Origin: Flammeovirgaceae bacterium | Lineage (GTDB): Bacteria > Bacteroidota > Bacteroidia > Cytophagales > Cyclobacteriaceae | Reading direction: 5' to 3' | Assembly: GCA_027487845.1 (NCBI GenBank) | Contig: JAIYCV010000042.1 | Coordinates: 248,001-312,000, forward strand | DNA: 64,000 nucleotides | Shown: one piece after another, positions 1 to 64,000 of the stretch | How the letters are laid out: each line of letters begins with the position of its first letter | Position numbering within the stretch: the stretch's first letter is position 1 | Position numbers and translations under genes: made by a program | The notes under the pieces: generated by a model | What the model was told of the DNA's origin: nothing | Database searches by the model: none | Seen by the model: only the letters and a program-made list of their open reading frames with translations

Positions 1-924
1 TTCTTTTTGCGGATCTGGCTTTTGGCGAACGATATATTCCACTTTTTTATCCATAAAGCAATGAGATACATTTTTTGCCAATTCTTCGATGCTAACTGCT
101 TTATCCGATCCGACATTATACGCTCTTTTTGACTCGCCTTTAACCAGCATGGTAAGTAGCCAAATCACAAGGTCACCACTATAAAGATAAGACCGCATAG
201 GAGTTCCATCTCCCTTTATTTCAATTGTCTTTCCTGCCAATCCATCGCGGATGAAATTTCCAATTGCAAAATGTATATTGAGATTTAAATAGGGCCCCAC
301 AAAGGCAAAGCACCTGGCAATTGGGATTTCTATTCCAAATTTATCTGCGTATACTGAACACATAAGTTCAGCCAGTCGTTTGCTCTCCGCATAAACATTC
401 TTTGAGTTAAGAGTGTCCGGGCCGTTCATATATTGCTCTGAGGCCAACGGAACAGATTGTTTTCCATACACTGCACCGGAGCTAATGAACAAAACTTTTT
501 TTGCGACACAGTTACGTGAAAATTCCAAAACCCTTCTTGTCCCCTCTACAATGGTGTCCATCATTTCAAATGGATTAGAATTATTCAAATGCTCGCTCGC
601 TTCCGTTGCTGCGTGAATAATAAAGTCGAATTTCTGATTGGGTAATGCAAAGTTTTTTACATTCCCTTCTACATAATGAATAATTCCAGTATTGAAAAGC
701 TGTGGAAATTGCGTTTCAAAATTTGACACATTTCTGGTTAAGACTGTGAGTTCAAGATTAAGTGAAAGCATTCTACTGGCATACACCAACGCCTCAAGCA
801 ACCATTTTCCAAAAAAACCAGTTCCGCCCGTTATAAAAATTCTCTTACCCCTTAACTGACTCCATACAAAGGGATCCATCAGTCTGATAATGTCTTCGAG
901 ATCATCTTTCAGAGGGTTGTTCAC
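1..924 (-). CDS. NAD-dependent epimerase/dehydratase (3' end off the window)
   Basis: This gene is absent from the ORF track because it runs off the left edge. I translated it by hand. A GTG at 924 gives a Rossmann motif TGGTGFFG at residues 32-39 and an SDR catalytic YAESK near residue 176. An ATG at 879 is an alternative start. It begins 5 bases after rfbH, so it is the last visible gene of the rfbF-rfbG-rfbH run. By position it could be the reductase/epimerase that finishes a CDP-3,6-dideoxyhexose, as abequose or paratose synthases do. The family is clear; the exact substrate is inference. The C-terminus is missing. Confidence 0.85.
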   Translation of the reverse strand, partial: MNNPLKDDLEDIIRLMDPFVWSQLRGKRIFITGGTGFFGKWLLEALVYASRMLSLNLELTVLTRNVSNFETQFPQLFNTGIIHYVEGNVKNFALPNQKFDFIIHAATEASEHLNNSNPFEMMDTIVEGTRRVLEFSRNCVAKKVLFISSGAVYGKQSVPLASEQYMNGPDTLNSKNVYAESKRLAELMCSVYADKFGIEIPIARCFAFVGPYLNLNIHFAIGNFIRDGLAGKTIEIKGDGTPMRSYLYSGDLVIWLLTMLVKGESKRAYNVGSDKAVSIEELAKNVSHCFMDKKVEYIVRQKPDPQKE

Positions 925-929
925 TCGGA

Positions 930-2261
930 TTATTTTAATATCTCTTTAAACGTCTTGATCATATAATCTATCATTTGATCATTGATCATAGGCGTTACCC
1001 CAATCCAGAAGGTGTGATTCAAAACGATTTTAGCATTTTTGAGTTCACCAACTACTCGGTATTCGTAATTCTTGAAGTATGGTTGATTGATAATGTTTCC
1101 ACCGAACAACAGTCGGGTAGCAATCTTAGCTTCAGTGAGCTTATCTATCAAATCGTTTCGGCTAATGCCCGCCTCTGGCTTAATTGTTATCAGGAAACCA
1201 AACCAGGAAGGATTAGAATTAGCGGTGGCAACCGGCAAAATTAATTTATCAGAGAGATCACTAAGCCCGGCTTTCAGTCTATCAAAATTATGTCTTCGAA
1301 TCCTGACGAATTCATCAAGTTTTTCTAATTGTGCAAGCCCCAAAGCCGCTTGCATGTCAGTTATTTTAAGATTATAGCCCAATCGTGAATACGTATATTT
1401 GTGGTCGTAGCCAAAGGGAAGGTCACCCAATTGCCAGCCAAATCGCTTCTTACAGGTATTATCTTTTCCTGGCTCACAATAACAATCTCTTCCCCAGTCG
1501 CGGAAAGATTCCATGATTTTTTTTAGTCTCCAATTCGTAGTAAAGACAGCACCTCCCTCTCCCATGGTGATGTGGTGAGCCGGGTAAAAACTTATGGTCG
1601 CAATGTCTCCGAACGTACCGACATGCTTGTTATTATAAGTGGCTCCAAGCGCATCACAACAATCTTCAATCAACCATAAATTGTGTTTCTTGGCAATTTT
1701 TGAAATTTCCTCTACCTGAAATGTATTTCCCAGTGTATGGGCTATCACTATTGCTTTTGTTTTTGGTCCAATTGCCTCCTCCAATCTGGTTATGTCAATT
1801 TCATATGAGGGGATATCAATATCTAAGAAAACTGGAACAAGTCCATACAATAAAAGTGGATTGATAGTCGTGGGGAATGAAACCGAAACAGTGATAAATT
1901 CATCTCCAGGTTTTAAAGCCCTATCACCTAATTCCTCGGCAGTCAACGTGGCGGCCGCCACCAGGTTTGCTGACGAACCGGAATTTACGGTGATCAGGTT
2001 ATTTACACCGATATATTTACCTAGCTTTTTTTCAAACTCAGTATTGAATCGACCTGTTGTAAAAACCCCATCTAAGGCAGCTTCCGTCATCAATTGCAAT
2101 TCCCTCTCATCAAATACTTTTCCACTTACTGGAATTGATGATGAGCCTGGAATAAACTCTTGAACAGGGAATTGCTCTTTGTGAAATTCCTTGACCAAGG
2201 CAAAAATTTGCTCCTTTATCTTATCAGCTTTTGTTTTAGGCATTTCTTTTACCTCGTCCAT
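930..2261 (-). CDS. rfbH: CDP-4-keto-6-deoxyglucose 3-dehydrase (E1, RfbH)
   Basis: PMP- and [2Fe-2S]-dependent dehydrase that removes the C3 hydroxyl on the way to CDP-3,6-dideoxyhexoses. It has the DegT/AHBA aminotransferase fold, but the PLP-lysine site reads FYPAHHITMGEGG (about residue 227), with histidine where aminotransferases have lysine. That is the hallmark of E1. A cysteine cluster DCYCEPGKDNTC follows near residues 257-270 and fits the iron-sulfur ligands. At 443 aa it is full length. The ATG at 2261 overlaps the end of rfbG, so the two are translationally coupled. Its partner reductase E3 is not in this window. Confidence 0.95.
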   Translation of the reverse strand: MDEVKEMPKTKADKIKEQIFALVKEFHKEQFPVQEFIPGSSSIPVSGKVFDERELQLMTEAALDGVFTTGRFNTEFEKKLGKYIGVNNLITVNSGSSANLVAAATLTAEELGDRALKPGDEFITVSVSFPTTINPLLLYGLVPVFLDIDIPSYEIDITRLEEAIGPKTKAIVIAHTLGNTFQVEEISKIAKKHNLWLIEDCCDALGATYNNKHVGTFGDIATISFYPAHHITMGEGGAVFTTNWRLKKIMESFRDWGRDCYCEPGKDNTCKKRFGWQLGDLPFGYDHKYTYSRLGYNLKITDMQAALGLAQLEKLDEFVRIRRHNFDRLKAGLSDLSDKLILPVATANSNPSWFGFLITIKPEAGISRNDLIDKLTEAKIATRLLFGGNIINQPYFKNYEYRVVGELKNAKIVLNHTFWIGVTPMINDQMIDYMIKTFKEILK

Positions 2262-3343
2262 TTTATTTTTTGTTTACTAGCTATTTCTGTATACTCCTTT
2301 ATTTGCAAAACCCTCTGGCTATAAATGTCTGAATTATCAAACTCTGCCTGATAGCCATTTACAGTGAAAGCAACCGTTTTGGGAAAATCTAAGGCAGGTT
2401 TCCATTCCAACATTTTCATTGCTTTGGAAATATCTAATTTCAACAAGTGTGCTTCGTGAAGCTTTCTCTCCGCAACTGGAATACTATAACCCCCTTTACC
2501 GAATGCTACAATAGATTGTTCGATTAATTCCTTTACAGAATAGTGATTGCTATCTAACGGTCCGAAATTCCAGCCTCCCGAATACGGTTTCCCTTCGGAC
2601 CACAGAGCAGACGCTAATTGCAAATACCCACTTAACGGCTCCAGTACATGCTGCCAGGGACGGGTATGATCGGGATTTCTTATGATCATAGATTCTCCTC
2701 TTACATGAGCCCTAAAAAAATCTGGGACAATTCGGTCCTCTGCCCAATCACCTCCTCCAATCACATTACCCGCCCTTGCCGAGGCAATGCTGGGGCTATT
2801 TTCGCCTTGAAAAAATGAATGCAGATAAGAGGCTGTAATTAATTCTGAACAACCTTTAGAAGAACTGTACGGATCCTTTCCACCCATTGGATCATTTTCC
2901 CGGTAGCCCCACACCCAATTTTGGTTTTCATAGCATTTGTCACTGGTAACATTGATGGCAACTCGAATAGAAGGAATATTTCTGACGACCTCCAGGAAGT
3001 TTACTGTCCCAATAAGGTTTGTCTGATAGGTCTCTCTAGGGTCCTTGTAGGATTGGAGAACTAAGGGTTGTGCCGCTAGGTGAAATATAATTTCAGGTTT
3101 TATCTTTTCAGCAAAAGACAAAAAATTCTCAAAATCCACTACATTCCCATCCTCATGAGTAATCTTATTCGACAGTTTAGTGGTAACAAAATTATCCCTT
3201 TCCGTTTTTGGTGGTAACGAGTAACCAAATACTTGGGCATTCATCTCATGGAGCCAAATGCTTAACCAAGAACCTTTGAATCCAGTATCTCCCGTAATCA
3301 AAATTCTTCTGCCATTAAAAGCACCTTGGAATAAATTTTTCAT
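2249..3343 (-). CDS. rfbG: CDP-glucose 4,6-dehydratase
   Basis: Converts CDP-glucose to CDP-4-keto-6-deoxyglucose, the step before RfbH. It is an extended SDR with a glycine-rich ITGDTGFKGSW motif at about residues 16-26, the family-typical variant of GxxGxxG, and a catalytic YSSSK near residue 158. At 364 aa it matches the usual length. It lies 3 bases after rfbF and overlaps rfbH by 13 bases, so the three genes form one coupled CDP-sugar unit. Identification is confident from both sequence and order. Confidence 0.95.
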   Translation of the reverse strand: MKNLFQGAFNGRRILITGDTGFKGSWLSIWLHEMNAQVFGYSLPPKTERDNFVTTKLSNKITHEDGNVVDFENFLSFAEKIKPEIIFHLAAQPLVLQSYKDPRETYQTNLIGTVNFLEVVRNIPSIRVAINVTSDKCYENQNWVWGYRENDPMGGKDPYSSSKGCSELITASYLHSFFQGENSPSIASARAGNVIGGGDWAEDRIVPDFFRAHVRGESMIIRNPDHTRPWQHVLEPLSGYLQLASALWSEGKPYSGGWNFGPLDSNHYSVKELIEQSIVAFGKGGYSIPVAERKLHEAHLLKLDISKAMKMLEWKPALDFPKTVAFTVNGYQAEFDNSDIYSQRVLQIKEYTEIASKQKIKWTR

Positions 3344-3346
3344 CGT

Positions 3347-4120
3347 TTATTTCCAAGTTTTCCATTCCGCTCGACCTGAATTCCAGAGGCTTTCCAAGTC
3401 AATTTTGTCCCTCAAGGTGTCCATGGGCTTCCAGAAGGCCTTGTGCTTGTAAGCCACAAGTTGTCCATCTTTTGCCAAATTCTCTAAAGGTTCTTTCTCC
3501 CAAATGGAGTTATCTCCCTCGATATAATCGAAAATCTTTGATTCACACACAAAGAAACCACCATTGACCCACGCTCCATCGCCCTTTGGTTTCTCAAAAA
3601 ATGACTCAACATTATCTTTTGCATCTAAACTTAGCGCTCCAAAACGTCCAGAAGGCTGCACAGAGGTAACAGTACAAAGCTTGCCATGACTCTTATGAAA
3701 TTTGTACAATGAGTCGAGGTCAACATTTGCAACCCCGTCTCCGTAAGTAAGCATGAAAGTCTCTCCTTTAACAAAATTCTGAATTCTTTTTATCCGCCCA
3801 CCGGTCATCGTATTCAACCCAGTATCCTTAAGGGTTATCTTCCAAGGCTCGGCCTGCGATCCATGCCATTCAATGCTATTGTCCTTCAGGTCAATTGTTA
3901 AATCCGACTGATGTAGGTAATAATTGGCAAAATACTCTTTGATTAAATAGCTCTTGTACCCCAAACAAATAACAAAATCTTGATATCCATAAGAAGAATA
4001 TATTTTCATAATGTGCCAAAGAATTGGCTTGCCGCCAATTTCGATCATTGGCTTCGGTTTCATGTCTGTTTCTTCGCTGATTCGTGTGCCCAGCCCACCG
4101 GCCAGTAGAACAACTTTCAT
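3347..4120 (-). CDS. rfbF: Glucose-1-phosphate cytidylyltransferase
   Basis: Makes CDP-glucose from CTP and glucose-1-phosphate, the committed entry to the CDP-sugar branch. The N-terminus carries the nucleotidyltransferase signature LAGGLGTR followed by KPKPMIEIGGKP (residues 6-33), and the sequence keeps the RfbF character (YGDGVANVD near residue 125). The length of 257 aa is normal. It follows fcl by 17 bases and precedes rfbG by 3, so it is probably cotranscribed from gmd onward. Confidence 0.95.
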   Translation of the reverse strand: MKVVLLAGGLGTRISEETDMKPKPMIEIGGKPILWHIMKIYSSYGYQDFVICLGYKSYLIKEYFANYYLHQSDLTIDLKDNSIEWHGSQAEPWKITLKDTGLNTMTGGRIKRIQNFVKGETFMLTYGDGVANVDLDSLYKFHKSHGKLCTVTSVQPSGRFGALSLDAKDNVESFFEKPKGDGAWVNGGFFVCESKIFDYIEGDNSIWEKEPLENLAKDGQLVAYKHKAFWKPMDTLRDKIDLESLWNSGRAEWKTWK

Positions 4121-4137
4121 AGTAATTGTTTAACGAT

Positions 4138-5067
4138 TTAAGACAAACTGCTTTTAAATTGACCAATAACTTCTCTAAGTCCAGCGTCAAGCAAAATTTT
4201 TGGCCTCCAATTTAAACCATAAAGTTTACTGACATCCATCAATTTACGTGGGGTTCCGTTAGGTTTTGACTTGTCCCATTTAATTTCACCTTGAAAGTCG
4301 GTTATTTTTTTTATTCTTTCAGCAAGTTCTCTTATAGTGATGTCTTGGCCTACTCCAACATTAACAAATTCGTTACGACAATAATTTTTCATAAGAAATA
4401 CACAGGCATCTGCTAAATCATCCACATGAAGAAACTCTCTAAGCGGGGTCCCTGATCCCCAAACCTCAACCGATGGAGAATTATTAATTTTAGCTTCATG
4501 GAATTTTCTTATCAATGCGGGAATTACATGGGAATTGTTCAAATCGTAATTGTCGTTCGGTCCATACAAGTTCGTGGGCATTGCACTTATAAAATTGCAG
4601 CCATACTGAGCTCTGTAATTCTCACAAAGCTTAATACCTGCAATTTTTGCAATTGCATAAGGCTCGTTGGTTTCTTCTAAATAACCGGATAAAAGATATT
4701 CTTCTTTCAACGGTTGGGGCGCATTCTTTGGATAAATACAAGAAGAACCTAAAAACAATAGTTTCTTTACTTTATGGACATAGCTTTGGTGGATGACATT
4801 GCTTTCTATCATCAAATTTTCGTATAGAAAATCCGCTCTATAGGTATTGTTGGCCATTATACCACCCACCCTAGCAGCGGCTAAGAAAACATATTCTGGT
4901 TTCTCTGTTTCAAAGAACTTTTCTACTGCGGCTTGGTTACGCAAGTCTAATTCAGAGGATGCTCTTAGTACAAGGTTATCATAGCCCTCGGCTTGCAATT
5001 TTCTTACAATGGCAGAGCCAACCATACCTCGATGCCCAGCAACATAGATTTTGGAAGTTTTCTCCAT
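4138..5067 (-). CDS. fcl: GDP-L-fucose synthase
   Basis: Bifunctional 3,5-epimerase/4-reductase that turns GDP-4-keto-6-deoxymannose into GDP-L-fucose. SDR fold with [12 protein letters not shown] at residues 9-20, the SSCIYP motif near residue 107 and catalytic YAIAK near 136. The length of 309 aa is standard. Its ATG shares one base with the gmd stop (TAATG), which indicates translational coupling. Known family pairing with gmd makes the call secure. Confidence 0.97.
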
Positions 5068-6179
5068 TACTCGTGGTATTGAAATATTTTATGGCCACCT
5101 TCTTTTAGGTAATGATCGCGTTTAAACAATTGTAGGTCGCTTGAAACCATATCATCCACCAATTTATCCAAATCGTATTCTAATTCCCATTTCAAGTCGG
5201 TCTTCGCCTTTGTTGGGTCTCCAATCAATAATTCAACCTCGGTTGGTCGGAAATATTTTGGGTCGATTCTCATTACAACATCACCTACTTTGACTTTAGC
5301 CGCGTTATCTTTTACCTCCGAAACGAAACCAATTTCGTCAACCCCGCTGCCTTTAAATTGAATTACTATACCTAGTCTAATAAATGTTTTCACAATGAAC
5401 TCACGCACGGTAGTGGTTACTCCTGTGGCTACCACAAAGTCATCTGGCTTGGTATGCTGTAGCATTAACCACATCACTTTTACGTAGTCCTTTGCGTGAC
5501 CCCAATCGCGCTTAGAATCAATATTGCCCATATACAAGCACTGCTGCAGACCCAATGCGATCTTGCAAGCACCTCGAGTAATTTTGCGGGTGACAAATGT
5601 CTCGCCTCGAAGCGGTGATTCGTGATTAAAAAGAATGCCGTTTGAAGCAAACATACTGTAAGCTTCGCGATAGTTTACAGTAATCCAATAACCATATAAT
5701 TTGGCAACTGCATATGGTGAGCGTGGATAAAAAGGAGTTGTTTCCCGCTGTGGGACTTCCTGAACTAGTCCATACAACTCCGAAGTTGAAGCCTGATAAA
5801 AGCGGGTCTTTTGGGTCAGACCAAGTATTCTTATGGCTTCTAAAAGGCGCAGCGTGCCTATTCCATCCACATCTGCTGCGTATTCCGGGGAATCGAAACT
5901 TACTTTTACATGCGACATCGCCCCTAAATTGTAAATCTCGTCTGGTTGAACTTCTTGGACAATACGAATAAGATTGCTGGAATCACTTAAATCGCCATAA
6001 TGGAGTTTTAAGTTGATCTTATCTTCGTGTGGGTCTTGATACAAATGATCAATCCGATCCGTGTTGAATAAAGAAGTTCTTCGCTTGATACCATGAACTT
6101 CGTATCCTTTCGAGAGCAAAAGCTCCGCCAAGTAAGCCCCATCTTGGCCAGTGATGCCTGTAATTAACGCTTTTTTCAA
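5067..6179 (-). CDS. gmd: GDP-mannose 4,6-dehydratase
   Basis: Produces GDP-4-keto-6-deoxy-D-mannose, feeding Fcl. Extended SDR with [16 protein letters not shown] at residues 6-21, catalytic YAVAK near residue 156, and the substrate-loop [17 protein letters not shown] that identifies Gmd. The 370 aa length is typical. A good -7 element TATCTTTG lies just upstream at 6200-6207, so gmd probably heads a six-gene transcript (gmd, fcl, rfbF, rfbG, rfbH, epimerase). Confidence 0.97.
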
Positions 6180-6199
6180 GATTTTCTAAAATTTAAGTG

Positions 6200-6226
6200 C
6201 AAAGATAACCATCTACTTTGATCAAA
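6200..6226 (-). promoter_or_regulatory. Candidate Bacteroidota sigma-A promoter for gmd
   Basis: On the minus strand the sequence contains TATCTTTG (6200-6207), a perfect TAnnTTTG -7 box. A TTTG lies at 6223-6226. The 15-base spacer is shorter than the usual 19-21, so the -33 assignment is weak. Predicted transcription would start very close to the gmd ATG at 6179. Confidence 0.4.
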
Positions 6227-6249
6227 AAAGTATCTCGAGATTGAAGTGC

Positions 6250-7263
6250 TTAGCTTAGTAAACCAAGGTACCAATCAATGGTTTTCTTGATACCACTTTC
6301 AAAGTTTTCTTCGGCTTTCCAACCCAGTTCGTTTTCAATTCTTGTGGCATCTATGGCATAACGCCTATCGTGGCCGGCTCTATCTTTCACAAAAGTGAGT
6401 TGTTCTTTATAGCTTTTTTGATCGGTCCGTGGCTTCTTTGAATCCAACAACTCGCAAATGGTGTTAGCTATCTGATTGTTTACTCGCTCATTTCTGCCGC
6501 CAATGTTATAGGTTTCTCCTGATTTTCCTGTGTGAAAGGCTAAATCAATCCCTTTAGCGTGATCTAATACAAACAACCAATCACGAATATTTTTACCGTC
6601 ACCATAAATAGGAATGGGTTCACCTGCTAAGGCCTTTCTAATGATTGTTGGGATCAGTTTTTCCTGGTGCTGTTTAGGGCCATAATTGTTGGAGCAGTTT
6701 GTTGTTACCACATTGAGGCCATACGTATGAAAATAGCTTCTTACCAGTAAATCGCTGCCCGCTTTTGAGGCTGAGTACGGACTATTAGGTGCGTAAGGTG
6801 TGCTTTCGGTAAACAAGCCTGTTTCACCTAGGGTGCCATACACTTCGTCTGTTGAGACATGTAGAAACGGGTTTCTCTCTTTTCCATTTACGGATTCGAA
6901 CGGGGCTTTAATCCAATTTTTTCTTGCCACGTCAAGCAAGGTAAACGTGCCATTTATATTGGTGCGAATAAATGCCTCCGGCCCGCTTATTGAATTATCT
7001 ACGTGCGACTCAGCAGCAAAGTGGATGACTCCGAAAAAATCATGTTTTTTAAATAATTCCTCCACAAGAGCGCGATCACAAATATCTCCTTTAACAAACG
7101 TGTATCTCGGATTCGCCTCCACTTCCTTGAGGTTATTTAAATTGCCTGCGTAGGTCAAAGCATCTAAATTGACCACCTGGTAATCATCGTGAGTTTCTAA
7201 AAAGTAGGGTATAAAATTGGAGCCTATAAATCCTGCTCCACCGGTAACTAAAATTGTTTTCAT
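6250..7263 (-). CDS. rfbB: dTDP-glucose 4,6-dehydratase
   Basis: Makes dTDP-4-keto-6-deoxyglucose. SDR with VTGGAGFIGSNF at residues 5-16, the STDEVYG motif typical of RmlB near residue 137, and catalytic YSASK near residue 163. The 337 aa length is normal. It is the last gene of the rfbA-rfbC-rfbB run and is separated from rfbC by a 99-base spacer holding a tandem repeat, so it may be expressed somewhat independently. Confidence 0.97.
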   Translation of the reverse strand: MKTILVTGGAGFIGSNFIPYFLETHDDYQVVNLDALTYAGNLNNLKEVEANPRYTFVKGDICDRALVEELFKKHDFFGVIHFAAESHVDNSISGPEAFIRTNINGTFTLLDVARKNWIKAPFESVNGKERNPFLHVSTDEVYGTLGETGLFTESTPYAPNSPYSASKAGSDLLVRSYFHTYGLNVVTTNCSNNYGPKQHQEKLIPTIIRKALAGEPIPIYGDGKNIRDWLFVLDHAKGIDLAFHTGKSGETYNIGGRNERVNNQIANTICELLDSKKPRTDQKSYKEQLTFVKDRAGHDRRYAIDATRIENELGWKAEENFESGIKKTIDWYLGLLS

Positions 7264-7299
7264 TAAACTAGACGTTAGTAGTGTGTATTGAGACGTAAG

Positions 7300-7343
7300 A
7301 AAATGCAGGTTGGGAACTGAGAAAATGCGGGTTGAGAGTTTTT
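7300..7343. repeat. Imperfect 22-bp tandem repeat between rfbC and rfbB
   Basis: Two adjacent 22-base units begin AAAATGCAGGTTGGGA and AAAATGCGGGTTGAGA (at 7300 and 7322). The preceding bases (7265-7299) contain AGACGT twice and resemble the 56-bp repeat at 8794. The block sits in the 99-base gap between the rfbC stop and the rfbB start. Confidence 0.6.
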
Positions 7344-7362
7344 TAATAGAAAAGTTTTCATC

Positions 7363-7911
7363 TTAAAAAATTGAATCAAGTTCTGATAAAATTGGATGTT
7401 TTTTGTCCTTTTCTGATAGTATGAATTCATTAGCAGGTAGTTTCCAATCAATATCCAGGGCTGGATCGTTGAATAATAAACCAGCGTCAGCTTGCGCATT
7501 ATAGTATTCATCAACTTTGTAAAAAACTTCGGCTTGTTCACTCAGCACAACAAAACCGTGAGCAAAACCTTTCGGAACCAATAGTTGTTTTTTGTTTTCC
7601 GAGGAGAGTTCAATCGAGAATTGCTTCCCAAAAGTTGGTTCTGCGTTTCGAATATCAATTACGACATCTAAAATCAATCCGCTTAAAACACGAACAAGTT
7701 TTGTTTGAGCGAAAGGGGGCTTTTGAAAATGTAGGCCGCGCAGAACGCCTTTTGCTGAACTTGACTGATTGTCCTGGACAAACGTTAGGTCTATTCCTGT
7801 CTCAAGCAAAGTCCTTTTGCTGAATGATTCCATGAAATAGCCCCGCGAATCGCCAAGTACTTTCGGCTCTAATACAAAAAGGTCTTTAAACGGGGTCGAA
7901 ACTACCTTCAT
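7363..7911 (-). CDS. rfbC: dTDP-4-dehydrorhamnose 3,5-epimerase
   Basis: Cupin-fold epimerase acting on dTDP-4-keto-6-deoxyglucose to give dTDP-4-keto-L-rhamnose. Signature stretches are FVQDNQSSS (residues 44-52), LRGLHFQ (57-63, with the catalytic histidine) and PKGFAHGF near residue 113. The length of 182 aa is standard. It starts one base after rfbA ends, so the two are coupled. The final reductase of the rhamnose pathway, RmlD, is not found in this window. Confidence 0.96.
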   Translation of the reverse strand: MKVVSTPFKDLFVLEPKVLGDSRGYFMESFSKRTLLETGIDLTFVQDNQSSSAKGVLRGLHFQKPPFAQTKLVRVLSGLILDVVIDIRNAEPTFGKQFSIELSSENKKQLLVPKGFAHGFVVLSEQAEVFYKVDEYYNAQADAGLLFNDPALDIDWKLPANEFILSEKDKKHPILSELDSIF

Positions 7912-7912
7912 T

Positions 7913-8791
7913 TTATCGAATAAATTTCTCGTTGATAACTTTCATTAAATATTGACCGTATTGGTTCTTAAGCAACGGTTTTGCCAATTCAATTACTTGT
8001 TCTTTTGAAATGTAACCCTTTCGGTATGCGATCTCTTCAAGGCAGGCTATCTTTAAGCCTTGTCGCTCTTCTATAGATTCAACAAAATTTGAGGCCTGCA
8101 ACATGGATTGGTGAGTACCCGTATCTAGCCATGCCATGCCACGGCCCAATAATTTCACAGTCAATAAATTTTCTTCGAGGTAAATTCTATTGAGGTCGGT
8201 GATTTCCAATTCTCCTCTTGACGATGGTTTCACTTGCTTTGCCCTTTCTACAACAGTATTATCGTAAAAGTAAAGCCCCGTAACCGCATAGTTTGATTTA
8301 GGAACTTTGGGCTTTTCCTCAATAGAAAGCACTTTACCTTGTTCATCAAACTCAACTACTCCGTAGCGTTCAGCATCATTAACATAGTAACCAAAAACTG
8401 TTGCTCCTGCTTGCAATTCACTTGCTTCCTCCAATAATTTAGAAAAATTATAGCCATAGAAAATATTATCGCCCAATACCAAACAGCAGGAATCGTTTCC
8501 AATAAATTCCTCCCCGAGCAAGAACGCCTGAGCCAATCCATCTGGGGAAGGCTGAATTTTATAGGAAATCGTTAATCCTAGTTTCGATCCATCACCAAAA
8601 AGGTTTTCAAATAAATGAATGTCTTGAGGAGTGGAAATGATCAGGATTTCTCGAATATTAGCCAACATCAACACCGACATTGGGTAATATATCATTGGCT
8701 TATCGTAAATCGGCAAGATTTGCTTTGATATTGTCTGTGTAAGTGGATAGAGGCGAGTACCGGACCCTCCAGCTAAAATTATTCCTTTCAT
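7913..8791 (-). CDS. rfbA: Glucose-1-phosphate thymidylyltransferase
   Basis: Makes dTDP-glucose from dTTP and glucose-1-phosphate. The N-terminus shows [16 protein letters not shown] (residues 3-18) and KPMIYYPMS, both diagnostic of RmlA, and LGDNIFYG appears near residue 108. The 292 aa length is typical. It heads the dTDP-sugar run and is preceded by a 364-base non-coding spacer, suggesting its own promoter, although I found no convincing complete one. Confidence 0.97.
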
Positions 8792-9155
8792 AGATTAGAC
8801 GTGAGACATTAGTATGAAGATGTTAGACATCGAATTTCAAATTACTTAAATTAGACGTGAGGCATTAGTATTAAGACGCTAGACATGGCATTTCAAATTT
8901 ACTATTGTTCTATCTCATCGCGTTTAGCCAACAGAACAACCTTTTCGCATAATTCCAATTATTTTCAAACTTATAAAACCAAGTTAAACATTTCGATGTA
9001 ATTCAAAACTTCTATTTAACCATGACATTTGTTCTTAAAGACCTGCGATCGAACCTTACCCAAAGCTTACTTAGAGGATACCCGAAGGATGCCTCACCAC
9101 ATAAAAATTCTTTCCACAAGAAAAATCTGACGAAACGGCATGTTTTGAGGCCAGT
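8792..9155. other. 364-base gene-free spacer between rfbA and the WlbA-like gene
   Basis: The proximal third is filled by the 56-bp direct repeat (8794-8903). One minus-strand -7-like TAAATTTG occurs at 8894-8901 inside the second repeat unit, with no TTTG at the right distance. The rest is A+T-rich. A 52-codon plus-strand reading frame (9022-9180) overlaps the WlbA stop region and has no recognisable features. I see no convincing gene. Confidence 0.6.
8794..8903. repeat. Imperfect 56-bp direct repeat, two copies
   Basis: Unit 1 begins at 8794 and unit 2 at 8850. Both start ATTAGACGTGA and continue with CATTAGTAT, TAGACAT and ATTTCAAATT at matching offsets, with a handful of substitutions. 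The period is 56 bases. The internal words (TTAGAC, GACATTAG) look like an older, shorter repeat that has been reduplicated. It encodes nothing visible. Confidence 0.75.
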
Positions 9156-10052
9156 CTATTTCTTAACCCTAAACCCATGAGCCAATTCAATCGAAGCCCG
9201 TGCTTCCTTCAATCCAAATCCATTTCCCTTTAATATCTCTTTGTAGCTGTTTGTATGAAGTTCCGTAAACCCGTCACTAAATTCAATTTCTCTTCCTTCG
9301 ATCGCTAACGACCGGTGTGTGCGCTTTCCTTTTTGGGTTGCATGTTCGGGTAAGTGATTTGAGTTAATACTCAAAAACCAGTTAATATTTGCCTTCTCTA
9401 AGTTTAAAACACCAGCTGCGTGATAGTCGCTACTTGCTATTAGCTCACTATTCAACGGTTTACCGAAAATCCACAATAGCATATCAAAAAAATGGATTCC
9501 AATATTGGTCGCAACCCCTCCCGATTTAGACTCATCGCCCTTCCAACTGTGCTGATACCAGTTGCCACGAGAAGTAATGTAAGTGAGATCAACTTCAAAT
9601 TTTTTGCCTAAAGGTGCTTCATCTATTTCCTTTTTCAAAGCAATAATGGCGGGATGAAGCCGCAACTGAAGGATCGTAAACACTTTCTTTCCCGTTTCTC
9701 GCTCAATTTCCTCAAGCGCATCGATATTCCAAGGATTTAACACCAATGGCTTCTCGCAAATAGCATTTGCGCCATGTCGCAGCGCAAACCGAATGTGCGA
9801 ATCGTGCAGGTAGTTTGGGGAACAAATGCTTACAAAGTCAATCCTTGTTCCTGTTCTTTTTAGCTTGTCGATGTGACGATCAAACCGTTCAAACTCCGTA
9901 AAAAAATCGGCTTTTGGGAAATAGGAATCAATAATACCTACGCTATCAAATTTATCTAGGGCAGCCACTAAATTGTTGCCCGTATCTTTTATCGCTTGCA
10001 TGTGCCTTGGGGCGATATAACCTGCGGCTCCTATCAATGCAAAATTGATCAT
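9156..10052 (-). CDS. wlbA: Gfo/Idh/MocA-family sugar oxidoreductase (WlbA/WbpB-like)
   Basis: By family and neighbours this oxidises C3 of UDP-GlcNAcA, preparing it for amination by the WlbC-type enzyme. It has an N-terminal Rossmann segment (ALIGAAGYIAPRH, residues 5-17) and the family EKP motif in CEKPLVLNP near residue 94. GGVATNIGIHFFDMLLW follows near residue 178. At 298 aa it is a little shorter than many WlbA proteins. Its ATG shares one base with the WlbB stop, which supports a dedicated wlbC-wlbB-wlbA unit. Confidence 0.85.
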   Translation of the reverse strand: MINFALIGAAGYIAPRHMQAIKDTGNNLVAALDKFDSVGIIDSYFPKADFFTEFERFDRHIDKLKRTGTRIDFVSICSPNYLHDSHIRFALRHGANAICEKPLVLNPWNIDALEEIERETGKKVFTILQLRLHPAIIALKKEIDEAPLGKKFEVDLTYITSRGNWYQHSWKGDESKSGGVATNIGIHFFDMLLWIFGKPLNSELIASSDYHAAGVLNLEKANINWFLSINSNHLPEHATQKGKRTHRSLAIEGREIEFSDGFTELHTNSYKEILKGNGFGLKEARASIELAHGFRVKK

Positions 10053-10684
10053 TATTTTATCTGGATTTTGGGGTTTTCAGGATTAGGAATTTCAGGATTC
10101 GATCCGGTAATTTTTGAAACGTTTCCGTCTTTCAACAAGTATTTTTCGCCACTTTCTGAACAGATGGCAAAGCCACTCTTATCAAAACTTAGCTTATGGC
10201 CATATTCACTCATCCACCCTGTTTGCCTGGCTGGATTACCCATTACCAAAGCATAATCCGGAATCTCTTTTGTTACTACTGCGCCAGCCCCAACAAAGGC
10301 ATACTTTCCAATATCATGCCCACAAACGATCGTTGAATTTGCTCCTATGGTCGCTCCCTTTTTTACATTAGTCTTTTGATATTGGGTCTTTCTATTTACT
10401 GCGCTTCTAGGATTTACGACATTCGTAAATACCATGGATGGGCCGAGAAAAACATCATCCTCACAAATTACACCCGTATAGATAGAGACGTTATTTTGAA
10501 CTTTGACGTTGTTGCCTAGAATAACCTCTGGAGAAATTACTACGTTTTGCCCGATGTTGCAATTAGATCCAATCTTGCAGCCTGTCATAATGTGCGAAAA
10601 GTGCCAAATCTTAGTCCCTGCCCCTATCTCGCAGCCTTCATCGATAACCGCCATTGGGTGGGCAAAATAGCCTTTGTTTGTCAT
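10052..10684 (-). CDS. wlbB: UDP-sugar N-acetyltransferase, left-handed beta-helix (WlbB/WbpD-like)
   Basis: Acetylates the 3-amino group of the UDP-diamino-uronate. Hexapeptide repeats run from about residue 9 to 155 ([24 protein letters not shown]), ending in [20 protein letters not shown]. It lies between the aminotransferase and the oxidoreductase with one-base overlaps at both ends. The last 19 residues ([19 protein letters not shown]) look unlike the family. They are encoded by a short repetitive DNA (TTTCAGGATT twice), so the C-terminus may have been extended into formerly non-coding repeat. Confidence 0.9.
10075..10099. repeat. TTTCAGGATT short repeat within the wlbB 3' end
   Basis: The 10-mer TTTCAGGATT occurs at 10075-10084 and 10090-10099, inside a G/T-rich stretch just before the wlbB stop. 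Read in frame on the minus strand it yields the odd [11 protein letters not shown] tail. Confidence 0.6.
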
Positions 10685-11820
10685 TACCCTTGATAGCTTT
10701 TAATTACTTCACAAATGTACAATAGCTGTTCTTCGTCCATTTCGGTATGCATGGGTAAAGAAAGAACCCGACCAGATAAGTCTTCACTAATCGGAAATGA
10801 GCCTTCGCCCAAGCCGTCAATTTTATACGCTTTTTGCAGATGCAAGGGCACCGGGTAATACACCATGGAAGGAATTCCGTTGTTGTAAAGATATGCTTTG
10901 AACGATTCTCTTTTGATTCCTTTCAATTTCAATGTGTATTGGTGGAATACATGCGTACTCGACTTGCTGCGAAGAGGCGTTTCAAGAAAGGAGACATTAG
11001 CTAATGCGGCATCATAAAAAGTGGCTACTGTATTTCGCTTTTGCTCATACTCGTTCAAAAATTTCAATTTCACATCGAGAACAGCAGCTTGTAAAGTATC
11101 TAACCGGCTGTTAACACCAATTATCTCATGGTGGTATTTGACGCGCTGACCATGGTTGGCAATCATTTTAATTTTTTCAGCAAGCACTTTGTCAGTAGTA
11201 ACCAAGGCTCCACCATCTCCAAAACAACCCAAATTTTTAGAAGGGAAAAACGAGGTACATCCAACTGTGCCAATGGTCCCAGCTTTTTTCTTCGTTCCAT
11301 CGGCAAAACTGTAAACTGCTCCTATGGCTTGCGCATAATCTTCAATTACATGCAGCTTGTGTTTTTTAGCTATTTCCAAAATAGCCTCCATATTGGCGCA
11401 TTGTCCAAACAAATGCACAGGCACAATGGCTTTTGTTTTGGCTGTGATTTTTGCCTCTATAAGATTTGCATCAATATTGAAAGTAGTTGGTTCTACCTCC
11501 ACAAAAACGGGGTTTAGGCCAAGTAATGCGAGTACCTCGGCATTCGCCGCATAATTAAAAACTGGCAAGATTACCTCATCGCCCGGTTTAAAATCCAACG
11601 CCATCATGGCTACTTGTAATGCATCAGTACCATTGCCACAAGAGATCGCAAACGCACCGTCATGGAAATCCGTGAACGATTTTTCAAAAGCTTCTACTTG
11701 GGAACCTCTTACAAATGAGGTTGAATCCAGTACCAATTGAATAGCCCGATCAATCTCCGGCTTGATCCGTAAATATTGATTGTGCAAATCAACCATTTGT
11801 ATTTTCTTCGGTGGGATCAT
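10684..11820 (-). CDS. wlbC: DegT/DnrJ/EryC1 sugar aminotransferase (WlbC/WbpE-like)
   Basis: PLP-dependent transaminase expected to aminate C3 of the UDP-3-keto sugar made by the WlbA-type enzyme. The PLP lysine is in [14 protein letters not shown] (around residue 190). [12 protein letters not shown] near residue 61 and the VIEDYAQA aspartate segment near residue 158 are also family-typical. Length 378 aa. It overlaps galE by 4 bases and touches wlbB. Specificity for the WlbC reaction is inferred from the neighbouring wlbB and wlbA. Confidence 0.9.
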
Positions 11821-12845
11821 CCGTTGATCTTAGAAATTTTCTTTTGCCAGTTCCATGCATCTAACAGTGCGTTGCTGTATGTCAACTTCGTTTTCCAGCC
11901 CAACTTCTCAAAAGCCTTGGCGGGATTCGCATATGTTTTCTCTACATCACCCGATCTTCTCGCACCTATTTCAAACGGAAGTTGAATTCCGGTAACCTTG
12001 ATGAATTCATTAACTAGCTCAAGAACAGAGACGCCAAGGCCAGTTCCAAGGTTAAACACTTCATACGATTTCAAATCAATAGAATCTATCATCTTGGATA
12101 AGGCTGCAACATGCGCCTGCGCCAAATCAACAATGTGAATGTAGTCTCTTACACACGACCCGTCAGGAGTATTATAATCGCTTCCAAATACAGTGAGTTT
12201 TTTACGGATACCAGCTGCTGTTTGGGTAATATAAGGAACAAGATTTCCTGGAACATCTAACGGCAACTCACCTAGCATTGAAGTTGGATGAGCACCAATA
12301 GGATTGAAGTAACGCAAAGAAATTACACGAAGGTTATTATCTGCCATCGACTGATCTTCAAGAATCCGTTCGCACATTTGTTTGGTGGCCCCGTAGGGAG
12401 ACTCTGCCTTTTTGAAGGGGGTGCTCTCATCTACTGGGATGGAATCTGGCTCACCGTAAACCGTGCAAGAGGAGGAAAAAATGATGTTTTTTACTTCGTT
12501 TTTGTTCATTGCTTCTAACACAGTCAGCAATGAATTAATATTATTTTGATAATACATTAGCGGCTGCCGTACCGATTCGCCCACAGCTTTGAAAGCCGCA
12601 AAATGCATTACACATTTTATCCCTTTCTCTTTTTCGAAAACCATTTGAATGAATTTCTCATCCGCACAATCACCTTCGTAAAACGTAGCTGTTTTATCGG
12701 TAATCTTTTCAATTCCGGCCAGAAGAGACCTGTCCGATTTTGAGAAGTTATCAATAATAATCGGCTCAAAACCTTGCGCAATTAATTCTACAGCTGTATG
12801 GGCTCCAATATAGCCGGCTCCGCCTGTTACTAGTACTTTTTTCAT
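11817..12845 (-). CDS. galE: UDP-glucose 4-epimerase
   Basis: Interconverts UDP-glucose and UDP-galactose (or the GlcNAc/GalNAc pair). Extended SDR with VTGGAGYIGAHTAVEL at residues 5-20, SSSCTVYG near residue 124 and catalytic YGATK near residue 150. The 342 aa length fits GalE. It lies 3 bases after the dehydrogenase gene and overlaps wlbC, so it belongs to the same polysaccharide operon. The sequence alone does not show whether it prefers N-acetylated substrates. Confidence 0.93.
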   Translation of the reverse strand: MKKVLVTGGAGYIGAHTAVELIAQGFEPIIIDNFSKSDRSLLAGIEKITDKTATFYEGDCADEKFIQMVFEKEKGIKCVMHFAAFKAVGESVRQPLMYYQNNINSLLTVLEAMNKNEVKNIIFSSSCTVYGEPDSIPVDESTPFKKAESPYGATKQMCERILEDQSMADNNLRVISLRYFNPIGAHPTSMLGELPLDVPGNLVPYITQTAAGIRKKLTVFGSDYNTPDGSCVRDYIHIVDLAQAHVAALSKMIDSIDLKSYEVFNLGTGLGVSVLELVNEFIKVTGIQLPFEIGARRSGDVEKTYANPAKAFEKLGWKTKLTYSNALLDAWNWQKKISKING

Positions 12846-12848
12846 ACT

Positions 12849-14105
12849 TTAAAGCCTTGCTGTCACTAGTGATCGGTCTAAAAAACCCTTGATGTCATAC
12901 ACCACTGTGTCATTATCTTTAATTGCTTGCCAACTTATCGAAGCGAATTCTTTATGACTGACGGCAAGCACCACGGCATGGTATTTCTTTTTTAACGAGT
13001 CGATTAGGCTAAGCCCATACTCATGTTGAACCTCTTCATTGACCGCGTGAGGATCATAAATATCCACTTCTGTTCCAAAACTCTGAAGCTCCCTGACAAC
13101 GTCTATTGCCTTGCTGTTTCTAATATCTGGGCAATTTTCTTTGAATGTAATTCCTAGCACAAGCACTTTCGCTTTATTTATTGGCAAATTATGGCGCGCC
13201 ATTAGCTTGATCACATTATTTGCGATGAACGCACCCATATTATCGTTGATTCTCCTTCCTGCTAAGATTACTTCAGGGTGATAACCGAGACTCTCGGCTT
13301 TATGAGTGAGGTAGTAGGGGTCAACACCGATGCAATGGCCACCGACCAATCCTGGTTTAAATGGCAAGAAATTCCATTTTGTGCCAGCAGCTTCCAGTAC
13401 TTCGTGGGTATCAATACCGATGCGTTGAAAGATTAAGGCGAGTTCATTTACAAAAGCAATGTTAACATCGCGCTGCGAATTTTCAATAACTTTAGAAGCC
13501 TCAGCAACTTTTATAGACGAAGCTTTATGGGTACCTACTTTTACAATTGTTTTATAGAGCTGATCTACCTTTTCAGCAATTTCAGGCGTACTTCCGCTGG
13601 TTACCTTTTTAATGTTGGCAACACGATGAAGTTTATCGCCCGGATTGACTCTTTCGGGAGAATAACCGCAAAAAAAGTCCTGATTAAATGTCAATCCGCT
13701 AGACTTTTCCAACACGGGCACGCAAATTTCTTCAGTGCAACCAGGGTAAACGGTAGATTCATAAATAACAATGTCGCCCTTTTTTAAAACCTTGCCGATC
13801 ATATCGCTTGCCTTAATTAAAGGCTGGAGATCTGGTATTTTTGAATCGTCCACGGGGGTAGGAACGGTAATTATAAAATAGTTTGCATCCTCCAAATCAC
13901 CTAAATGGTCCGAAAACGTTAATTTCTTCGCCTCTAACAGTTCGTCCGTACTTAACTCCTTTGTTAAATCGAAGCCCCTTTTTAGTTGTTCAACCCTACT
14001 TTTGTTAATGTCAAAACCTACCACGTTCAGTTCCTTGCCGAATTCGACAGCCAAAGGAAGTCCCACATAACCTAAGCCAATTACTGCAATTTTATCCATG
14101 TTCAT
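12849..14105 (-). CDS. UDP-N-acetylhexosamine/UDP-sugar 6-dehydrogenase (WbpA/TviB/WecC family)
   Basis: NAD-dependent four-electron oxidation of C6 of a UDP-sugar to a uronate. The Rossmann motif IGLGYVGLPLAVEFG lies at residues 9-23, and the catalytic cysteine is in GGHCIGVDPYYL near residue 260. Length 418 aa. With the downstream wlbC-wlbB-wlbA genes the simplest reading is UDP-GlcNAc to UDP-GlcNAcA, the first step to UDP-GlcNAc3NAcA. Substrate is inferred from context. It is the first gene of the minus-strand sugar block. An in-frame ATG at 14099 is an alternative start. Confidence 0.9.
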   Translation of the reverse strand: MNMDKIAVIGLGYVGLPLAVEFGKELNVVGFDINKSRVEQLKRGFDLTKELSTDELLEAKKLTFSDHLGDLEDANYFIITVPTPVDDSKIPDLQPLIKASDMIGKVLKKGDIVIYESTVYPGCTEEICVPVLEKSSGLTFNQDFFCGYSPERVNPGDKLHRVANIKKVTSGSTPEIAEKVDQLYKTIVKVGTHKASSIKVAEASKVIENSQRDVNIAFVNELALIFQRIGIDTHEVLEAAGTKWNFLPFKPGLVGGHCIGVDPYYLTHKAESLGYHPEVILAGRRINDNMGAFIANNVIKLMARHNLPINKAKVLVLGITFKENCPDIRNSKAIDVVRELQSFGTEVDIYDPHAVNEEVQHEYGLSLIDSLKKKYHAVVLAVSHKEFASISWQAIKDNDTVVYDIKGFLDRSLVTARL

Positions 14106-14128
14106 TAATCCGTTGAGCTGATCGCGAT

Positions 14129-14159
14129 TTTGAGTTGGAAAGTACTATCTGTATTTTCG
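14129..14159 (+). promoter_or_regulatory. Candidate promoter for the Wzz-like/ccm run
   Basis: TTTG at 14129-14132, a 19-base spacer, then TATTTTCG at 14152-14159, one mismatch from TAnnTTTG. This matches the described Bacteroidota promoter layout and points to the ATG at 14205. It lies in the 99-base divergent gap. Confidence 0.45.
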
Positions 14160-14204
14160 TGCGCAAATTAAGTACTTAAATTTTAAACGTAGTAATTATT
14201 ACCA

Positions 14205-15227
14205 ATGGAGAATCAGCCAAAACCCGTGCAGTCTGACGAAATTGATCTTGGCGTCTTGTTTTCGAAAATAGGAGATTTTTTCCGCAACCTAGGGATGAGT
14301 TTTTTGAGGGCCCTGGCTGTGTTAAGGTTAATCCCATCCCAAAATAAGATTCTTTTTATTGTACTCGTTTTAGTAGGTGCTGTGGGAGCCGTTTTGTATG
14401 CTAATGGAGTGATAACAAAAAAGTACTACGAGTCAACTATGATTGTCAATAGTTCTTATATCAATACTCGCATTCTCAAACAAACAGTTCAAAAATTAAA
14501 CCAATTGGCGGAAGAGAAAAACAAAATTGGATTAGCCAAAACCCTTCAAATTCCTCAAAAACTGGCTGATAGCATCTCTTTTTTTCAATCCAAGCCTTTC
14601 GTGTCTGAAGAGGAGAAAATTGATTTAGAAATCCTTTCCGAGAAGATCAAGAATCTCTCTGAGAAGAAAGACTTGAAGTTAATCGATCAGATTATCAATC
14701 GGTTACAAATCGAAAATAGGCATTCTTTTGAAATAACCGTTAGGGTGAACTCTCCGACTTCTATTAAACCTCTTGAAATTGCTCTTGTTAAGTATTTTAG
14801 AAACGATCCGTTCATTAAAAAAAGAATGGAAATTGATAGCATTAACTTGATTGCAAAAAAGGGCAAGTTGGAATCGGAATCAAAAAAATTAGACAGCCTC
14901 AAAAAAGTCATCTTCCAAAACTACCAAAGCATGGCGCAGCAAAGCAGACAAGGTTCGAATAATGTTATTTTGAGCGATAAGGCAGTGACCGACCCAATTC
15001 AGATTTACAACCAAGATCTCGAGATTTATAAGGAGATTCAATTAATTGATCGCGACATTTACATTAAGCCTGCCTTTGAGATTGTTACGGGATTCACAGA
15101 ATTTACTGAGCCGGCAAGCCCAGGAATGGTAAAATCGGTTTCGATCGCAATTCTCTTGGCATTTGCTCTAGGTTATGTAATTGTAGCGTTGCTTAACTTT
15201 AACAAGTACCTCGCTTCACTCTCTTAA
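14205..15227 (+). CDS. Wzz-like polysaccharide chain-length/co-polymerase protein
   Basis: Inner-membrane protein with one transmembrane helix at about residues 48-68 (ILFIVLVLVGAVGAVLYA) and a second near the C-terminus (about 313-334), framing a charged, partly coiled-coil periplasmic region. This two-helix layout is that of Wzz/Wzc N-domain chain-length regulators, though I see no clear Wzz proline motif. No kinase domain is present. It is divergent from the polysaccharide operon, as a length regulator might be, but leads straight into ccmB. Function is inferred from topology and position. Confidence 0.6.
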   Translation: MENQPKPVQSDEIDLGVLFSKIGDFFRNLGMSFLRALAVLRLIPSQNKILFIVLVLVGAVGAVLYANGVITKKYYESTMIVNSSYINTRILKQTVQKLNQLAEEKNKIGLAKTLQIPQKLADSISFFQSKPFVSEEEKIDLEILSEKIKNLSEKKDLKLIDQIINRLQIENRHSFEITVRVNSPTSIKPLEIALVKYFRNDPFIKKRMEIDSINLIAKKGKLESESKKLDSLKKVIFQNYQSMAQQSRQGSNNVILSDKAVTDPIQIYNQDLEIYKEIQLIDRDIYIKPAFEIVTGFTEFTEPASPGMVKSVSIAILLAFALGYVIVALLNFNKYLASLS

Positions 15228-15229
15228 AT

Positions 15230-15880
15230 TTGATACTGACATTAATAAAAAAAGAAATAAACCTTGAGATACGCAGAAAAACGGTCATCTCGGGTTTACT
15301 TGTTTATCTGGTATCCACGGTTTTTATAAGTTACATCGCGTTCGGATTTAAAGTTGTTGAGCCAATAAGTTGGAGCGCACTTTTCTGGATTACGCTTTTG
15401 TTCACCACGGTAAATACGGTGGCGAAAAGCTTTATTGGCGAAAAAAAAGGCAAAGACATTTATTTCTATTCAATTGTTAGTCCTGAGGCAATTATTGTTT
15501 CCAAAATCTGCTACAATTTTTTGCTCTGCGGGATTCTTTCCTTCGCGGGGTTTGCATTTTTTGTGCTGTTTTTGAGCAATCCCATCAATGACGCTTTTTT
15601 ATTTTGTATAACTATTTTGTTGAGCGCGCTCGGTTTTGCTTCATCCCTTACACTACTTTCGGGAATTGCAGCCAAGGCCAGCAACAGCACTATTCTGATG
15701 GCCGTGTTGAGTTTTCCGGTGATTATATCAATTCTTTTATTATCGATAAAAATCACAAAAAACTGTATCGATGGACTAGATCGATCGGCAAGCTATGATG
15801 AACTTACCATACTGACTGCAATTAATTGTTTATCCATTGCTTTCTCGTATTTGCTGTTCCCGTATATTTGGAGAAGTTAA
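15230..15880 (+). CDS. ccmB: Heme exporter/ABC permease CcmB
   Basis: Membrane subunit of the CcmABC complex in system I cytochrome c maturation. The protein has about six hydrophobic helices and begins LIKKEINLEIRRKT, like the CcmB cytoplasmic N-terminus. Length 216 aa is near the usual 220. No ATG is near the 5' end. The only sensible start is TTG at 15230, two bases after the Wzz-like stop. The ATPase partner CcmA is not in the window. Confidence 0.85.
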   Translation: MILTLIKKEINLEIRRKTVISGLLVYLVSTVFISYIAFGFKVVEPISWSALFWITLLFTTVNTVAKSFIGEKKGKDIYFYSIVSPEAIIVSKICYNFLLCGILSFAGFAFFVLFLSNPINDAFLFCITILLSALGFASSLTLLSGIAAKASNSTILMAVLSFPVIISILLLSIKITKNCIDGLDRSASYDELTILTAINCLSIAFSYLLFPYIWRS

Positions 15881-15890
15881 TATCGAGGAA

Positions 15891-16565
15891 ATGGTGAGAA
15901 TCAAACTAGCTTGGTGGAAGATTTTAACAATTATTTTGCTGTATTACACAGTTGTTGGTGGGCTTCTACTGCCCGTACCAAAACTCCACATATTAAACGA
16001 AACCATTCGGATGAATTACTTCCACGTTCCGATGTGGTTCTCCATGATCTTTCTTTTTACTTATTCAGTCTGGTCCTCTTTCAAGTATTTGAAGACTCAA
16101 GACATTAAATATGATGACAATGCTATTGAATCAGTAAAAGTTGCTTTCGTTTTTGGGGGACTGGGTTTGGTAACAGGAATGCTTTGGGGGAATGCCACTT
16201 GGGGTACTTTTTGGACGAGTGATCCAAAACTTAATAATACAGCGATCGGTCTATTAATTTATTCTGCCTATTTTATTTTGAGATCATCTTTGGAGGACGA
16301 AACTCAAAGAGGCCGATTAGCTGCTGTCTACAATATTTTTTCCTACACTGTTTTTATCCCACTGATCTATATCTTGCCAAGAATGACCGATTCGTTGCAT
16401 CCCGGGAACGGAAACAACCCGACCTTTAGGTTATTTGATACCTCACATAACATGAAATTGGTTGTCTACACAGCAATAATTGCTTTCATTATGCTTGGCT
16501 GGTGGCTTTTTACTTTGTTGTTACGCTTACGAGTTTTAAAGAAATACCAAAATGAAACTTTTTAG
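15891..16565 (+). CDS. ccmC: Cytochrome c maturation protein CcmC
   Basis: Heme-handling membrane protein that loads heme onto CcmE. The tryptophan-rich periplasmic segment reads WGTFWTSDPKLNN near residue 103, and histidines flank it (NYFHVPMW near 42, DTSHNMKL near 182). Six helices are visible. I moved the start from the ORF-track 15837 to ATG 15891. That ATG follows GAGGA, gives a normal N-terminus (MVRIKLAWWK) and removes a long overlap with ccmB. Length 224 aa. Confidence 0.92.
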   Translation: MVRIKLAWWKILTIILLYYTVVGGLLLPVPKLHILNETIRMNYFHVPMWFSMIFLFTYSVWSSFKYLKTQDIKYDDNAIESVKVAFVFGGLGLVTGMLWGNATWGTFWTSDPKLNNTAIGLLIYSAYFILRSSLEDETQRGRLAAVYNIFSYTVFIPLIYILPRMTDSLHPGNGNNPTFRLFDTSHNMKLVVYTAIIAFIMLGWWLFTLLLRLRVLKKYQNETF

Positions 16566-16773
16566 GAAAATAGGATCGCTTTTTTTTCTATTCTTCTCTT
16601 TTGATAGCTTTTGCCAGTCTGTTGAAAAAGTAGAAATGGCCGATGTTCTCAGAAAAGACGGAAAAATTTATACCGTTGTTTTTGGCTTGGTAGCTATACT
16701 CAGTGTTATGATTATTCTTTTGATCAGGGTTGACAAAAAAATATCTCGGCTTGAAAAAGAGCTAAAAAAGTAG
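16552..16773 (+). CDS. Small CcmD-like membrane protein
   Basis: A 73-residue protein with a signal-like hydrophobic start (LFFLFFSF), one further membrane segment at about residues 43-58 and a charged tail ending RLEKELKK. It overlaps ccmC by 14 bases and precedes ccmE, the position of CcmD, which tethers the heme-charged CcmE to CcmC. Sequence similarity to CcmD is too weak to prove by eye, so the name rests on size, topology and place. Confidence 0.6.
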   Translation: MKLFRKIGSLFFLFFSFDSFCQSVEKVEMADVLRKDGKIYTVVFGLVAILSVMIILLIRVDKKISRLEKELKK

Positions 16774-16833
16774 GCTTTAGTGTTTTTGACCTATCTGAAA
16801 AAAGGAAATCTTTATTCTTTATTTTTCAGTCAG

Positions 16834-16860
16834 TTTTTTAACTCCATTCGCTTAAATTTG
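16834..16860 (+). promoter_or_regulatory. Candidate -7 element upstream of ccmE
   Basis: TAAATTTG at 16853-16860 is a perfect TAnnTTTG box 30 bases before the ccmE ATG. The upstream TTTT at 16834 is the best -33 candidate but lies only 15 bases away. It suggests that ccmE-ccmF may have their own transcript. Confidence 0.35.
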
Positions 16861-16889
16861 TTTGTAAATCAGCAGAATTTTATTTCAAT

Positions 16890-17300
16890 ATGAAGAAAAA
16901 ATACATTATTGCAATTGGGATAATTGGGATATCCATTGCCCTCATTTTAGCCACGGCAGGAGACACCAGTACTTACGTTGATTTTAGCCAAGCCTACAAA
17001 TTAGCAGAAGCAGGTAAAACTTCCAGTATTCATATAGTTGGATCATTGAAGAAAGATGGCAATGGCACCATTGTAGGATTAGAAAATGGCGCAGATAAGC
17101 TTTCATGTTCTTTCATTTTGGTAGATGAAAAAAATAAGGAAGAACGCGTGGTTTACAACGAACCGGCACCTGCCGACTTAGGCAAATCCGAAAAAATTGT
17201 GGTCATTGGCGAGTACAGGGGAAACCAATTCGTGGCAGAAAAAATTTTATTAAAGTGTCCTTCCAAATACCAAGAGCAAAAATTAAAAGCAGGCGTTTAA
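16890..17300 (+). CDS. ccmE: Heme chaperone CcmE, cysteine (CxxxY) type
   Basis: Periplasmic OB-fold heme chaperone held by one N-terminal helix (residues 5-23). Canonical CcmE binds heme through a histidine in an HxxxY motif. Here the matching site reads C123-PSK-Y127 (LLKCPSKY), so cysteine replaces histidine. That is the variant described for the archaeal/Desulfovibrio-type system I*. Length 136 aa, close to normal. It is followed by ccmF after 34 bases. Confidence 0.9.
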   Translation: MKKKYIIAIGIIGISIALILATAGDTSTYVDFSQAYKLAEAGKTSSIHIVGSLKKDGNGTIVGLENGADKLSCSFILVDEKNKEERVVYNEPAPADLGKSEKIVVIGEYRGNQFVAEKILLKCPSKYQEQKLKAGV

Positions 17301-17334
17301 TAATTGTTGATCCAACAAAAATCTGTTAGCGCTT

Positions 17335-19860
17335 ATGCACTACTTCATCGGTAATCTCGGTCACTTATTTGTTATTGCCACTTTTGTAACGTCAGCGATG
17401 ACTGTTTTCGCTTACTTTAAAGCGCATCTTGAAAGTAACCCAGAACAAAAAAAAGCTTGGCTTCTTAACGCCAGAGTTGCATTTTATACTCATGTAGCAA
17501 GCATATTCGGCATCGTCTTTTGCTTATTCACCATCATCAATAATCATTATTTCGAATACCATTATGCCTATTCGCACTCGTCACGGCATTTAGAAACTCA
17601 GTATGTGGTTTCTAGCTTTTGGAATGGCCAAGAGGGAAGCTTTTTGCTTTGGATGTTTTGGGAGGCCATTATTGGCATTGTTTTGATTCGAACGCAAAAA
17701 AAATGGGAAGCAACCACCATGGTTGTGTTTTGTAGCGTTCAAGTATTTTTAGCTTCCATGATTTTGGGAGTGGTTCTTCCAGTTATCAATTTGAAATTAG
17801 GTAGCTCTCCTTTTATTTTATTGCGCGAGGCCATGGATGCGCCCATTTTTAAGTCGCAGCCAGAGTTTATCCCGAAAGACGGCACCGGCTTAAATCCGCT
17901 GCTCCAAAATTATTGGATGGTCATCCATCCGCCCACACTTTTCTTAGGATTTGCCCTAACGCTCGTCCCTTTTTCCTTTTGTATAGCCGGCCTTTGGGAA
18001 AAGAGATACTCAGAATGGATAAAACCAGCATTGCCTTGGAGTTTATTGGCCGGAGCTATTTTGGGGTTGGGCATTTTGATGGGCGGTTATTGGGCATATG
18101 AGACACTAAACTTTGGCGGATATTGGAATTGGGATCCTGTCGAAAATGCTGTTTATGTGCCGTGGCTCATTCTAATAGCCTCCATTCACACCATGATCAC
18201 TTATAAGAACAGTGAAACGGCTTTAAAAACTTCCATTATTTTAGTGATCAGTGTCTTTGTGCTGATTTTGTATTCTACTTTTCTTACGAGAAGTGGCATA
18301 TTAGGTGATGCCTCTGTTCATTCCTTTACAGATCTTGGCCTTTCTGGTCAATTGTTAGTATATCTTTTATTTTTTACACTATTGGCCATTGGCTTAGTCT
18401 CCGTTCGTTGGAAACACATCGCCACTTCCGAAAAAGAAGTCTCTATTTACTCTCGCGAATTTTGGATCTTTTTAGGAGCTACAACACTTTGTTTAATGGG
18501 CTTTCAGGTAATAATACCCACATCTATCCCCGTCTATAATAAAATAGTTGAGCTATTAGGATCAACATCCAACGTTGCCCCACCCGCAAATCAAATTCAA
18601 TTTTATTCAAAATTTCAACTTTGGTTTGGCGTGGCGGTTGCTTTGATTTCTGGAACAGGTCAATTCTTTTGGTGGAAAAAGATAGATGGTAAAGGGCTGA
18701 AAAAACAGTTGATGGGGCCAATTCTTCTGTCGTTAATTCTTTTTGCATTGATCATTGCGATCGCAAAAATTTATGAACCTGCCTACTTGGTTTTAGCCTT
18801 GGCGAGTATCTATTTAATAGTATCGAACGGAAACATTTTGTTTACGCTATTAAAATTAAACCCAAAATTATCTGGTGGTGCTTTAGCGCATATTGGCATT
18901 GGCCTTATGCTGATAGGCGTTTTGTTTTCTGCTGGATATTCTAAAGTTGTCTCGTTAAACAATACAGGATTGCTTTACTCAAAAGAAGCAGGAACGGAAT
19001 TCAATCGAGATAACCTTCTTCTGTTTATTAATGAAACCAGAACAATGGCTGGTTACGACATCGAGTTTCTGGGAGAGCGTTTGCAACCCAAAACGAAATC
19101 GGGCTTTATGAAAAAAAGCGATCTAGAATTAACGAACGACCCATTTAAAGTGGTGGCAAAAAAAGATGTGTTGTTCCAACAGAAAAAGTTATTTAGCGCA
19201 AAAGATACGATTGAAATCAATCCAGAAAACACCTTCTACGAGATCGAATTGAGGAAAAACGGTAAAGTGGAAGCATCGCTATTCCCACGCATCCAAGTAA
19301 ATGAGGAAATGGGAGGTAGAGTGGCCTCACCCGACATTAAAAGAAATTTGTTGAGCGATTTATATACGCACGTTGCCGCACCCATGGATCCGGAAGCGGA
19401 GGTAGACTGGGGCAAAACAGAAGAGATAAGAGTAGGGTATGGAAAGGATTTTTTTGTGAATGATTATGTGGCTCAATTGGAAGAGGTTAAAAGATTGGAA
19501 AAACTAGACGGCATCGATTTGGAAAAAGAAGATGTCGCAGTGCAAGCAAGAATTAAAATTCAAGGAGAACGTGATAATTACTATGCTGAGCCCATTTTTA
19601 TAATAAAAGATAGAAGCCAAGTAGGAAGGATTCCATCGGAAGTAAATGATTTAGGAATAAAAATCACACTTCTAAACATTCATCCCGAAACGAATGAATT
19701 TAGTTTCGCTGTTAACCAACGGCAAAAAGACTGGGTAATTATTAAAACGCTAGAAAAGCCCCTAATCAACGTTTTATGGCTAGGCACTGGAATTTTAATG
19801 ATTGGCTTTTGTTTGGCAATGGTTAGAAGATTTAGGGAGTTTAATAATGCTTCTGACTGA
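17335..19860 (+). CDS. ccmF: Cytochrome c heme lyase CcmF
   Basis: Large membrane protein that transfers heme from CcmE to apocytochrome c. Roughly 13 or more hydrophobic helices are visible. The WWD signature reads GGYWNWDPVENAVYVPW near residue 260, and the N-terminal part has SFWNGQEGSFLLW near residue 92. A long C-terminal soluble region precedes the last helix (about 814-832). At 841 aa it is longer than the enterobacterial protein because of that region. It ends the ccm run. CcmG and CcmH are not seen here. Confidence 0.95.
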   Translation: MHYFIGNLGHLFVIATFVTSAMTVFAYFKAHLESNPEQKKAWLLNARVAFYTHVASIFGIVFCLFTIINNHYFEYHYAYSHSSRHLETQYVVSSFWNGQEGSFLLWMFWEAIIGIVLIRTQKKWEATTMVVFCSVQVFLASMILGVVLPVINLKLGSSPFILLREAMDAPIFKSQPEFIPKDGTGLNPLLQNYWMVIHPPTLFLGFALTLVPFSFCIAGLWEKRYSEWIKPALPWSLLAGAILGLGILMGGYWAYETLNFGGYWNWDPVENAVYVPWLILIASIHTMITYKNSETALKTSIILVISVFVLILYSTFLTRSGILGDASVHSFTDLGLSGQLLVYLLFFTLLAIGLVSVRWKHIATSEKEVSIYSREFWIFLGATTLCLMGFQVIIPTSIPVYNKIVELLGSTSNVAPPANQIQFYSKFQLWFGVAVALISGTGQFFWWKKIDGKGLKKQLMGPILLSLILFALIIAIAKIYEPAYLVLALASIYLIVSNGNILFTLLKLNPKLSGGALAHIGIGLMLIGVLFSAGYSKVVSLNNTGLLYSKEAGTEFNRDNLLLFINETRTMAGYDIEFLGERLQPKTKSGFMKKSDLELTNDPFKVVAKKDVLFQQKKLFSAKDTIEINPENTFYEIELRKNGKVEASLFPRIQVNEEMGGRVASPDIKRNLLSDLYTHVAAPMDPEAEVDWGKTEEIRVGYGKDFFVNDYVAQLEEVKRLEKLDGIDLEKEDVAVQARIKIQGERDNYYAEPIFIIKDRSQVGRIPSEVNDLGIKITLLNIHPETNEFSFAVNQRQKDWVIIKTLEKPLINVLWLGTGILMIGFCLAMVRRFREFNNASD

Positions 19861-20092
19861 TGATTCGGCAGTGGATTTGATCAATCAGAAAAACGCTGCT
19901 TGGAACTCCCTATCCCTTGAATGGGTACAAGTTTTACTCTGCCGCTGAGTGTTTTGAAACTATAAATCTAATTGATAGACACATTTATCTGCTGTTTCGA
20001 AATAGCTTGAAGACCCATTAGAGCACCGAATCAATATTCGGACGAACAGATCGTGATTACCTAAATTAGTGAAAAGAGGACAGAAAAGGCAT

Positions 20093-20124
20093 CAAAAGAA
20101 AAGCCCACCGATGGTGAGCTTTTC
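20093..20124 (-). terminator. Intrinsic terminator after the kelch/DUF4270 genes
   Basis: Twelve-position stem with one C.A mismatch (GAAAAGCCCACC against GGTGAGCTTTTC, 20098-20124) and a three-base loop. On the minus strand it ends in TTTTC followed by TTTTG. It lies between the convergent ccmF and kelch genes and may serve both. Confidence 0.65.
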
Positions 20125-20148
20125 AGAAAAATTTGAGATCAAATTAAA

Positions 20149-21177
20149 TCAATTTGTGTTAGATTCATCTAACGGTCTCCATTCCCAAATATCATCGTAG
20201 TATTGCGATCCTGCTTCTCCCAAGCCAACGTATGCCTTTCCTCCCGTTACAAACCAAATTGCATTTTGCCTAACCGACCCTTCAAAATTACTTCTTTGAG
20301 TCCATTTGTAAGTTGTTGGATCTAGTTCATAAATAGAAAGCGTAAGCGAAGGGGCCGCTCCCAAGGCCATATATCCATAATTGTTAAATCCAAAAAATAC
20401 CGCATTGCTCCTTCTCACAGCTGTTTTGAAGTCTGAATAATCTTCATCATTTGTAGCGGGAGTGCGACTGGTCCAAGTTGTGGTAGTAGGATCAAATTCC
20501 CAAATATCTGAAATATACAACCCGTTGTTTTTACCCCCCGCGAGCATCATCTTACCGTTCAAAACAAATGCAGAAGCCCCCTCTCTCTTATCTCCTGCAT
20601 AGCTCACAATTTCTGTCCAAGTATCTGTTCCAGGCGTATACTTCCAGAAATCACCGAACCAGCTAGTTCCATCATATCCGGTGCCCAAGTAACCATTTTC
20701 GCCAATTCCTACCGACACCACATTGTACCTTCTGCCACCCGGAAAATCTTTCAACTGCGTCCATTTGTTGGCAGCCGGATCATATTTCCAAAATGTATTT
20801 AGTTGCTGTGCAACGCCACTATTATTTCTATTGTAGCCCAGCCCCACATATCCATTTCCACCAACACTAAATGCGGTTGCCCGCTCGCGTAAATTATCGT
20901 TGTTAGTTCCAGTGGGGAAACTTGCCAACGCTTTCCAAATTCCTCCATCTAACACATAAAAATCGGAAAGATAACCGGTGCTATTGTACCCCAAGCCAGC
21001 GTAAACTTTTTCGCCAATGGTGAAAGTAACTAGCCCTGTTCTCGGCACACCTTTAAACGGTATTGATTTAACCCAATCGCCTTGGGTAGTAGTGGTGGTG
21101 TTATTGGATCCACATGACTGCAGTGTTATAAAACCTACAATTAGACCCAAGAGAAGAAACAATTTAATTGATTTCAT
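20149..21177 (-). CDS. Kelch-repeat beta-propeller lipoprotein
   Basis: Secreted lipoprotein. A signal peptide ends in LQSC (lipobox, Cys22). About six kelch-like repeats follow, each with a short hydrophobic-glycine strand such as KVYAGLGYN, NGYVGLGYN, NGYLGTGYD and KAYVGLGEAG, and conserved Trp in W(K/T)xL. The likely form is a single propeller on the cell surface or in the periplasm. Length 342 aa. It follows the DUF4270 gene by 26 bases, so the two are probably cotranscribed and may work together. Ligand unknown. Confidence 0.85.
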   Translation of the reverse strand: MKSIKLFLLLGLIVGFITLQSCGSNNTTTTTQGDWVKSIPFKGVPRTGLVTFTIGEKVYAGLGYNSTGYLSDFYVLDGGIWKALASFPTGTNNDNLRERATAFSVGGNGYVGLGYNRNNSGVAQQLNTFWKYDPAANKWTQLKDFPGGRRYNVVSVGIGENGYLGTGYDGTSWFGDFWKYTPGTDTWTEIVSYAGDKREGASAFVLNGKMMLAGGKNNGLYISDIWEFDPTTTTWTSRTPATNDEDYSDFKTAVRRSNAVFFGFNNYGYMALGAAPSLTLSIYELDPTTYKWTQRSNFEGSVRQNAIWFVTGGKAYVGLGEAGSQYYDDIWEWRPLDESNTN

Positions 21178-21203
21178 TTTTTAGTAAAATTCAGAGTGTA
21201 TTA

Positions 21204-22520
21204 TTATTTATTCTGTGGAAGTGTTACGAAGTAAAGGCTTAATTTCATTTTGTACTGGCTTCTGGCATCGCCAACCGCTAGCCTTGCAATTGTATTTCTA
21301 AAATTAGTATCATTAATTATAAAAAGTAAGCCATTATCGTTGTCAATGTCGGTTAACATTTGCTGATTAACAAAACTTGTAATATCCACACTATATCGTC
21401 TACTCCTCTCAAGGTTTTCGTTGTCATCAACTAATACGGCAGTGTATGTATTGTTTGTCAAAATAGAATTTTGCTTGTCCACTATGTATCCAGTCAGGGC
21501 TAATGGAATAGGCGTAGTTTTGGTTTTGTAGCCTTGAATAGGGATCATCTCCAAAACGGCACTGGAAGCTGAGAATCCTGCATCGGTAAGTAAAAGATTC
21601 CTTAAATGCGGAATTTGAACTCGTATCCCCAGCCCAGTACCCGACTGCAGGAAAGCCGTGTTGGAAGTTTTTTTTGAATTAACCGGATTCTTAAGTGTAG
21701 TCAACTCATTCAACACCGTAGCACTTCTATCGGCCACGATACTATTATATGTAATCACTGAAGATGTTGAGAAAGATTGATATCTTCGTTTGCTTGGCAA
21801 CACCGATTTATCGTAATAATAAAGTCTCATTTCAATGGAAGGATTTATCCCTAAAAAACATGCATTTTGGTTTTTATCAGGAAGAATTGCCAACCCTTTC
21901 AAATAGTTTAGAAACTGATCTGAATTTGTAACTTTTTCATCTCCCTTTTGCATTAGATCGAATAGTTCATTTCCTAAAACGTCAGAAAGAGGTATTTCAA
22001 TACTATCCTTGGTATGCAAAGGCCGAGCTTCGAAAGAAAGGCTTCCCAACGGATTTGTATCAATTTTAAAGCTACTGGTGTTATATCTTCCGCCACTATA
22101 AAGCTTAATTTCGTCTGTTACCCGATGAACATTCACTGAATGCAAAGCAGAAGTATCGTAATAATAGTAGCCGCTGGTTCGTATTGTCAGCCTTAACGCT
22201 TCATAGGAAGTAAAATTTTTATCGAGTTGGGAAATTGACCTTGAACTCAATTGAAAAACTGGCGTGGCTGTTACGGTTCCTAATTTTTCATCTGTATGTC
22301 GACCTAAAAGGAGCTTATCAGGAGCATTGGTTCTCAAACTGTCAAATAACACTGTTGACACATCCAACGTAAGCGTATCAGTAACACCAATGTCAAAAGC
22401 ACTGCTCTGAACAAAGTCAGCTCCCAAATTTGAAGTTTGGTCATTACAACTAAAGCAAATGCTTACAAGCATTAGCTTCGCTACTGTGACCAAATCAGAT
22501 ACTTTTAACTTTATATCCAT
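21204..22520 (-). CDS. DUF4270 family lipoprotein
   Basis: Lipoprotein of a Bacteroidota-specific family. The N-terminus has a hydrophobic segment ending ICFSCNDQTSNLGADF, so Cys25 is the lipobox cysteine and the following LGADF is typical of the family. The rest is beta-rich and serine/threonine-rich, and suggests an extracellular or periplasmic domain. Length 438 aa. A strong promoter lies at 22535-22567. It precedes the kelch lipoprotein. Molecular function is unknown. Confidence 0.85.
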   Translation of the reverse strand: MDIKLKVSDLVTVAKLMLVSICFSCNDQTSNLGADFVQSSAFDIGVTDTLTLDVSTVLFDSLRTNAPDKLLLGRHTDEKLGTVTATPVFQLSSRSISQLDKNFTSYEALRLTIRTSGYYYYDTSALHSVNVHRVTDEIKLYSGGRYNTSSFKIDTNPLGSLSFEARPLHTKDSIEIPLSDVLGNELFDLMQKGDEKVTNSDQFLNYLKGLAILPDKNQNACFLGINPSIEMRLYYYDKSVLPSKRRYQSFSTSSVITYNSIVADRSATVLNELTTLKNPVNSKKTSNTAFLQSGTGLGIRVQIPHLRNLLLTDAGFSASSAVLEMIPIQGYKTKTTPIPLALTGYIVDKQNSILTNNTYTAVLVDDNENLERSRRYSVDITSFVNQQMLTDIDNDNGLLFIINDTNFRNTIARLAVGDARSQYKMKLSLYFVTLPQNK

Positions 22521-22534
22521 TTTTAAAATGACCG

Positions 22535-22567
22535 CAAAAATAGCATTATCTTGTTAAGACTCCCAAA
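22535..22567 (-). promoter_or_regulatory. Promoter of the DUF4270-kelch operon
   Basis: Minus-strand TTTG (22564-22567), 21-base spacer, then TATTTTTG (22535-22542), a full match to TTTG-N19-21-TAnnTTTG. Transcription would start about 8 bases before the ATG at 22520, giving a very short leader. Confidence 0.6.
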
Positions 22568-22733
22568 ACAATGTTTTTTGATACTTTGGTAGAAGATGAT
22601 TGAAACCGTTGTTTTGTTTCATTATTCTGAAAAAAATTAAATCCAAAAATATAATGCATCACAAGTAGGTGTTAGTAAAACAATAAGCAGGTAACATTCA
22701 TCCTAGGCCATTAAATGACAGCGAGAACATTTA

Positions 22734-22766
22734 TTTAATGACTTTCACTTCACTTAATTATCTTTG
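22734..22766 (+). promoter_or_regulatory. Promoter of the outer-membrane barrel gene
   Basis: TTTA at 22734-22737, 21-base spacer, TATCTTTG at 22759-22766. The -7 box is perfect. The inferred start lies roughly 9 bases before ATG 22782, which also argues against the TTG start at 22764 used in the ORF track. Confidence 0.5.
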
Positions 22767-22781
22767 CCGCTTAATACAACT

Positions 22782-24023
22782 ATGAAATTGCTAAAAATAG
22801 GTGGTTCTATACTTCTTTTGGTTACGCTTATTACCACTCAACCCAAGGCGCAAGATGTTTCGGGTTCTGTTTATTCAGTTTATGGCATCGGTGACCTGAA
22901 ATGGAAAGGATCGGCCTTAAATAGGGTGATGGGTGGAACTGGTATTGCCGTTAGAGATATTTATAACTTAAACACGGCCAATCCTGCCGCCTATTCCGCA
23001 ATCGCCTCTCCTGTTTCTAAACTTTTCGAATTTGGTGGATACTCTGAAAACAACACGTTTAGAAACTCATCGTCTTCTACCAATTATCAAGCAGGTACGA
23101 TTTCTAGCTTAAATTACTGGTTTAAATTTTCTCCAAAGTTTGCAGGTGTTGCGGGCATTGCTCCACTAAGCAGCTCTTCTTATAACGTAACGAGCAACCA
23201 AGCCATTTCAGCCGGAGCTAGCTTAATACCCGTAAACTATGAAGGCAGCGGAGGGTTCAACCAGTTTTATTTGGGTAGTTCCTTTCAAATCATAAAAAAC
23301 TTAAGCATCGGGGTAAATGCCTCTTTAATCTTAGGATCTATCAACAAAAAGGCAATTACTGGTGCCAATTCTTTTAGCGGGGCACTTGAATCTAACACAA
23401 AACTTTTCGCACAAGGAGCAAATTTCGATGCTGGCATTCAGTATTTTTTTAATATTAAACAAAGTCAATTTACATTTGGAGCTACTTATAAAACGTCAAC
23501 TAAGCTAAATGGATATAACCAAACGGTTTTAACGACACTTTCTTCCGGATCAACTAGAGAAACAGATAAACTTTCCGTCAACTACACTTTGCCAAAACAA
23601 TATGGAGTTGGCTTTTCATATATGCGTAAAAGAATCGTTCTCGCAGCCGACCTTTCTTTTCAAGAATGGACAAAAGCAAAACTTGAAAATGGGGCAATCA
23701 CAAAAGATGTTTTTCGATACTCATTTGGCGGAGAGTTTAAAGGTAATTTGGAGACAAGTAATTACTTAAAAGCCATTAGTTGGAGAGCGGGGTATCATTT
23801 ACAAGACTATTACATCATAGTTAGAAACACACAGTTGTCGAGTTCGGGATATACTATTGGAGCAGGTTTGCCTCTGAATGGAAACTTTGCCACTGTTAAT
23901 GTAAATTATTCGTTCACTAATTTTGGAACAACAAGCAATGGGCTTGTGCAGCAAGAATCGAATAAGCTTTCTATCGATGTTATCATTCGCGACATTTGGG
24001 GTATCAGGCGAAAGTTCGATTAA
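22782..24023 (+). CDS. Outer-membrane beta-barrel protein (OmpP1/FadL-like)
   Basis: A signal peptide (MKLLKIGGSILLLVTLITT) ends near PKAQD, followed by amphipathic strands with alternating aromatics and an aspartate/phenylalanine end (RRKFD), as in outer-membrane barrels. The segment ALNRVMGGTGIAVRDIYNLNTANPAAYS resembles the start of FadL/OmpP1-type proteins. Start moved to ATG 22782 because the promoter box overlaps the upstream TTG. Length 413 aa. Its stop overlaps the convergent ribD stop. Cargo unknown. Confidence 0.75.
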   Translation: MKLLKIGGSILLLVTLITTQPKAQDVSGSVYSVYGIGDLKWKGSALNRVMGGTGIAVRDIYNLNTANPAAYSAIASPVSKLFEFGGYSENNTFRNSSSSTNYQAGTISSLNYWFKFSPKFAGVAGIAPLSSSSYNVTSNQAISAGASLIPVNYEGSGGFNQFYLGSSFQIIKNLSIGVNASLILGSINKKAITGANSFSGALESNTKLFAQGANFDAGIQYFFNIKQSQFTFGATYKTSTKLNGYNQTVLTTLSSGSTRETDKLSVNYTLPKQYGVGFSYMRKRIVLAADLSFQEWTKAKLENGAITKDVFRYSFGGEFKGNLETSNYLKAISWRAGYHLQDYYIIVRNTQLSSSGYTIGAGLPLNGNFATVNVNYSFTNFGTTSNGLVQQESNKLSIDVIIRDIWGIRRKFD

Positions 24024-25051
24024 TGAGTTTGGTTAAGTAAAATCTCCAAAAAGTCGTTGTCTAGATAAAAGCCGTTGCTTTTTATTCCATTCAAAACTGG
24101 AGCACGGATGCCTTCATTAAATTTAATTGGTGAATAAAAGATACGAGCCTCGTTCCAAAGATTGGCTTCAATAAACAGCGTGTGAAGTGTAGAGCCACCT
24201 TCTATCATTAGCGACTGAACTCCTCGGTTTGCTAGGTCTCCCAACATTTCCAGCAAAAAGTTTGTCTTTGATAATTTTACGAAACTTAAATTTCTCTCAG
24301 CTTTATCAACTTCAAGATTGTAACAAATTGTTTGCTGACTTCCGTTAAAAATCCGTAGATCGCTTGATAATTTAAGATTTCTGTCGAGTACAATTCGAAT
24401 GGGATTTCTTCCCACCCATTCGCGTACATTTAGTTGCGGATCATCGTGTATTGCCGTGTCACTGCCTATTAAAATCGCATCTAACTCCGTCCTCCACTTA
24501 TGTACTAACTGCCTTGAACGTGCTCCGCTGATCCATTTTCTTTCTCGATTCAACGGAGCAATAAAGCCATCTGCTGTTTGTGCCCACTTTAGAATTACAT
24601 AAGGCCGCTTTGTTTTGATTGAGACGAAGAACTGGCTGTTTACTAACGCGGCTTCTTTGGAAAGTAGACCAACAGAAACCTGGACTCCCGCCTCCGTCAA
24701 TTTTCTTATACCTTGGCCTGCAACCAATGGATTCGGATCTTCAACAGCGATTATTACTCTTGGAATTTTAGACCTAATCAATAAATCGGCACAAGGAGGA
24801 GTTTTGCCGGTATGTGAACAAGGCTCTAATGTTACGTACACTGTGGATTCATGTAATACACTTTTATCAACAACTGACTCGATTGCATTTACCTCTGCAT
24901 GCGGCTCTCCAAAAACGTTGTGCCAGCCCTCGCCAACAATTTTATCTTGATGAACAATGACACAACCAACCCTCGGGTTAGGGCTGACAGCACCCGTTCC
25001 CAGCTTCGCCAATTCTAATGCGCGCAGCATAAAAAGTTCGCTTTGAGTCAT
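24020..25051 (-). CDS. ribD: Bifunctional riboflavin deaminase/reductase RibD
   Basis: Two early steps of riboflavin synthesis: deamination of the diaminopyrimidine, then side-chain reduction. The N-terminal deaminase domain has the zinc motif HAEVNAI (residues 51-57) and PCSHTGKTPPC near residue 76. The C-terminal reductase domain starts near residue 147 (RPYVILKWAQTADG) and includes LMIEGG near 290. Length 343 aa is typical. It is convergent with the barrel gene and divergent from prmC. No FMN riboswitch is visible in the 35-base leader. Confidence 0.95.
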   Translation of the reverse strand: MTQSELFMLRALELAKLGTGAVSPNPRVGCVIVHQDKIVGEGWHNVFGEPHAEVNAIESVVDKSVLHESTVYVTLEPCSHTGKTPPCADLLIRSKIPRVIIAVEDPNPLVAGQGIRKLTEAGVQVSVGLLSKEAALVNSQFFVSIKTKRPYVILKWAQTADGFIAPLNRERKWISGARSRQLVHKWRTELDAILIGSDTAIHDDPQLNVREWVGRNPIRIVLDRNLKLSSDLRIFNGSQQTICYNLEVDKAERNLSFVKLSKTNFLLEMLGDLANRGVQSLMIEGGSTLHTLFIEANLWNEARIFYSPIKFNEGIRAPVLNGIKSNGFYLDNDFLEILLNQTH

Positions 25052-25086
25052 AAAGAAGAATTATACTTGCAAAGATCATTTTAGCT

Positions 25087-25929
25087 ATGGCCAATTCCAA
25101 AGCCCTTTTCAATCAATTAAAAAGTAAAATCACTATTGATGAAACAGAGTCTGAAATTAATAGTATGCTTTTCTTGCTCTTTGATAAAATTCTTGGGATA
25201 AGACAAACTGATCTAATGCTTTCAAAAGAAATAAATTCTGATTTAGATTTCGATGTGCTTCTCAATAGAATTAACAGCCACGAGCCAATTCAATATATTA
25301 TTGGAGAAGCTAATTTTTTTGGAAGATGGTTCTACGTAAATGAACATGTTTTAATACCACGACCAGAGACTGAGCTATTAGTAGAGGAAGCCATTGTTCA
25401 ATTAAAAAGCAATCCGATGAATGGAAGTATTGTGGACATCGGAACGGGCAGTGGTTGCATTGCGATAACACTTGCAAAGGAACTCCCACACAAAAAAATT
25501 TTTGGAATTGACATAAGCACCGAAGCGCTAGAAGTTGCCACAAAAAACGCAAAGCTTCATCAAGCTGAAAGTCATTTAATACATCACGATATCCTAAAGT
25601 ACAACCTGCCATTCAGCAGTCTAGAATGTATAATAAGCAATCCACCTTATATCGCGCAAAGCGAAGAGAAATTAATGGGCAAGAATGTTACTTCTTTTGA
25701 ACCACACACTGCGTTATTTGTAAGCGATAACGACCCTCTGATTTTCTACAGACACATCCTGGCATCGGCCCATGTTTCCCTTGTAAAAGGAGGCCTCTTG
25801 TTGGTAGAAATAAATGAACGGTTTGGAAATGAAATTGCTGCTTTGTTTCAAGAACACGAATTCAGAGACGTTAGAATTAAAAAAGACTTGGATGGGAAAG
25901 ACCGGATTGTGTTGGGTCGATTAAACTAA
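25087..25929 (+). CDS. prmC: Peptide chain release factor N5-glutamine methyltransferase
   Basis: SAM-dependent enzyme that methylates the GGQ glutamine of release factors. It has an N-terminal helical domain, then the SAM motif VDIGTGSGCIAITLA (residues 116-130) and catalytic NPPY in ISNPPYIAQ near residue 183. The segment VLIPRPETELLVEEA precedes motif I as usual. Length 280 aa. Single gene, divergent from ribD. Confidence 0.95.
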   Translation: MANSKALFNQLKSKITIDETESEINSMLFLLFDKILGIRQTDLMLSKEINSDLDFDVLLNRINSHEPIQYIIGEANFFGRWFYVNEHVLIPRPETELLVEEAIVQLKSNPMNGSIVDIGTGSGCIAITLAKELPHKKIFGIDISTEALEVATKNAKLHQAESHLIHHDILKYNLPFSSLECIISNPPYIAQSEEKLMGKNVTSFEPHTALFVSDNDPLIFYRHILASAHVSLVKGGLLLVEINERFGNEIAALFQEHEFRDVRIKKDLDGKDRIVLGRLN

Positions 25930-25938
25930 TTATTCTTC

Positions 25939-26508
25939 CTAGATTGATTCGCCTACCCAAAAAAAACTGCTTAATTCGATTTTAATCTTCCCTGTTTCAA
26001 TTACCAGAAGCTGTTCGGTTAATCCTGCTGTTATTATTTTTACGTTAGGATAAATAGCAAGGCGCGTGCCTTTTGTCAGCCATTTTTCAAAGTTGCCGCT
26101 TCTGATTAAGCTCCACCTATACTGCTCGTGAAAAGCTACCAGATCAATATCCGCGGCAGCTGCTGAAAGCCAGTCAAGATCTGCCTCTTCTGAAACCAAG
26201 ATATTAATTGCTTTATATTTTTTGGATAGGGCAAAATCAAGTCCATCTTGTATCGGCCTTCCGCTCGCTTGAACTATGTGAATGGGCTCTTGATCCACCA
26301 GCTTGTCATACCATAAAACTGAATTCGACAGAATCGCTGCGTCTATCTTTATCCCCCAAGATAATACCTGTTCAATAGCTGCTTCACAAACTATTACCGT
26401 TGGCGACCATTCCAGAAGCTGCTCTATAATTTCGACTGATGTCGCTGCCGTATCTAAAATTAAAAGTGCTGGTTCTTGATTTTCCCTAATTATGTGATGA
26501 CTTGACAT
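25939..26508 (-). CDS. Thiamine-pyrophosphokinase-fold protein lacking catalytic residues
   Basis: The order of hydrophobic strands resembles the N-terminal domain of thiamine pyrophosphokinase (residues about 15-110), including the spot where TPKs carry DGA and then PDxxIGDxDS. Here these read CEAAIEQVL and IDAAILSNS, so the acidic residues are gone. Length 189 aa. Its ATG overlaps the upstream stop (TAATG), which couples it to the ATP-grasp-like gene. It may bind a ligand or be structural. Similarity was judged by eye, so function is open. Confidence 0.5.
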   Translation of the reverse strand: MSSHHIIRENQEPALLILDTAATSVEIIEQLLEWSPTVIVCEAAIEQVLSWGIKIDAAILSNSVLWYDKLVDQEPIHIVQASGRPIQDGLDFALSKKYKAINILVSEEADLDWLSAAAADIDLVAFHEQYRWSLIRSGNFEKWLTKGTRLAIYPNVKIITAGLTEQLLVIETGKIKIELSSFFWVGESI

Positions 26509-27701
26509 TAATCTTCAAAAAAACAAACTGATCCGCCCACCCATGTTTTATCTTTGTTGAATTTTACTCCTATCATCTCCCCACGGCTTAGTCTCGCTAA
26601 ATTGGTTATTAGTCTAGGCCTGGCTTCACCGTCATCCCAAATAAAAAGAAGTCGAAGTTCCGTTTTTACTAACCCATCGGGCGCCTGAATAACGGGTTCA
26701 TAGGTAACCTTTCTTTGCAGCAAATAATTTTCGCGTTCATTGAGCGGAATTGCCTCTAAGTCCTTTTGTGTTAGATTAAAAATAATCCCGGTTCCTGAAA
26801 ATGAAAATAGCGGCTTTAGAACGTAGTGCTCTAAGTCAGCTGGCCAATTTTTATATTCATTTAAAAACTTGCACTCGGGCACATACTTACTTTTAATGAA
26901 TGGCATGGTGTACTTACTTATCCTAAAAAACCAATTGGGATGGCCAACCCATTCAACATCTACGTCTTCCGTCAAACTAAAGTCGATGGTTAAGTCGTCT
27001 CGTTTAAGCAATTCATCAAAAATTACCCGATTGTAAATGCGATGTATCTCGATTTTTCTACCTTCGTTTTTATAAAATAGCTTTCTCCCGTCCCTAATAA
27101 CATCGCCAATATGCACTGGTTTGATTCCACTAATTTCTTGGGTGAGAATAAAATCAATTGCTGTATTTTGAAGGAGCGGATCGATCTCCAACAAAATAAC
27201 ATTTTCAGGTTGATGGTTACCTAAAAGAAATTTCCGAAGAGTCGCTTTGTATTCAGCAGTAGATACTCCGAAGTGGTTATTAAGCGTCTTAAGAACGTCA
27301 TAGTATTCTTTAAACTTATTGCCTAGAAAATCTTGAAACCCGAAGAGTGAAGGGAATCCTTGCATTTCAATCAATTGAGGCTGAAGTTGGCCAGCTTCGT
27401 TTTTTACAATGGCAAAGTCTAAGGCCAAGAAATGCGAATGGTTGGTTTCATTAGGCACATAACAGTTGGCAGGAATAGCCCTCTCTGTAATCTTTTTAAA
27501 ATCCGGCTTCGTAATGAAGTCGATGATTTCGTCAGAAGCTTGAATCAATTTTGTCTTAAAATCGGAAGAGATAAATACAGGTGACTCAGCAACACGAAAG
27601 CGAATATGGAAGTTATAGGATTCGTTCAGGTCTTTAATAAAGGCCTTATATTTCTCTTCAGAAAAGTCTTTATTAAATTGACTACGGATCGTTGCAATCA
27701 T
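26508..27701 (-). CDS. ATP-grasp-like protein of unknown substrate
   Basis: The C-terminal half carries a glycine-rich nucleotide-binding stretch VLKPLFSFSGTGI, then an acidic/asparagine pair in LRLLFIWDD and RLITNLARLS, and a final KTWVGGS. This pattern fits ATP-grasp ligases, possibly a circularly permuted type. The N-terminal half contains LIEMQGFPSLFGFQ. The ORF track starts at GTG 27710. I prefer ATG 27701, 9 bases after the amidotransferase stop, though either is possible. It is embedded in an amidoligase operon and likely forms a C-N or C-S bond. Inference only. Confidence 0.55.
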   Translation of the reverse strand: MIATIRSQFNKDFSEEKYKAFIKDLNESYNFHIRFRVAESPVFISSDFKTKLIQASDEIIDFITKPDFKKITERAIPANCYVPNETNHSHFLALDFAIVKNEAGQLQPQLIEMQGFPSLFGFQDFLGNKFKEYYDVLKTLNNHFGVSTAEYKATLRKFLLGNHQPENVILLEIDPLLQNTAIDFILTQEISGIKPVHIGDVIRDGRKLFYKNEGRKIEIHRIYNRVIFDELLKRDDLTIDFSLTEDVDVEWVGHPNWFFRISKYTMPFIKSKYVPECKFLNEYKNWPADLEHYVLKPLFSFSGTGIIFNLTQKDLEAIPLNERENYLLQRKVTYEPVIQAPDGLVKTELRLLFIWDDGEARPRLITNLARLSRGEMIGVKFNKDKTWVGGSVCFFED

Positions 27702-27710
27702 ATGATACAC

Positions 27711-28511
27711 CTATTTTGGAATCGCACTTCGTAAAAACGAGGGAATGATTGTTCTGTACGTTAACTTAATTTTGTCGGGCTCATTCACCATCGTTAGCAT
27801 ATGTTCATACTTTTTCTGCCCGTATTTTTCAATAATCAATTTCTTCTTATCCTCCCTTAACAAGTACTTAAACATTCCGTCTGAATCTGTTTCCGGATGA
27901 AACTGCACTCCAATAAATGCCTCATTAAATCGAATGGCCATTACTGCTCGTTCTAAAGAAACAAAGGGTCGTTCCTTTTCTATACATAAAATGTGACCAC
28001 CCCCCGACCAGATCTTTGCTTCATTGGGCTCCAGAATTTGATAATCTCTGGAATCTACAGCATAAATAGGGTCACCTAGCCCGTTAAAGAAAGGCTCATG
28101 ATGGCCAGCTTTGGTTTGGTGAATTGGCATGATGCCAAATGAAGTGCTTTTGCGTTTCGAAACTTTGCCGTAATGATAGTAGCGCGAAAACAGTTGAAAC
28201 GAATGGCAAATTAGAAAAACCATTTTGCGCTTAAACGGATGTTCTGAATTGTAATGAAGTATACTATCCATCAATGCAAAATAGCTTTGCTCCCATTGGG
28301 AACCCTCGCTTGACAACGGGCTACCCGGCCCGCCAGAGGAAATGTAAGCATCAAAGCTCAAGTCTGCCATTTCATTCTTCAGTCGAACTTCAAAGACATG
28401 CGAAACAATGTCGAGATTATTTTCCTGTCTAAATTCATCAATCAATTGATGAATACAGCGCATCCCTTCGTTTGGCTCGCCTTCGTATAGATCTAAAATC
28501 GCAATGCGCAT
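27711..28511 (-). CDS. Class I glutamine amidotransferase-like protein
   Basis: GATase fold with ISSGGPGSPLS near residue 58, the nucleophile cysteine in VFLICHSFQLF near residue 102, and the His-Glu pair in GVQFHPETD near residue 205, so the catalytic triad looks intact. A C-terminal extension of about 60 basic residues follows the GATase core. ATG 28511 (MRIAILDLYEG) is preferred over the TTG at 28520. It could release ammonia from glutamine or hydrolyse gamma-glutamyl bonds, as the PuuD/GAT1 hydrolases do. The neighbours are an ATP-grasp-like gene and a GCS2 ligase. Confidence 0.8.
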   Translation of the reverse strand: MRIAILDLYEGEPNEGMRCIHQLIDEFRQENNLDIVSHVFEVRLKNEMADLSFDAYISSGGPGSPLSSEGSQWEQSYFALMDSILHYNSEHPFKRKMVFLICHSFQLFSRYYHYGKVSKRKSTSFGIMPIHQTKAGHHEPFFNGLGDPIYAVDSRDYQILEPNEAKIWSGGGHILCIEKERPFVSLERAVMAIRFNEAFIGVQFHPETDSDGMFKYLLREDKKKLIIEKYGQKKYEHMLTMVNEPDKIKLTYRTIIPSFLRSAIPK

Positions 28512-28543
28512 TTTTGGCAATGGAGCTTTTAAAATTTTTATGA

Positions 28544-29641
28544 TTATATCCCTACGATAGACTGATCTGTGATGTAATCAACAACCGTTCGTAGATCACC
28601 CGACTGTTTAAAAACTTCCAGTTGCCTGTCGGCACCAGTGCCTTTCTCTAAAATAGTGTGCACATAATTTATTGCCTGCCTGCTTCCCAGTTGATCTACC
28701 ACATCATCGACAAATTCAAGCAGCTCGAGGATCAAAGCACGAGTGTCTACCTCTTCTTGCTTACCAAAATCAATCAGCTTACCATCGAGACCATAGCGCG
28801 AGGCCCGCCATTTATTTTCATTGATTAAGGAACGATTGTACATGATGAACGTCATGTTTTGCATTCTAAGTTTGTATAGCTTCACCACGAGAGCCTGAAA
28901 AATAGCGGTGATTGCCATTGTTTCTTCAACCAGCATCGGTACATCACAAATGCGAAATTCAATCGTATCAAAAAACGGATGTACGCGCACATCCCACCAT
29001 ATCTTTTTTGCATTATCAATGCACTTGGTCTTAATCAATAGGTTAACATAGTTCTTAAAATCGTCCCAATCGTTAAATTCATCCGGCACACCCGTTCGCG
29101 GAAACTTATCGAATACTTTCGTACGAAATGATTTGAACCCCGTGTTGCGGCCTTCCCAAAAAGGAGAATTAGTTGAAAGGGCATACACATGCGGAAGAAA
29201 GTAGCGAACGGTGTTCATGATATGGATCGCCATGTTTTTATCGGCAATGCCTACGTGCACGTGCAATCCAAAAATCAAGTTTGAGCGGGCGGCCTCCTGC
29301 ATCTCTTGAACAATCTCATCATACCGAGGATTAGGAGTTATCAATTGAGTGCTCCAATGAGAAAACGGATGAGTTCCTGCCGCGCCCATTTTTAGCCCTA
29401 AGTCACCAGCCACGCTGCTAATTATCTTCCGCAGCTTTGTTATGTCTTCGCGTGCTTCATCTACATTTCTGCAAATTCCTGTTCCCGCCTCCACCACAGC
29501 CTGGTGCATCTCCGCTTTAACCTGATCTTTGACTATCCGTGAAGCGATCTCGACAATCTTTTGATCGTGTGATTTTAATTCACGCGTAGTAGGGTCAATT
29601 ATCATGTACTCCTCTTCAACACCTAATGTAAATTTTTCCAT
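28544..29641 (-). CDS. GCS2-family carboxylate-amine ligase (YbdK-like)
   Basis: Member of the glutamate-cysteine ligase 2 superfamily (COG2170 type). Characteristic pieces are TLGVEEEYMI at residues 4-13, EMHQAVVEAGT near 44, the metal-binding FGLHVHVGI near 125, and EFRICDVP near 224. The length of 365 aa matches YbdK proteins. These enzymes join an amino acid's carboxylate to an amine using ATP. Here the acceptor is unknown. It lies 49 bases after the ATP-grasp ligase and 32 bases before the amidotransferase, within a six-gene operon. Confidence 0.9.
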   Translation of the reverse strand: MEKFTLGVEEEYMIIDPTTRELKSHDQKIVEIASRIVKDQVKAEMHQAVVEAGTGICRNVDEAREDITKLRKIISSVAGDLGLKMGAAGTHPFSHWSTQLITPNPRYDEIVQEMQEAARSNLIFGLHVHVGIADKNMAIHIMNTVRYFLPHVYALSTNSPFWEGRNTGFKSFRTKVFDKFPRTGVPDEFNDWDDFKNYVNLLIKTKCIDNAKKIWWDVRVHPFFDTIEFRICDVPMLVEETMAITAIFQALVVKLYKLRMQNMTFIMYNRSLINENKWRASRYGLDGKLIDFGKQEEVDTRALILELLEFVDDVVDQLGSRQAINYVHTILEKGTGADRQLEVFKQSGDLRTVVDYITDQSIVGI

Positions 29642-29690
29642 AACTAGTCGATAGTAGTCAAGCCGTAAACAACACTATTTTCAATAACTT

Positions 29691-30719
29691 TTACTTCTTT
29701 TTTGGAGCTGCTTTTTTTGTTTTGCTTTCTGCCGGTTTGGCAACTTTATCCGTGCCGCTGGCTTTTGCAACTTGTGGTTTGGTAACCGCATCAGAAACAA
29801 AAGTCCCCCAGGTAAGGTTGTCCTTTCCTGGTTTCTGTGCTTGGGCTCGCTCCACCGCCATTTTTGCAGCGTGTTCTACTACCCATTCGAAATTTTCCTG
29901 ACCTACCGATTTTACATCTGCATCGGGAGCAGGATTGCAAAAGTCAATCGCGTAGGGAATTCCATTCCGCACCGCCATTTCAACGGTATTAAAATCATAC
30001 CCCAAGGCATTATTTAGCGCAAGCACATCTTTGTGTACTTTCATTAACAGTTTTTCGCTTGCTGGCCCTTTGTTCACTACATAACGTAGATCATGGGGAT
30101 TGCGCGGTTCGTATTGCATGATGCGCACGTGTTTGCGATCTAAGCAATAACACCTAAAGTAATCATCAAAAACAATTTCTTCTTGAAGCATCATTACCAA
30201 CTGATTGGTTTCAGCATATGATTTGAAAAATTCATCTAAGTTGTTAAGCTTATAAACACTTTTCCAGCCTCCGCCAGAATGGGGCTTCATATAGGCTGGC
30301 CAGCCGATGTAATTGAAGATTTTCTCCCAACTAAGTGGGTACTTTAAATTGCTGAACGAGGCGTCAGAAGTGTCTGTTGGCCGCTCATGCGAGGGAAGTA
30401 TAACGGTGTTAGGCACCGCCACCCCAATTTTGACAGCCAGCGCGTTGTTGAAAAACTTTTCATCTGCACTCCACCAGAATGGATTGTTAAGTACCGATGT
30501 TCCATCGATGGCCGCATTTTTTAAATAGGCGCGGTAGAATGGAACATCTTGTGAAATGCGGTCAATAATAACGGCATAATCATCCCCAACTCCCTGCTGA
30601 ACCATGTCTACCATTACGGGTTCGGCCATGATATCTTTCAAGCCCAGTTTGTTAACACGCTCAACAAACGCCTCGGGAAATGAGCGTTCCATGCCATGAA
30701 GTATTCCGATCTTTTTCAT
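29691..30719 (-). CDS. RimK-like ATP-grasp ligase with lysine-rich tail
   Basis: ATP-grasp domain spans about residues 90-285. The phosphate-binding loop is MKPHSGGGWKSV, the adenine-binding linker is MLQEEIVF, and the metal site is in TVEMAV and AIDFCNPAPD near residues 247-263. Length 342 aa. Residues after about 300 are low-complexity and basic, ending KTKKAAPKKK, unlike typical RimK relatives. It sits between an esterase and a GCS2 ligase. It probably ligates an amino acid or peptide, but no substrate can be read from sequence. Confidence 0.85.
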   Translation of the reverse strand: MKKIGILHGMERSFPEAFVERVNKLGLKDIMAEPVMVDMVQQGVGDDYAVIIDRISQDVPFYRAYLKNAAIDGTSVLNNPFWWSADEKFFNNALAVKIGVAVPNTVILPSHERPTDTSDASFSNLKYPLSWEKIFNYIGWPAYMKPHSGGGWKSVYKLNNLDEFFKSYAETNQLVMMLQEEIVFDDYFRCYCLDRKHVRIMQYEPRNPHDLRYVVNKGPASEKLLMKVHKDVLALNNALGYDFNTVEMAVRNGIPYAIDFCNPAPDADVKSVGQENFEWVVEHAAKMAVERAQAQKPGKDNLTWGTFVSDAVTKPQVAKASGTDKVAKPAESKTKKAAPKKK

Positions 30720-30735
30720 ACGTAGAAATTTAAAT

Positions 30736-31446
30736 TTATTTTATGAGTGACAAATAATGAGGAAACATTTCTCGCCATACTGGCCAATCATGGTTAGCGC
30801 CCTGCCTTACGTCCAGCCAATGGTTAATTCTTTTTGCACGCAGTACCCCCGCCAATTTCTCGTTCGCATCCCAACACATATCATTAGTACCTGTGCCTAA
30901 CACTACATGCAAGTCGTCATAAAATCCATTCTGAGCGTTGGGAATAAAATCGGGTGGATTATTGAAGTAAACATTATCATCATAGTATCCGTCTAGCTGA
31001 TCCCTGATGTCAAAGGCCGCTCCCATATTGAAAATGTATTTCACCACCTCCGGATGCTTGAAGCCGAAATTGGTAGCATGATAACCACCGAAACTACAAC
31101 CTGCAGTGACAACGCGCCCAACGCCAGTTTCCCGCTGTGCTAAAGGAACAAGCTCGTGCAAAAGCATGAGGTCATACCAAATATGATTTTTCACACGATC
31201 AGCGGGATGAATACTTTTATTATACCAACTTGAGGAGTCAATTCCATCTGGACAATAAATCTTCACAAACCCATTATCTAAATACCACGCTGCGCTTTCA
31301 ATCAGCTTAAAATCTTTGTTTTCATAAAATCTTCCCATCGAAGTGGGGAAAAGAATTACGGGATACCCCTGATGACCAAAAGCCAATACTTCGATCTCGC
31401 GACTAAGGTTGGGAGAGTACCAGCGATGCAAATGTTCGTGAGGCAT
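30736..31446 (-). CDS. Esterase-D-like alpha/beta hydrolase
   Basis: Serine hydrolase with nucleophile elbow GCSFGG near residue 117, an aspartate in GTGTNDMCWD near 192, and the catalytic histidine in GANHDWPVW near 220. The N-terminus HRWYSPNLSREIEVLAFG is typical of putative esterases of the PF00756 type. Length 236 aa, no signal peptide, so likely cytoplasmic. It is the first gene of the minus-strand amidoligase operon, 16 bases before the ATP-grasp gene, and could cleave or release a pathway ester. Confidence 0.85.
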   Translation of the reverse strand: MPHEHLHRWYSPNLSREIEVLAFGHQGYPVILFPTSMGRFYENKDFKLIESAAWYLDNGFVKIYCPDGIDSSSWYNKSIHPADRVKNHIWYDLMLLHELVPLAQRETGVGRVVTAGCSFGGYHATNFGFKHPEVVKYIFNMGAAFDIRDQLDGYYDDNVYFNNPPDFIPNAQNGFYDDLHVVLGTGTNDMCWDANEKLAGVLRAKRINHWLDVRQGANHDWPVWREMFPHYLSLIK

Positions 31447-31546
31447 GGAATAAAAATTATGACCTTTAAATATTCAGTTATAAGTCATCTGAAAAATATA
31501 ATTTTACACACTTTCAGAATTATTTCAGGAAGCTAAACCAAAAATT

Positions 31547-32398
31547 GTGACGATAAAAGAGTCTGATAAAAATAATTTACTGGAGGAAATAACTTCAAGT
31601 ACTTACTTCTCGGAAAACCTTACGGGGATTTACACGAAGCTGCTCGATAGAAAGGTGGATGTCGAGCTTTTACTACCCGCTGGTTATAAATTTTCTAATA
31701 AAAAATATCCTTTGCTTATTTTAAATGATGGTCAGGACAATAAAGCAGTTCAAGTGCGAGAAACACTGGAGCGACTTTGCGGGGAAAACAGCATCCATGA
31801 AATAATTGTGGCGGCAATTGTGGCAGGCGATAGAATGCAAGAGTATGGCGTTGCCGCGAAGAGCGATTATCAAGGCAGGGGCAGTGTGGCCAAAAACTAC
31901 AGTCGGTATATTACTTCCGAGTTAATACCCTATCTAGCTTATCAATATCCTGTCGATGGATCATGTTCAAAACACGCCATTGCGGGTTATTCATTGGGCG
32001 GACTTTCAGCAATGGATATAGCATGGAACAATCCCGAAGTATTTTCAAAAGCGGGGGTGTTTAGCGGCTCGCTTTGGTGGCGAAAACGCGATACCAACAG
32101 CAGATTTTATTCTGATGATAGAGATCGCTTAATGCACCAACAAATACGCAGGGGAAAATTGAAACCGGGGATGAAGTTTTGGTTTCAAACAGGCACGCAA
32201 GATGAGTGGAGCGACCGCAACAAAAATGGAATTATCGATTCTATTGACGACACACTCGATTTGATTGTAGAACTCACAAAAATTGGCTACCGACCATTTC
32301 ACGACATTCAATACCTGGAAATTAAGGACGGCAAGCATAATCCTGAAACCTGGGCAGAAGCTATGCCCCATTTTTTGACATGGGCTTTTGGCAAATAA
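31547..32398 (+). CDS. Second esterase-D/enterochelin-esterase-like hydrolase
   Basis: Alpha/beta hydrolase with GYSLGGLSAMD near residue 146 (nucleophile Ser), QTGTQDEWSD near residue 210 and a terminal GKHNPETWAEAMPHFL histidine. The start is GTG 31547; no suitable ATG exists nearby. Length 283 aa, no signal peptide. It is divergent from the operon headed by a relative of the same family and shares a 100-base intergenic region with it. The two may therefore be co-regulated parts of one pathway. Confidence 0.8.
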   Translation: MTIKESDKNNLLEEITSSTYFSENLTGIYTKLLDRKVDVELLLPAGYKFSNKKYPLLILNDGQDNKAVQVRETLERLCGENSIHEIIVAAIVAGDRMQEYGVAAKSDYQGRGSVAKNYSRYITSELIPYLAYQYPVDGSCSKHAIAGYSLGGLSAMDIAWNNPEVFSKAGVFSGSLWWRKRDTNSRFYSDDRDRLMHQQIRRGKLKPGMKFWFQTGTQDEWSDRNKNGIIDSIDDTLDLIVELTKIGYRPFHDIQYLEIKDGKHNPETWAEAMPHFLTWAFGK

Positions 32399-32416
32399 TT
32401 TCATTATTTTTGAAAT

Positions 32417-32950
32417 ATGGAACTTGACATACCGTCACCACCGCGCACCATCATGGAAGTCTACAAAATGCTTCCGGAAGGCACTTTGGCAGAGCTAATA
32501 AACGGGGAAATTTGTTTGTCACCTGCACCAAACACGAGTCATCAGCGGCTAATCGGAGCCTTCTTTATGAAGTTAACACAGTTTGTTCAACCTAATGGAT
32601 TAGGTGAGATTTTTATTTCTCCCTATGATGTTTACCTCGATGAAGAGAACAATGCGGTTCAACCGGATATTACTTTTGTGTCCGCTCAAAACGCTTCCAT
32701 TGTTAAATCTCATGGCATTGTTGGCGTGCCTGATTTAATTGTCGAATTCCTTTCTCCAAGCGGCAACACGCATGACCTGGTAACCAAGAAAGAACTTTAC
32801 GAGAAATTTGGTGTGAAAGAATATTGGATTATCGATCCATCGACCAAAGAATCAATTGTGTATAAATTGGAAAATAATCAATATACCTTGGCGGGAAAAG
32901 AAATTGCCACTCTCTTCTCTCCGCTTCTCACTCATCATTTTGAGTTTTAG
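32417..32950 (+). CDS. Uma2 family (DUF820) putative endonuclease, copy 1
   Basis: Restriction-endonuclease-like fold of the Uma2 family. Core residues are in AVQPDITFV (near residue 77) and VPDLIVEFLSPS (near 104), giving the D-ExV type active site, followed by KKELYEKFGVKEYWIID. Length 177 aa. It is followed 3 bases later by a paralogue. The role of Uma2 proteins is poorly known; they often occur in multiple copies and are sometimes linked to mobile DNA. The C-terminal third is nearly identical in DNA to copy 2. Confidence 0.88.
   Translation: MELDIPSPPRTIMEVYKMLPEGTLAELINGEICLSPAPNTSHQRLIGAFFMKLTQFVQPNGLGEIFISPYDVYLDEENNAVQPDITFVSAQNASIVKSHGIVGVPDLIVEFLSPSGNTHDLVTKKELYEKFGVKEYWIIDPSTKESIVYKLENNQYTLAGKEIATLFSPLLTHHFEF
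32731..32877 (+). repeat. Near-identical tract shared by the two Uma2 genes (copy 1)
   Basis: About 147 bases match 33271-33417 with roughly half a dozen differences and are unchanged even at silent sites. The upstream halves of the two genes differ widely. This looks like a gene-conversion tract. Confidence 0.8.
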
Positions 32951-32953
32951 AAA

Positions 32954-33490
32954 ATGGAACCAAACCTATTGCAAACACCAAAAACCATTATGGAAGTTTA
33001 CAAGATGCTTCCAGAAGGAACATTGGCCGAACTAATCAATGGACAACTTTATATGTCGCCATCACCCTCTAATAAACATCAATGGCTCCTTATCTCAATG
33101 ATGAGAACAATTGCAGATTTTATAGAAGCCAACTCATTGGGCAAAATTCTTATTGCCCCGCCAGACGTTTATTTAGATCAAGAGAGCAATGCCGTTCAGC
33201 CGGATATTTACTTTATTTCCCATACAAATAGTAGTCAACCCCTAGAAGAAATTCCATATCACGGAGTGCCCGATTTAATTGTCGAATTCCTTTCTCCAAG
33301 CAACAACACGCATGACCTAGTAACCAAAAAAGAACTTTACGAGAAATTTGGTGTGAAAGAATATTGGATCATCGATCCATCGACCAAAGAATCAATTGTG
33401 TATAAATTGGAAAACAATCTATACACCTTAACGGGAAAAGAAATTGCCACTGTTTTCTCACCACTTTTCAATCATTCATTTTCATTTTAA
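32954..33490 (+). CDS. Uma2 family (DUF820) putative endonuclease, copy 2
   Basis: Tandem paralogue of the preceding gene with the same motifs (AVQPDIYFI, VPDLIVEFLSPS, KEYWIIDP) and an intact reading frame of 178 aa. The opening TIMEVYKMLPEGTLAELING is shared, but codon choice differs there. From residue about 107 the DNA is almost the same as copy 1. Both copies have an intact active-site pattern, so neither is obviously decaying. Confidence 0.88.
   Translation: MEPNLLQTPKTIMEVYKMLPEGTLAELINGQLYMSPSPSNKHQWLLISMMRTIADFIEANSLGKILIAPPDVYLDQESNAVQPDIYFISHTNSSQPLEEIPYHGVPDLIVEFLSPSNNTHDLVTKKELYEKFGVKEYWIIDPSTKESIVYKLENNLYTLTGKEIATVFSPLFNHSFSF
33271..33417 (+). repeat. Near-identical tract shared by the two Uma2 genes (copy 2)
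   Basis: Partner of 32731-32877 at an offset of 540 bases. See that entry for the comparison. Confidence 0.8.
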
Positions 33491-33502
33491 TCCTTATCAA
33501 TT

Positions 33503-34114
33503 TTGTCATCCATTAACACCGTTATTTTCGATCTGGGCGGAGTTCTGATCGATTGGAATCCACGCCATCTATACCGTAAGATATTTAACACCGAAGAAGA
33601 AGTCACCTGGTTTCTAGAAAATGTTTGCACCGGTGAATGGAACGATCAACAGGATGCAGGCCGATCATTTGAAGACGCCACCGAGGAACTAGTTCAAAAA
33701 TTTCCTGACCATGAAGAAGCCATTCGTGCTTGGTATGGCCGCTGGCAAGAAACTATTTCAGGACCGATTCACGGAACAGTTGATCTATTGAAAACGATCA
33801 AAGATTCGGGCGAGTATAAGCTCTATGCGTTAACGAATTGGTCGGCCGAAACATTTCCTTGGGCACTTGACAATTTTGAATTCCTTCATTGGTTTGAGGG
33901 CATCGTGGTGTCGGGTGTTGAAAAAACGCGCAAACCGTTTCCAGATTTTTACCAGATTCTTTTTGATCGGTACAACATTAATCCTGCGCAAGCAGTGTTT
34001 ATTGACGACAATGTTAAAAATGTGATCGGGTCAAGAGAAGTGGGCCTACCCGTAATTCATTTCCAAACACCAAATCAGCTAAAAGAAGAACTCATTAAGT
34101 TGAATATCTTGTAA
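33503..34114 (+). CDS. HAD-family phosphatase (haloacid dehalogenase-like)
   Basis: HAD hydrolase with motif I VIFDLGGVLIDWN (nucleophile Asp near residue 9), motif II LTNWS near residue 112, and motif IV FIDDNVKN near residue 174. A small helical cap lies between. Length 203 aa. No ATG precedes motif I, so translation should begin at TTG 33503, 12 bases after the Uma2 stop. Substrate is probably a small phosphorylated metabolite. Confidence 0.85.
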   Translation: MSSINTVIFDLGGVLIDWNPRHLYRKIFNTEEEVTWFLENVCTGEWNDQQDAGRSFEDATEELVQKFPDHEEAIRAWYGRWQETISGPIHGTVDLLKTIKDSGEYKLYALTNWSAETFPWALDNFEFLHWFEGIVVSGVEKTRKPFPDFYQILFDRYNINPAQAVFIDDNVKNVIGSREVGLPVIHFQTPNQLKEELIKLNIL

Positions 34115-34115
34115 C

Positions 34116-34634
34116 ATGGGATTTGTAATTGAAAAAGCATTAATAAGCGATGCGGCAGAGCTAGATAAGTTAGTAAACTCCGCCTACCGAGGAGAATCAT
34201 CCAAACAAGGATGGACAACCGAAGCCGATTTGTTGGATGGAACTCGTACTGATGCAGCAGCAATTCAAGATGTGATGGAAACGCCAAATACAACCGTTCT
34301 CAAATATGTTGAACAAAATTCGATTTTAGGATGCGTTGAATTGCGAAAGGATGCCGAAAAATTATATCTGGGTATGCTTAGTGTAACACCAAACCTTCAA
34401 GGTAAAGGCATTGGTAAAGAATTATTGAAGGCAGCGGAAGTAGAAGCCAAAAAGCAAGATTGCACAACCATTTATATGACCGTTATTTCTGTTCGAAAGG
34501 AATTAATTGAATGGTATGTTAGGCACGGATACATGCTTACCGGAAAAACCAAGCCATTTTCATTTAACGACCCACGGTTTGGTCAACCAAAACAAAAGTT
34601 AGAGTTTGTAGTGTTAGAAAAATCACTGATATAG
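34116..34634 (+). CDS. GNAT family N-acetyltransferase
   Basis: Acetyl-CoA-dependent transferase. Motif A reads LSVTPNLQGKGIGKELLKAAE (residues about 89-109) and the C-terminal WYVRHGYMLTGKTKPFSF is a typical motif B end. Length 172 aa. It begins one base after the HAD gene and is followed after 7 bases by pepP, so it is part of a plus-strand run from 31547 or 32417. Substrate unknown. Confidence 0.85.
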   Translation: MGFVIEKALISDAAELDKLVNSAYRGESSKQGWTTEADLLDGTRTDAAAIQDVMETPNTTVLKYVEQNSILGCVELRKDAEKLYLGMLSVTPNLQGKGIGKELLKAAEVEAKKQDCTTIYMTVISVRKELIEWYVRHGYMLTGKTKPFSFNDPRFGQPKQKLEFVVLEKSLI

Positions 34635-34641
34635 TTCAGAA

Positions 34642-36132
34642 ATGAAAACTAAGTTTGTTGTCGCTGCGACATTGATACTTTTCAATTCGCTTTGCTCAGC
34701 TCAAAATGCTGACCTACCTTCCGATTTTCTTTCAAAAGAATTTCATTCAGAAAGAAGGCAAAAGCTCCGCGACAAATTGCCTGCAAATTCAATAGCTGTT
34801 CTTTTTGCCAATGCTGTAAGGAATCGCGCAAATGATGTGGACTATTTCTTTCATCAAGATCCAGACTTTCTCTACCTCACCGGATACAAAGAACCCAATT
34901 CAGTACTTTTAGTTTTTAAAGACTTGCAAACAGCCAACAATGGCGCTCAATACAACGAGATAATTTTTACCCAAGCCAGAAATGCACGAGCCGAAATGTG
35001 GACAGGCAGGCGGTTAGGCAAGGAGGGCGTTAAATCAAGTCTTGGCTTTGAACAAGCTTTTGATGCGGCTGAGTTCTCACGTTATAACCTCAACTTTTCT
35101 AAGTTCGACCAAGTGCTATTTTTTGATTTTAAGAATGACGTGCGCGATGTGCCCAAAGACAGCACCGACCTTTATGATCTTATCGAAAAGTTTAAAGCCA
35201 AGGTAAATTACCCTGCAAAGGGTGGAGTAACACTTGCAGTTGAACCGACCAAGAATAATTTAAATACAACTGGTCTTGGCCCGCTCCTAGCTGATTTAAG
35301 AGGAGTAAAGACCAAAGAGGAACTAGAGTTGCTGCGCAAAGCAGTTAGCATTTCAGCTATTGGTCATGCAGAGGCAATGAAAGCCATCCGGCCGGGTCTA
35401 TCCGAAAGAGAAATTCAAGGCTTACAAGAATATGTGTTTAAAAAGTATCAAGCAGAAGACCAAGGCTATCCGTCCATTGTAGGTGCCGGCCACAACGGAT
35501 GCATATTGCATTACATGGAAAACTACAAACCCTCCATCACCAACAAAGAATTAATTCTGATGGATTTAGCTGCTGAATATCATGGCTACTCGGCTGATGT
35601 TACGCGCACTGTCCCAGTTAATGGGAAATTTTCTCCTGAGCAAAAGCAGATTTATGAATTGGTGCTAAAGGCACAAGAAGCCGTTTTCAAAATTTGTAAA
35701 CCAGGTACAGCTTTTAAAGAAATAGAAAACACAGCACGCATTACTATCAACAAAGGATTGAAAGAATTGGGCTTTCCTATCACGTCAGAAACTGAACGAA
35801 ATTTATTTTACCCCCATGGTTGCTCTCACCACATTGGGCTGGACGTTCATGACCGTGGTAAATACGACTCGTTGAGACAAAACATGGTAATTACTGTCGA
35901 GCCCGGAATTTACATTCCTGAAAACAGCAACTGTGACAAAAAGTGGTGGGGCATTTCTGTTCGTATTGAAGACGATGTGCTCATTACTGAAAAAGGAAAT
36001 GAACTCCTTTCGTTCGCAGCACCTCGCACCGTAAAAGACATTGAAGAATTGATGAAGCAACCCAGCGCGTTCGATAATTTTGTTTTACCGGAATTAGATA
36101 AAGTTAAGCCAAAAGCAAAAGGAGAAGAGTAA
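34642..36132 (+). CDS. pepP: Secreted Xaa-Pro aminopeptidase (M24B)
   Basis: Metallopeptidase that removes residues ahead of proline. A signal peptide covers residues 1-20 (ending LCSAQ). The N-domain includes DPDFLYLTGYKEPNS, and the pita-bread domain has the metal ligands in MDLAAEYHGYSADVTR (two Asp), CSHHIGLDVHD (His), TVEPGIY (Glu) and RIEDDVL (Glu). Length 496 aa. The export signal makes it a periplasmic or secreted enzyme, unlike the cytoplasmic E. coli PepP. Its end is 1 base from the convergent acyl-CoA dehydrogenase. Confidence 0.92.
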   Translation: MKTKFVVAATLILFNSLCSAQNADLPSDFLSKEFHSERRQKLRDKLPANSIAVLFANAVRNRANDVDYFFHQDPDFLYLTGYKEPNSVLLVFKDLQTANNGAQYNEIIFTQARNARAEMWTGRRLGKEGVKSSLGFEQAFDAAEFSRYNLNFSKFDQVLFFDFKNDVRDVPKDSTDLYDLIEKFKAKVNYPAKGGVTLAVEPTKNNLNTTGLGPLLADLRGVKTKEELELLRKAVSISAIGHAEAMKAIRPGLSEREIQGLQEYVFKKYQAEDQGYPSIVGAGHNGCILHYMENYKPSITNKELILMDLAAEYHGYSADVTRTVPVNGKFSPEQKQIYELVLKAQEAVFKICKPGTAFKEIENTARITINKGLKELGFPITSETERNLFYPHGCSHHIGLDVHDRGKYDSLRQNMVITVEPGIYIPENSNCDKKWWGISVRIEDDVLITEKGNELLSFAAPRTVKDIEELMKQPSAFDNFVLPELDKVKPKAKGEE

Positions 36133-36133
36133 G

Positions 36134-37273
36134 TTACCTCAACAATTCCCTCGAAATAACCATTTTTTGTATTTCCGTTGTGCCTTCATAAATCTGGGTG
36201 ATTTTAGCATCGCGCATCATTCGCTCTACGTGAAATTCTTTTACATAGCCATAACCTCCGTGTATTTGTACGGCCTCGGTAGTTACTTCTTGTGCAATTT
36301 GCGATGCGAATAGTTTTGCCATGGCAGCCGCTTTCACAAAATCTTTCTTCTGATCTTTCAAGTAAGCCGCTTGCCAAACTAACAAACGGGCAGCCTCAAT
36401 TTTGGTGGCCATGTCTGCCAACTTAAACTGAATGGCCTGGTGTTCGGATAAGTTTTTGCCAAACGCCTTGCGCTCTTTAGAATACTTTAACGCCAATTCA
36501 TAAGCCCCCGAAGCGATACCCAGCGCTTGTGCCGCAATCCCAATTCTGCCACCGTTAAGTGTAGTCATGGCGAAAGTGAAGCCGAAGCCGTCATCGCCAA
36601 TTCTATTAGCTTTTGGAACTTTCACATCGGTAAACATAAGCGAATGTGTATCGCTTCCGCGGATGCCCATTTTATCCTCCTTCTTGCCTACGATAAAGCC
36701 CTCCATCCCTCTTTCTATTATCAAGGCATTGATTCCTTTATGCTTCTTTTCAGGATGTGTTTGAGCTATTAAAATATATACGCTAGCGGAACTTCCATTG
36801 GTGATCCAGTTTTTGGTGCCGTTTAATAAATAATAATCGCCTTTGTCTTCGGCTGTTGTGCGCTGACTAGTCGCATCCGAACCTGCCTCTGGTTCACTCA
36901 AACAAAATGCACCGATCTTTTCGCCAGTGCTCAACTTTTTTAAATACTTCTCTTTCTGCTCTTCAGTTCCAAACTTCTCAATTCCCCAGCACACCAATGA
37001 ATTGTTTACCGACATGCACACCGAAGCCGAAGCATCTATTTTTGAAATTTCCTCCATGGCCAACACATATGAGATAGAATCCATACCTCCACCATTGTAA
37101 GCCGGATCCACCATCATACCCATAAAGCCAAGCTCACCCATTTTTTTTATCTGTTCAGACGGGAATTTCTGGTGGTTATCGCGCTCAATTACACCTGGCA
37201 ATAATTCTTGGTTGGCAAACTCACGAGCAGCAGTTTGCACCGCTAGCTGTTCTTCATTTAGTTGAAAGTTCAT
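36134..37273 (-). CDS. Acyl-CoA dehydrogenase
   Basis: FAD enzyme for the first step of beta-oxidation, probably for short or medium chains. Motifs: FCLSEPEAGSD (near residue 117), WITNGSSASVYI (near 156), and the catalytic-glutamate region QIYEGTTEIQKMVISREL at the C-terminus. The length of 379 aa is the standard for butyryl-CoA-type enzymes. A single gene, apparently monocistronic. Confidence 0.94.
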   Translation of the reverse strand: MNFQLNEEQLAVQTAAREFANQELLPGVIERDNHQKFPSEQIKKMGELGFMGMMVDPAYNGGGMDSISYVLAMEEISKIDASASVCMSVNNSLVCWGIEKFGTEEQKEKYLKKLSTGEKIGAFCLSEPEAGSDATSQRTTAEDKGDYYLLNGTKNWITNGSSASVYILIAQTHPEKKHKGINALIIERGMEGFIVGKKEDKMGIRGSDTHSLMFTDVKVPKANRIGDDGFGFTFAMTTLNGGRIGIAAQALGIASGAYELALKYSKERKAFGKNLSEHQAIQFKLADMATKIEAARLLVWQAAYLKDQKKDFVKAAAMAKLFASQIAQEVTTEAVQIHGGYGYVKEFHVERMMRDAKITQIYEGTTEIQKMVISRELLR

Positions 37274-37340
37274 AATGCAAACGATTTAATAATAGTGAAA
37301 CAATGATACTGATTAAAATGATTTGAATAATCGTTAGGTA

Positions 37341-37378
37341 AAGAAAAAAAGAAAGGCTTGAGAAAAATCCCAAGCCTT
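37341..37378 (-). terminator. Intrinsic terminator of the panC-metallopeptidase operon
   Basis: Perfect 8-base stem AAGGCTTG/CAAGCCTT (37353-37360 and 37371-37378) with a 10-base loop. On the minus strand it is followed by TTCTTTTTTTC. It sits just after the metallopeptidase stop. Confidence 0.7.
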
Positions 37379-37400
37379 ACTATTAGAACAAACAAAATTT

Positions 37401-38099
37401 CTAGTCTCTATCAATCCCCAAAAACATGAGCACGTAGTAGATCAAGGTTGTAACAGCACCAATAGCAGCCACCACATAGGTCATTGCAGCCCATTTTAAG
37501 GCATCTTGAGCCATATCGTATTCAGAAGAATTTACAATTCCTCTTGATTTAACCCAGGCTAACGCCCGGTTGCTTGCATCAAATTCAACAGGTAAAGTGA
37601 TCAACGCAAACAATGCGAATACTGCATAACAAGCGATAATTATTATGAGAGCTGTTTTAATCGGCAAAATACTGCTGGCGAAAAAAGAACCAAACATCAT
37701 GGCCATAAAAATAAAATTGATCACTTGAGCTCCAATATTTTGAACAGGCACCATGGCTGATCTAAATTCGAGCATGGAATACGCTTTTGCATGTTGCACC
37801 GCATGACCACACTCATGAGCTGCCACAGCGGTAGCTGCGGCATTTCTTCCGTGGTAAACACCTTCACTAAGATTAACAATTTTAGTAGACGGATTGTAAT
37901 GATCCGTCAATTCACCCTCGACCGAAACTACCTGCACGTCTCTTATTCCATTGTCGGCCAACATGAGCCTGGCAACTTCGGCACCAGTCAAGTCTTTTTC
38001 TAAATGAACTTGAGAATATTGCCTGAATTTACTTTTAAGTCTGGCGCTCACCAACCAACCAATTCCCATAAAAAATAAACCAATTACTAAAGCACCCAT
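37401..38099 (-). CDS. Membrane zinc metallopeptidase (YugP-like)
   Basis: Integral membrane protease with an N-terminal helix (residues 2-16), the zinc motif HECGH in VAAHECGHAVQHAKAY near residue 95, and three further helices around 117-150, 152-165 and 208-226. Length 232 aa matches the YugP family. It follows rfaE2 by 13 bases and is the last gene of the operon before a terminator. Substrate is unknown; a role in envelope quality control is possible. Confidence 0.9.
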   Translation of the reverse strand: MGALVIGLFFMGIGWLVSARLKSKFRQYSQVHLEKDLTGAEVARLMLADNGIRDVQVVSVEGELTDHYNPSTKIVNLSEGVYHGRNAAATAVAAHECGHAVQHAKAYSMLEFRSAMVPVQNIGAQVINFIFMAMMFGSFFASSILPIKTALIIIIACYAVFALFALITLPVEFDASNRALAWVKSRGIVNSSEYDMAQDALKWAAMTYVVAAIGAVTTLIYYVLMFLGIDRD

Positions 38100-38112
38100 A
38101 GTTGTATGAAAT

Positions 38113-38595
38113 TTATGTTTGTTTAATTTTTTCTACGATTCGAGTGGTGGAATAACCCGAAACAAAGTCAATGGTTTTAACAACACCTCCGTTTCGTTTA
38201 ACAACTTCTGCGCCAACGATGTTTTCTGCCAAATAGTCACTCCCCTTCACCAGCACATCAGGAATCAATTCGGCAATCAAATTTAGAGGTGTGTCTTCAT
38301 TAAAAAAGACAACTAAATCGATAAACTGCAATGCGGCAAGAATTCTGGCCCTCGACTGCTCGTCTTGAATTGGTCGGGTGGGGCCTTTAAATCTGCTGAC
38401 AGAATCATCGGTATTTAATCCGAGCACTAACCGATCTCCTATACTTCTCGCCTTCTCCAAATAATCTACATGCCCCAAATGCATAATGTCAAAGCAGCCA
38501 TTTGTGAAAACTACTTTCTCGCCTTTTGCCTTCCATAGCTGAACTTGTGCTGCAGCCTCGGCCAATGTTTTTATTTTGTCTGCGCTTCTTTCCAT
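38113..38595 (-). CDS. rfaE2: Nucleotidyltransferase of the RfaE2/HldE-C family
   Basis: Likely D-glycero-beta-D-manno-heptose-1-phosphate adenylyltransferase in LPS heptose synthesis. It carries the cytidylyltransferase-like signature FTNGCFDIMHLGHVDYL (residues 29-45, HxGH) and VKGSDYLAENIVGAE near residue 113, with ending YSTTRIVEKIK. Length 160 aa matches the stand-alone second domain of HldE. It overlaps the flippase-like gene by 25 bases. Confidence 0.9.
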   Translation of the reverse strand: MERSADKIKTLAEAAAQVQLWKAKGEKVVFTNGCFDIMHLGHVDYLEKARSIGDRLVLGLNTDDSVSRFKGPTRPIQDEQSRARILAALQFIDLVVFFNEDTPLNLIAELIPDVLVKGSDYLAENIVGAEVVKRNGGVVKTIDFVSGYSTTRIVEKIKQT

Positions 38596-39572
38596 CTAAG
38601 TTTTCCGTAGCTAATCAACAACGATAAAACGCCAACCACAATCATTATAAAAGTTTGCCACGCATGAAAAATAAAGGTAAACGTAATCGCGTCAGGCTTT
38701 GGCAAATTATAGAGTATAACCAAAACTAATGGAACCAGTGTGTGGTATGAGCCTGTGCCTCCGGGTAGCGGCACCGCCATGGCAATAGAGCCAATCGCAA
38801 AAAGGCTAATCACCGCGCTAAAGCCCAACTGATTGGTTTCTGGGAAAGCCTTGAGCACACAATAGCTCATAAAAAAATACATGCCCCAAATTAGAAGTGA
38901 ATACAAAATAAATAACCCTTTGCTCTTAAGTTTAACGATCGATAGTAACCCTTCGGTAAATCCGGCAATCAATTTTTTTAGCTTTTCGTTTTTGCGAAGT
39001 AGGAATAATCCAACTAAACCACCTACCCCTAAGATCGCAAGCAGAATCAACCAAATGGGAATTTTAAAACCCGCGGACGAGGAAAAATCAAGTGTTGAAA
39101 TAAATTTCTCGAGTTTGTTCCATTCCAGGAAAAAGGAAACTACGACCAAAACAAAAAGTAAGATGACATCTACTATCCGTTCAATGATTACGGTGCCGAA
39201 CGAAATTTCAACAGGTGTTTTTTCTAGTTTGAAAAGATTGTAGCAACGAGATACTTCTCCCCCTCTTGGAATCACCAAATTTATCAGGTACCCTATCATC
39301 AGAGAAAGGAAACTGTTTTGAAGTGAAACGATGTTTCCGGAAGGCTTTAACAACATCCGCCATCGTTGCGCACGTATTACATGACTAAGGATAGCGACAC
39401 CAGCCATTAAATACAAATAAAACTTATCTGATTTGTTCCATGCATCAAGCAACACATCGAGCGAACTTTGATCTTTGCCCGCAACCAATCCGCGTAAAGC
39501 AAACCAAAGCAAACCAGCCGTGAGGGATATAATTATTACAAACTGAAGAAACGATTTGAGTCTCTTATCCAT
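38571..39572 (-). CDS. LPG-synthase-TM/UPF0104 (flippase-like) membrane protein
   Basis: Polytopic inner-membrane protein with about eight helices. Family signatures are the charged RAQRWRMLL near residue 67, IPRGGEVSRCY near 100, and VPLPGGTGSYH near 265. Length 333 aa. Such proteins resemble the membrane half of MprF and are often annotated as flippase-like. It shares ends with panD and overlaps rfaE2, so it is coexpressed, but the transported lipid cannot be read from sequence. Confidence 0.88.
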   Translation of the reverse strand: MDKRLKSFLQFVIIISLTAGLLWFALRGLVAGKDQSSLDVLLDAWNKSDKFYLYLMAGVAILSHVIRAQRWRMLLKPSGNIVSLQNSFLSLMIGYLINLVIPRGGEVSRCYNLFKLEKTPVEISFGTVIIERIVDVILLFVLVVVSFFLEWNKLEKFISTLDFSSSAGFKIPIWLILLAILGVGGLVGLFLLRKNEKLKKLIAGFTEGLLSIVKLKSKGLFILYSLLIWGMYFFMSYCVLKAFPETNQLGFSAVISLFAIGSIAMAVPLPGGTGSYHTLVPLVLVILYNLPKPDAITFTFIFHAWQTFIMIVVGVLSLLISYGKLRWKEAQTK

Positions 39573-39919
39573 CAGTTGAGTTTGTTATCAGGCGTAGGGA
39601 AAATCAATGTTGGCTTAAATGCTTTTCCTTCTTCAAAATCGATTGAAGCATATGAAATTATGATAACAATATCACCGACTGCGGCCTTTCTTGCTGCAGG
39701 GCCATTGAGACAGATCATACCTGAATTTCGTTCGCCTTTAATTACATAGGTTTCCAATCGCTCTCCGTTGTTCACATTCACAACCTGTACCTTTTCACCT
39801 TCAATTAAATTGGCGGCTTGCATGAGGGCTTCATCAATCGTAATGCTACCTACATAATGTAACTCAGCTTGAGTGATTCTTACTCTATGTATTTTGGACT
39901 TTAATATCTGAATGGTCAT
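39572..39919 (-). CDS. panD: Aspartate 1-decarboxylase
   Basis: Makes beta-alanine for pantothenate. The self-cleavage site is Gly24-Ser25 in HYVGSITID, exactly where PanD is processed to form the pyruvoyl group. The sequence [17 protein letters not shown] near residue 50 is family-typical. Length 115 aa. It overlaps panC by 4 bases (ATGA), which couples the two enzymes that supply and use beta-alanine. Confidence 0.97.
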
Positions 39920-40761
39920 ACTAAAAATATATTGTCGATCAATCTCACCTCTCCCACGTATCCTGAAATCAGCAAAATGGAATCTTTTGGATCGAGAACG
40001 AAATTTAATGAGATTAAGTTTTTGCGATCCGCTAATTCAATGTATTCAAGTTTTACTTGGTTTTCTTCAAAAAAATTAATTGTCTTTTCTCTTACAATCG
40101 TCATTTCAATTCCGTCTAACAATAAATTCTTCGCAAGCTGTAACGAGTTGTATAGAGTTAATGCCTTCAATCGCATTTCTGGTGCCAGCCTTAAATTGCG
40201 TGACGACATGGCTAGGCCATCTTCTTCGCGAACGGTAGGAACGCATTCCAACTTAACAGGGAACATAAGTTGCTCTACAAGCGATGAAATAACTTGAAAC
40301 TGCTGATAGTCCTTTTGGCCAAAATATGCCTTTGTAGGTTGAATAATGTTGAAAAGCTTAGAAACAACAAGGCCGACACCGCTAAAATGCCCTGGCCTGA
40401 ATTTCCCTTCTAAAATTTTATCAAGCCCACCAAAATCAATTTTTATTGGATTTGCGGCCGAATACATTACTTCATTAGAAGGAAAGAATAGGATATCGCA
40501 GCCAGCTTGGTTCAAAAGGGCAACGTCTTGTTCAAAAGTTCGGGGATATTTTGCTAGATCAGACGGGTTATTGAACTGTGTTGGGTTTACATAAACAGTT
40601 GCAATCGTAAGATCATTCTCTTTTTTTGAAGATTTTATCAGCTCCAAATGCCCTTTATGCAGAGCCCCCATGGTTGGCACAAGACCGATTGAATTGACGG
40701 AATTCCGCCTTTTAAAATCCAAAAAAGCCCTTATGGGCTCAACTTCTTTAAAGATTTCCAT
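39916..40761 (-). CDS. panC: Pantothenate synthetase
   Basis: ATP-dependent joining of pantoate and beta-alanine. The nucleotide-binding HxGH lies in [15 protein letters not shown] (residues 27-41). [10 protein letters not shown] near 149 and AMSSRNLRL near 184 complete the pattern. The first Met of the ORF track is a TTG at 40764, so I use the ATG at 40761 (281 aa). It heads the minus-strand panC-panD-flippase-rfaE2-peptidase operon. Confidence 0.97.
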
Positions 40762-40784
40762 CAAGGCTTTTTCCTAAAGGGGTG

Positions 40785-40792
40785 CAAATATA
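40785..40792 (-). promoter_or_regulatory. -7 element upstream of panC
   Basis: Minus-strand TATATTTG, a perfect TAnnTTTG, 24 bases before the panC ATG. I could not place a TTTG at the expected distance. Confidence 0.35.
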
Positions 40793-40813
40793 GGTTTTAC
40801 AAATGAAGTACAG

Positions 40814-40844
40814 TTGAATACGGGGTGAAATTTGAGTACTTTTG
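40814..40844 (+). promoter_or_regulatory. Promoter of the GT5-like gene
   Basis: TTG at 40814-40816, 20-base spacer, TACTTTTG at 40837-40844. This is a full -7 match with a good -33, leading to ATG 40884. It overlaps the divergent panC promoter region. Confidence 0.5.
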
Positions 40845-40883
40845 TGGCTCGTTTTCACTGTACTTTTCTAAAAATGTAATATT

Positions 40884-41690
40884 ATGTCAAAAATCCGTAT
40901 TCTATACGTAGCCAGTGAGATCAATCCGTTTCTGCAAACTACTGAAGTGTCAGATTTTGTGAGAAAGTTGCCCCAAGCCATGCAAGAAAGAGGGATGGAA
41001 ATTCGGATTCTGGTGCCACGTTTTGGTTTGATCAATGAACGGAAGAACCGTTTGCATGAAGTTGTAAGATTATCTGGTATCAATATCTCGGTGGGTGATG
41101 AGGAAAAACCGCTAATTATCAAGGTAGCTTCTATTCCAAACGCCAAATTGCAAGTGTACTTCATTGATAATGAAGATTACTTTCATCGCAAATCAGTTTT
41201 TCATGATAAGGAAAACCGGTTTTATGAAGATAATGACGAAAGAGCCATCTTCTTTTGCAAAGGAGCCATTGAAACCGTGCGTAAACTGGGCTGGTCTCCT
41301 GATATTGTTCACTGCAACGATTGGATCACCAGCTTCATTCCATTATATTTAAAGACAACGTATAAAAACGATCCGTTGTTCAAAAACACAAAAACCATTT
41401 TTACTATTTATGATAATAGCTTCACCCATAAATTTAAGGGTGACTTACTCGGTAAAGTGAGAATGCTGGATATCGAAGACAACATGCTCGGTCATTTAAA
41501 GACAGCCGACTATGAAGGCTTTGTTAAACTAGCCGCTCAATTTTCCGATTCGGTATCAGTGGCTGGAGAGAACAACAAAAAGCTCGAAGGGCTGATGAAA
41601 AAAATTAAAGAGAAGAAAATTGAATCGATTGAATCAGACGATACGTGCACCGAATCGTATTACAATTTGTATAACGAATTGGTCAGTTAG
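40884..41690 (+). CDS. Half-length glycogen/starch-synthase-like protein (GT5 N-domain only)
   Basis: The start KIRILYVASEINPF and later SPDIVHCNDWITSFIPLYL (near residue 138) match the N-terminal Rossmann domain of GlgA. True GlgA has a KTGGLADV loop right after the ASEIxPF stretch; here it reads LQTTEVSDFV, so the ADP-glucose lysine and glycines are missing. The protein ends at 268 aa and has no C-terminal GT-B domain. Glycogen synthesis is therefore unlikely; it may be a regulator or scaffold. It lies next to panC and glmS and ends before a strong terminator. Confidence 0.8.
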   Translation: MSKIRILYVASEINPFLQTTEVSDFVRKLPQAMQERGMEIRILVPRFGLINERKNRLHEVVRLSGINISVGDEEKPLIIKVASIPNAKLQVYFIDNEDYFHRKSVFHDKENRFYEDNDERAIFFCKGAIETVRKLGWSPDIVHCNDWITSFIPLYLKTTYKNDPLFKNTKTIFTIYDNSFTHKFKGDLLGKVRMLDIEDNMLGHLKTADYEGFVKLAAQFSDSVSVAGENNKKLEGLMKKIKEKKIESIESDDTCTESYYNLYNELVS

Positions 41691-41719
41691 TTCTTTTTCA
41701 AACGATAGAAAAGATAAAG

Positions 41720-41751
41720 TCCCAACTAGGTTACTCTAGTTGGGATTTTTT
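41720..41751 (+). terminator. Intrinsic terminator after the GT5-like gene
   Basis: Perfect 10-base stem TCCCAACTAG/CTAGTTGGGA (41720-41729, 41736-41745), six-base loop, then six T. It separates the GT5-like gene from glmS, which starts at 41775. Confidence 0.9.
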
Positions 41752-41774
41752 CATTAATCTTAAAAAAAAATAGT

Positions 41775-43613
41775 ATGTGTGGAATAGTTGGATACGTTGG
41801 CTTTCGTCAAGCGCAGGAGGTAGTAATTAAAGGACTAAAAAGACTTGAGTACAGGGGGTATGACAGTGCCGGGATAGCATTACTCAATAACAATAAGCTA
41901 TCCGTTTACAAGAAAAAGGGGAAGGTTTCAGAATTAGAAGGTTTTATAAAGGACAAAGAGCTCACAAGCACCATCGGAATGGGGCACACACGATGGGCAA
42001 CCCATGGCGAGCCGAATGACGAAAATGCACACCCTCATTATTCAGCCACTAAAAAACTAGCGATAATCCATAACGGTATTATCGAAAATTACAGCGCGCT
42101 CAAACAAGACTTAATTAAGAAGGGCCATACCTTCTTAAGTGAAACTGACACAGAGGTTTTCATTCATTTTATTGAAGACATAAAAGAAAAAGAAAAATGT
42201 ACATTAGATGAAGCGGTGAGGCTGGCACTTACTAAAGTAGTAGGTGCGTATGCAATCGTTGTCATTTCGTTGGAAGATCCTTCGCTATTAATCGCTGCTC
42301 GCAAAGGCAGCCCGTTGGTCGTTGGTGTTGGTAAAAATGAATTCTTCTTAGCTTCCGATGCCACACCTATTATTGAATACACCAACGAAGTTGTCTATTT
42401 GAATGATCAAGAGTTAGCCATTATTAACAATGGTAAGCTAACGATTAAGAATATAGCTAACCTTCCTTTAACTCCTTACATCCAAACGATAGACCTTGAA
42501 TTAGATGCAATTGAAAAAGGTGGTTATGATCATTTTATGATCAAGGAAATATTCGAACAGTCACGATCCATAAAAGATTGCTTGCGTGGAAGGCTTGACT
42601 CTTCTAGCGGAAGACTGGTGCTGGGAGGCTTGCGCGAATATCTTAATAAACTTGTGAATGCTGACCGGATCATCATTATTGCTTGCGGAACTTCTTGGCA
42701 CGCTGGTCTAGTAGCGGAATATTTCTTTGAAGAATTTTGTCGGATACCGGTTGAAGTAGAGTATGCTTCGGAATTTAGGTATAGAGATCCGGTAGTGCGC
42801 GAAGGAGATGTTGTTATTGCCATCTCACAATCGGGTGAAACAGCTGATACGTTAGCAGCGATCGAACAAGCTAAATCGAAAGGCGCAATTATTTTTGGGG
42901 TTTGTAATGTGGTCGGCTCATCCATTCCAAGAGCAACGCATGCTGGAGCGTACACACATGCCGGCCCTGAAATTGGTGTAGCAAGTACAAAGGCTTTTAC
43001 TGCACAACTAACGGTGCTAAATATGATTGCCCTAATTGTGGCGCAAAAGAAAGGCACCATCACAGAACAAAAATTTCATGAGCTATTGGTGGAAATGGAG
43101 AATCTTCCAGCAAAAGTAGAAAAGACTCTTTTGCTGAATGAAAAGATAAAAGAGATTGCATACACCTTTAAAGACTCTACTAACTTTTTATACCTAGGAC
43201 GGGGTTACAATTTCCCAGTAGCACTTGAAGGCGCGTTAAAATTAAAAGAAATTTCGTATATCCATGCAGAAGGATATCCAGCAGCTGAAATGAAACACGG
43301 CCCTATTGCACTAATCGACAAAGAAATGCCTGTTGTGTTTATCGCGACAAAGGATAGTTCCTACGAAAAAATTGTTTCAAACATTCAAGAAGTAAAAGCA
43401 AGAAAAGGGCGAATTATTTCTATTGTCACGGAAGGCGACACTACAATTCCTGCGATGTCAGAATTTGTGATCGAAGTGTCAGCAACACTTGAGCCCTTGA
43501 TGCCATTAATTTCAGTGCTGCCTTTACAACTTCTTTCTTACCACATCGCGGTCATGCGCGGTTGTAATGTTGATCAGCCACGTAACTTAGCCAAATCTGT
43601 AACGGTTGAGTAA
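41775..43613 (+). CDS. glmS: Glutamine-fructose-6-phosphate aminotransferase
   Basis: Makes glucosamine-6-phosphate, the entry to UDP-GlcNAc. It starts MCGIVGYVG, so the nucleophile Cys is residue 2 before Met removal, with RYRGYDSAG-type motifs near 28 and GHTRWATHG near 73. Two SIS domains follow (ACGTSWHAG near 305, LYLGRGYNFPVALEG near 475), and the C-terminus NLAKSVTVE is diagnostic. Length 612 aa. No glmS ribozyme can fit in the 23 bases after the upstream terminator. Confidence 0.97.
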   Translation: MCGIVGYVGFRQAQEVVIKGLKRLEYRGYDSAGIALLNNNKLSVYKKKGKVSELEGFIKDKELTSTIGMGHTRWATHGEPNDENAHPHYSATKKLAIIHNGIIENYSALKQDLIKKGHTFLSETDTEVFIHFIEDIKEKEKCTLDEAVRLALTKVVGAYAIVVISLEDPSLLIAARKGSPLVVGVGKNEFFLASDATPIIEYTNEVVYLNDQELAIINNGKLTIKNIANLPLTPYIQTIDLELDAIEKGGYDHFMIKEIFEQSRSIKDCLRGRLDSSSGRLVLGGLREYLNKLVNADRIIIIACGTSWHAGLVAEYFFEEFCRIPVEVEYASEFRYRDPVVREGDVVIAISQSGETADTLAAIEQAKSKGAIIFGVCNVVGSSIPRATHAGAYTHAGPEIGVASTKAFTAQLTVLNMIALIVAQKKGTITEQKFHELLVEMENLPAKVEKTLLLNEKIKEIAYTFKDSTNFLYLGRGYNFPVALEGALKLKEISYIHAEGYPAAEMKHGPIALIDKEMPVVFIATKDSSYEKIVSNIQEVKARKGRIISIVTEGDTTIPAMSEFVIEVSATLEPLMPLISVLPLQLLSYHIAVMRGCNVDQPRNLAKSVTVE

Positions 43614-43646
43614 GTGATTAAGTCTGGTTGGTTGAATTATCGATCA

Positions 43647-43757
43647 ATGAAGGGTATTGAAAGTTCCGAAGTACTTGGGGTTTTGCTTGTGGCAACAATA
43701 TTTTTTTCATTATTTTTCTTATTCAACCGATTCAGAAAAAGAAAGAAGCCGGATTGA
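43647..43757 (+). CDS. Putative 36-residue single-span membrane peptide
   Basis: Too short for the ORF track. ATG 43647 to TGA 43757 gives MKGIESSEVLGVLLV, then TIFFSLFFLF, then NRFRKRKKPD. The peptide has a short acidic start, one strongly hydrophobic helix (about residues 9-26) and a basic tail, a clean type of membrane topology. It lies 33 bases after glmS in an otherwise empty 381-base gap. No homologue is known to me, and no Shine-Dalgarno is expected in this lineage. It could be real or chance. Confidence 0.5.
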   Translation: MKGIESSEVLGVLLVATIFFSLFFLFNRFRKRKKPD

Positions 43758-43961
43758 TTGGATTTGCACACTATACGATCGTTAATAAGTTAATGCAATC
43801 GATAGAGCTAATTGAATTACCGAACCATTTTCATCTGGTAACCGAATTACTGCAATTCGTAGGTTTTGAATACATTTTCTAATGCAAAAAAAACGCAAAC
43901 GTTATTTCAGATGAATAGTGTGGTTTTCTTACAACTTACAACCCTGCCTAGTTTGCTACCG

Positions 43962-43969
43962 TATATTTG
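43962..43969 (+). promoter_or_regulatory. -7 element of the two-repeat secreted protein gene
   Basis: TATATTTG, a perfect TAnnTTTG, 25 bases before ATG 43995. The -33 box is not clear. It supports the ATG start over the upstream codon used in the ORF track. Between 43758 and this box I see nothing else. Confidence 0.45.
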
Positions 43970-43994
43970 TATCGAAAACAAAACGAGAAAAATT

Positions 43995-44567
43995 ATGAAA
44001 ACAAAAAATGTAATCCTTACTGCTCTAGCAGCAACGTTTGTGTCGGTACTGGCTTTTGCTAAAGATCCAGGTACACCTAAGGTGGTTGTTGTAAACCAAA
44101 AATCAGGTGTGTTTAAAGTTATCTATGACGGACAGAAGTCGTCAAAAGTAACCATGAGAATATTAAGTGCAAATGGCACTGAAGTGTTCTCCGAAAACTT
44201 AGGTATCGTTAGCGGATTTGTGCGTCCTATAAACTTTACTGGCATGGCTGATGGTGAGTACACCATTGAAATAGCTGATAACGCAGGAACTCAAAGCCAA
44301 AAAGTTACTTATAGTAAAGAAGTATCTGCTAACTCAGTTCATATTGCACGTATTGCAGAAAGCAGCAAATATTTGCTAGCCGTTGCTAACAAAGGGTCTG
44401 AGCAAATCAATGTGAAAATATTTGATGGTTCAAACAACTTGGTTCACGATGAAAACATGACAGTGACTGGTAACTTTGGTTTAGTCTACAACTTGACACA
44501 AGTTGCTGGTACACCAACCTTCGAGGTTTCCGACAAAACTGGTAATGTTAAAACAATAAAGTATTAA
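43995..44567 (+). CDS. Small secreted protein with two beta-sandwich-like repeats
   Basis: The signal peptide covers residues 1-22 (TALAATFVSVLAFAKD). The mature part has two similar halves. Each has a strand-turn pattern: V(T/K)(M/I)(R/F) then NGTEVFSEN or NNLVHDEN, then a DG/DKTGN turn and a terminal KVTY/KTIKY. The fold recalls Por-secretion/FlgD-like sandwich domains, but the usual T9SS motifs are not evident. ATG 43995 used; the ORF track's N-terminal 43 residues would hide the signal peptide. Length 190 aa. Followed by a terminator. Function unknown. Confidence 0.75.
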   Translation: MKTKNVILTALAATFVSVLAFAKDPGTPKVVVVNQKSGVFKVIYDGQKSSKVTMRILSANGTEVFSENLGIVSGFVRPINFTGMADGEYTIEIADNAGTQSQKVTYSKEVSANSVHIARIAESSKYLLAVANKGSEQINVKIFDGSNNLVHDENMTVTGNFGLVYNLTQVAGTPTFEVSDKTGNVKTIKY

Positions 44568-44591
44568 TCAGAACTTTTCTGAAAACTAAAG

Positions 44592-44620
44592 ACCTCCCGT
44601 TACGAGCGGGAGGTTTTTTT
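44592..44620 (+). terminator. Intrinsic terminator after the two-repeat secreted protein
   Basis: Perfect 8-base G+C-rich stem ACCTCCCG/CGGGAGGT (44592-44599, 44607-44614), seven-base loop, then six T. Very strong. Confidence 0.9.
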
Positions 44621-44742
44621 ATGCTAAACCGAGACATTAATGCTATCAAATACCGTATTGTTTTTGTTAGCAGCTCGATTTAAAATACTTTATTTTAATA
44701 AGCAGATAATTTCTGATATTTGAACAAACGTAAATCAACAGT

Positions 44743-45123
44743 ATGTCAAAATCAGCAATCTATTCAGCCAACGCCCCCGAACCCATTGGCCCTTACAGCC
44801 AAGCGATACAACACGGAAACATGCTTTTCATTTCTGGACAGATCGCCATACAGAAGCCATCTGGCAAAATTATCACAGATGACATTGTACAGGAGACAAC
44901 TCAAGTGATGAAAAATATTGGCGAAATTTTACATGCCGCTGGTTTTGATTTCTCCAACGTGGTAAAAAGCACGATATTCCTCAAAGACTTTAATGACTTT
45001 GCGAAAGTAAATGAAATTTATGGTCAGAATTTTCCTGCTAACCCACCTGCTCGCGAAACGGTGGAGGTAAGTCGGCTACCAAAAGATGTGAGTGTAGAGA
45101 TTTCCTGTATTGCGGTGAAGTAG
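44743..45123 (+). CDS. ridA: RidA family enamine/imine deaminase
   Basis: Hydrolyses reactive 2-aminoacrylate-type imines formed by PLP enzymes. Family signatures: NAPEPIGPYSQAIQHG (residues 9-24), LFISGQIA (28-35) and the arginine in PPARETVEV near residue 103, followed by SVEISCIAVK at the C-terminus. Length 126 aa is standard. Monocistronic, with terminator upstream and glnS convergent downstream. Confidence 0.95.
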   Translation: MSKSAIYSANAPEPIGPYSQAIQHGNMLFISGQIAIQKPSGKIITDDIVQETTQVMKNIGEILHAAGFDFSNVVKSTIFLKDFNDFAKVNEIYGQNFPANPPARETVEVSRLPKDVSVEISCIAVK

Positions 45124-45201
45124 ATTTGAGCCTCACGTGATGAATCGCCATCTGTTTGGTATTACTAGGTAAGCTAATAGCTGGTAGCCAAATACTCGCG
45201 G

Positions 45202-46863
45202 CTATTTACTAACCTCCTTCGCCCACATGTCATTCAAAGTAACAGCTCGGTTAAAGATCAATTTATCTTTGGTTGAGTCTTTGTCTAATACAAAATATCC
45301 CTTCCTTAAAAACTGAAATCGTTCCATTTCGGTTGCGCCAGCAATCGCTGGTTCTGCATACACGTTCGGTAACACCGACAATGATTCCGGGTTAATATAA
45401 TCTTTAAAATCCCCCTCGGCAATTGACACATTCTCTACTTTAAAGAGCCTATCATACAACCTTACCTCAACACCTAAAGCATGACTGGCACTCACCCAAT
45501 GCAAAACACCTTTTACTTTTATTCCTGATACGTCTGAGCCGCTTTTACTCTCTGGAACGTAACTGCAATGGACCTCAACTATGTTTCCGTTGCCATCTTT
45601 TATTACCTCATTACATTGGATTATATAGGCGCTCTTCAAGCGCACCATCTGCCCTGGCGCCAATCGGAAATATTTTTTTGGTGGCTCTTCCATGAAATCT
45701 TCGCGCTCGATGAACAATTCGCGCCCGAAAGGAATATCACGACTACCTGGATTATCATGATCTTCCGGATTGTTTTCGCTTGCTAAAATTTCCGATTTAT
45801 CTTCAGGGTAATTGGTAATCACTACTTTTAACGGATCAAAAACTACCATTCTTCTGGTAGCCACCTTGTTCAGATGATCGCGCACACAAAATTCCAACAA
45901 ACCCACGTCAATTAAATTTTCACGCTTGGCAATTCCAATCTTGTCACAAAACTGGCGAATGCTTTCGGGCGTGTAGCCTCTTCTTCGAACGCCAGCCAGC
46001 GTGGGCATACGAGGGTCATCCCACCCGGCAACGTGTTTTTCATTTACCAGTTGAAGCAACTTACGTTTGCTCATAATAGTATACGTCATGTTCAATCTGG
46101 CAAACTCATATTGATGTGAGGGGTAAATAGAAAGCTTCTCTATAAACCAATCATATAAAGCGCGATGCGGAACAAATTCAAGCGTACAAATACTATGCGT
46201 AACATTTTCGATGGCATCACTTTGACCATGTGCGAAATCATACATAGGATAAACGCACCAATTATTGCCAGTGCGATGATGGTGAGTATGCTTTATCCTG
46301 TACATCAATGGATCTCGCATGTGCATGTTAACATGTGCCATGTCTACTTTCGCTCGTAGTACTTTCTCGCCATCTTTGTATTTGCCTTCCTTCATTTCGG
46401 CAAACAGCCTTAGATTTTCTTCGATACTCCTATCCCGATAAGGGCTGTTTACCCCCGGTTGCGTGGGTGTGCCTTTTTGTTTTGCTATCTCTTCACTGGA
46501 ACTGTCATCCACATAAGCAAGACCTTTAGTGACTAATGTTACCGCAAACTGATAGAGTTGCTCAAAATAATCGGAAGCGTAAAGTTCTTGTGCCCAATTG
46601 AAACCAAGCCACTTAATATCATTTTTGATACCTTCCACATATTCCGTTTCCTCTGTAACAGGATTGGTATCATCAAATCGTAAATTAGTTTTACCTCCGT
46701 ACTTCAATGCCAACCCAAAATTTAAACAAATACTCTTGGCATGACCCATATGGAGATATCCGTTCGGCTCGGGTGGAAAGCGGGTTATAATGCTTTTATA
46801 TTTACCTGAAGCCAAGTCGGCTTCGACAATCTCTTCGAGAAAATTTAAACTCTTTTCGTCCAT
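45202..46863 (-). CDS. glnS: Glutaminyl-tRNA synthetase
   Basis: Class I synthetase charging tRNA-Gln. The HIGH motif is HMGH in PPEPNGYLHMGHAKS (near residue 31) and KMSKS is MSKRK in TIMSKRKLLQLV near residue 262. The C-terminal beta-barrel anticodon domain is complete. I start at ATG 46863 (MDEKSLNF, 553 aa); the ORF track's 25 extra residues lie over the promoter box. Its presence shows that this organism charges Gln directly. Confidence 0.96.
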   Translation of the reverse strand: MDEKSLNFLEEIVEADLASGKYKSIITRFPPEPNGYLHMGHAKSICLNFGLALKYGGKTNLRFDDTNPVTEETEYVEGIKNDIKWLGFNWAQELYASDYFEQLYQFAVTLVTKGLAYVDDSSSEEIAKQKGTPTQPGVNSPYRDRSIEENLRLFAEMKEGKYKDGEKVLRAKVDMAHVNMHMRDPLMYRIKHTHHHRTGNNWCVYPMYDFAHGQSDAIENVTHSICTLEFVPHRALYDWFIEKLSIYPSHQYEFARLNMTYTIMSKRKLLQLVNEKHVAGWDDPRMPTLAGVRRRGYTPESIRQFCDKIGIAKRENLIDVGLLEFCVRDHLNKVATRRMVVFDPLKVVITNYPEDKSEILASENNPEDHDNPGSRDIPFGRELFIEREDFMEEPPKKYFRLAPGQMVRLKSAYIIQCNEVIKDGNGNIVEVHCSYVPESKSGSDVSGIKVKGVLHWVSASHALGVEVRLYDRLFKVENVSIAEGDFKDYINPESLSVLPNVYAEPAIAGATEMERFQFLRKGYFVLDKDSTKDKLIFNRAVTLNDMWAKEVSK

Positions 46864-46885
46864 CGACCAATGAAATTTTAAGTTG

Positions 46886-46893
46886 CAAAGGTA
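46886..46893 (-). promoter_or_regulatory. -7 element upstream of glnS
   Basis: Minus-strand TACCTTTG, a perfect TAnnTTTG, 23 bases before the glnS ATG at 46863. No clear -33. Confidence 0.4.
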
Positions 46894-46973
46894 TAAAGGC
46901 TTTTTGGTTGGTTTTGAAATAATTTTAGAAAGAAACAATACTCAAATCGAGGCTAATATTGTCAATCATCTTT

Positions 46974-46981
46974 TACCTTTG
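46974..46981 (+). promoter_or_regulatory. -7 element upstream of gltX
   Basis: Plus-strand TACCTTTG, identical to the divergent glnS box, 18 bases before ATG 47000. No clear -33. Confidence 0.4.
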
Positions 46982-46999
46982 TTAGCCAAAAACTAAAGC

Positions 47000-48532
47000 A
47001 TGACCAAACCCGTTCGCGTTCGTTTCGCACCCAGCCCAACAGGTGCACTTCACATCGGTGGGATACGTACAGCGCTTTACAACTACTTACTTGCCCGCCA
47101 AACTGGCGGCACCATGATACTTCGCATTGAAGACACCGACCAAAACCGTTTTGTGCCAGGTGCCGAAGAATTTATCATCGAATCGCTAAAGTGGGTCGGC
47201 ATTGCAATAGACGAAGGGCAAAGTGTGGGCGGCCCTTATGCACCCTATCGGCAGTCGGAGCGAAAGCACCTTTACAAAAAATATGTGGATCAATTGATTG
47301 CTTCCGCGAAAGCATACTACGCCTTTGATAGCGAAGGCGAAATCGAGGCCATGCGCATCCGATTAAAAGCCGAAGGCAACGATAACCAACAATATGGCAT
47401 TCATTCAAGGTTATCCATGCGCAACTCGCTTTCGTTGAGCGAAGCCGAAACGACCCAGTTGCTGGAGTCGGGTGCGCCTTACGTGATACGCGCAAAAATT
47501 GAAAGCGGTCACCAAGTAGTGGTAAACGACCTTACCCGCGGAAGCGTAACAGTTCAATCAGACACACTGGATGATAAAGTATTAATGAAATCAGACGGAA
47601 TGCCGACCTATCATTTGGCAAACGTGGTGGACGATTACTTAATGAAGATATCGCACGTAATACGAGGCGAAGAGTGGCTACCTTCAGCACCACTACATGT
47701 CTTACTTTACCAGTATTTGGGTTGGCAAAATGAGATGCCAGAGTTTGCGCATTTACCACTCTTACTTAAGCCCGATGGCAATGGCAAACTCAGCAAGCGT
47801 GATGCAGATAAAATGGGTTTTCCTATTTTCCCACTTACGTGGAAGGATCCTCATACCGGTGAAGTGGCAACTGGATACAGAGAAGCCGGATATTTACCCC
47901 AAGCTTTAATTAATTTCCTTGCCTTCTTAGGATGGAACCCTGGTACTGAACAAGAGATTTTCTCTATGACGCAGCTGATTGATTCGTTCGCCATACAACG
48001 GATTGGAAAGGCCGGAGCGAAGTTCGATATACAAAAAGCGCAATGGTTCAATCAACAGTATTTACGCGGCAAATCAAACGAAGAGCTCGCTATCTACTTG
48101 ATGGATTCATTATCAAAAGAAAACATCAATTGCAGCAATGCTGTGGCTGAAAAAATCTGTGGCTTGTTAAAAGATAGAGTAACATTCCCGCAAGACTTTT
48201 GGTTGCAAGGGAAATTCTTTTTCAAAGCCCCCACAAGTTATGATGAACAAGTCACAAATAAGAAGTGGACTCAGGAAGCTGTGACTGTCCTAACTCAATA
48301 CGCTAATCAAATCAAAAAGTCAGACACTATAACCGCTGATGTTGCAAAATCTATTCTCGAAAAAGTTACCAGTGAATTAAACGTAGGTACGGGAAAAATA
48401 CTTCAGCCGTTGAGGGTATCGATAACTGGTGGTGCTTCGGGGCCTGACCTAATGGCGACCATAGAAGTGTTAGGCGTTGAAGAAGCAACTAAAAGAATTG
48501 AACATGCGTTGAAAACCATACCGATAAAATAA
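47000..48532 (+). CDS. gltX: Glutamyl-tRNA synthetase
   Basis: Class I synthetase for tRNA-Glu. The N-terminus RFAPSPTGALHIGGIRTALYNYL (about residues 8-30) is the GltX signature, and KLSKRDADKMGFP near residue 263 is the KMSKS loop. An anticodon-binding alpha-helical C-domain follows. Length 510 aa. It leads an operon of five genes with overlapping or near-touching ends. It is head-to-head with glnS, with mirrored TACCTTTG boxes. Confidence 0.97.
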   Translation: MTKPVRVRFAPSPTGALHIGGIRTALYNYLLARQTGGTMILRIEDTDQNRFVPGAEEFIIESLKWVGIAIDEGQSVGGPYAPYRQSERKHLYKKYVDQLIASAKAYYAFDSEGEIEAMRIRLKAEGNDNQQYGIHSRLSMRNSLSLSEAETTQLLESGAPYVIRAKIESGHQVVVNDLTRGSVTVQSDTLDDKVLMKSDGMPTYHLANVVDDYLMKISHVIRGEEWLPSAPLHVLLYQYLGWQNEMPEFAHLPLLLKPDGNGKLSKRDADKMGFPIFPLTWKDPHTGEVATGYREAGYLPQALINFLAFLGWNPGTEQEIFSMTQLIDSFAIQRIGKAGAKFDIQKAQWFNQQYLRGKSNEELAIYLMDSLSKENINCSNAVAEKICGLLKDRVTFPQDFWLQGKFFFKAPTSYDEQVTNKKWTQEAVTVLTQYANQIKKSDTITADVAKSILEKVTSELNVGTGKILQPLRVSITGGASGPDLMATIEVLGVEEATKRIEHALKTIPIK

Positions 48533-48747
48533 TGGCCAAGAAAGACGAACAATCAACCAAAAAACAAAACAAACCGAGGGTTCACACAGAGCTCAGGGGC
48601 TTTGAAGTCACGATAAATCAATTTGGCGAGCTTCAATCGAGTATGAACATCGAAAAAATAAATGATTTCTTAAATAGAAATGTAGATGATAAAAAATTAT
48701 TAGAAAAAGAAGAGAAGGAAAATCAAAAAAAGAAAAAGAAGAAATAA
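48532..48747 (+). CDS. Small conserved-type hypothetical protein, lysine-rich tail
   Basis: A 71-residue protein whose ATG overlaps the gltX stop by one base. The middle has RGFEVTINQFGELQSSMNIEKINDFLN, which looks folded. The C-terminus is a charged coil ending in six lysines. No domain recognised. Tight coupling to gltX argues that it is real. The composition suggests an RNA- or nucleic-acid-contacting protein, but that is speculation. Confidence 0.65.
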   Translation: MAKKDEQSTKKQNKPRVHTELRGFEVTINQFGELQSSMNIEKINDFLNRNVDDKKLLEKEEKENQKKKKKK

Positions 48748-48753
48748 ATCAGC

Positions 48754-49521
48754 ATGAACTCACACGAAATCGATTATCAAATTAAAGGTGAAAGCATTCA
48801 AATTGTCGAAGTAGAGCTTGACCCGTTAGAAACTGTCATTGCCGAAGCAGGCGCAATGTTGTTTATGGAGCAAGGTATTATGTTTGAAACTAAAATGGGC
48901 GATGGAAGCAATACCAATCAAGGTTTGTTTGATAAACTTTTGTCAGCAGGAAGTAGAATGTTAACGGGCGAGTCTTTATTCATGACCCACTTCACAAATC
49001 GTGGGAACAAGAAAGCAAAGGTTGGTTTCTCCGCTCCATATCCTGGTACTGTTATACCAGTAGACTTAGCCAAAAGTCCAAACAACGAATTAGTGGTTCA
49101 AAAAGACGGGTTCCTTTGCGCTGCGTTAGGCACAAAACTGTCCATTGTATTTAACAGAAAAATAGGTTCCGGATTAGTGGGCGGGGAAGGTTTTATTCTC
49201 CAAAAATTGCAAGGAGATGGCAAAGCATTTGTTCACGCAGGTGGCACTGTTATCGAAAGAACGCTGAACAATGAGACCTTAAGAGTCGACACAGGTTGCG
49301 TGGTTGCATTTGAATCTCAAATTGACTTTGATGTAGAATCTGTGGGAAGTTTAAAATCAATGGTATTTGGAGGAGAAGGTATTTTTCTTGCAACCTTAAG
49401 AGGATCGGGAAAGGTCTATCTTCAGTCAATGCCCATTCGAAAATTAATACAAGCAATATCGCCTTACGGAAGCAACAGCAGAAAAGAATCCGGCTCTCTA
49501 TTAGGCGGACTATTTGAATGA
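48754..49521 (+). CDS. AIM24/TIGR00266 family protein
   Basis: Beta-helical protein of the AIM24 family. Typical sequence: [20 protein letters not shown] (residues 20-39), [10 protein letters not shown] near 71, and [22 protein letters not shown] near 144. Length 255 aa. Bacterial members have no settled function. It is 6 bases downstream of the small gltX-linked gene and 12 bases before the LKR-like gene, so it is translated within the same operon. Confidence 0.88.
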
Positions 49522-49533
49522 TAGTCGACCTCC

Positions 49534-50751
49534 ATGGAAATAATTAAGATAGGATTGATAAGAGAAGGGAAAACACCTCCCGATAAAAGAGTGGCTTTTA
49601 CACCCAAACAAGTGGAAGAAATCCATCAGTTATTTCCTAACGTAAAGGTGGTCGTTCAAAGCTGCGAAGCTCGATGCTTTGATGATAAAGAATACAAAAA
49701 TGCAGGTGCCAACATCGTATCAAGTGTAGAAGATTGCGACATACTATTTGGCATTAAAGAGGTACCAATCGATCAATTAATAGCCAACAAAACATACTTG
49801 TTTTTCTCGCATACCATAAAGCAACAACCCTATAACAAAAAACTACTCCAAACAATATTACAAAAGAATATAACGCTTATCGATTACGAAGCGTTAAAAG
49901 ATAGTCAAGGTAACAGACTAGTTGCATTCGGAAGATACGCTGGCATTGTTGGTGCTTACAATGCCCTTTGGACATTCGGAAAAAAATATGCCGCATTTGA
50001 GGTAAGACGAGCATTCGAATGCTTTGACATAAATGACCTAAAAATAGAGTTAAGGAAGGTTACACTGCCACCAATAAAAATTGCCCTAACAGGCAGTGGC
50101 AGAGTTGCCAAGGGTGCTATGGAAACACTTGATACTGCGGGCATACGCAAGGTTTCGGCCGAAGATTTCCTATCTAAAAAGTACAGTGAACCTGTATATG
50201 TTCAACTAAGCAGTGCTGAATACCACAGGCATAAAAGAGGACTTCCATTTAACAGAACAGATTTCCATTTAGCACCCGAACAATATGAATCTGACTTCCT
50301 AAAATACGGGGAAGTCACAGACATACTCATAGCTGGCGCCTATTGGAATCCGAAAGCACCAAAACTTTTTGAGCAACAACAGCTAGTCAATAAAAAATTC
50401 AAAATCAAAATAATCGCAGATATAACCTGCGATATAAATGGTTCAATTTCCTCTACGAAAAAAGCGAGCACGATAATAGAACCATTGTATGATTACCACA
50501 TAGAATCTGATTCAATCTGCAGCCCTTTAAGTCAAAAAGAAAATATAACGGTTATGGCAATTGATAATCTCCCTTGCGAGTTGCCAAGAAGTTCTTCCGA
50601 AGAATTCGGAAGAGACCTAATCGATAGGATAATGAACCCAATCATCTATAGTAAGCCCGAAGGAATAGCCACGCGTGCTACGGTGGCGAAAGCAGGAAAG
50701 CTAACAGACAATTTTTCGTATCTCCTGGACTATGTAAATAATTACGAATGA
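49534..50751 (+). CDS. Lysine-ketoglutarate-reductase/saccharopine-dehydrogenase-like enzyme
   Basis: NAD(P)-dependent enzyme of the alanine dehydrogenase/transhydrogenase fold, similar to Lys1/LKR. The N-terminus IGLIREGKTPPDKRVAFTP is followed by an NAD domain near residue 185 (ALTGSGRVAKGA) and the marker DNLPCELPRSSSEEFG near 350, typical of saccharopine-forming or -cleaving enzymes. Length 405 aa. In an operon with gltX, it could act in lysine catabolism. The exact direction and substrate are not settled by sequence. Confidence 0.82.
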   Translation: MEIIKIGLIREGKTPPDKRVAFTPKQVEEIHQLFPNVKVVVQSCEARCFDDKEYKNAGANIVSSVEDCDILFGIKEVPIDQLIANKTYLFFSHTIKQQPYNKKLLQTILQKNITLIDYEALKDSQGNRLVAFGRYAGIVGAYNALWTFGKKYAAFEVRRAFECFDINDLKIELRKVTLPPIKIALTGSGRVAKGAMETLDTAGIRKVSAEDFLSKKYSEPVYVQLSSAEYHRHKRGLPFNRTDFHLAPEQYESDFLKYGEVTDILIAGAYWNPKAPKLFEQQQLVNKKFKIKIIADITCDINGSISSTKKASTIIEPLYDYHIESDSICSPLSQKENITVMAIDNLPCELPRSSSEEFGRDLIDRIMNPIIYSKPEGIATRATVAKAGKLTDNFSYLLDYVNNYE

Positions 50752-51053
50752 TTTTATACAATGAAACAATTGGCATTGACAAAGAAGTAGAAGAACAACT
50801 ACTGGACTGGATGAAATCTTTTTATATACCTGAGATAATGAAAACTAAGTTGTTTAATGAATATAAAATCTATAAAGTCCTAAGCCACGATGATGAAGCA
50901 TCCACTTCCTATAGTGTGCAGTTCTTTTCAAATACAATTGAAGACATTCTCTTATTTATCAATCACTACTCGAAGCCGCTGGTCGAGGAACAACAAATAA
51001 AGTTCAAGGACAGGCACATCACGTTTAGAACACTTTTGGAAGAGGTACTGTAA
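50748..51053 (+). CDS. DUF4286 family protein
   Basis: A 101-residue protein starting MILYNETIGIDKEVEEQLLDWM, with FFSNTIEDILLFINHY and a final FRTLLEEV. The pattern matches the DUF4286 family common in Bacteroidota, resembling a small ferredoxin-like/ABM fold. It overlaps the LKR-like gene by 4 bases (ATGA) and is the last gene of the gltX operon. Function unknown. Confidence 0.8.
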   Translation: MILYNETIGIDKEVEEQLLDWMKSFYIPEIMKTKLFNEYKIYKVLSHDDEASTSYSVQFFSNTIEDILLFINHYSKPLVEEQQIKFKDRHITFRTLLEEVL

Positions 51054-51055
51054 AT

Positions 51056-51523
51056 CTATCTGCCCAATAAATGCACAATTTCATTTTTCTCCAAACTACA
51101 ATTAATCCATTCACCGTCTAGTCTTGCACCGTAGTCACCATAAAATTTAATAGCGGCCTCGTTCCAATCTAAGACTTGCCAAACCATTCCAGAACAGCCA
51201 TCATTGGCAGCTTTTAACATTGTTCTTTCAAAGAGCAGTTTACCTATTCCTCTTCCTCGATACGCCTCGGTGACGATAATATCTTCGAGATAAAGTCTCC
51301 TCCCTTTCCATGTGGAATAACGATAATAGTAAAGCGAGATACCTACTATGAACTCATCATCTTGAGCTACAAAAAAACCAAAAACAGGATCAGAGCCGAA
51401 TCCATCCTTCTCCATCAATTCAACAGTGTTGATAACCTCGCTCGAAGCTTTTTCAAATTCGGCTAGCTCCCTAATCAATTCCAATACCCTGGGAAGATCT
51501 TCCCTAGTTCCTTGCCTAATCAT
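51056..51523 (-). CDS. Diamine/thialysine-type GNAT N-acetyltransferase
   Basis: GNAT fold similar to the spermidine/spermine and thialysine acetyltransferases. It starts IRQGTREDLPRVLELIRELAEFEKA, with LYYYRYSTWKGRRLYLEDIIV near residue 68, the CoA loop RGRGIGKLLFE near 95, and a terminal LDWNEAAIKFYGDYGARLD. Length 155 aa. It is convergent with the gltX operon and divergent from nothing else nearby. Acceptor unknown; polyamine or thialysine is likely. Confidence 0.88.
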   Translation of the reverse strand: MIRQGTREDLPRVLELIRELAEFEKASSEVINTVELMEKDGFGSDPVFGFFVAQDDEFIVGISLYYYRYSTWKGRRLYLEDIIVTEAYRGRGIGKLLFERTMLKAANDGCSGMVWQVLDWNEAAIKFYGDYGARLDGEWINCSLEKNEIVHLLGR

Positions 51524-51544
51524 ATTTTTTTGACGCTATCTGAA

Positions 51545-51570
51545 ATAAAAATGGCTCCATGTGGAGCCAT
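51545..51570 (-). terminator. Intrinsic terminator of the gld operon
   Basis: Perfect 8-base stem ATGGCTCC/GGAGCCAT (51551-51558, 51563-51570), four-base loop, followed on the minus strand by TTTTTATTTC. It sits just after gldN. Confidence 0.85.
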
Positions 51571-51593
51571 TCTTTAGTAACCATTTGAATTCA

Positions 51594-52490
51594 CTAATAT
51601 TCCCAAAGGTTGTGCTCCTTCTCCATCATCTTCAACTCTTCCTCCCACCTAGCATATATCGCCTCCCTATATGACCGCCCGTTTCTAGTTATAATACTAA
51701 CAATGTCCAAATCATCTGGATTTTCTACCTTAGAGATAACTCCATGAAACAATCTCAATTTAAATGCATCAGTAAAAAGCCTGTTTTCAGCAGGATTATA
51801 TCTATTTCTCCACATCACCATGTCCCTTTCAGCCAAATTCTTGCTGTGCGAATATGCCTGAACCAAATTAAAGAAATCTTTATAGAGAACATAGCCTCGA
51901 GGGTTCAATGCGTCTTCTCCTGATTTTTGAGCCAAAATTCCCAAGGCCTGAATATCGTAAAATAGCCTTGAGCGTCTTTTGTCAAAAATAACGTCCTCAC
52001 GCAACTCAAGACCAAGAATTTGATCAACTCCTATATACTCTGTTTGATCTGTTGATTTCTCCCACCAGCCAGCATCAGAGGTAGGATGACCCTGATTATC
52101 ATTTCTAATAGATGTATAGTTAACACCACCGAAACTAACTGCTTCGCTCGTCACATAAGACTTTTTTGAATCATATGGATCCGCCATCACAGCCGTATTA
52201 CTGATCAGCGTTTCGTTGACTGTTTGAACCCGCTTTAGCGAATCATCATAAACATTCAACTTTCCATTTTTTATAGCGGTAAGAATGAATTTCGCAATAT
52301 CCGATTGCCTAGACTTAAAGCCAGCATTTTGCCTTTCCGACAAGTCGATACTTCGATTAACCCTATACTTATAAAGTTGTTCGTAATATGGAATACCATC
52401 AACGGACCCAGGATTCACAATCGTATCGGATTGAGCCAAAACAGAACTGCACAGGCCAACCAAAATAAACACCGATATATAAATTTTCAT
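51594..52490 (-). CDS. gldN: Type IX secretion/gliding protein GldN
   Basis: Periplasmic partner that forms a ring with the GldK lipoprotein in the T9SS. It has a signal peptide (MKIYISVFILVGLCSSVLAQ, residues 1-20) and the family start GVPYYEQL-like IPYYEQLYKYRVNRSIDL. I use ATG 52490, which restores the signal peptide; the ORF track start at 52562 overlaps gldM. Length 298 aa. It follows gldM by 7 bases and ends before a strong terminator. Confidence 0.95.
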   Translation of the reverse strand: MKIYISVFILVGLCSSVLAQSDTIVNPGSVDGIPYYEQLYKYRVNRSIDLSERQNAGFKSRQSDIAKFILTAIKNGKLNVYDDSLKRVQTVNETLISNTAVMADPYDSKKSYVTSEAVSFGGVNYTSIRNDNQGHPTSDAGWWEKSTDQTEYIGVDQILGLELREDVIFDKRRSRLFYDIQALGILAQKSGEDALNPRGYVLYKDFFNLVQAYSHSKNLAERDMVMWRNRYNPAENRLFTDAFKLRLFHGVISKVENPDDLDIVSIITRNGRSYREAIYARWEEELKMMEKEHNLWEY

Positions 52491-52497
52491 AATTCTT

Positions 52498-54090
52498 TTA
52501 CTTTGAAGCCATTTTAAAAGTACCACCCATTTTTGCTTGAACAGGCTTTGCATCTGAATCATTAGGATCCCAAGTTGACCTCACTACTTGAACATTTGAC
52601 AATGAAAAAGTGTCACCCGCCCTTAAACCATATTTGGCCAATTCTATTGTTCCTGACGACAAAGTGATAGGCGTCTTTCCAGTAATTTGCATCACCATAC
52701 TAATAATTCTATAAGCAGCATCTTTCTGATTCTGTTTCAAAAATGTCTCGTCACTAATCTCTGGAACATATTTAATGATGTTGGTTCCAGCAGGGATTCC
52801 TTTCGCAGGGTCATAATCTTGATTTCCGATTTTAATTGTTCCCTGAGGTTGCGGAACGTTTTTGGCGGTAAATTTATTTTTCCCTATTGATACACCATTC
52901 ATTGTTATACCAACATTCATTTGCGGCCTTTTGGGTAACAATACAAATTTTCCTGGTCCCATTTTCTGAATGGAACCTTCGTCAGCCGAACAAGTGAGAC
53001 TTAGTCCAGAGAGATCAGTTAGGCCTTGTACTGAAACTGACATTTCGTTACCACACTCCAAATATAACGTACTGGCAGCAACGGATTCAAATTTCGCAAC
53101 AGGTCGGAGCACCCTATACTTGATGTTTTCCTCAAGAGGTGCCCTCCCAGGAAGGTTGATTTTTACCTTAAACGAAGATTCCGCTACACCATTTTCATCA
53201 AAATTAGTTGCGCTGGCTGGAAACTTTATCTTACCCATTTTAATTTTGATCCCCGGTGAGATCTCCTTTTCTTCAACTGTAACTGGCCGGCCGTCTTTAA
53301 ACATTTCTGGGTTCACCCCTGAAGCAGCTCCCGCAACAAATAAACTTCCTTCATAATCTAACCCCGCAACCAACGTGTTTGATTGAGCCTGAACCATGGG
53401 CACAAGTTGATCTACCTTGTAGCTGACACCCTCTGCTATCGCATTTAATGAATCTAATGCCTGGGCTTCGTAGTCTAAAATCTCAGTTTGCAACTGACTG
53501 ATTGTGGCAACAGCTGCTGGCAATGGCGCACCTTCGAAAGAAAACGTAATAAAATCTTTGTCTTTGTGGATTCCACCTTTAAACTCCTTATAGTCTTCGG
53601 CCGTCCTAGTCAATTTTGCAAAAGGTTGCTTCAACCCCATTACCTGATTCAACCCACTGACAAAATTATCGATCTGGTCAATGTATTTTTTACTAACTGT
53701 TGCTTTGGCGTTTTCGTTTAGAAAAAATTCCTCTGGCCGATGGGTATTAGCCCAATATCCTTCGCCCTCCAATTCTTTTCCATCCACGGTTTTCAGTTCC
53801 TTCTTCAAACCATCCAAGTATTGAATGGTACCTTTTGCTAACTCCGTAACTTTCTTTGCTCTGACCTTTGCGTCAATAACTTTCTGTGAAGTACTGGTCG
53901 CTCCTTCAATACCTTTCAATTTATTGTCGTTAGTTATCTTGCTTTCTTCAATCAGTTCGCCTAACGTAGTATCAATAATTACGAACTTTTCAAGAACGGC
54001 ATTGCTTACGTTGAGTGCCAACAGCGCAGTAAGCACTAAGTACATCATCCCAATAAGCTTCTGCCTGGGTGTTTCTTTTCCTCCTGCCAT
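52498..54090 (-). CDS. gldM: Type IX secretion motor protein GldM
   Basis: Inner-membrane-anchored rod that links the proton-driven GldL motor to the periplasmic GldKN ring. It begins AGGKETPRQKLIGMMYLVLTALLALNVSNAVLEKF, with one transmembrane helix at about residues 13-33, then a long periplasmic region of beta-domains. Length 530 aa is typical. Tightly downstream of gldL. Confidence 0.97.
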   Translation of the reverse strand: MAGGKETPRQKLIGMMYLVLTALLALNVSNAVLEKFVIIDTTLGELIEESKITNDNKLKGIEGATSTSQKVIDAKVRAKKVTELAKGTIQYLDGLKKELKTVDGKELEGEGYWANTHRPEEFFLNENAKATVSKKYIDQIDNFVSGLNQVMGLKQPFAKLTRTAEDYKEFKGGIHKDKDFITFSFEGAPLPAAVATISQLQTEILDYEAQALDSLNAIAEGVSYKVDQLVPMVQAQSNTLVAGLDYEGSLFVAGAASGVNPEMFKDGRPVTVEEKEISPGIKIKMGKIKFPASATNFDENGVAESSFKVKINLPGRAPLEENIKYRVLRPVAKFESVAASTLYLECGNEMSVSVQGLTDLSGLSLTCSADEGSIQKMGPGKFVLLPKRPQMNVGITMNGVSIGKNKFTAKNVPQPQGTIKIGNQDYDPAKGIPAGTNIIKYVPEISDETFLKQNQKDAAYRIISMVMQITGKTPITLSSGTIELAKYGLRAGDTFSLSNVQVVRSTWDPNDSDAKPVQAKMGGTFKMASK

Positions 54091-54130
54091 GGTTTATATT
54101 TTTAAAAAGTATTAAATAAACGCCCTATCC

Positions 54131-54955
54131 TTATTTACCAGAACCTTTCATTGCCGTTAACATGCTTCCATAAACATTATTCAAGGCAGACAAGTTATCA
54201 GTCAGTTTTCCTAGTTCAGACGTGAATTTGGCAGTATTCTCGCCTGTTTTTGCTAGGCCGTTCATAGCCCCTGTCAAACTCTCATAGTATTTATTCAAGC
54301 TCTTAACATGAGAATCCGCATCCTTCAACTCCATTTCGTACACGGTGTTAAGTGCAGACAGATTCTTCGTAACCTTAACGACTTGATTATGATATTCTCC
54401 TGTATCTTTCGAGGCATCGGCCATAGATGATACGGCTTTGATAGCAGTACCATACGATTTATTCATCTCAGTAAGAGATTGTGAGGCAGCTTGAACATTT
54501 TTGGCGTAGTCACTTGTAGCAACAGATGCATTTGAAAGATTTGTCAACTGCGAAGTCGAAGTCGCTAAACTTGTCAATCCTTTCCCTAAGTTGTCAAGCA
54601 AATTTTGATCAACTTTTGCCGTCTTTAACATTTCATCAATTTTTAAAATCGCACTTCCCTCATTGCCAGAAGGCCTGTTGCTGATTCTTGTAGGTACGGC
54701 AGGAGCTTCATAATCTTCTGCCAATTCCGGATAAACTTTCGCCCATTCCACTTCGGCATGAGGCGGTTCAAAAGCACTTAAGAAGAATATAACCGCCTCT
54801 GTTATTAGACCTATCATAAGCATTTCACTAGCTCCTGGTAAGTGTTGTATCTTGAACAATGCACCAATAATTACTACGGCAGCACCGATACCGTATACTT
54901 TTGGCATTATCGTTTTGAATAGTAAAGTTGTAAATCCGCCTTTTTTGTTAGCCAT
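54131..54955 (-). CDS. gldL: Type IX secretion motor protein GldL
   Basis: Proton-channel subunit of the gliding/T9SS motor. Two N-terminal helices are visible at about residues 20-37 and 45-61. A glutamate lies inside the second helix (LITEAVIFFLSAF, Glu53), and family work assigns proton conduction to an acidic residue at this site. The C-terminal half is a long Ser/Ala-rich cytoplasmic helical region. Length 274 aa. Order gldK-gldL-gldM-gldN is conserved. Confidence 0.97.
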   Translation of the reverse strand: MANKKGGFTTLLFKTIMPKVYGIGAAVVIIGALFKIQHLPGASEMLMIGLITEAVIFFLSAFEPPHAEVEWAKVYPELAEDYEAPAVPTRISNRPSGNEGSAILKIDEMLKTAKVDQNLLDNLGKGLTSLATSTSQLTNLSNASVATSDYAKNVQAASQSLTEMNKSYGTAIKAVSSMADASKDTGEYHNQVVKVTKNLSALNTVYEMELKDADSHVKSLNKYYESLTGAMNGLAKTGENTAKFTSELGKLTDNLSALNNVYGSMLTAMKGSGK

Positions 54956-55021
54956 GATTATTTAGAATTTAAGGTTTTTGCCGTTTGTTATTTGTATAAA
55001 TATAAAGAGAGTTTTCAATTT

Positions 55022-56134
55022 TTAAAATCCTGTGATTGATGACCTTTCAATATTAGTCATTACGCACCTGAATCCGATAAATGACCGGGTAGAATCTTTG
55101 TATTCAAAAGTTCTGGTGCCTGTTTCCAAATAGTATGCAACATCCTTCCATGAACCTCCACGAATCACCTTCTTCGCATTATATTTTTCTTTTGAATTGC
55201 CTTCTTTATCATATGCGTTTTTGTCAATAAATTGAGGGTTCAAATCCCACACCGTTGGGACAGACGCAGGATTAAAGTCATCCAAACACCACTCTGACAC
55301 ATTCCCAGACATATCATAAAGGCCATAATCATTGGCAAAATATTGACCTACTTCAGCTGTGTACTCATAGCCGTCATCATAGTAGTTACCTCTACCTGGT
55401 TTAAAATTTGCCAACATACATCCTTTTGCATTTCTAATATAAGGCCCACCCCAAGGATACTTGGCCATATCTCGGCCTCCTCTTGAGCTATACTCCCATT
55501 CGGCCTCAGAGGGAAGCCTGAACGCTGGAACTGGTGGTTGACCTTCGTTGGTCTTTCTCCAGTCATTTAAAAAAGAGGTTCTCCATCTTCCGAAAAAATT
55601 AGCGGCCTCCCAGCTAACCCCAACAACAGGGTATTCTTTGTATCCTGGATGGTCCCAATAGTAATCAACTAAAGGATCTCCCATGTGATGAGAAAAGTCT
55701 TGCATCCAAACCGTAGTATCTGGATAATACTTTGATTTAAACTCCTCCTCGGTAGGGGTCTTAAAAGGTTCTGGCAATTGAGCTTTTTCTACCAAAAAGA
55801 ATTCAGTGAATTGGCGATACTCGTTATTTGTTATCTCCGTATCGTCCATGAATAATGGACCGATCGTAATTTGTTTGTTTAAATTGATTTGAGTAGAAGC
55901 GGGGTCCTCATCTGCCTGGCCCATATGAAATGTCCCAGGAGGGATCGGCACCATACCATAGGGAATAGGCATTACAAAATCGGGCCTATCTTGCGCACCA
56001 AGAAGTTCTCCTTGTGGATCGCTAGCGCCACCCTTTTTACCGCCAATTCCCAATAATCCGCAACTTGAAACTGCAAGACCAAGAGTAAAAATCGATGCCT
56101 GACAAAAACTTCTAGAAAAAACTAACTTATTCAT
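55022..56134 (-). CDS. gldK: Type IX secretion lipoprotein GldK
   Basis: Outer-membrane-associated lipoprotein with a formylglycine-generating-enzyme-like fold. The signal peptide ends LAVSSCGLLG (lipobox cysteine near residue 25). The FGE-type domain starts at IPPGTFHMGQ near residue 62, with ITNNEYRQF, LPSEAEWEYSSRGG and GNVSEWCLDDF along the domain, then VIRGGSW and GFRCV at the end. Length 370 aa. First of the four-gene gld cluster. Confidence 0.96.
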   Translation of the reverse strand: MNKLVFSRSFCQASIFTLGLAVSSCGLLGIGGKKGGASDPQGELLGAQDRPDFVMPIPYGMVPIPPGTFHMGQADEDPASTQINLNKQITIGPLFMDDTEITNNEYRQFTEFFLVEKAQLPEPFKTPTEEEFKSKYYPDTTVWMQDFSHHMGDPLVDYYWDHPGYKEYPVVGVSWEAANFFGRWRTSFLNDWRKTNEGQPPVPAFRLPSEAEWEYSSRGGRDMAKYPWGGPYIRNAKGCMLANFKPGRGNYYDDGYEYTAEVGQYFANDYGLYDMSGNVSEWCLDDFNPASVPTVWDLNPQFIDKNAYDKEGNSKEKYNAKKVIRGGSWKDVAYYLETGTRTFEYKDSTRSFIGFRCVMTNIERSSITGF

Positions 56135-56272
56135 AAATACTGTTTTTAAAACCCACTCTTTTGTTTAATATCTAGCCATTTAAAGACACCTATATTCCAA
56201 TTCAGTCCGCTATTTTAGAAAAAAGTAAAGACTAAACGGTAAAAATCGTGAAAAAAAACCAAAATATTTTCA

Positions 56273-57226
56273 TCAATGCCTATATCGAGGTGTTCTTACC
56301 ACTTTTTTCCCACCCCCTGGATTAACCGGAAGTTCATATGTTAAAACCAATTCGTGTGAGGTTGCCTGTTTTGCTTGTTGATCTTGTATCACATAATCAA
56401 TGGCATATCCCAATTTAACCGATTTATCCTTAACCAGACTGTATCCCAAAATTAGCGTTGCGGATTCGGCCTGTCTAAAAGCAGTTCCTACCCAGACTTT
56501 ATCCTTAAAATAACCAATCGCACCGGCAGTAACGGTAGTTTTTGTTAAGTCAGACTGCACTAAACCAGTGAACAAAAACCGAAGATCAAAACTAACATCA
56601 TAATAATAACCTCCGGTAAGATAAACGTGGTTTTTTAAGGGGCTTCGTTGGGATAATCCAAAGTCAAAAGTAGATTTCACTAAGTGATTAAAACTGATTC
56701 CTGCATAATATTTTTCTTTTCGATAGAAAACACCCATCGAAATATCTGGTCTAATTTGAGATTCCTTGCCATTTGCCTTTAATAAGGGGTCATCAGGATT
56801 GATCGCTCTATACAAATCGAAATTGAGTGTTTGAGAATAAATGCCGGCTCGAAGGCCAAAACTAAGCTTACTATCTTTAAGCGCTAAATGATAGGCATAA
56901 GTAGCCTGAATCTCTTGGTTGGTTTGTGGCCCCAACTTGTCGTTCATTATATACGCTCCAAATCCGCTGTTAAGTTTATATATTGGAGCTGTCATGCTTA
57001 CAATTTGAGTAGTTGGGGCACCTCCGTTACCAGCGGTTGGCTGATACCCCAACCATTGACTTCGATGAAGTGCTGTGAGTTTAGTTACGCCCTCAACGCC
57101 CGCAAATCCGGGATTATAATAAAGTGTATTAAGCATGTATTGTGAAAACTGTGGATCCTGCTGAGCAAGCGAGGTGCCCACCGCACAATATGAAAAAATC
57201 AACACTATGATTGCTCGGTTCGTCAA
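56273..57226 (-). CDS. PorP/SprF family type IX secretion outer-membrane protein
   Basis: Beta-barrel of the T9SS, thought to anchor secreted adhesins. The signature is the start after the signal peptide, AQQDPQFSQYMLNTLYYNPGFAG (from about residue 20), followed by amphipathic strands. Length 317 aa. No in-frame ATG precedes the signal peptide; TTG at 57226 is the best start. It lies upstream of gldK with a 138-base gap and the same direction, the usual order in this phylum. Confidence 0.92.
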   Translation of the reverse strand: MTNRAIIVLIFSYCAVGTSLAQQDPQFSQYMLNTLYYNPGFAGVEGVTKLTALHRSQWLGYQPTAGNGGAPTTQIVSMTAPIYKLNSGFGAYIMNDKLGPQTNQEIQATYAYHLALKDSKLSFGLRAGIYSQTLNFDLYRAINPDDPLLKANGKESQIRPDISMGVFYRKEKYYAGISFNHLVKSTFDFGLSQRSPLKNHVYLTGGYYYDVSFDLRFLFTGLVQSDLTKTTVTAGAIGYFKDKVWVGTAFRQAESATLILGYSLVKDKSVKLGYAIDYVIQDQQAKQATSHELVLTYELPVNPGGGKKVVRTPRYRH

Positions 57227-57325
57227 TGTATTAATTTAAGTTTCGAAATATAAAGCAAATATTGTTTGATTTCAATTAAAGTGCAAAAAAATATGAAAGT
57301 ATATAAAAACTTAGTAATTAGACAG

Positions 57326-58102
57326 TTATTTAATATCGTTTGCTTTCTTGATATATAATTCCAATGCACCGGTCATAGATGGGGCATTTGGCAGAGGTGC
57401 TTCAATGTCAAGTAACAACTTTGCATCTTTTACGGCTTGCGCAGTGGTTGATCCAAATGTAGCGATGCGTGTACTATTCTGTTTAAACTCCGGAAAATTC
57501 ACTAATAATGAATTGATCCCTGAGGGGCTAAAGAATGCCAGAATATCATAATAAACGTTCTTCAAATCGCTCAAATTAGCTGCCACTGTGTGATATATGA
57601 TCGCTTCTGTAAATACAATTCCATTTGCCTTTAAAAAATCAGGGATGTCGTTTTTACGAATATCTGAGCAAGGGAACAAAAATTTCTCTGTTTTATGCTT
57701 CTTAACGAGTTCAAGCAAGTCTTGCGTATCTTTTGTGCCTGCAAAAATTTTCCTTTTTCTAATTACGATATATTTCTGAAGGTAGTTGGACGTCTGTTCA
57801 GAGATGCAGAAATACTTCATTTCTGCAGGCATTTCAATTTTTAGTTCTTTACAAATCTCAAAGAAATGATCAACCGCATTTCGGCTGGTAAATATAATGG
57901 CAGTATGGCTGAGTATCTCAATTTTCTGCTTTCTAAATTCCTTTACTGAAACTGGCTCAACCTGAATAAAGGGTCTAAAGTCAATTTTAAGATTGTATTT
58001 TTCGGCTAATTTATGATAGGGAGATGTTATGTCTGGAGGAGCCTCCTGAGTGACCAAAATGCTTTTTACTTTTCGCATCCTGTCCTTTGCGGTTTCAGTC
58101 AT
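57326..58102 (-). CDS. hemD: Uroporphyrinogen-III synthase
   Basis: Closes the linear hydroxymethylbilane to uroporphyrinogen III in heme synthesis. The two-lobed protein includes IIFTSRNAVDHFF near residue 69, FLFPCSDIRKNDIPDFL near 142, FFSPSGINSLL near 190, and IATFGSTTAQAVKD near 215. HemD proteins are poorly conserved, so these strands are the main evidence. Length 258 aa. It lies between DUF4271 and porP, a Bacteroidota-type order. Confidence 0.85.
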   Translation of the reverse strand: MTETAKDRMRKVKSILVTQEAPPDITSPYHKLAEKYNLKIDFRPFIQVEPVSVKEFRKQKIEILSHTAIIFTSRNAVDHFFEICKELKIEMPAEMKYFCISEQTSNYLQKYIVIRKRKIFAGTKDTQDLLELVKKHKTEKFLFPCSDIRKNDIPDFLKANGIVFTEAIIYHTVAANLSDLKNVYYDILAFFSPSGINSLLVNFPEFKQNSTRIATFGSTTAQAVKDAKLLLDIEAPLPNAPSMTGALELYIKKANDIK

Positions 58103-58126
58103 ATCAACACAAGTCGGGTTCTGCTT

Positions 58127-59236
58127 TTAGGAAATTAGCTTAACAAAGAGAATCAACGGAATAATTTCCGTAGCACAAAGGTAGAAAAATAAATGTGAAA
58201 AAGTGAAAGTCGAATTTGCCAATAGTTTTAGATAGGTTACAATTAGCCAACTAGCTACTGTGACTGCAATCAAATAATTAGTAAACTTTAAGTACAAACT
58301 CTGTGGTTCGTGAACAATATAAAAGGTTAGAGAAATTATGACCAACAGGATTGAGATCAAAACCAGTATTCGAATGAAATTATAGAAATGAAAATGAAAC
58401 CCACCTTTTAATGCAAATGAAAATGAAAAAAGAGCAAGCCAAATAAACTTCAAAACAAATATGCCAAATATGACAAGGGCAATGAGATTCCACTTTACAA
58501 AAGCCTCACCAAAGGTATTGTTTGAAACGTCTAAAAATGATTTAGAAGATGACCCTATTTGCGAAGAAAGAACAAGAAACGATAGAAGGAAGCAAGTAAA
58601 AATATAAAAAAGTATGTTACTCGAAGAAGTGATTCTATTGGATGTTAAAACTCCCTCGCGTTCTTTAATAGAAAATGCTCTTATGGGATTTAGATAGTCG
58701 ATGACTAAAATTGGACGCGTGCCAATCAAAAAGGAAACTCCCATCAATAGCAAGAGTGCTGCTATAGCAAAGAAATCAGAAATGCTGTTTGGCCTCCGTT
58801 CTAGATCTACTTCGGCCTCTGCATTTTTTGAAGTTAATATAAAAGTAGAAATTGCCCCTTCCGTTATTGGTTGAGAAGAATGAATTGAAAATAGGAGACC
58901 TTTGTATCTTTTCGAAAGACTATCGATGTTTAACTTGGTATTTTGTCTATCGTAATTGTTTAACAGTTGACCGTTCAAAAATAGACTAAACGCCATTTTT
59001 GAATTAACAACTAGGTACTTGGCGTCTTCCGTTGGGTTTACTTTGAAGTAGACGGTTCTAGTAGTTTGTTTGAAATTAAATTGTTGAAACTTTCTATTTT
59101 TATATACCTGCCAATCTTCATTTAGGTTTTTTACAACTGATAGTTGCTCTTGAGCAACGCATAAGAAGCTTGCACTGAACAAAAACAATACGAAAAAAAC
59201 CTTTTTAACCCTTTCCAATGTCGCAAATATCAACAT
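58127..59236 (-). CDS. DUF4271 family membrane protein
   Basis: Long N-terminal part with a signal-like helix (residues 13-28) and a soluble domain to about 155. At least five further helices follow (about 160-177, 210-228, 248-275, 290-312 and 320-365), matching the Bacteroidota DUF4271 layout. Length 369 aa. It is 24 bases upstream of hemD and probably cotranscribed. Function is not known; the link with hemD and the gld genes suggests an envelope role. The start is uncertain. Confidence 0.75.
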   Translation of the reverse strand: MLIFATLERVKKVFFVLFLFSASFLCVAQEQLSVVKNLNEDWQVYKNRKFQQFNFKQTTRTVYFKVNPTEDAKYLVVNSKMAFSLFLNGQLLNNYDRQNTKLNIDSLSKRYKGLLFSIHSSQPITEGAISTFILTSKNAEAEVDLERRPNSISDFFAIAALLLLMGVSFLIGTRPILVIDYLNPIRAFSIKEREGVLTSNRITSSSNILFYIFTCFLLSFLVLSSQIGSSSKSFLDVSNNTFGEAFVKWNLIALVIFGIFVLKFIWLALFSFSFALKGGFHFHFYNFIRILVLISILLVIISLTFYIVHEPQSLYLKFTNYLIAVTVASWLIVTYLKLLANSTFTFSHLFFYLCATEIIPLILFVKLIS

Positions 59237-59299
59237 CCAAACTCGATCTAAAAATCTTTCTGACCACTATCAATTTGAATCTGTAATTTTCAGATTAAA

Positions 59300-60439
59300 A
59301 TGGCTGGCCTATACATACATATTCCCTTTTGCAAGCAAGCCTGCCATTACTGCGATTTCCATTTCTCTACTCAACTTTCAAATAAGGGAAGCCTAATCAA
59401 AGCACTAATTAAGGAAATCGAAATACAAAAATATTACTTGAAGGGGGAAGTAATTAAGACGATCTATTTTGGAGGGGGAACTCCCTCCATTTTATCAGAA
59501 ATTGAAATTAATTCTCTATTAAATTCTGTCCGGAAAAATTTCGCCATTGATGCCGATGCGGAAGTCACACTCGAAGCAAATCCAGATGATTTATCTAAGG
59601 AAAGTCTTCTGAACTTTAAAACCGCAGGGATCAATCGATTAAGCATTGGTATTCAGTCTTTTGACGATGGGGTTTTACGGTTTTTAAACAGAGCACATAA
59701 TTGTACTAAAGCAACGGAGAGTGTTGAACTTGCACGAGAGGTTGGATTTGGTAATATCAGCATCGACTTGATTTACTCTATACCAGGCCAATCACTTGAG
59801 GACTGGCTTAGGAATATACGTTATGCGCTTTCCTTATCGCCAGAACATATTTCGGCTTACTCCCTTACCATTGAGGACAAAACTGTGTTCGGCAATTGGG
59901 CAAAAAAAGGTAAATTAATTGCAATGGACGAGGATCCATCGGCTACGCAATTTGAGGTATTGATCGAAACTCTTGCAGCTAATGGCTTCGAACAATATGA
60001 GATTTCCAATTTTTGCAAGCCTGGTTTTGTTTCCAGGCACAATTCAAGTTATTGGAATCAAGAGAGCTATTTGGGAGTCGGCCCAAGTGCTCATTCTTTC
60101 AATGGAAGCTTACGCCAGTCGAATGTTCGTAACAACTCATTTTATATTAAATCAATTGAAAGTGGAATAATTCCCGCGGAGGTCGAGATTCTTACTCGCG
60201 AAAATAAAATAAATGAAACCATTCTCATCAGTATTAGAACAAGCCAGGGGTTAGAACTTCAACAATTGAAAACTCGCTATGACTATGATGTATCGGCATT
60301 ATTCAAAATAAAAATAGATCAAATGGTTGGGCAGGAATTGATTACCGTGATGAACAATCGGCTAATACTTACCAAAAAGGGCAAACTTGTGGCTGACAAG
60401 ATAGCCTACGACCTTTTTGTTGAAGATAAAATAAATTAG
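59300..60439 (+). CDS. hemW: Radical SAM heme chaperone HemW
   Basis: Coproporphyrinogen-III-oxidase-like radical SAM protein. The cluster motif is CKQACHYCDF (residues 11-20), the CxxxCxxC form of HemW, without the extra cysteine of true HemN. IYFGGGTPSILS near residue 54 and SIGIQSFDDGVLRFLNR near 114 are family-typical. Length 379 aa. HemW is now considered a heme-binding chaperone. It is divergent from DUF4271-hemD. Confidence 0.92.
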   Translation: MAGLYIHIPFCKQACHYCDFHFSTQLSNKGSLIKALIKEIEIQKYYLKGEVIKTIYFGGGTPSILSEIEINSLLNSVRKNFAIDADAEVTLEANPDDLSKESLLNFKTAGINRLSIGIQSFDDGVLRFLNRAHNCTKATESVELAREVGFGNISIDLIYSIPGQSLEDWLRNIRYALSLSPEHISAYSLTIEDKTVFGNWAKKGKLIAMDEDPSATQFEVLIETLAANGFEQYEISNFCKPGFVSRHNSSYWNQESYLGVGPSAHSFNGSLRQSNVRNNSFYIKSIESGIIPAEVEILTRENKINETILISIRTSQGLELQQLKTRYDYDVSALFKIKIDQMVGQELITVMNNRLILTKKGKLVADKIAYDLFVEDKIN

Positions 60440-60485
60440 ATCTCTCCGTTTCATGAAAATTGCCTTATTTTGAAGCCGATAACTT

Positions 60486-60851
60486 ATGAATTCTGAACAA
60501 AAGAGAGTTTACATTCTTCTCAAAGCGGTGATATTTCATTATCACGGGCTGGATGATTTGGAGCGGGAAGACCTTGAAGAAACGGCAAAAGAACTAGAAG
60601 CGGAAGAAGACCTAAAATGGTCTTATGAGTTTATTTCAAAGGATTATCTGACCTCATTCGAAAGAGCGAGGGTGTACTTCAATGAGGTTATTGGAGATTA
60701 TTCAAAAGAACTTAGAACTGAGTTGATCAATATGGTTTGGCAAGCCAATAATTTGAAAGGATACGTGACAGAAATGGAAGCTACTGCCATGCTGAAACTT
60801 GCAAAAGATTGGAAAGTTGAAAAGGAATTAATTGAGCTCGTGCTCAAATAG
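60486..60851 (+). CDS. Acidic all-helical hypothetical protein
   Basis: A 121-residue protein, mainly helical and acidic in its middle (LDDLEREDLEETAKELEAEEDLKW). The repeated helix-turn pattern and MEATAMLKLAKDWKVEKELIELVL ending are reminiscent of TerB-like helical bundles, but I cannot assign the family. It follows hemW by 46 bases and is convergent with the LytTR regulator. Likely real because of its regular composition. Confidence 0.6.
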   Translation: MNSEQKRVYILLKAVIFHYHGLDDLEREDLEETAKELEAEEDLKWSYEFISKDYLTSFERARVYFNEVIGDYSKELRTELINMVWQANNLKGYVTEMEATAMLKLAKDWKVEKELIELVLK

Positions 60852-60868
60852 GCCGATCAACGGCTCTC

Positions 60869-61585
60869 TCAAAGAGACATCAAATCCTTAAACTTTGCAG
60901 CTTGTCTGCGGCTCACTTCCACTTTGTCACCACCTTTTAGTTTTACCATTAAACCGCCATTAAACCAAGGTTCAATTCCTTCTACCCAACTTAAGTTAAC
61001 AATGTGTTTTCTGCTTGCTCTAAAGAAAGCTCGTTCGTCTAACTTTTCATCTAACGCATTTAGCGATTTGTGAATCATTGGGCGGTTGGCATCAAAAAAT
61101 ACTTTGATATAATTTCCGTCAGATTCAAATAAACGAACATTGCTCAACGCAACAAACCAACATCGATCTCCATCTTTTACAAATACTTGATCCTCCAAGC
61201 CTAATTTTTTGTCCCGTGCCCTGCCACTTTTGGAACGTTCTTTTTCTTGAATTTTATGAACCGCTTCAGAAAGTCGGTCGGCAGTTATTGGTTTTAATAA
61301 ATAATCCAGCGCATTTACTTCAAAGGCTTTTAAGGCAAACTCATCGTAGGCGGTAGTAAAAACAACGATCGGAGCAGAATCTAGCGCTTCCAATAGTTGA
61401 AACCCCGTTCTGCCCGGCATTTGAATATCTAGAAAAAGAAGATCAGGGTTAAGCTCCTCTATCATTTTATCTGCTTCATCGGCATTCATGGCTTCACCCA
61501 CAATCTCTATGGACGGATGCTCTTCCAACAATTTCATTAGTTCCTTTCGCGCCAAGCGTTCGTCATCAACAATAAGTGCCTTCAT
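60869..61585 (-). CDS. LytTR-family response regulator
   Basis: A receiver domain (residues 1-115, phospho-aspartate in LLFLDIQMPG near 52, and VFTTAYDEFALKAFEVNALDYLLKP) is joined to a LytTR DNA-binding domain (about 135-238). The latter contains RCWFVALSNVRLFESDGNY and FRASRKHIVNL. I start at ATG 61585 (MKALIVDDERLAR) rather than the TTG at 61606. Length 238 aa. It follows the sensor kinase by 17 bases. Target unknown. Confidence 0.93.
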   Translation of the reverse strand: MKALIVDDERLARKELMKLLEEHPSIEIVGEAMNADEADKMIEELNPDLLFLDIQMPGRTGFQLLEALDSAPIVVFTTAYDEFALKAFEVNALDYLLKPITADRLSEAVHKIQEKERSKSGRARDKKLGLEDQVFVKDGDRCWFVALSNVRLFESDGNYIKVFFDANRPMIHKSLNALDEKLDERAFFRASRKHIVNLSWVEGIEPWFNGGLMVKLKGGDKVEVSRRQAAKFKDLMSL

Positions 61586-61602
61586 GTAGGTTGGGTTAGT
61601 GA

Positions 61603-62640
61603 TCAATACAAATGTGGAATTATTATTTCAGTGAGAACAAAATTATTGTTTTCATTTAGAATTCTAAATGTTGCTTCGTCACCGTAAATCAATTTTAGTC
61701 GTTGCCTCGTATTTTCAATACCCAGCCCTTTTTCATTCGAAATGTTTTTATACTCGTAGCTGCCACTATTTCTAATCCGGATTTTCAAATTATCATTCTC
61801 TACAAGCGTAGTCAGTTCCACCGAACCTCCCTCGGTCAATTTCGATATTCCGTGTTTTATTCCATTTTCAACGAGCGTCTGAATCATCAGTGGTGGCACT
61901 AGAAATTGGTTTGACTCAGGGTCAATATCAAATTTTATCTTTAGTCGTTCCTCAAACCTTATACTTTCCAATCCCAAATAATCTTCTACTACTTTTAACT
62001 CATCCACAAAACTGGTTAAGCTTCGTTTGCCCGATGTTAATGAATTCCGCAAAATATTCGATAACTGATTTATTGCGCGCTTCGACTTATCTGGATTTTC
62101 ATCCACTAATGCACGAATGCTGTTGAGTGCATTGAAAATGAAGTGAGGATTGAGTTGGGATTTTAAATTATTCAATTCAATTTCCCTCACAGATGCTTGC
62201 AGTTTTAATGACGTGTTGTACCGTTCAAAATAATTATAAACAAAATACATTACCGACCAGAGAAAGAATATGATTCCATAGAACAAAATTCCATTTATAA
62301 TTTTAGTAAGCTCAAAAGCAGATTTTACAAATAACCCTAAAGAATACGAAATGGGGATTCTTAAAAAGTAAACCAATACTCCCAGGCAAAACACACCGGT
62401 TATTACCCTTGGGATGAGCCTCTGTAGCCCAAGGGTTAGCCACCGCCACTCATTCATCAAAATTCGATACCCGTGTGTTACCAATAAACATGCAAATGCT
62501 TCAAGAATCAAAAACAACACGCGTTGTTTACTAAGTCCTTGAATATTAGCCGCGATAAAACTGAAAACCAATTGGACAGTTGCATAAAATGTCCATCCAC
62601 CAATTTGCAACGTCCAATAAAGCCTTTCTTTGTTGAGCAT
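61603..62640 (-). CDS. LytS-type sensor histidine kinase (YehU/LytS family)
   Basis: Membrane kinase with about four N-terminal helices (roughly residues 13-32, 40-60, 75-100, 115-132), then the His_kinase domain with phospho-accepting His in NPHFIFNALNSIRALV near 166 and an ATPase N-box VPPLMIQTLVENGIKHG near 250. Length 345 aa. It pairs with the LytTR regulator downstream. The N-terminus has no extracytoplasmic sensor domain, so it probably senses a membrane-linked signal. Confidence 0.93.
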   Translation of the reverse strand: MLNKERLYWTLQIGGWTFYATVQLVFSFIAANIQGLSKQRVLFLILEAFACLLVTHGYRILMNEWRWLTLGLQRLIPRVITGVFCLGVLVYFLRIPISYSLGLFVKSAFELTKIINGILFYGIIFFLWSVMYFVYNYFERYNTSLKLQASVREIELNNLKSQLNPHFIFNALNSIRALVDENPDKSKRAINQLSNILRNSLTSGKRSLTSFVDELKVVEDYLGLESIRFEERLKIKFDIDPESNQFLVPPLMIQTLVENGIKHGISKLTEGGSVELTTLVENDNLKIRIRNSGSYEYKNISNEKGLGIENTRQRLKLIYGDEATFRILNENNNFVLTEIIIPHLY

Positions 62641-62729
62641 TCTTTTTTGAGTTGAAAGTTTTCAGCTATGAATAACGGGCCGTTGATTTGCTTTATAATC
62701 TCCCTGACTCTTAGAGAAAAACCGATGGC

Positions 62730-64000
62730 TTAATTCAATTCTTGCAGAAGATATTTCCCCGTAAAGCTCGCTGGATTTTTAGCAACTTCTTCGGGCGTGC
62801 CTTTCGCTACTATACGTCCGCCTCCTTCTCCACCCTCTGGCCCGAGATCGATAATATGATCTGCGGATTTGATCACATCCATGTTATGTTCAATCACTAA
62901 GACTGTATTGCCCTTATCTACTAACTTCTGCAGAACTTCTAACAAATGACTTATATCTTGAAAATGCAGACCCGTTGTTGGTTCGTCTAAAATGTAGAGT
63001 GTTTTGCCTGTGTCTCGCTTTGAAAGTTCAGTGGCCAACTTTACACGTTGTGCTTCGCCACCCGAAAGTGTAGTTGCGTGTTGTCCTAATGAGATATAGC
63101 CAAGACCTACTTCTCCCAATGTTTGGATCTTGCGCAAAATTTTTGGTTGATTTTCAAAAAAGGTAATCGCCTCTTCTACAGTCATATCGAGCACATCAGA
63201 AATAGACTTGCCTTTGAATCGCACTTCTAACGTCTCCCGATTGTACCGCTTGCCTTTACATGTTTCGCAGGGAACAAATACATCGGGTAGAAATTCCATT
63301 TCAATTAGCCTCAAGCCAGCGCCTTCGCACGTTTCGCAGCGACCACCTTTTACATTAAATGAAAATCTCCCCGTTTTGTATCCGCGTATTTTTGCTTCGG
63401 GAAGCTGAGAAAATAAATCGCGAATGTCAGTAAACACGCCCGTATAAGTTGCCGGATTCGATCTCGGTGTTCTACCTATTGGTGATTGATCTACCTCTAT
63501 CACTTTATCAATCAACTTAAGCCCTTCTATTTTTGTGTAAGGAAGTGGCTCTTTGTGTGAATTGAAAAAATGCTGATTAAGAATAGGGAACAAGGTATCA
63601 TGAATGAGGGTAGATTTCCCACTTCCAGAAACTCCCGTAATGCAAATGAATGTGCCCAACGCTAAATGAAGATCGACATTTTTAAGATTATTGCCTTTAG
63701 CGCCCAGCAACGAAAGTTCTTCACCACTTCCCTTCCTTCGTTCTTTCGAATAATGGATCCCAATTTTCCCACTTAAATATTGGGAGGTTGTTCCACTGCT
63801 TTTTAGAAACGTTTTTGGATCGCCTTCTGCTACCACATTACCTCCATGCCTTCCAGCGCCCGGGCCAATGTCTATTATGTAATCTGACTCCAGCATCATT
63901 TCCTTGTCATGCTCTACTACAATAACAGAATTACCGAGGTCGCGCAAATCTTTCAACGCCTTAATCAATTTGACGTTGTCGCGTGCATGAAGGCCAATAC
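62730..64000 (-). CDS. uvrA: Excinuclease ABC subunit A (5' end off the window)
   Basis: C-terminal part of UvrA. I extended the frame past the ORF-track start at 63968: the edge reads [23 protein letters not shown], so the gene continues off the window. Seen here are the second ATPase Walker A ([17 protein letters not shown]), the zinc finger CETCEGAG...CETCKGKRY, signature [15 protein letters not shown], and the Walker B/H-loop region [12 protein letters not shown]. It ends 89 bases from the sensor kinase. Confidence 0.97.

Follow-up and report, generated by a model that had tools for sequence, protein, structure and literature searches.

A glycogen synthase-like protein inferred to be a pseudoenzyme is nearly universal in the class Bacteroidia

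The gene analyzed here, designated GT5s for its short GT5 product, lies in a stretch of 64,000 nucleotides of a Flammeovirgaceae genome (contig JAIYCV010000042.1; hereafter the window) and is annotated in other databases as a glycogen or starch synthase. Our analyses indicate that it most likely encodes a catalytically dead, single-domain descendant of GlgA, a cytosolic protein that binds, scaffolds or senses a core component of the cell, a reading to which we assign a probability of about 0.6. GT5s is a pseudoenzyme in which the fold has been kept under purifying selection and the catalytic residues have been lost, its inactivity being inferred in the absence of activity data. It is nearly universal in the class Bacteroidia, and this is a property of the whole family. 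What the present study adds to a first-pass annotation of the same DNA is the retained C-terminal helix, the linkage to bamH, the single origin and the near-universality.

Results

The GT5s gene and its flanking signals

As the first-pass annotation had stated, GT5s is an intact gene, which starts with ATG and runs as a single ORF to a product of 268 amino acids (Table 1). Its described alignment with the start of GlgA, including the VASEINPF stretch, is likewise borne out: the Pfam profile of the starch/glycogen synthase N-domain (PF08323) covers residues 5-225 with 200.7 bits. The top NCBIfam models are GlgA-type synthases, of which the PRK14098 starch synthase is the best, and they align only over the first 175-245 residues; every NCBIfam synthase model scores far under its cut-off. 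The solved structures closest to GT5s by sequence are GT5 synthases. The terminator previously assigned to the gene is real. The promoter that had been called good is plausible but weak, as no E. coli-type promoter was found in a search upstream of GT5s and the Bacteroidota-like pattern is no more frequent in the window than expected by chance. The possibility that a second domain is hidden by a frameshift, which had been named as a refuting condition, is ruled out: only 84 nt separate the GT5s stop from glmS, the GT-B C-domain profile had no match anywhere in the window, and the short length is conserved among relatives. Elsewhere in the window (45202-48532), genes for GlnRS-type and GltX-type synthetases are located back to back in divergent orientation.

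Table 1. Positions of GT5s, its sequence features and the related genes in the window.
Feature	Position	Strand	Basis
GT5s, short GT5 pseudoenzyme gene	40884..41690	+	268-aa ORF; PF08323 200.7 bits; clade and length conservation
Lost donor-binding loop: QTTEVSDF (codons 18-25) at the place of GlgA KTGGLADV	40935..40958	+	Alignment with E. coli GlgA, 35 full-length orthologues and 20 canonical GlgA
Hyperconserved block, codons 37-147	40992..41324	+	56 short sequences including 8 from endosymbionts
YD (codons 176-177) at the place of GlgA active-site H161-N162	41409..41414	+	Column comparison
GlgA-type C-terminal crossover helix YxxLYxxL, codons 255-267	41646..41684	+	Motif statistics; Y263; helix in model
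Possible Bacteroidota-type promoter TTG-N20-TACTTTTG	40814..40844	+	Sequence reading; pattern at chance frequency in window
Intrinsic terminator between GT5s and glmS, 15-bp hairpin and T-run	41716..41751	+	Fold z = -4.85
panC, divergent neighbor of GT5s	39916..40764	-	ORF; neighbor conserved in Bacteroidia
glmS, downstream neighbor of GT5s	41775..43613	+	ORF; neighbor conserved in Bacteroidia, also in Blattabacterium-like genomes
bamH (DUF4270 surface lipoprotein), usual operon partner of GT5s	21204..22520	-	PF14092 75 bits; PDB 9hjm_G DUF4270 chain
bamG (FadL-like outer-membrane protein), divergent from bamH	22764..24023	+	PDB 9n2d_B 'Bam G', E 2.5e-36

Loss of catalytic residues

The GlgA residues K15, G17, G18, D21, H161 and N162 show no variation among 35 full-length orthologues and 20 canonical GlgA proteins, and D137 is present in 97-100% of them. 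Among 48 short members, K15 persists in 12% and a glycine at position 17 or 18 in none; D137 has become G in 56%, and H161 has become Y in 64% and is kept in 10%. At the active-site positions of GlgA the window protein carries Q18, T20, E21, Y176 and D177, with D24 and D146 kept. The alignment confirms that LQTTEVSDF stands where GlgA has KTGGLADV, and the KxGGL donor-binding loop expected of a GlgA is not present (QTTEV). Profile searches detected the C-terminal Rossmann domain with the donor site neither in GT5s nor in the window. The earlier statement that the protein ends before this domain therefore holds for the domain itself, which is absent, and fails for the C-terminal crossover helix of GlgA, which is still there.

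The proposed search for a full-length glgA elsewhere in the genome was carried out and gave none, the sole PF08323 protein of this genome being GT5s, and no GlgC match above the cut-off was found in it. With the donor loop, the active-site residues and the second domain gone and no GlgC above cut-off, the view that the 'glycogen synthase' label is misleading is well supported. From the residues that are missing we infer, enzyme activity not having been assayed, that GT5s cannot be a glycogen synthase. On contig C4 of the same genome (4038-11793, locus L218), TreS-maltokinase-like, GlgB and GH57-like genes are found in a row, without GlgC or GlgA.

Distribution and single origin of the short form

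The relatives of GT5s at the best 80 loci in public genomes are 67-89% identical to it and 264-292 aa long. Of a spread of 118 good Bacteroidia genomes, 116 carry a short homologue, its open frame measuring about 256-336 aa, and the protein is short in all 114 short-form loci compiled; both the length and the loop loss, whose conservation in Bacteroidota homologues the first-pass annotation had left to be checked, are conserved across the class. Short forms also occur beyond Bacteroidia, in genomes inferred to be Rhodothermia/Balneolia-like, and in deeper members of the phylum the orthologue has its full length (about 492 aa) and an unaltered KTGGLADV. The 48 short rows of an 87-row maximum-likelihood N-domain tree all fall on one side of a single branch (support 100/100), and the clade they form sits inside a 67-row group (100/97) that also contains full-length orthologues and is separate from canonical GlgA. 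Since the short forms make up a single clade, one ancestral event produced them, and the tree places the loss of the second Rossmann domain once, in the ancestor of the sampled short forms. In a Chlorobium-like genome (G056; L182, L206), the sole GT5 protein is full length but carries VRISALADF in place of KTGGLADV; loop loss there appears to be independent of the short clade.

Full-length GlgA terminates with the motif YxxLYxxL, and the same motif is found at the tail of 31 of the 48 short members, compared to 34 of 9600 shuffled tails. Y263 is present in 94% of 56 short sequences, those of endosymbionts included, and residues 255-267 form a helix in the structure model of GT5s. This model is of moderate confidence (pLDDT 76.9); its best Foldseek match is 3cop (E 9.8e-15), and the best PDB matches are all glycogen/starch synthases. 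The retention of the GlgA C-terminal helix implies an internal deletion, which removed the second Rossmann domain and spared the crossover helix that is predicted to pack on the N-domain, a packing that remains unchecked on coordinates.

Conservation and the basic surface

Over residues 1-160, the median identity to the window protein at the best 80 loci is 88.8%, compared to 74.1% for GlmS, 48.8% for PanC and 34.6% for an LPG-synthase-like protein at the same loci. The dN is about 0.03 and dS is mostly saturated, so that only dN and a few close pairs were usable, and not dN/dS ratios. As judged from these comparisons, GT5s is under strong selection and not a relic. Within the hyperconserved block, R41, P45, L57, H58, V60, R62, L63, K80, V81, Q90-F93, N96, R102, R120, W137, P139 and H143 are invariant in 56 short sequences, and nine basic positions of the R41-H143 core (R41, R53, H58, R62, K80, R102, K103, R120 and H143) are invariant or nearly so. 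This cluster suggests an anionic partner or ligand, such as a nucleotide, a phosphosugar, RNA or an acidic protein, but there are no binding data. Fixation of R41, R53, H58, R62, R102 and R120 extends to the full-length orthologues but not to canonical GlgA, which suggests that a second function predates the domain loss.

Linkage to bamH and the BAM complex

The usual gene order in Bacteroidia is panC (divergent), GT5s, a DUF4270 gene and glmS. Two reports identify the DUF4270 protein as the surface lipoprotein BamH of the Bacteroidota BAM complex (Bt4306, PMC12578637; Fjoh_0823, PMC12611786). With the BamH of the window as seed, a bamH gene of the same orientation was found to follow GT5s directly at 99 of the 114 short loci, and the full-length gene at 3 of the 6 full-length ones. 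Its start often lies inside the GT5s stop region (gap of -17 in many Cytophagales), and in Rhodothermia/Balneolia-like genomes GT5s, bamH, bamG and a TPR gene form one run. This raises the possibility that GT5s works in the cytosol solely in the service of outer-membrane biogenesis, for instance in controlling the synthesis or delivery of BamH and BamG, in which case its position at the start of the bamH unit would reflect this task. The use in F. johnsoniae of the promoter of fjoh_0824, which lies one gene upstream of bamH fjoh_0823, to express BAM subunits would fit with it (PMC12611786). However, in the window bamH and bamG adjoin each other 18 kb from GT5s, and in their available portions the two 2025 BAM papers (PMC12611786, PMC12578637) do not mention the gene or name its product as a BAM subunit. 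An envelope location is not supported either, as the N-terminus is already the first Rossmann strand (residues 5-9), which leaves no room for a signal peptide.

Within 20149-22520 (minus strand), immediately 3' of bamH, the window encodes a kelch/beta-propeller protein whose start (SCGSN) resembles that of a lipoprotein. The BamI protein of the B. thetaiotaomicron BAM complex has a six-bladed propeller, and by this analogy the kelch protein may be the Cytophagales counterpart of BamI. At the full-length loci L179-L182, a gene for a GmhB-like HAD phosphatase starts 2-6 nt after glgA, followed in some by a BamH-like lipoprotein gene.

Retention in endosymbionts

We then considered a family of Flavobacteriales with very small genomes of about 0.6 Mb and 0.3 Mb, including Blattabacterium-like ones. 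GT5s looks intact in 53 listed genomes of this family and is a remnant with stops in one (G692); those that keep it include some 50 Blattabacterium-like genomes of 0.5-0.6 Mb and three symbiont genomes of 0.3 Mb. BamH (PF14092) was found in 0 of 56 endosymbiont-like genomes, of which 53 have an intact GT5s; the two genes are thus not co-inherited here. BamA is absent from the GT5s-bearing genomes G684 and G708, while BamA without GT5s is seen in G598 and G613. Four GT5s-bearing genomes, G410, G684 and G708 (0.3 Mb) and G688 (0.5 Mb), have no GlmS. A role solely as a BAM accessory is therefore rejected, as is a role solely as a GlmS regulator. Dedication to outer-membrane biogenesis is also disfavored by these genomes and we regard it as unlikely; GT5s shares a transcription unit with bamH in most genomes, yet functions without BamH, GlmS and BamA.

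Profile searches of two complete GT5s-bearing genomes (263,431 and 344,793 bp) detected no GT-B C-domain, GlgC, GlgB, GlgX or TreS. Because GT5s is retained where no glycogen gene exists, and given the 89% median identity of its first 160 residues, the earlier proposal that the protein has been repurposed gains support. GT5s is not strictly indispensable, since it was lost in G598 and G613 and has decayed in G692. The listing leaves out 20 genomes without a match, probably about ten of them of this family, and loss in the smallest genomes is therefore commoner than the listed genomes indicate. Only eight genes differ between G684 and G410, which have GT5s, and G692, which does not; there is no clear partner candidate among them, and none can be deduced from three genomes because one loss event is too few. 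In a published comparison, glgA is present in Uzinura and absent from Walczuchella (PMC3971599), and the genes that separate G684 from G692 (dnaB, folC, mutL, queA, sodA-like) match the list given there for Uzinura.

Discussion

GT5s shares with GlgA the N-terminal Rossmann domain with its VASE start, the HCNDW motif, the C-terminal YxxLYxxL helix and the predicted fold. It differs from GlgA in lacking the second Rossmann domain, the KTGGL loop, H161/N162 and a GlgC partner, and in having an extra conserved block (RFGxINERxxxLHEVxRLSG / KVASIPxAxLQVYFxDN). The nearest proteins in the tree are full-length Ignavibacteria/Kapabacteria-like GlgA orthologues (L002-L031, L179-L184), some of which precede a BamH-like gene; they have R41, R53, H58, R62, Q90, R102 and R120 in common with GT5s but are about 492 aa long with a complete active site including KTGGL. 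Like other glycosyltransferase-derived pseudoenzymes, GT5s has kept its fold and is strongly selected without catalysis, but it is without the entire donor domain, and its family spans nearly the whole phylum.

We propose that the ancestral full-length GlgA had, besides its enzymatic activity, a second and non-enzymatic role exerted through the surface of residues 41-143. As the tree and the retained helix show, one event removed the second Rossmann domain and left the N-domain and the C-terminal helix, after which the donor and acceptor residues drifted while the surface of residues 41-143, which sets the full-length orthologues apart as well, remained near invariant. The short protein would have kept only the non-enzymatic role; in most of the phylum it is made from the bamH transcription unit, and it functions independently of BamH. 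Its retention even in tiny insect-symbiont genomes without glycogen genes means that it probably has an unknown basic job in the cell. Against this proposal, K15 equivalents persist in 12% of the short members, the model is of moderate confidence and the conserved patch has not been mapped on coordinates; moreover, no partner, ligand or phenotype is on record.

Alternatively, GT5s could bind or sense a small molecule (a sugar nucleotide, a phosphosugar, a glucan or another compound) and report to a partner such as GlmS, as its glycosyltransferase fold, its invariant basic residues and the neighboring glmS, also in Blattabacterium-like genomes, would allow. A photo-crosslinking vitamin B12 probe enriched the B. 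thetaiotaomicron protein BT_4307 in two independent screens (log2 2.6 and 1.1) without follow-up in the main text (PMC8941943). This is an unvalidated proteomics entry, however, and with the residues for binding ADP-glucose and the acceptor lost and GlmS missing from four GT5s-bearing genomes, we consider a dedicated sensor doubtful. Alg13/Alg14 are a precedent for a split glycosyltransferase, and the intact N-domain of GT5s could be the acceptor half of such an enzyme with the donor domain on a separate polypeptide. This is very unlikely and largely refuted, as no GT-B C-domain was detected in the two complete small genomes or among the neighbors, H161/N162 and the KTGGL loop are lost, and GT5s supplies in cis the C-terminal helix by which the N-domain is closed. 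A working glycogen synthase, as the database label and the PF08323 match would have it, can practically be dismissed for a protein without donor domain, KTGGL and H161/N162 that falls far under the NCBIfam synthase cut-offs and occurs where no other glycogen gene exists. A decaying relic, which the lost active site and domain might indicate, is refuted by a dN far below dS in a near-universal protein of conserved length that is better conserved than PanC.

In the literature, BT_4307 goes under the name of 'putative glycogen synthase' (PMC10797578, PMC8941943) and has been cited as evidence for glycogen storage by B. thetaiotaomicron (PMC10797578). Its identification as the GT5s orthologue is based on its locus tag next to Bt4306, its annotation and the conserved gene order, without a sequence comparison. 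The Uzinura copy is listed as 'glgA, glycogen biosynthesis' (PMC3971599). A P. gingivalis Tn-seq paper, consulted for essentiality, leaves the gene unnamed in its main text. In the open-licence papers searched, without supplements, we found no account of the truncation, the single origin, the bamH link or the retention in symbionts as a pseudoenzyme. The protein is nonetheless already in the databases under a wrong name, and earlier notice elsewhere is not excluded.

The 'glycogen synthase' label thus misleads published work on B. thetaiotaomicron and Uzinura. The family illustrates clearly how an enzyme can be deprived of its catalytic half in a single event and thereafter be conserved more tightly than an ordinary biosynthetic enzyme. 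More tentatively, and with less than even confidence, GT5s may be a previously unrecognized, nearly phylum-wide cytosolic housekeeping protein, essential or nearly so in free-living species, whose invariant basic surface acts in a core process linked to outer-membrane assembly without depending on it. Nearly all members of Bacteroidota, a major phylum of the gut and the environment, keep GT5s, as do Blattabacterium-like symbionts and some of the smallest bacterial genomes. Together with its place at the head of the bamH unit, this makes it a strong candidate for a core component of the phylum that has so far been missing.
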